A stretch of DNA of 13,003 nucleotides from Clostridia bacterium (GTDB lineage Bacteria > Bacillota_A > Clostridia > Christensenellales > Aristaeellaceae), in NCBI GenBank assembly GCA_017518705.1, contig JAFWUC010000061.1:1-13003 (forward strand), in the 5' to 3' direction. The number at the start of each line of letters is the position of its first letter. The first letter of the stretch is position 1. Shown in pieces: positions 1-13,003 of this stretch. Under the pieces are notes generated by a model. It was not told the origin of the DNA, ran no database searches, and saw nothing but the letters and a program-made list of their open reading frames with translations. The position numbers and the translations under genes are program-made.

Positions 1-987
1 ACGCCTTACAGCGCCCACCTCACCGTCTCAGAGTGGGTGGACGAATATCTCAGAGCCTACCGTACAAAGGTCAATCCACTGTACCATACCCAGGATGATG
101 TACCGTACAACCGGCTCAAGTCTGCCCTGGGTGACCGCATGCTGTACTCCATTCGGGAAATAGATCTCCAGGCGGAGCTCAACTCTCTCTCCGGACGCAG
201 CTTCTCCACCCTGGACAAATACATGCAGGCCATGAAGCGGGTGTTCAAAAAGGCCCGCAAAAACAAGCTCATAACCGACGATCCCGCCGAGGATCTCACT
301 CTCCCCTCCTACACGAAGGGCACCCACCGGGCCTTGACTCCGGAGGAGATAACGCTTATACTTAAGTATTGGAACGTGCCGGAGAACTACGCCGGGCTCT
401 GGGTGCTGCTCATGCTCTTCTGCGGGCTCAGGCGTGGGGAGATGATGGCCCTGGACTGGTCCGCCGTAGATCTGGCCGGACGCACTTTGACCGTCAGGCA
501 GACCGCCGTTATAAACTCCAATCAGATAGTCATTGAACAGCGGGCGAAGACGGAGGCGGGCGTGCGTATCCTGCCCATCCCTGACTATCTGTACGCCGCC
601 CTGGCTGCCATCCCCGTGAAGCGCGGGTTCGTGTGCCTGTCGCCCCGGGGAAAGCCCCTCACGGAGTCTGTGGTGTCGGACGGCCTCAAGCGTTTCAATT
701 CCGTGGTCAACCGCATGGAGCGCGGTGAACCGCCCGTCCAGCGCGGACGGCGCACGGATAAGGAACCGGAACCACCGCCCACGTTTACGCTGCGCTATCA
801 CGACCTGCGGCACACTTACGCCACGCTCCTGTATAATGCCGGTGTGGATGTCAAGACCGCCGCATACCTGTTGGGTCACAGCGACATAACCGTCACCATG
901 AAGATCTACACCCACCTGTCGGAAGAGCAAAAGGCCGTCTCCACACAGGCCCTCACCGCCTACCTTGACGGCCTGAAAACACAGTAA
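1..987 (+). CDS. int: Tyrosine-type site-specific integrase, 5' end cut off by the window
   Basis: Catalyses integration and excision of a mobile element by DNA strand exchange through a covalent phosphotyrosine. The frame is open to base 1 and reads TVSEWVDEYL before the GTG at 37, which is the usual start of an integrase SAM-like core-binding domain, so the true start lies upstream and 37 is not the start. In the 328 visible residues the order is core-binding domain (about 1-100), then catalytic domain with the full pentad: Arg in CGLRRGEM, Lys in AKTEAGVR, His and Arg in HDLRHT, His in LLGHSD, and the nucleophile Tyr in KIYTHL near the C-terminus. A short charged, proline-rich insert sits just before HDLRHT. 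An N-terminal arm-binding domain is presumably outside the window. The gene ends 95 bp before a tRNA 3' fragment, the classic position for an integrase at the end of its element. It looks intact and functional. Confidence 0.95.
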   Translation, partial: TPYSAHLTVSEWVDEYLRAYRTKVNPLYHTQDDVPYNRLKSALGDRMLYSIREIDLQAELNSLSGRSFSTLDKYMQAMKRVFKKARKNKLITDDPAEDLTLPSYTKGTHRALTPEEITLILKYWNVPENYAGLWVLLMLFCGLRRGEMMALDWSAVDLAGRTLTVRQTAVINSNQIVIEQRAKTEAGVRILPIPDYLYAALAAIPVKRGFVCLSPRGKPLTESVVSDGLKRFNSVVNRMERGEPPVQRGRRTDKEPEPPPTFTLRYHDLRHTYATLLYNAGVDVKTAAYLLGHSDITVTMKIYTHLSEEQKAVSTQALTAYLDGLKTQ

Positions 988-998
988 ACCTGTCCGTT

Positions 999-1062
999 GG
1001 ATGTCAAATGGATGTCAAACACAAATCATGAAACCGCCAAATCTCCCTATTTTATTGACATC
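999..1062. repeat. Three copies of GATGTCAA beside the attachment site (likely integrase arm sites)
   Basis: GGATGTCAAA occurs at 999-1008 and again at 1010-1019, an 11-bp (one helical turn) phase. The octamer occurs in inverted form, TTGACATC, at 1055-1062. All three lie between the integrase stop codon and the tRNA-derived core. Short repeats in this position are typically bound by the N-terminal domain of tyrosine integrases or by an excisionase. The repeats are seen directly; the role is inferred from position. Confidence 0.55.
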
Positions 1063-1082
1063 TTGCGATTTACCAAAACAGC

Positions 1083-1124
1083 TTCGGGACCAAAAGGTCG
1101 CAGGTTCAAATCCTGTCACCTCGA
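1083..1124 (+). other. attR-type attachment site: 3' fragment of a tRNA-Pro gene (anticodon CGG)
   Basis: These bases fit the 3' part of a tRNA exactly: anticodon loop TTCGGGA (1083-1089, anticodon CGG), 3' anticodon stem CCAAA (1090-1094), 5-nt variable loop, T stem-loop GCAGG/TTCAAAT/CCTGT (1100-1116), acceptor strand CACCTCG (1117-1123) and discriminator A (1124), with no CCA encoded. The five bases before the loop (ACAGC) cannot pair with CCAAA, and no D-arm or 5' acceptor strand lies upstream, so this is not a whole tRNA. Identity breaks at the anticodon stem, a common crossover point for tyrosine integrases. The element lies to the left and the host chromosome to the right. The rebuilt full tRNA should sit at the element's far end. 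Confidence 0.85.
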
Positions 1125-1130
1125 TAGCGC

Positions 1131-1165
1131 AGTGGGCAGGAATAAACGTTCCTGTCCGCTTTTTT
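1131..1165 (+). terminator. Rho-independent terminator, originally that of tRNA-Pro
   Basis: A 12-bp stem (1131-1142 with 1149-1160, two G-T wobbles, core GGGCAGGAA with TTCCTGTCC), a 6-nt loop TAAACG and a run of six T (1160-1165). It starts 6 nt after the tRNA fragment's last base, as expected for a tRNA transcript terminator left on the chromosomal side of the junction. It would now stop transcripts coming out of the integrase gene. Confidence 0.8.
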
Positions 1166-1191
1166 GTTTACTTTTTTACGGAGGTATCGTC

Positions 1192-2244
1192 ATGAAAAAA
1201 GTCGGCGTGCTGGGGCTGGCGCACGGCCACGTTTTCTCTTTCGGGAAAGAATGGAACGAAAACAAGGCGCTGGATGTGGAGATCGCGGGCGCATGGGACA
1301 GAGATCCTCAAAGGCTTAAGGAAGGCGCTGAAAAGCTCCGCACCAGGGCGTACGGTGACCTTGACGAGCTGCTTGGCAGCGGCATAGACGCCGTGGTGAT
1401 CACCTCCGAGACCGCTTTTCATGCGGAGCTTGCGGAAAAGGCCGCATCAGCCGGCAAAGACATTATCCTGTACAAACCCATGGCGCTCACCATGGCGGAG
1501 GCAGAACGCATAGTCGCCGCCGTGGAAAAGGCGGGCGTGCGCCTCACCATGGGCTGGCAGATGCGCGTCGACCCCCAGAATATTGAGATCAAACGGCTGA
1601 TCGAGTCCGGTGAACTGGGCAAGCCCTGCCTGTTCCGCCGCCGTCACGGGCTCCCCACCCACGTGTGGGCGGACTTCAGGAACACCTGGCACAACGACCC
1701 TCGTATGAACCGCGACATTTTCGCGGACGACTCTTCCCATCCCTTCGACCTGATGCTGTGGCTGTTCGGCATGCCCGAGTCTGTCACCTGCGAAATGAGC
1801 ACCGTGGTCGATCCCGACATAAAAAACGACAACGCAGTGGCGGTGTTCCGCTATCCGAGCGGGCTGATCTGCGAGCAAAGCCTGTGCTTTACCTGTTCCG
1901 CTTCCGAGATAACCACGGAAGTCTATCTGTCCGGCGGCTCCATACAGCAGTACTTCGGCGACAATCCTGCCTGCCGCCTGCACCGCCCCGCCGGCGTTCA
2001 GGGCCTTAAGTGGTACAGGGAAGGCGACGCGGACTGGACTGCCAGCAGCATCCCCAGCCCCAGGTCCCACGGCGAGCGCCTGACAGCGCAGGCAAAGCCC
2101 TTCGCCGAGTTCCTGCACGGCGGTCCCGCGGTGGCCGATGCCCGGGAAGCCCGCAACTGCCTGAGGCTGGTGCTCATGTGCTACCTCTCCGCCCGTGAAG
2201 GCAGGCGCATATACGCCGACGACGAAAGGGTATACGATATCTGA
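1192..2244 (+). CDS. Gfo/Idh/MocA family NAD(P)-dependent oxidoreductase (350 aa), YKP variant
   Basis: Predicted cytoplasmic sugar or cyclitol dehydrogenase; the exact substrate is not readable. The start is ATG 1192, because GGAGG lies at 1180-1184 with 7-nt spacing and the Rossmann fold begins at once; the open frame upstream runs through the tRNA fragment. The N-terminal Rossmann domain has VGVLGLAHGHV (residues 4-14). The usual EKP motif reads YKP (94-96), keeping the catalytic-type Lys95 and losing Glu. The C-terminal alpha/beta domain has the family His in SSHPFD (His183, Asp186). The length is normal for the family. It is the first chromosomal gene after the attachment site, lies 26 bp past the terminator's T-run with no clear promoter, and converges on the CHEV GH4 gene. 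The family is certain, the reaction is not. Confidence 0.9.
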   Translation: MKKVGVLGLAHGHVFSFGKEWNENKALDVEIAGAWDRDPQRLKEGAEKLRTRAYGDLDELLGSGIDAVVITSETAFHAELAEKAASAGKDIILYKPMALTMAEAERIVAAVEKAGVRLTMGWQMRVDPQNIEIKRLIESGELGKPCLFRRRHGLPTHVWADFRNTWHNDPRMNRDIFADDSSHPFDLMLWLFGMPESVTCEMSTVVDPDIKNDNAVAVFRYPSGLICEQSLCFTCSASEITTEVYLSGGSIQQYFGDNPACRLHRPAGVQGLKWYREGDADWTASSIPSPRSHGERLTAQAKPFAEFLHGGPAVADAREARNCLRLVLMCYLSAREGRRIYADDERVYDI

Positions 2245-2257
2245 TCTTCCGGCGCAC

Positions 2258-2300
2258 ACAAAAGCACAGCCCGGTCCGTCCGGGCTGTGCTTTTGTATTT
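2258..2300. terminator. Bidirectional terminator between convergent genes
   Basis: A 17-bp perfect stem (2258-2274 with 2280-2296; core AGCACAGCCCGG with CCGGGCTGTGCT), a 5-nt loop TCCGT, and flanks that give a T-rich tail on both strands (CTTTTGTATTT on +, CTTTTGTGT on -). It sits between the stop codons of the Gfo/Idh/MocA gene (+) and the GH4 gene (-) and can end both transcripts. Confidence 0.88.
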
Positions 2301-2306
2301 CGGGTC

Positions 2307-3704
2307 TTATTTTATCAGGCCTTCGGGCACGTAAGCTTTCTGGGCGTCAAGCATGTCGTCAAACAGCTTTTCTCCGTCCTCCAGCCCCACATTGCCCATC
2401 TGCGGGTCGTTCATGAACGTGTCCAGTGCCAGCTTCCTGTCGCCGTCCAGTATGGCGCGCAGCGCGTTCTCCTGATTCTGCACGTGGCGGGTCACCAGGG
2501 GCAGCACGCCCTTGGGCATATTGCCCGCGTACACGGGCTGGATGCGGTCGAGCCCGAACAGCGCGTTGGTCTCCACCATAGCGCCCAGGGGCAGGTCGGG
2601 GCACTGGCCGCGGTTGGGCACGTTCACGTTGCTCACCAGGTCTCCCAGCCCCAGCAGCGCCTTGAGCAGCAGGTGGCCTTCCTCTCCGGAAGGCGTCAGG
2701 TCGATCTGCTCCTTGCCGCTGATAAGGTCGTCGCTGCGCTGGAGCCGCTTCACAAGGTCGTTTTCACGCCAGTCCACTGTGGTCAGGCCGAACTTCCACT
2801 TTGTGACCGTCTCGGGAGTCATGGTGTACCACCTGGGCACGAACTCGGCAAGATGCCTGTCGCCCGCCGCCGCGATGGCGCCGTAGCGCAGGAACAGGTC
2901 GAACTTGACCCTCTGGGCGCAGCGGAAGCTGGAGTTCATCCAGTTAAGGTCGCCGCCCTCGTCAAAGCCTTCTTCCCAGTATTTCGCCGCGAATTCCCGG
3001 TACATGGGCATGAGGTCTATGCCCTTGTAGGACGCACTCGTGAGCCAGGTGAAATGGTTGATGCCGGTGACGGTGGTGTACAGTTCGTGCCTTTCCGCCT
3101 CTATGCCCGTGTTCTCCTTCAGCATGGCGCACAGCAGCTTTTGGGTGCCGAACACCTCGTGGCAGCAGCCGAAAGCCTTGACCTCGGGGAACACCTCGTA
3201 CAGCGTGCGCACGCACAGCGTCATGGGGTTGGTGTAGTTTATCACCCAGGTGTCCGGAGCGTAGTCGCGTATCGCTTTGGCGATCTCCCGGTACATGGGT
3301 ATGGTCCTTACCGCGCGAATGAAGCCGCCGGGACCCACCGTGTCGCCCACGGGCTGGTAGATGCCCAGGCGCTCGGGCGCGTGCACGTCGCTGCGCATTT
3401 CCTTAAAGCTGGCAGGCAGTATGCTTATAACAGTAAAGTCCGCGCCGGTCAGCGCCTGCTGAAGGCTGTCCGCCACGGTGTATTTCCAGCGGGATCTGGC
3501 GTCGGGATGCGCGCTGATCTTGTTGCCGATGGTCTCGTTCCTGAGCGCGGCTTCCCGGTCAATATCGTACAGGCGCACGGTGCCGCAGATCTGCGGGTCG
3601 TTCGCCAGGTCTTTCATAAAGCCCCACGCCCAGCCGCGGCTGCCGCCGCCTATGTAGGCGATATTAAGTCCGGTCACTTTGTTTGCTTTGACGTCGTAGT
3701 TCAT
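2307..3704 (-). CDS. Glycoside hydrolase family 4, alpha-galacturonidase-like (CHEV signature), 465 aa
   Basis: GH4 enzymes are cytoplasmic and need NAD+ and a divalent metal (usually Mn2+). They cleave glycosides by oxidising C3 of the sugar, eliminating the aglycone, then adding water and reducing back. Visible here: dinucleotide loop YIGGGSRG (17-24), acidic DID (47-49), NYTNP (156-160), metal-site CHEV (Cys181, His182) and GINHFTW with His217. In the published GH4 tetrapeptide scheme CHEV marks alpha-galacturonidases such as Bacillus subtilis LplD, and the length is close. The start is ATG 3704, since GGGAAAGGA ends 7 nt upstream; an in-frame GTG at 3722 overlaps that ribosome site. It is divergent from the second GH4 gene. 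A galacturonide substrate, perhaps from pectin, is inferred. No truncation is seen. Confidence 0.88.
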   Translation of the reverse strand: MNYDVKANKVTGLNIAYIGGGSRGWAWGFMKDLANDPQICGTVRLYDIDREAALRNETIGNKISAHPDARSRWKYTVADSLQQALTGADFTVISILPASFKEMRSDVHAPERLGIYQPVGDTVGPGGFIRAVRTIPMYREIAKAIRDYAPDTWVINYTNPMTLCVRTLYEVFPEVKAFGCCHEVFGTQKLLCAMLKENTGIEAERHELYTTVTGINHFTWLTSASYKGIDLMPMYREFAAKYWEEGFDEGGDLNWMNSSFRCAQRVKFDLFLRYGAIAAAGDRHLAEFVPRWYTMTPETVTKWKFGLTTVDWRENDLVKRLQRSDDLISGKEQIDLTPSGEEGHLLLKALLGLGDLVSNVNVPNRGQCPDLPLGAMVETNALFGLDRIQPVYAGNMPKGVLPLVTRHVQNQENALRAILDGDRKLALDTFMNDPQMGNVGLEDGEKLFDDMLDAQKAYVPEGLIK

Positions 3705-3748
3705 ATCATATTCCTTTCCCACTCACTGGCGTTTATTCGCTTTATGAT

Positions 3749-3777
3749 ATTATACGCTTCAGCCGCAAAAAAGTCAC
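3749..3777 (-). promoter_or_regulatory. Promoter for the CHEV GH4 gene
   Basis: On the - strand GTGACT (3777-3772; 4 of 6 to TTGACA), 17 bp, then a perfect TATAAT (3754-3749). Transcription would start near 3742, giving a leader of about 40 nt before ATG 3704. Confidence 0.6.
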
Positions 3778-3799
3778 CAGCATTGTTTTGGGCTTGAGC

Positions 3800-3828
3800 T
3801 TGTATAAGCGTTGATATTGTGTTAAAAT
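3800..3828 (+). promoter_or_regulatory. Extended -10 promoter for the GH4 / ParB-BMP / phosphoesterase operon
   Basis: TTGTAT (3800-3805), 17 bp, TAAAAT (3823-3828) preceded by TG at 3820-3821 (extended -10). The expected start is near 3835, so the leader is about 80 nt. It is back to back with the promoter of the CHEV GH4 gene, and the two -35 elements are only 22 bp apart, so one regulator could control both. Confidence 0.5.
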
Positions 3829-3849
3829 GTGGCAAGAGCGTTTTCGAAG

Positions 3850-3904
3850 CGGGCAAAAACTGAGCGGTGCCCGTTCCTTTCCCGAGAGCCGTTGCCGCTG
3901 CGGC
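3850..3904 (+). other. Hairpins in the leader of the second GH4 gene
   Basis: CGGGCA (3850-3855) pairs with TGCCCG (3868-3873), followed by a short pyrimidine run. Then GCCG-CTG-CGGC (3894-3904) ends directly against the GGGAG ribosome site (3905-3909). They could modulate translation or be chance in GC-rich DNA. Confidence 0.25.
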
Positions 3905-3913
3905 GGGAGCATT

Positions 3914-5413
3914 ATGAAAATAGCGTTTATCGGAGCCGGTTCCATAGGCTTTACCCGGCGGCTGCTGGCGGACATACTGACCGTGCCGGAGTTCAGGAAC
4001 ATCGAGGTCGCGTTCACGGACATAAATCAGAACAACCTGGACATGGTCACGCAGCTGTGCCAGAGGGACATAGAAGCAAACGGGCTGGACATCAAAATAC
4101 AGTCTACCCTTGACAGGCGCGCGGCATTCAAAGACACCAAATACGTTATCAGCTGCGTGCGCATAGGCATGCTGGAGGCGTTCACGAAGGATATCGAAGT
4201 TCCCCTCCGCTACGGCGTGGACCAGTGCGTGGGTGACACCCTGTGCGCGGGCGGCATCATGTACGGACAGAGGGACGTAGCCGCTTTCGAGGGCTTCTGC
4301 AAAGACATCAAAGAGGTCGCCCTGCCCGGCTGCATGCTGCTCAACTACTCCAACCCCTGCGCCATGGTGACCTGGTACTGCAACAAGTACGGCGGCGTGC
4401 CCACCGTGGGCCTGTGCCACGGCGTGCAGGGCGGCCACCAGCTCATCGCAAACGCGCTGGGCTACAAAAAAGAGGAGATCGACATCATCTGCGCGGGCAT
4501 CAACCACATGACCTGGTATATTTCCGTAAAGCACAACGGCGTCGACCTGAATGACAAGCTCCTGGCGGCGCTGGAGGCGAATCCCGACATCGCCCGCACG
4601 GAGAAGGTCAGGATCGACATGATGCGCCATTTCGGATACTTTTCCACCGAGTCAAACGGCCATCTGTCCGAGTACGTGCCCTGGTACAGGAAGCACACCC
4701 AGAACATCCTCAAGTATATCGACCTGGGCAGCTGGATAAACGGCGAAACGGGCGGGTATCTCAGGGTGTGCAACGAAGGCCGCAACTGGTTCGAGACCGA
4801 CTTCCCCAACTGGCTGAAGCAGCCGCCATTCGAGTACAAGGCTGACAAGCGCTCCTCCGAGCACGGCAGCTACATAATCGAAGGCCTGGAGAACGGCCGT
4901 GTCTACCGCGGTCACTTCAACGTGGTCAACAACGGCACCATCACCAACCTGCCCGACGACTGCATCGTGGAAGTGCCCGGCTACGTGGACGGCAACGGCA
5001 TAAGCATCCCCAGGGTGGGCGACCTGCCCCTGGGCTGCGCGGCGTGCTGCAATTCCAACGTGAGCGTGCAGCGCCTGGCGGTGGAAGCCGCGGTCAGGGG
5101 CGACATAAAGCTGCTGAGGCAGGCCATGCTCATGGATCCTCTGACCGGCGCCGCCTGCGAACCCGATGCCATATACCAGATGGTGGACGAGCTGCTCATA
5201 GAAGAAGCCGAGTGGCTGCCACAGTACGCCGAAGAGATCGAAAAAGCCAAGCGGCGCATCGCCGAAAGCAAGGCAAACGGCACGTTCATCCCTCCCATCG
5301 TGACCGAAGGCGCGGCGCGGCTGCACACGAAGACCGTGGAAGAAATGCTCAAAGACCGGGAGGCGGCCACCGCCAACGCGGGCGAAGCCGACAAAGCCAA
5401 AAAACGTTTTTAA
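3914..5413 (+). CDS. Glycoside hydrolase family 4, alpha-glucosidase/alpha-glucuronidase or MelA-like (CHGV signature), 499 aa
   Basis: NAD+ and metal-dependent intracellular glycosidase, predicted to act by the C3-oxidation/elimination mechanism of GH4. Seen: FIGAGSIGF (5-13), TDIN (35-38), NYSNP (144-148), metal-site CHGV (Cys168, His169) and GINHMTW with His198. The surroundings resemble MelA alpha-galactosidase, but that enzyme has CHSV; CHGx is the signature associated with alpha-glucosidases and alpha-glucuronidases, so the sugar is uncertain. The start is ATG 3914: GGGAG at 3905-3909 precedes it (spacing is short, 4 nt) and the Rossmann strand begins at residue 2; the open frame upstream is leader. 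The C-terminus is longer than in MelA-type enzymes and ends in a Lys/Glu/Ala-rich charged tail (about residues 455-499). First gene of a three-gene operon, 22 bp before the next. Confidence 0.88.
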   Translation: MKIAFIGAGSIGFTRRLLADILTVPEFRNIEVAFTDINQNNLDMVTQLCQRDIEANGLDIKIQSTLDRRAAFKDTKYVISCVRIGMLEAFTKDIEVPLRYGVDQCVGDTLCAGGIMYGQRDVAAFEGFCKDIKEVALPGCMLLNYSNPCAMVTWYCNKYGGVPTVGLCHGVQGGHQLIANALGYKKEEIDIICAGINHMTWYISVKHNGVDLNDKLLAALEANPDIARTEKVRIDMMRHFGYFSTESNGHLSEYVPWYRKHTQNILKYIDLGSWINGETGGYLRVCNEGRNWFETDFPNWLKQPPFEYKADKRSSEHGSYIIEGLENGRVYRGHFNVVNNGTITNLPDDCIVEVPGYVDGNGISIPRVGDLPLGCAACCNSNVSVQRLAVEAAVRGDIKLLRQAMLMDPLTGAACEPDAIYQMVDELLIEEAEWLPQYAEEIEKAKRRIAESKANGTFIPPIVTEGAARLHTKTVEEMLKDREAATANAGEADKAKKRF

Positions 5414-5435
5414 ATCAAAAGATCGAGGAGAATAA

Positions 5436-7370
5436 ATGTCCTATCAAAGCGAAGCCGTAGACCAATATTACAGCGCCCTTCGGCAAGGCAAAAAATACTT
5501 CAGCGCCTGCATGGCAAAAGGCATATCGCCCTATCCCGCGGTGCTGAAAAACATACTTAAATCCTCCGCAGCTTCCGCCACCCAGGAACTGGGCATAATC
5601 GACATACCCATAAACCGCATCACCGGCACCTGGGCGGAAGGGCGAAAAGCCGCCTTTGCGGGGAACTTCATGCCCCTTATCGACATAAACACCGAGTTCG
5701 GCTCCAAATGGGTCAACCTGTGCGCGTCCCAGTTCGACCAGGGCATAACCACCCCCATAATCTGCTACGAATACATGGGCAACTTCTACGTGCAGGAAGG
5801 CCACAAGCGGGTAAGCGTAATGCGGAGCCTTGAGGCATCCAGCATCCAGGGTCAGGTCACCCGCCTGCTGCCCGACCCCTCCGACGACCCGGCGGTCAAG
5901 CTGTATTACGAATTCATGGATTTCTACAAATGCAGCGCGCTGTACACCGTGTCCTTCTCCGTTTCGGGCGGGTACGCCCGTCTGCAGGCCGCCCTCGGTT
6001 TCGAGCCCGGGCAGGTGTGGGGCGAAGCGTTCAGGCGCGATTTTGCCGGCGAGTTCATGCGTTTTTCCGGCGAGTTCGAACGCCTGAACACCGAAAAGCT
6101 GCCCATCACCGCCGCCGACGCGCTGCTTACGTATATGGAAGTGCATCCGTTTGCCGAAATGCGGGACATGACCAACGAGGAGCTGCACAAAACGCTCGCC
6201 GCCGTCTGGCCGGACATCCGCCTGCTGGCCCAGGGCAGTCCCATCTCCTTCAGCTCCGAGCCCGTAGTCAAGGAAAAAAGCCTGATCGAGCGCATACTCG
6301 GCTCTGACAAGCTGCACGCGGCGTTCATATACGATTTTGACCCCGCCACCAGTCCCTGGGCGTCAGCCCACAAGCAGGGCGAAAACTACCTGAAGGAGCG
6401 GGCTTACCCGGATCTCACCGTGAGCAGTTACCTGACCCGCGGCGATGCCGCGGGCTGCATGGAACAGGCAGTCTCAGACGGCGCGAACGTGATATTCGCC
6501 ACCACTCCCAACCTGATAGACGCCTGCCGCAGAGTCGCCGCGGAGCATAAGAACGTGGCTGTTTACAACTGCTCCCTCTCCCTCGCCTACGCGGAGGTGC
6601 GGGGCTACTACTGCCGTATCTACGAAAGCAAGTACATAGCCGGAGCCATCGCGGGCGCCATGGCGCGGGGCGACAGGATAGGCTATGTGGCCAACTATCC
6701 AATAGTGGGCACCGTGTGCGCCATCAACGCATTCGCCTTGGGCGCGCGGCTCACCAATCCCCGGGCAAAGGTCTGCCTTAAGTGGAGCTGCCTTGAGGGC
6801 AATCCGGTGCAGGAACTGCTGGACACAGGCATAGACGTGATCAGCAACCGGGACAGGGACGGCGCCGATTCCCAGCTGGTTTGGCACCAGGGCACATATT
6901 TCGTAGAAAACGGGATCATGCGTCCCCTTGCCTCCCCCCGCTGCAACTGGGGCGTGTTCTACGACAAGACCATACGCGCGCTGCAGGCCGGCGGCATAGA
7001 AGCCGCCCGTGACAGCCGGCGCGCCGTGAACGACTGGTGGGGCCTGAGCGCGGGCATGGTCAACGTGGACCTGGACGAAAGCCTGCCCCGCGGCCTCAAA
7101 ACGCTGGCCGGGATACTTAAAAGCGGCATTACGTCGGAAGCGATAGACCCGTTCCTCTGCCCTCTGACGGATCAGAACGGCAACGAGATAAGCGACGGCA
7201 CCCATCGCTTCACGCCCGACGAACTCATGCGCATGGACTGGCTGAACGACAATGTGGAAGGGCACATCCCCGAATTTGACGAACTGCTGCCCCAGTCCCG
7301 CAACCTGGTAAGGCTGCTGGGCGTCCACCGCGACACCATACCGCCCGAGACCGAGGAAAGCACGTTATGA
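5436..7370 (+). CDS. Fusion of ParB/Srx-like N-terminal domain with BMP/PnrA-like ligand-binding domain, 644 aa, cytoplasmic
   Basis: Function unknown. Residues about 53-140 look like a ParB/sulfiredoxin-fold domain: the IDIPINRITG strand is followed by FYVQEGHKRVSVMR, where G122-HK-R125 matches the GxxRxxA nucleotide-binding motif of ParB-type proteins (last Ala is Val). A helical linker (about 150-285) follows. Residues about 293-620 resemble the basic membrane protein/PnrA family of periplasmic-binding folds, which bind nucleosides (AAFIYDFDP start, GANVIFATTP, YESKYIAGAIAGAMA, IGYVANYPI). Substrate-binding proteins of transporters carry a signal peptide or lipobox; this one has neither, so it should stay in the cytosol, and no permease or ATPase gene is nearby. 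The ribosome site GAGGAG (5425-5430) precedes ATG 5436. Its stop overlaps the phosphoesterase start by 4 bp. A role as a ligand sensor is inference. Confidence 0.75.
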   Translation: MSYQSEAVDQYYSALRQGKKYFSACMAKGISPYPAVLKNILKSSAASATQELGIIDIPINRITGTWAEGRKAAFAGNFMPLIDINTEFGSKWVNLCASQFDQGITTPIICYEYMGNFYVQEGHKRVSVMRSLEASSIQGQVTRLLPDPSDDPAVKLYYEFMDFYKCSALYTVSFSVSGGYARLQAALGFEPGQVWGEAFRRDFAGEFMRFSGEFERLNTEKLPITAADALLTYMEVHPFAEMRDMTNEELHKTLAAVWPDIRLLAQGSPISFSSEPVVKEKSLIERILGSDKLHAAFIYDFDPATSPWASAHKQGENYLKERAYPDLTVSSYLTRGDAAGCMEQAVSDGANVIFATTPNLIDACRRVAAEHKNVAVYNCSLSLAYAEVRGYYCRIYESKYIAGAIAGAMARGDRIGYVANYPIVGTVCAINAFALGARLTNPRAKVCLKWSCLEGNPVQELLDTGIDVISNRDRDGADSQLVWHQGTYFVENGIMRPLASPRCNWGVFYDKTIRALQAGGIEAARDSRRAVNDWWGLSAGMVNVDLDESLPRGLKTLAGILKSGITSEAIDPFLCPLTDQNGNEISDGTHRFTPDELMRMDWLNDNVEGHIPEFDELLPQSRNLVRLLGVHRDTIPPETEESTL

Positions 7371-8035
7371 AAATTCTGCTCGTAGCCGACGAGGAAGCCA
7401 AATACCTGTGGGATTACTATCAGCCGGGCCGCTTAAGCGGCATCGACTGCATACTGTCCTGCGGCGATCTGAAGCAGGAATATCTGGAGTTTCTGGTCAC
7501 CATGAGCGGAAAACCTCTGTTTTACGTGCACGGCAACCACGACTCCGGCTATGAGAATTATCCCCCCGAAGGCTGCGACAGCGCCGAAGACACTATTATC
7601 AACTTCGGCGGTCTCAGGATACTGGGGCTGGGCGGCTGCATCCGCTACAACCCCGGTCCCTATCAGTACAACGAAAAGGAAATGCGCGCCCGCATAAGGC
7701 GCGCGTCCCGCAAGATAAAAAGGGCGGGCGGAGTCGACATAGTGATCACCCACGCCCCGCCCCGGGGTTACGGCGACGCGCCGGACAACGCCCATCGCGG
7801 TTTCGAGTGCTTCGTGAAACTGATGGACGAGTTCCACCCCAAATACTTCATACACGGTCACGTGCATCAGAGCTACGGCGACCGGCTGCCCCAGTCCTTC
7901 ACCTATGGCGACACCACCGTGTACAACGCCGTCGGCTGGCACATTCTGGAGATAGACGCTCCGGAGCCCGCAGTCAGACAAAGCGGCCTTGGCGGGTGGT
8001 TCGCCCGCCTTAAAAAGCGCGGTGCGGACAAATAA
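7367..8035 (+). CDS. Calcineurin-like metallophosphoesterase, 222 aa, altered first metal motif
   Basis: Binuclear-metal phosphoesterase fold, probably cytosolic; the substrate (a phosphodiester, nucleotide or phosphosugar) is not readable. Motifs in order: VADEE (Asp8), CGDLK (Gly33-Asp34), GNHD (56-59), THAPP (His129) and GHVH (164-167). The normal first motif is D-x-H; here it is D-E-E, so one usual metal-ligand His is replaced by Glu10. The other motifs are complete, so catalysis is still plausible. The ATG overlaps the stop of the ParB/BMP fusion in ATGA, with a GAGGAAAG ribosome site inside that gene (7353-7360), which implies coupled translation and a shared role. The C-terminal tail (about 205-222) is basic. 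It is the last gene of the operon, before a strong terminator. Confidence 0.88.
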   Translation: MKILLVADEEAKYLWDYYQPGRLSGIDCILSCGDLKQEYLEFLVTMSGKPLFYVHGNHDSGYENYPPEGCDSAEDTIINFGGLRILGLGGCIRYNPGPYQYNEKEMRARIRRASRKIKRAGGVDIVITHAPPRGYGDAPDNAHRGFECFVKLMDEFHPKYFIHGHVHQSYGDRLPQSFTYGDTTVYNAVGWHILEIDAPEPAVRQSGLGGWFARLKKRGADK

Positions 8036-8092
8036 ACACCGCTTCCCGATAAAAGCTTGACCCGCTCCCGTCCCGCGTCAGGTTCGGAAACG

Positions 8093-8140
8093 AAACGATG
8101 ATCCCGCCGGTGTATGCCAGCGGGATCATCGTTTATTTTT
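8093..8140. terminator. Strong terminator ending the GH4 / ParB-BMP / phosphoesterase operon
   Basis: A 15-bp perfect stem AAACGATGATCCCGC (8093-8107) with its complement at 8120-8134, a 12-nt loop, and a tail TTTATTTTT (8132-8140) on the + strand. On the - strand the tail (GTTTCGTTTCC) is weaker but could also stop the convergent Gfo/Idh/MocA transcript, which has no other hairpin plus T-run after its stop codon. The rest of 8036-8228 holds nothing else recognisable. Confidence 0.88.
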
Positions 8141-8228
8141 ACCTAAATAGGAACGGTATTCCCCATGATAACGCTCTCGGCCGAAAGCCGGCGGCGGTTC
8201 TCGGTTATTCCGGTTGGTTTTTCCGCAT

Positions 8229-9206
8229 TTAGTCCGCCCTGAGCGTACACTTTTTGTCTCCCGCTTCACGCGCCAGCAGCGCTATGCGGGTGCTTTCGAG
8301 CGCATCCGCCGCAAAGCGGTCCGCAGTTCCCGCATTTATGGCTTTCACGAATTCCCCGAAGGCGTCTCCGGGCTCGGGCAGGCTTATGGCGCGGCTGGGT
8401 CCGTCGTTTTCCAGCCATGCCGTGCCGTCGATGACCTCTATCATGCCTTTCGTGCCCGTTACACGTATGCGGTCGTCGTCGTGGCGCGCGCCGCCTGCGG
8501 GACGGAAGTAATCCGCCGACACCGTGGCGAACACCTGATTTTCCAGTTCCATCTGTATCACCGCGCTCATCTCGGTCTCGCCCCAGCCTCTGTTGACGCG
8601 GGCGCTTTGCAGCGCTGAGACGCTTAAACACTTCCCGCCCAGCGCCAGGCACCAGTCCAGGGCGTGTATCGCGACCCAGGGGATCAGGCCGCCGTATTGG
8701 TCACGGTGCCTGAAGAATTCCGGCCGCGTGCCGAATTTATAGCTTTTCTGGCCGTGGATAAGGCGGATCTCTCCGATCTCTCCCGCCTCTATCGCCCGTT
8801 TCACGCCCAAAAACCAGCTTGACCAGCGCAGGTTGAACATGCCCCCCAGCGGTTTGCCGGACGCCGGGTACGCTTTTTTCAGCATTTCCAGGTCTTCCAA
8901 AGTCGTGGCCAGAGGCTTTTCGCAGTACACCCCGCAGCCCTTGCGCAGGCACTCAGTTGCTACTGCCGCGTGGCGGTCGTAGCGGGTGTCGACTTCGACC
9001 ATGTCCGGCTTCTCAATGTCGATCATTTCCCGCCAGTCTTCGTAGAACGGTATATTCCTCCTTGCGGCGACTATCCTGAGCGACGTGTCGTCCGTTCCGT
9101 CCTTCGGGGAAGCAACGGCCGTTATATCGCACGTATGATTCTTGTCCGCGCTGTCCAGAGCCAGTCCGTAATGGCCCGCGCAGCCGATTATGCCCACTTT
9201 CAGCAT
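8229..9206 (-). CDS. Gfo/Idh/MocA family NAD(P)-dependent oxidoreductase (325 aa), canonical EKP
   Basis: Predicted cytoplasmic sugar dehydrogenase, reductase or related enzyme; substrate unknown. The Rossmann start is VGIIGCAGHYG (4-14), the cofactor/catalytic motif is CEKPLA (Glu96-Lys97-Pro98), and the C-terminal domain carries IHALD with His181 and Asp184, the usual active-site His and partner. Trp/Arg-rich NLRWSSW (125-131) lies where substrate-binding residues are often found. The start is ATG 9206: AGGAG (9221-9217) lies 10 nt upstream and the Rossmann strand begins at residue 2; an in-frame TTG at 9233 would include the ribosome site and is rejected. Unlike the first oxidoreductase of this window it keeps the full EKP, and sequence similarity between the two looks low, so they are not a recent duplication. 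It is divergent from the flavoprotein operon and shares its control region. Confidence 0.9.
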   Translation of the reverse strand: MLKVGIIGCAGHYGLALDSADKNHTCDITAVASPKDGTDDTSLRIVAARRNIPFYEDWREMIDIEKPDMVEVDTRYDRHAAVATECLRKGCGVYCEKPLATTLEDLEMLKKAYPASGKPLGGMFNLRWSSWFLGVKRAIEAGEIGEIRLIHGQKSYKFGTRPEFFRHRDQYGGLIPWVAIHALDWCLALGGKCLSVSALQSARVNRGWGETEMSAVIQMELENQVFATVSADYFRPAGGARHDDDRIRVTGTKGMIEVIDGTAWLENDGPSRAISLPEPGDAFGEFVKAINAGTADRFAADALESTRIALLAREAGDKKCTLRAD

Positions 9207-9226
9207 GGTTTTTCGTCTCCTGTGAA

Positions 9227-9255
9227 TTGCCAATTTACGGTAAATATGATATTAT
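9227..9255 (+). promoter_or_regulatory. Promoter for the OYE-SDR-FAD operon
   Basis: TTGCCA (9227-9232, 5 of 6 to consensus), 17 bp, TATTAT (9250-9255, 5 of 6). Transcription should start near 9262, giving a leader of about 52 nt that contains the inverted repeat at 9281-9296. An inverted repeat fills most of the spacer. Confidence 0.65.
9233..9245. promoter_or_regulatory. Inverted repeat ATTTAC-G-GTAAAT, candidate operator
   Basis: A perfect 6-bp inverted repeat with a 1-bp centre. It lies immediately after the -35 of the + promoter and across the expected start of the - transcript, so a bound dimer would block both. A further half-site GTAAAT is at 9266-9271. No regulator gene is in the window. 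Confidence 0.5.
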
Positions 9256-9274
9256 AAACGGGCACGTAAATCAA
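9246..9274 (-). promoter_or_regulatory. Divergent promoter for the EKP-type Gfo/Idh/MocA gene
   Basis: On the - strand TTGATT (9274-9269), 17 bp, TATCAT (9251-9246). It physically overlaps the + promoter, so the two polymerases would compete. The start would be near 9239, inside the inverted repeat at 9233-9245. Confidence 0.5.
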
Positions 9275-9280
9275 GTATTA

Positions 9281-9296
9281 TGTTGATCTTTCAACA
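9281..9296. promoter_or_regulatory. Inverted repeat TGTTGA-TCTT-TCAACA, candidate operator or leader hairpin
   Basis: Perfect 6-bp arms, 4-bp spacer. It lies in the leader of the flavoprotein operon, just upstream of the - promoter's -35, and 5 bp before the ribosome site GGGAGG (9302-9307). It lacks the central CG of a CcpA cre site. It could bind a second regulator or form a small RNA hairpin. Confidence 0.4.
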
Positions 9297-9313
9297 GTAC
9301 CGGGAGGCTCCCC

Positions 9314-10618
9314 ATGCCGCACGAAACGTTTCACTACCGATCCTGGACGGACATAGAAAACACCGCTGATGCCCTGGGCATTTCCCTGCCCCGCAGCGAA
9401 AACACGGACGTACTGAAAGCCCCGCTTAAGATCGGCGCGTTCACTGCGCATAACCGCATCGCGCTGCAGCCCATGGAAGGCACCGACGGCACCGGATCGG
9501 GCAGTCCGGGCGAGCTTACCGTGCGCCGCTACCTGCGTTTTGCCCGGGGCGGCGCGGGGCTCATATGGTTCGAAGCCGTGGCCACCGCACCCGAAGTGCG
9601 CGCCAGCGCTCACCAGCTTATGCTCACCAGGGACAATCTGGACGACTTTAAGCGCCTTGTATCCGAGATCAGGGAAGCGGGGCTTAAACAGAACGGCTAC
9701 GCCCCTGTGCTCGTCATGCAGGCCACAAATTCCGGGCGCTACTCCAAGCCGCACGGCTGTCCAGAACCGCTGATCGCCTATAACAATCCCCTGTTTGAGG
9801 ATACTCCCCTGCCTGAAAGCTGCATCCTGTCGGACGACCGGCTCAAAGCCTACGAGGAGCGCTTCGGAGAGACCGCCCGCCTGGCGCAGGCTGCCGGCTT
9901 TGACGGCATGGACGTGAAATGCTGCCACCGTTACCTGGCCTGCGAGCTGCTGTCCGCCTACACCCGTCCGGGCGCCTACGGCGGCAGTTTTGAGAACCGC
10001 ATCCGCTTTTTGCTCAACGCATACCGGGCGGCGCGGGCGAATATTACGGGGGATTTCTTCCTGACCAGCCGCCTGAACGTGTACGACGGGTTCCCCTATC
10101 CCTACGGTTTCGGCGTAAAGCCTGACGGCGGCCTGACCCCCTGGCTGGAGGAAGGCAAACAGCTGGTCGGCATACTCAAAAACGAGATGGATATACCGAT
10201 ACTGAACATCACTATCGGCAACCCCTACAAAAATCCCCACGTCAACCGCCCCTACGACCGTGGCAACTACGTGCCGGACGAGCATCCCTTTACGGGAGTC
10301 GACCGCATGATGCGCTGCGTGGGCGAGATACAGCGCGCCTACCCCGGACTGCCCGTCATCGGCAGCGCGTTTTCGTATCTCAGGCAGTTCGCGCCCCAGC
10401 TGGCAGCGGGCATGATCGAGCAGGGGTCCTGCGCCATGGCGGGCTTCGGGCGAATGGCGTTTGCCGACCCGGATTTCCCGAACAAGATCCTGTCCGGAAA
10501 GTCGCTTGACGCGCCCTGCGTGACCTGCGGCGGCTGCGCCCGGCTGCTGCGGGCAGGCAGTCCGGCGGGCTGCATCGTACGCGACCGCCAAATCTATTCC
10601 CTGGAGGCGCTCAAATGA
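9314..10618 (+). CDS. Old Yellow Enzyme-like NADH:flavin oxidoreductase with C-terminal 4Fe-4S motif, 434 aa
   Basis: Predicted FMN TIM-barrel ene-reductase-type enzyme of the 2,4-dienoyl-CoA reductase/NADH:flavin oxidoreductase family. Seen: APLKIGAFTAHNRIALQPMEG (barrel start, about 36-56), MQATNSGRY (135-143), and the signature RPG-AYGGSFENRIRF (218-232). In the substrate/FMN motif, where relatives read IHGAHGYL, this protein reads VKCCHRYL (201-208): the first His is Lys202, the second is kept as His205. At the C-terminus Cys402-x2-Cys405-x2-Cys408-x11-Cys420 fits a 4Fe-4S cluster. The large C-terminal FAD/NAD(P) domain of dienoyl-CoA reductase is absent, so electrons must come from a partner. 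Ribosome site GGGAGG (9302-9307), 6-nt spacing. First gene of an operon, overlapping the next by 4 bp. Substrate unknown. Confidence 0.88.
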   Translation: MPHETFHYRSWTDIENTADALGISLPRSENTDVLKAPLKIGAFTAHNRIALQPMEGTDGTGSGSPGELTVRRYLRFARGGAGLIWFEAVATAPEVRASAHQLMLTRDNLDDFKRLVSEIREAGLKQNGYAPVLVMQATNSGRYSKPHGCPEPLIAYNNPLFEDTPLPESCILSDDRLKAYEERFGETARLAQAAGFDGMDVKCCHRYLACELLSAYTRPGAYGGSFENRIRFLLNAYRAARANITGDFFLTSRLNVYDGFPYPYGFGVKPDGGLTPWLEEGKQLVGILKNEMDIPILNITIGNPYKNPHVNRPYDRGNYVPDEHPFTGVDRMMRCVGEIQRAYPGLPVIGSAFSYLRQFAPQLAAGMIEQGSCAMAGFGRMAFADPDFPNKILSGKSLDAPCVTCGGCARLLRAGSPAGCIVRDRQIYSLEALK

Positions 10619-11361
10619 GGATCGCTTTAGTCACCGGTTCCACCCGCGGCATAGGCCGCGGCATCGCCGAGAAGCTCGAAACGGAAAGTTATCGGGTCGT
10701 ATACTCCGGCACCCGCCCCGTTCCCGCGGCGGAGCTGCCCGAAAACGCGGTATACATAGGCTGCAACATCGCCGACGCTTCACAGCGTGAAAACCTTTTC
10801 AGCGAAATAATGCGCCGCTTCGGGCGCCTTGACGTGCTGGTGAACAACGCGGGCATGGCTCCGAGAGTCAGACGCGACATACTCGAGACCACGGAAGAGA
10901 GCTTCGACGAAGTGCTGGGCGTAAACCTGAAAGGCACTTTCTTCATGTGCCAGGCGGCGGCAAAACTCATGCTTGAGCTGAAACAGAAGGGGCTTCAAGA
11001 CTACAGTCCCCGCATCATAAACATCGGCTCCATGTCCGCCTACACCTCCTCGACCAGCCGCGGCGAATACTGCATATCCAAAGCCGGCATCGGCATGGTG
11101 ACGCTGCTTTTCGCGGACAGGCTGGCCGAAGCCGGCATCCCCGTGTTCGAGATACGCCCCGGCATAATCAATACGGACATGACCAAGGTCGTGCACGAAA
11201 AATACGAAAACCTGATCGCGGGCGGCCTGACCCCGATAAAACGCTTCGGCCAGCCAAAGGACGTGGCGGACATGGTGGCGGCGTGCTGCTCCGGGCTGCT
11301 GGACTTCACGACGGGCCAGGTATTGAACGCGGACGGCGGCTTCCACATAAGGAGACTTTGA
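10615..11361 (+). CDS. Short-chain dehydrogenase/reductase (SDR), 248 aa
   Basis: Classical SDR that oxidises an alcohol or reduces a ketone with NAD(P). Seen: TGSTRGIG (7-14) cofactor loop, NNAG (77-80), Asn104, Ser139 in NIGSMSA, and the catalytic YCISK (Tyr152, Lys156); the ADGG near the C-terminus is typical of FabG-like members. Length is normal for the family. Translation is coupled to the OYE-like gene through ATGA (10615-10618), with GGAGG at 10603-10607 inside that gene, and the FAD gene starts 1 bp after its stop. FabG-like features do not imply fatty acid synthesis here: no other fab gene is present. A role on a keto sugar or a small cyclic ketone handled by the flanking flavoenzymes is inference. 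Confidence 0.93.
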   Translation: MRIALVTGSTRGIGRGIAEKLETESYRVVYSGTRPVPAAELPENAVYIGCNIADASQRENLFSEIMRRFGRLDVLVNNAGMAPRVRRDILETTEESFDEVLGVNLKGTFFMCQAAAKLMLELKQKGLQDYSPRIINIGSMSAYTSSTSRGEYCISKAGIGMVTLLFADRLAEAGIPVFEIRPGIINTDMTKVVHEKYENLIAGGLTPIKRFGQPKDVADMVAACCSGLLDFTTGQVLNADGGFHIRRL

Positions 11362-11362
11362 C

Positions 11363-13003
11363 ATGCGCGTCGGACAGACAGATATCGAGACCTGCGTATA
11401 CCGCACCGTGGTCATCGGCTCCGGCTGCGCGGGGCTCAACGCGGCCCACTGGCTTAAGTGCCTGGGCGAAACGGACCTGTGCATAGTCACGGACGGGATC
11501 AACCGGGGCACTTCCCGCAACGCGGGCAGCGACAAGCAGACGTATTACAAGCTCTCTCTGGCCGGGGACAAGCCGGATTCGGTGTACGATATGGCCCGGA
11601 CGCTGCTCTCCGAGGGCGTAAACGGTGACACGGCGCTGTGCGAGGCGGCAGGCTCCGCGCAGTGCTTTTTCAAGCTCAGCCAGCTGGGAGTGGATTTCCC
11701 CACCAACGAATACGGCGAATTCGTGGGCTACCGCACGGACCATGACACCCGGGGGCGCGCTACTTCCGCCGGACCGCTCACCTCCAGAAAGATGACCGAA
11801 GCGCTGGAAAAGGAAGTTACGCGCCTCGGCATCCCCATGTTCGACGGCTGGACGGCTTTCGCGCTGATCAGGGATTCGGGCCGGATCGCCGGAGTTCTGG
11901 CGTACAGCCGGACCGAGTGCAGGCTGCGCCTGTTCGCCGCCGCCCACGTTATACTGGCTACGGGCGGACCTGCGCAGATATATGACTCGTCGGTGTACCC
12001 GTTAAGCCAGCAGGGCATGACGGGCATGGCCGCGCAGGCGGGCGCGCGCATGAGCAACCTGCACCAGTGGCAGTACGGCATCGCCTCCGTAAAGTTCCGC
12101 TGGAACCTGTCAGGCAGCTATCAGCAGGTGCTCCCTCGCTATGTATCCGTGGATGAAGACGGTAAAGAGCACGAGTTCCTTATCGACGCCTTCCCGGACG
12201 ACCCCATGGAGGGCGTGCGCCGCGCGTTCCTTAAAGGCTACGAGTGGCCCTTCGACGTGAGAAAGACCGGCGGTTCCTCGCGTATAGACCTGCTTGTCCA
12301 AGCCGAAAACTCCAAAGAGCGGAAAGTGTACCTGGATTTCAGGCGCGATCCTTCGCCCCTGGCGCGTGACCTGTCCAACCTGGACGGCGAGGCGAAAGCA
12401 TATCTGGAAAAGACGGGCGCCACGCAGGACACTCCTTTCGGGCGGCTTATGTGCATGAACGCCCCCGCGGTGGAGCTTTACAGGTCCCACGGCATAGACC
12501 TGGAGACCGAAATGCTGGAGATACGCGTATGCGCCCAGCACCATAACGGCGGCGTGGCGGTGGACACCGACTGGCAGACTAACATCCCGGGGTTGTACGC
12601 CGCGGGAGAAGCTGCCGGCACCTTCGGCGCGTACCGCCCCGGCGGCTCGGCGCTCAACGCCACCCAGGTGGGTTCCATGCGCGCCGCCAGGCATATCGCT
12701 TATATCAGCAGGCTCGAACCCGTGCAGGATCCCGAAACGCTGCTTAAGCAGACAACGGAGGCGCTTAGCGGCCTGGCTTTTTCCGGGGATCCCCAGAAAA
12801 CAGCAGACACATTCCGCGCAGCCATGAGCCGCTTCGGCGCGCATTCCCGCGACATCCGCGCGCTCGGCGCTCTGGACGCGCAGCTTAAGCAAACGCTGGA
12901 AAACGCGGACAGACCGTTTGACTCACTGCCCGAAGACATGGAAGCGCGCCTGCGCCTTAAGGATCAGCTGGTCACCCAGCGCGCCGTCATCAGCGCGATG
13001 ACC
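11363..13003 (+). CDS. Fumarate reductase/succinate dehydrogenase-like FAD flavoprotein, 3' end cut off by the window
   Basis: FAD-dependent oxidoreductase of the FrdA/SdhA/AprA fold; 547 residues are visible and the frame stays open to the last base. Seen: FAD loop VVIGSGCAGLNAA (16-28), then SRNAGSDKQTYYK (51-63), ILATGGPAQIY (197-207), and the C-terminal FAD segment GLYAAGEAAG (410-419) followed by RPGGSALNATQVGSMRAA. There is no signal peptide, Tat motif, haem motif or flavin-transfer domain, so it should be a soluble cytosolic protein and not a respiratory fumarate reductase. Start ATG 11363 with TAAGGAG (11348-11354), 1 bp after the SDR stop. The middle part (about 215-400) has no motif I can name. 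It may be the redox partner of the Fe-S OYE-like protein or may itself act on a cyclic substrate; both are inference. Confidence 0.85.
   Translation, partial: MRVGQTDIETCVYRTVVIGSGCAGLNAAHWLKCLGETDLCIVTDGINRGTSRNAGSDKQTYYKLSLAGDKPDSVYDMARTLLSEGVNGDTALCEAAGSAQCFFKLSQLGVDFPTNEYGEFVGYRTDHDTRGRATSAGPLTSRKMTEALEKEVTRLGIPMFDGWTAFALIRDSGRIAGVLAYSRTECRLRLFAAAHVILATGGPAQIYDSSVYPLSQQGMTGMAAQAGARMSNLHQWQYGIASVKFRWNLSGSYQQVLPRYVSVDEDGKEHEFLIDAFPDDPMEGVRRAFLKGYEWPFDVRKTGGSSRIDLLVQAENSKERKVYLDFRRDPSPLARDLSNLDGEAKAYLEKTGATQDTPFGRLMCMNAPAVELYRSHGIDLETEMLEIRVCAQHHNGGVAVDTDWQTNIPGLYAAGEAAGTFGAYRPGGSALNATQVGSMRAARHIAYISRLEPVQDPETLLKQTTEALSGLAFSGDPQKTADTFRAAMSRFGAHSRDIRALGALDAQLKQTLENADRPFDSLPEDMEARLRLKDQLVTQRAVISAMT

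Follow-up and report, generated by a model that had tools for sequence, protein, structure and literature searches.

The stretch of DNA analyzed here, to which we will refer as "the window", comprises 13,003 nucleotides from a member of the Clostridia, and contains a gene whose product is predicted to join a ParB/sulfiredoxin (Srx)-type domain to a BMP/PnrA-type receptor domain (hereafter "the fusion"), followed by a metallophosphoesterase gene (Table 1). The uninterrupted frame of 644 residues described by a first-pass annotation of the same DNA is confirmed, with an ATG start and a single frame throughout. Compared with L002, one of its closest relatives (84% protein identity), the gene differs at 74, 53, and 289 first, second, and third codon positions, respectively, and 234 of the changed codons are synonymous versus 101 that are not; this codon-position bias and synonymous excess indicate that the frame is under purifying selection. 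The two GH4-family genes of the window are approximately 23% identical to each other, and scans of the window with Rfam (gathering threshold) and for tRNAs found nothing.

Table 1. Genes of the window and parts of the fusion protein.
Feature	Position	Strand	Remarks
Phage-type integrase	1-987		Cut by the left end of the window
Gfo/Idh/MocA-type oxidoreductases	1180-2244 and 8229-9233		One on each side
GH4-family gene	2307-3722	-	Divergent to 3914-5413 (+)
GH4 glycosidase	3914-5413	+	22 bp gap to the fusion; local neighbor only, also in L001 and L002
Fusion gene	5436-7370	+	Product of 644 aa, predicted to be cytosolic; begins with a helix, then ParB/Srx-type domain, helical middle part, and BMP-type receptor domain
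ParB/sulfiredoxin-type fold (predicted), residues 50-147	5583-5876	+	With invariant Box II motif E121-G122-x-K124-R125
GHKRVSV, residues 122-128	5799-5819	+	GxxR phosphate motif; family form EG[N/H]KR
Helical middle region, residues 148-289	5877-6302	+	No clear structural match
BMP/PnrA-type solute-receptor domain, residues 290-612	6303-7271	+	Nearest: AtzT and Brucella 3s99; purine-contact residues changed
Partner metallophosphoesterase, 222 aa	7367-8035	+	Starts within the stop of the fusion gene (ATGA); DxE as motif I
Redox gene run	9314-13003		FMN oxidoreductase, short-chain dehydrogenase, FAD-binding protein

The fusion had initially been placed inside a glycosidase operon, with a sugar or nucleotide-sugar signal in mind. 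This setting is correct for the window itself, where the GH4 gene ends at position 5413, but not for the family in general, since, of the 151 sequences searched (many of these loci being short), only the window, L001, and L002 gave a match to GH4. With the GH4 neighbor limited to the closest relatives, a sugar link through the operon is unsupported, and the glycosidase was dropped as a clue to function.

When approximately 5.8 billion proteins were searched for homologues, 7998 candidates were scored, 3455 of which matched at E ≤ 0.001. The 120 homologues listed of these 3455 are 570-690 residues long and all contain a Bmp domain; the few named ones among the matches listed, which come from Clostridia, Anaerolineaceae, and Flexilinea, go by the name of BMP-family ABC-transporter substrate-binding protein. 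Stand-alone forms of the N-terminal module were also sought: a first search yielded 24 short or partial proteins and a second one 481 proteins, of which the 120 listed reach up to 502 aa and carry either no Pfam domain or Bmp, except P0192, P0248, and P0254. Most of these 120 are probably pieces of the same fusion.

Structure prediction (pTM = 0.85) gave both of the folds expected from the first-pass annotation, and suggests that the two domains are held in a defined arrangement, which would allow coupling between them. The BMP fold of the C-terminal half is also recognized by Pfam (Bmp, residues 306-450, E 4.4e-11). The ParB/Srx fold of the N-terminal part is clear in the predicted structure and weak by sequence: the N-terminal part of the window protein has no Pfam ParB_N match up to E 5, the best of the weak matches obtained with this profile among 71 N-terminal pieces of the family reaches E 0.0078, and the comparison with the sulfiredoxin 6ky4 is likewise weak (E 0.37). 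The GxxR motif lies where it had been reported, at residues 122-128, and is part of an EG[N/H]KR motif which is invariant in 206 of 206 fusion sequences, as are G122 and R125 of Box II. Residue 123, at which sulfiredoxin has the Cys of its GCHR motif (6ky4 alignment), is Asn or His in all 206.

Proteins with a ParB fold were recently shown to make up a wide class of NTP-binding modules, attached to many other domains (PMC12704722), and the fusion resembles them in combining a ParB/Srx fold and a GxxR motif with another domain. In the survey of Kaljevic et al. (2025; PMC12704722), bacterial ParB-CTPase-fold proteins were reported to be joined to other domains in about 70% of cases, and some of these fusions bind CTP, ATP, or GTP; NTP binding was described for 11 of 28 purified proteins and was lost when the GxxR arginine was changed. 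Binding of an NTP through this motif may be inferred for the fusion; the 17 of the 28 tested proteins that bound no NTP count against the reading preferred below. Proteins of that survey were collected by PF02195, which does not match the full window protein up to E 1 and matches 3 of the 71 N-terminal pieces weakly. Its main text uses none of the terms BMP, PnrA, substrate-binding, periplasmic, and phosphoesterase, and a listing in its supplements is possible; the literature searched for this fusion or its gene pair contained no description of either. ParB-fold fusions are already known, and what appears new here is the fusion to a receptor domain with a near-constant enzyme partner.

In ParB of M. 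xanthus, Q52 and E93 have been assigned a role in CTP hydrolysis (PMC9178275; for Q52 also PMC12462528). By their usual placement in the ParB motifs, both residues are apparently not kept in the fusion, making a hydrolyzing switch less likely than a binding switch.

Regarding cellular location, neither an export signal nor a lipobox was found in the fusion, as judged by hydropathy and pattern, in agreement with the initial view of a cytoplasmic protein. Up to residue 60, the 15-residue hydropathy peaks at 1.67 across the protein of the window and 120 homologues (121 proteins) and at 1.71 across the 76 alignment rows, versus 2.13-3.36 in 20 BMP-only control receptors from the same genome sample described below (L131-L150). 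A lipobox-like pattern occurs in 3 of the 121 proteins (P0077, P0106, and P0114) and in none of the 76 rows, versus 19 of 20 controls within the first 60 residues. The absence of adjoining transporter genes was also borne out: a BMP-type permease lies within 6 kb of 0/121 fusion loci versus 20/20 controls, and a phosphoribosyltransferase within the same distance of 1/121 versus 14/20. Flanks of at least 5 kb on both sides are available in 77 of the 121 loci (at least 3 kb on one side in 114), so that in a few cases little DNA stands behind an absence. ABC ATPases were matched weakly near 22 of the 121 loci (14/81, 2/14, and 6/26); as the eight listed score 64-90 bits and none of the 121 loci has a permease match, they were read as unrelated ATPases. 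Furthermore, a Pfam scan of 142 neighbors of fusion loci gave 176 families, and the 25 commonest include neither an ABC nor a permease family. Taken with the hydropathy and the lipobox pattern, these data support the prediction of a cytosolic fusion.

The controls were chosen along the match list of the genome sample and not at random; the permease and ATPase queries came from five of them (L131, L140, L144, L147, and L150), which therefore match themselves. The Pfam scan of control neighbors covered 76 of 117, chosen as likely operon members, and the whole-region search was made without that choice. All 20 are ordinary AtzT-type BMP receptors with permease and ATPase genes, often accompanied by a phosphoribosyltransferase, which suggests that they belong to purine uptake and salvage systems, unlike the fusions.

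The metallophosphoesterase encoded next to the fusion is recognized by Pfam above its cut-off. Its putative metal ligands are almost fully conserved among 117 partner enzymes (D8, D34, N57, and H58 in 117, H129 in 116, H165 and H167 in 115), and it has the superfamily metal motifs D34, N57-H58, H129, H165, and H167 in common with MPPED2, Dbr1, and YfcE-type enzymes. Motif I of metallophosphoesterases is usually DxH; the partner differs from these relatives in having DxE, found in 116/117. MPPED2 and the lariat debranching enzyme Dbr1 are its nearest solved relatives, all of them weak matches, and the NCBI families of YfcE-type phosphodiesterases match 43 of 48 partners, the window's enzyme falling below the curated cut-off. 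As to its substrate, one may reasonably guess at a nucleotide or nucleotide-like phosphodiester, but no more than guess.

The pairing of both genes was followed at two scales. In the window and 80 relatives (the best 80 of 226 matches), a metallophosphoesterase match was found downstream of the fusion, on the same strand and within 1.5 kb, in 81 of 81 loci; in 79 it starts at most 200 bases beyond the end of that match. A simple gene caller gave the fusion as one frame in 76 of these 81 loci; the phosphoesterase comes next in 71 of them, 23 of which show a 4-base overlap of both genes. Since these loci are near relatives, a wider sample was taken, consisting of 391 genomes from the class to which the Lachnospiraceae genome G001 belongs. 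Of these, 39 have a full-length fusion (41 matches), 41 have the phosphoesterase (E ≤ 1e-25), 38 have both genes, and 349 have neither (Fisher value 4e-48, ignoring kinship). The only genome with a fusion and no phosphoesterase is G109, whose fusion is cut by a contig end; three have the phosphoesterase without a fusion (G222, G246, and, with a weaker match of 3.4e-52, G088), which counts against the reading preferred below. The phosphoesterase is the near-constant partner of the fusion.

Gene order was examined in 40 of the 41 full-length matches as fetched regions (L091-L130); the remaining one, from G001, is L081 and also has the phosphoesterase, L081-L090 repeat loci already included and were not counted, and L091-L130 may partly share genomes with L001-L080. 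The phosphoesterase lies downstream and codirectional in 14 of these 40 loci, tail-to-tail on the opposite strand in 20, 476 bases downstream in L128, and directly upstream in L130. Four loci have no adjoining phosphoesterase: L112 ends at a contig end, the enzyme of L121 lies on another contig of the same genome, and L127 and L129 are second fusion copies in genomes where a normal pair is present as well; L121, L127, and L129 count against the preferred reading. In a quick, unrooted tree of 66 fusions (the window, L091-L130, and the odd-numbered loci of alignment A1), a branch with SH-aLRT 99 separates all 20 tail-to-tail loci, along with L112, L121, L128, and L130 (hereafter "the convergent clade"), from the rest. 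Pair arrangement requires 5 changes on this unrooted tree, in which some end branches are long, versus a shuffled mean of 21.9. Because the tail-to-tail loci group as one clade, the pairing has outlasted at least one change of gene order.

The pair is also found outside Bacillota, in Collinsella aerofaciens (Actinomycetota; L151, NZ_OY725717.1), where a fusion with 32% identity over 94% precedes a gene annotated as a metallophosphoesterase. The two overlap by 4 bases, and both motifs occur. This record is labeled as a 900 kb plasmid and appears chromosomal, with the pair beside ribosomal protein genes. A record of Subdoligranulum variabile labeled as a 56-kb plasmid (L152, OY725845.1) contains a fusion with 42% identity directly followed by a phosphoesterase, and one labeled as a bacteriophage from human feces, possibly bacterial DNA (L153, MT836456.1), also contains both genes.

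Other neighbors are more restricted. The divergent copies of L127 and L129 adjoin genes with MatE and HATPase_c_2 domains, in L129 also a SpoIIE-type phosphatase gene. In 9 of the 26 loci L105-L130 (L108, L110, L111, L112, L117, L118, L119, L121, and L123), but in 0 of the 95 other fusion loci, the fusion is directly preceded by a codirectional DUF402 gene, with 17-36 bases between the matches. DUF402 matches the nucleoside tri-/diphosphatase NtdP weakly; with this match below the cut-off and the gene limited to 9/26 loci, it is a lead only.

The ligand of the receptor domain can be approached through its nearest relatives, the purine-binding BMP-type receptors AtzT and Brucella 3s99. For guanine bound to AtzT, a Kd of 110 nM and contacts with Y45, S97, the F98 backbone, E165, W194, N218, and N220 have been reported (PMC6834077). 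In the 76 fusions of the window's clade, the Y45 place holds Trp in 76, the S97 place Thr or Ser in 64, the F98 place Pro in 70, and the E165 place Gly in 74, while Trp is found at the W194 place in none; E165, W194, and S97 are kept in 20/20 BMP-only controls. The convergent clade has Asp or Glu at the E165 place in 23/24, Trp at the W194 place in 15/24, and Asn at the N220 place in 20/24, and its pocket is intermediate between those of the controls and of the window's clade. The loop positions W194, N218, and N220 depend on the alignment and are less sure, N220 falling on residue 474 or 473 in two pairwise alignments. From these residues, the receptor domain probably has its origin in a purine-type receptor; its pocket has been rebuilt in the window's clade, probably for another ligand, with the nucleotide motif staying fixed.

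In this sense, a purine ligand, or the nucleoside-like one proposed initially, becomes doubtful for the window's clade, where the guanine contacts E165 and W194 are lost; the sister clade retains part of the contacts. The difference between the clades counts against one fixed ligand. A sugar or sugar phosphate is a possible ligand, as sugars have been predicted for almost all Bmp-family receptors in a survey of this family (PMC9602780).

Our favored explanation, held tentatively and at somewhat less than even confidence, is that the fusion senses a ligand in the cytosol and thereby gates its ParB-fold NTP module, the phosphoesterase being a dedicated partner. This is also the simplest account of what stays constant, namely a nucleotide-binding motif, a receptor domain of two lobes, and the phosphoesterase. 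The BMP-type domain at the C-terminus, whose probable source is a lineage of purine-uptake receptors, would bind a small cytosolic metabolite; its closure would alter the N-terminal ParB-fold module, which would bind an NTP via the invariant GxxR motif. The phosphoesterase may be either the enzyme controlled by this switch or the remover of a phosphorylated signal or product.

The main rival, which we regard as unlikely, is a kinase-phosphatase pair, in which the ParB-fold domain would be a small-molecule kinase like the free serine kinase SerK or SbnI, the BMP domain would hold or sense the substrate, and the phosphoesterase would remove the phosphate. The catalytic Glu of SerK/SbnI (E30, as in mutants among the structural matches, and E20) is apparently absent from the fusion: at its place, estimated from alignment ranges only as about residues 64-66, before the Box I arginine, there is no conserved Glu, with Gly64 in 203 of 204 sequences (one gap) and Thr65 in 202 of 204 (Asn in L127 and L129). 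Metallophosphoesterases, moreover, act on diesters too. Neither SerK nor SbnI is known to carry a BMP domain.

A ParB-like regulator, i.e., a CTP/ATP-dependent clamp or a DNA- or RNA-binding regulator whose ligand domain acts as in LacI-type repressors, is decidedly unlikely. As to canonical ParB of chromosome partition, the window protein lacks a Pfam ParB_N match; residues 148-289, where a DNA-binding helix-turn-helix domain may lie, are helical and have no clear match among the listed structural matches.

Less probable still is a defense or stress module using nucleotide chemistry with the phosphoesterase as effector, although the two-gene design, the patchy presence (39/391 genomes), and a match of the window phosphoesterase (7367-8035) to the PADLOC candidate model PDC-S10 (E 1.3e-16) would fit it: PDC-S10 may merely recognize the metallophosphoesterase superfamily, the PADLOC models gave no match to the fusion at E ≤ 0.1, and the neighbors are mostly housekeeping or metabolic genes.

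An ordinary BMP transport receptor with an unusual N-terminus, exported by an unknown route, is scarcely credible despite its AtzT-like C-terminal half and its database name, given the lack of a recognizable export signal and of BMP-type permeases and the purine contacts lost in the window's clade, and was dropped after the comparison with the 20 BMP-only loci; the name "transport receptor" is very probably wrong for both the location and the role of the fusion.

A sensor coupled to a nucleotide-binding module is what we infer as the best reading of the fusion, and the constant neighboring phosphoesterase suggests a two-protein sensing system of gut bacteria. A more far-reaching version, which we consider quite unlikely, is that the pair forms a nucleotide-signaling system of gut Bacillota and Actinomycetota, in which a purine-like or phosphorylated metabolite would cause the ParB-fold module to make or release a signal that the DxE phosphoesterase would destroy; if true, a nutrient receptor would have moved into the cytosol, and the pair would set the level of a signal so far undescribed. 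Broadly, the input driving ParB-fold modules is mostly unknown, and the fusion has an input domain of a well-understood kind with a definable pocket; since the gene of an enzyme adjoins it, ligand, nucleotide, and output would each be testable on two soluble proteins.
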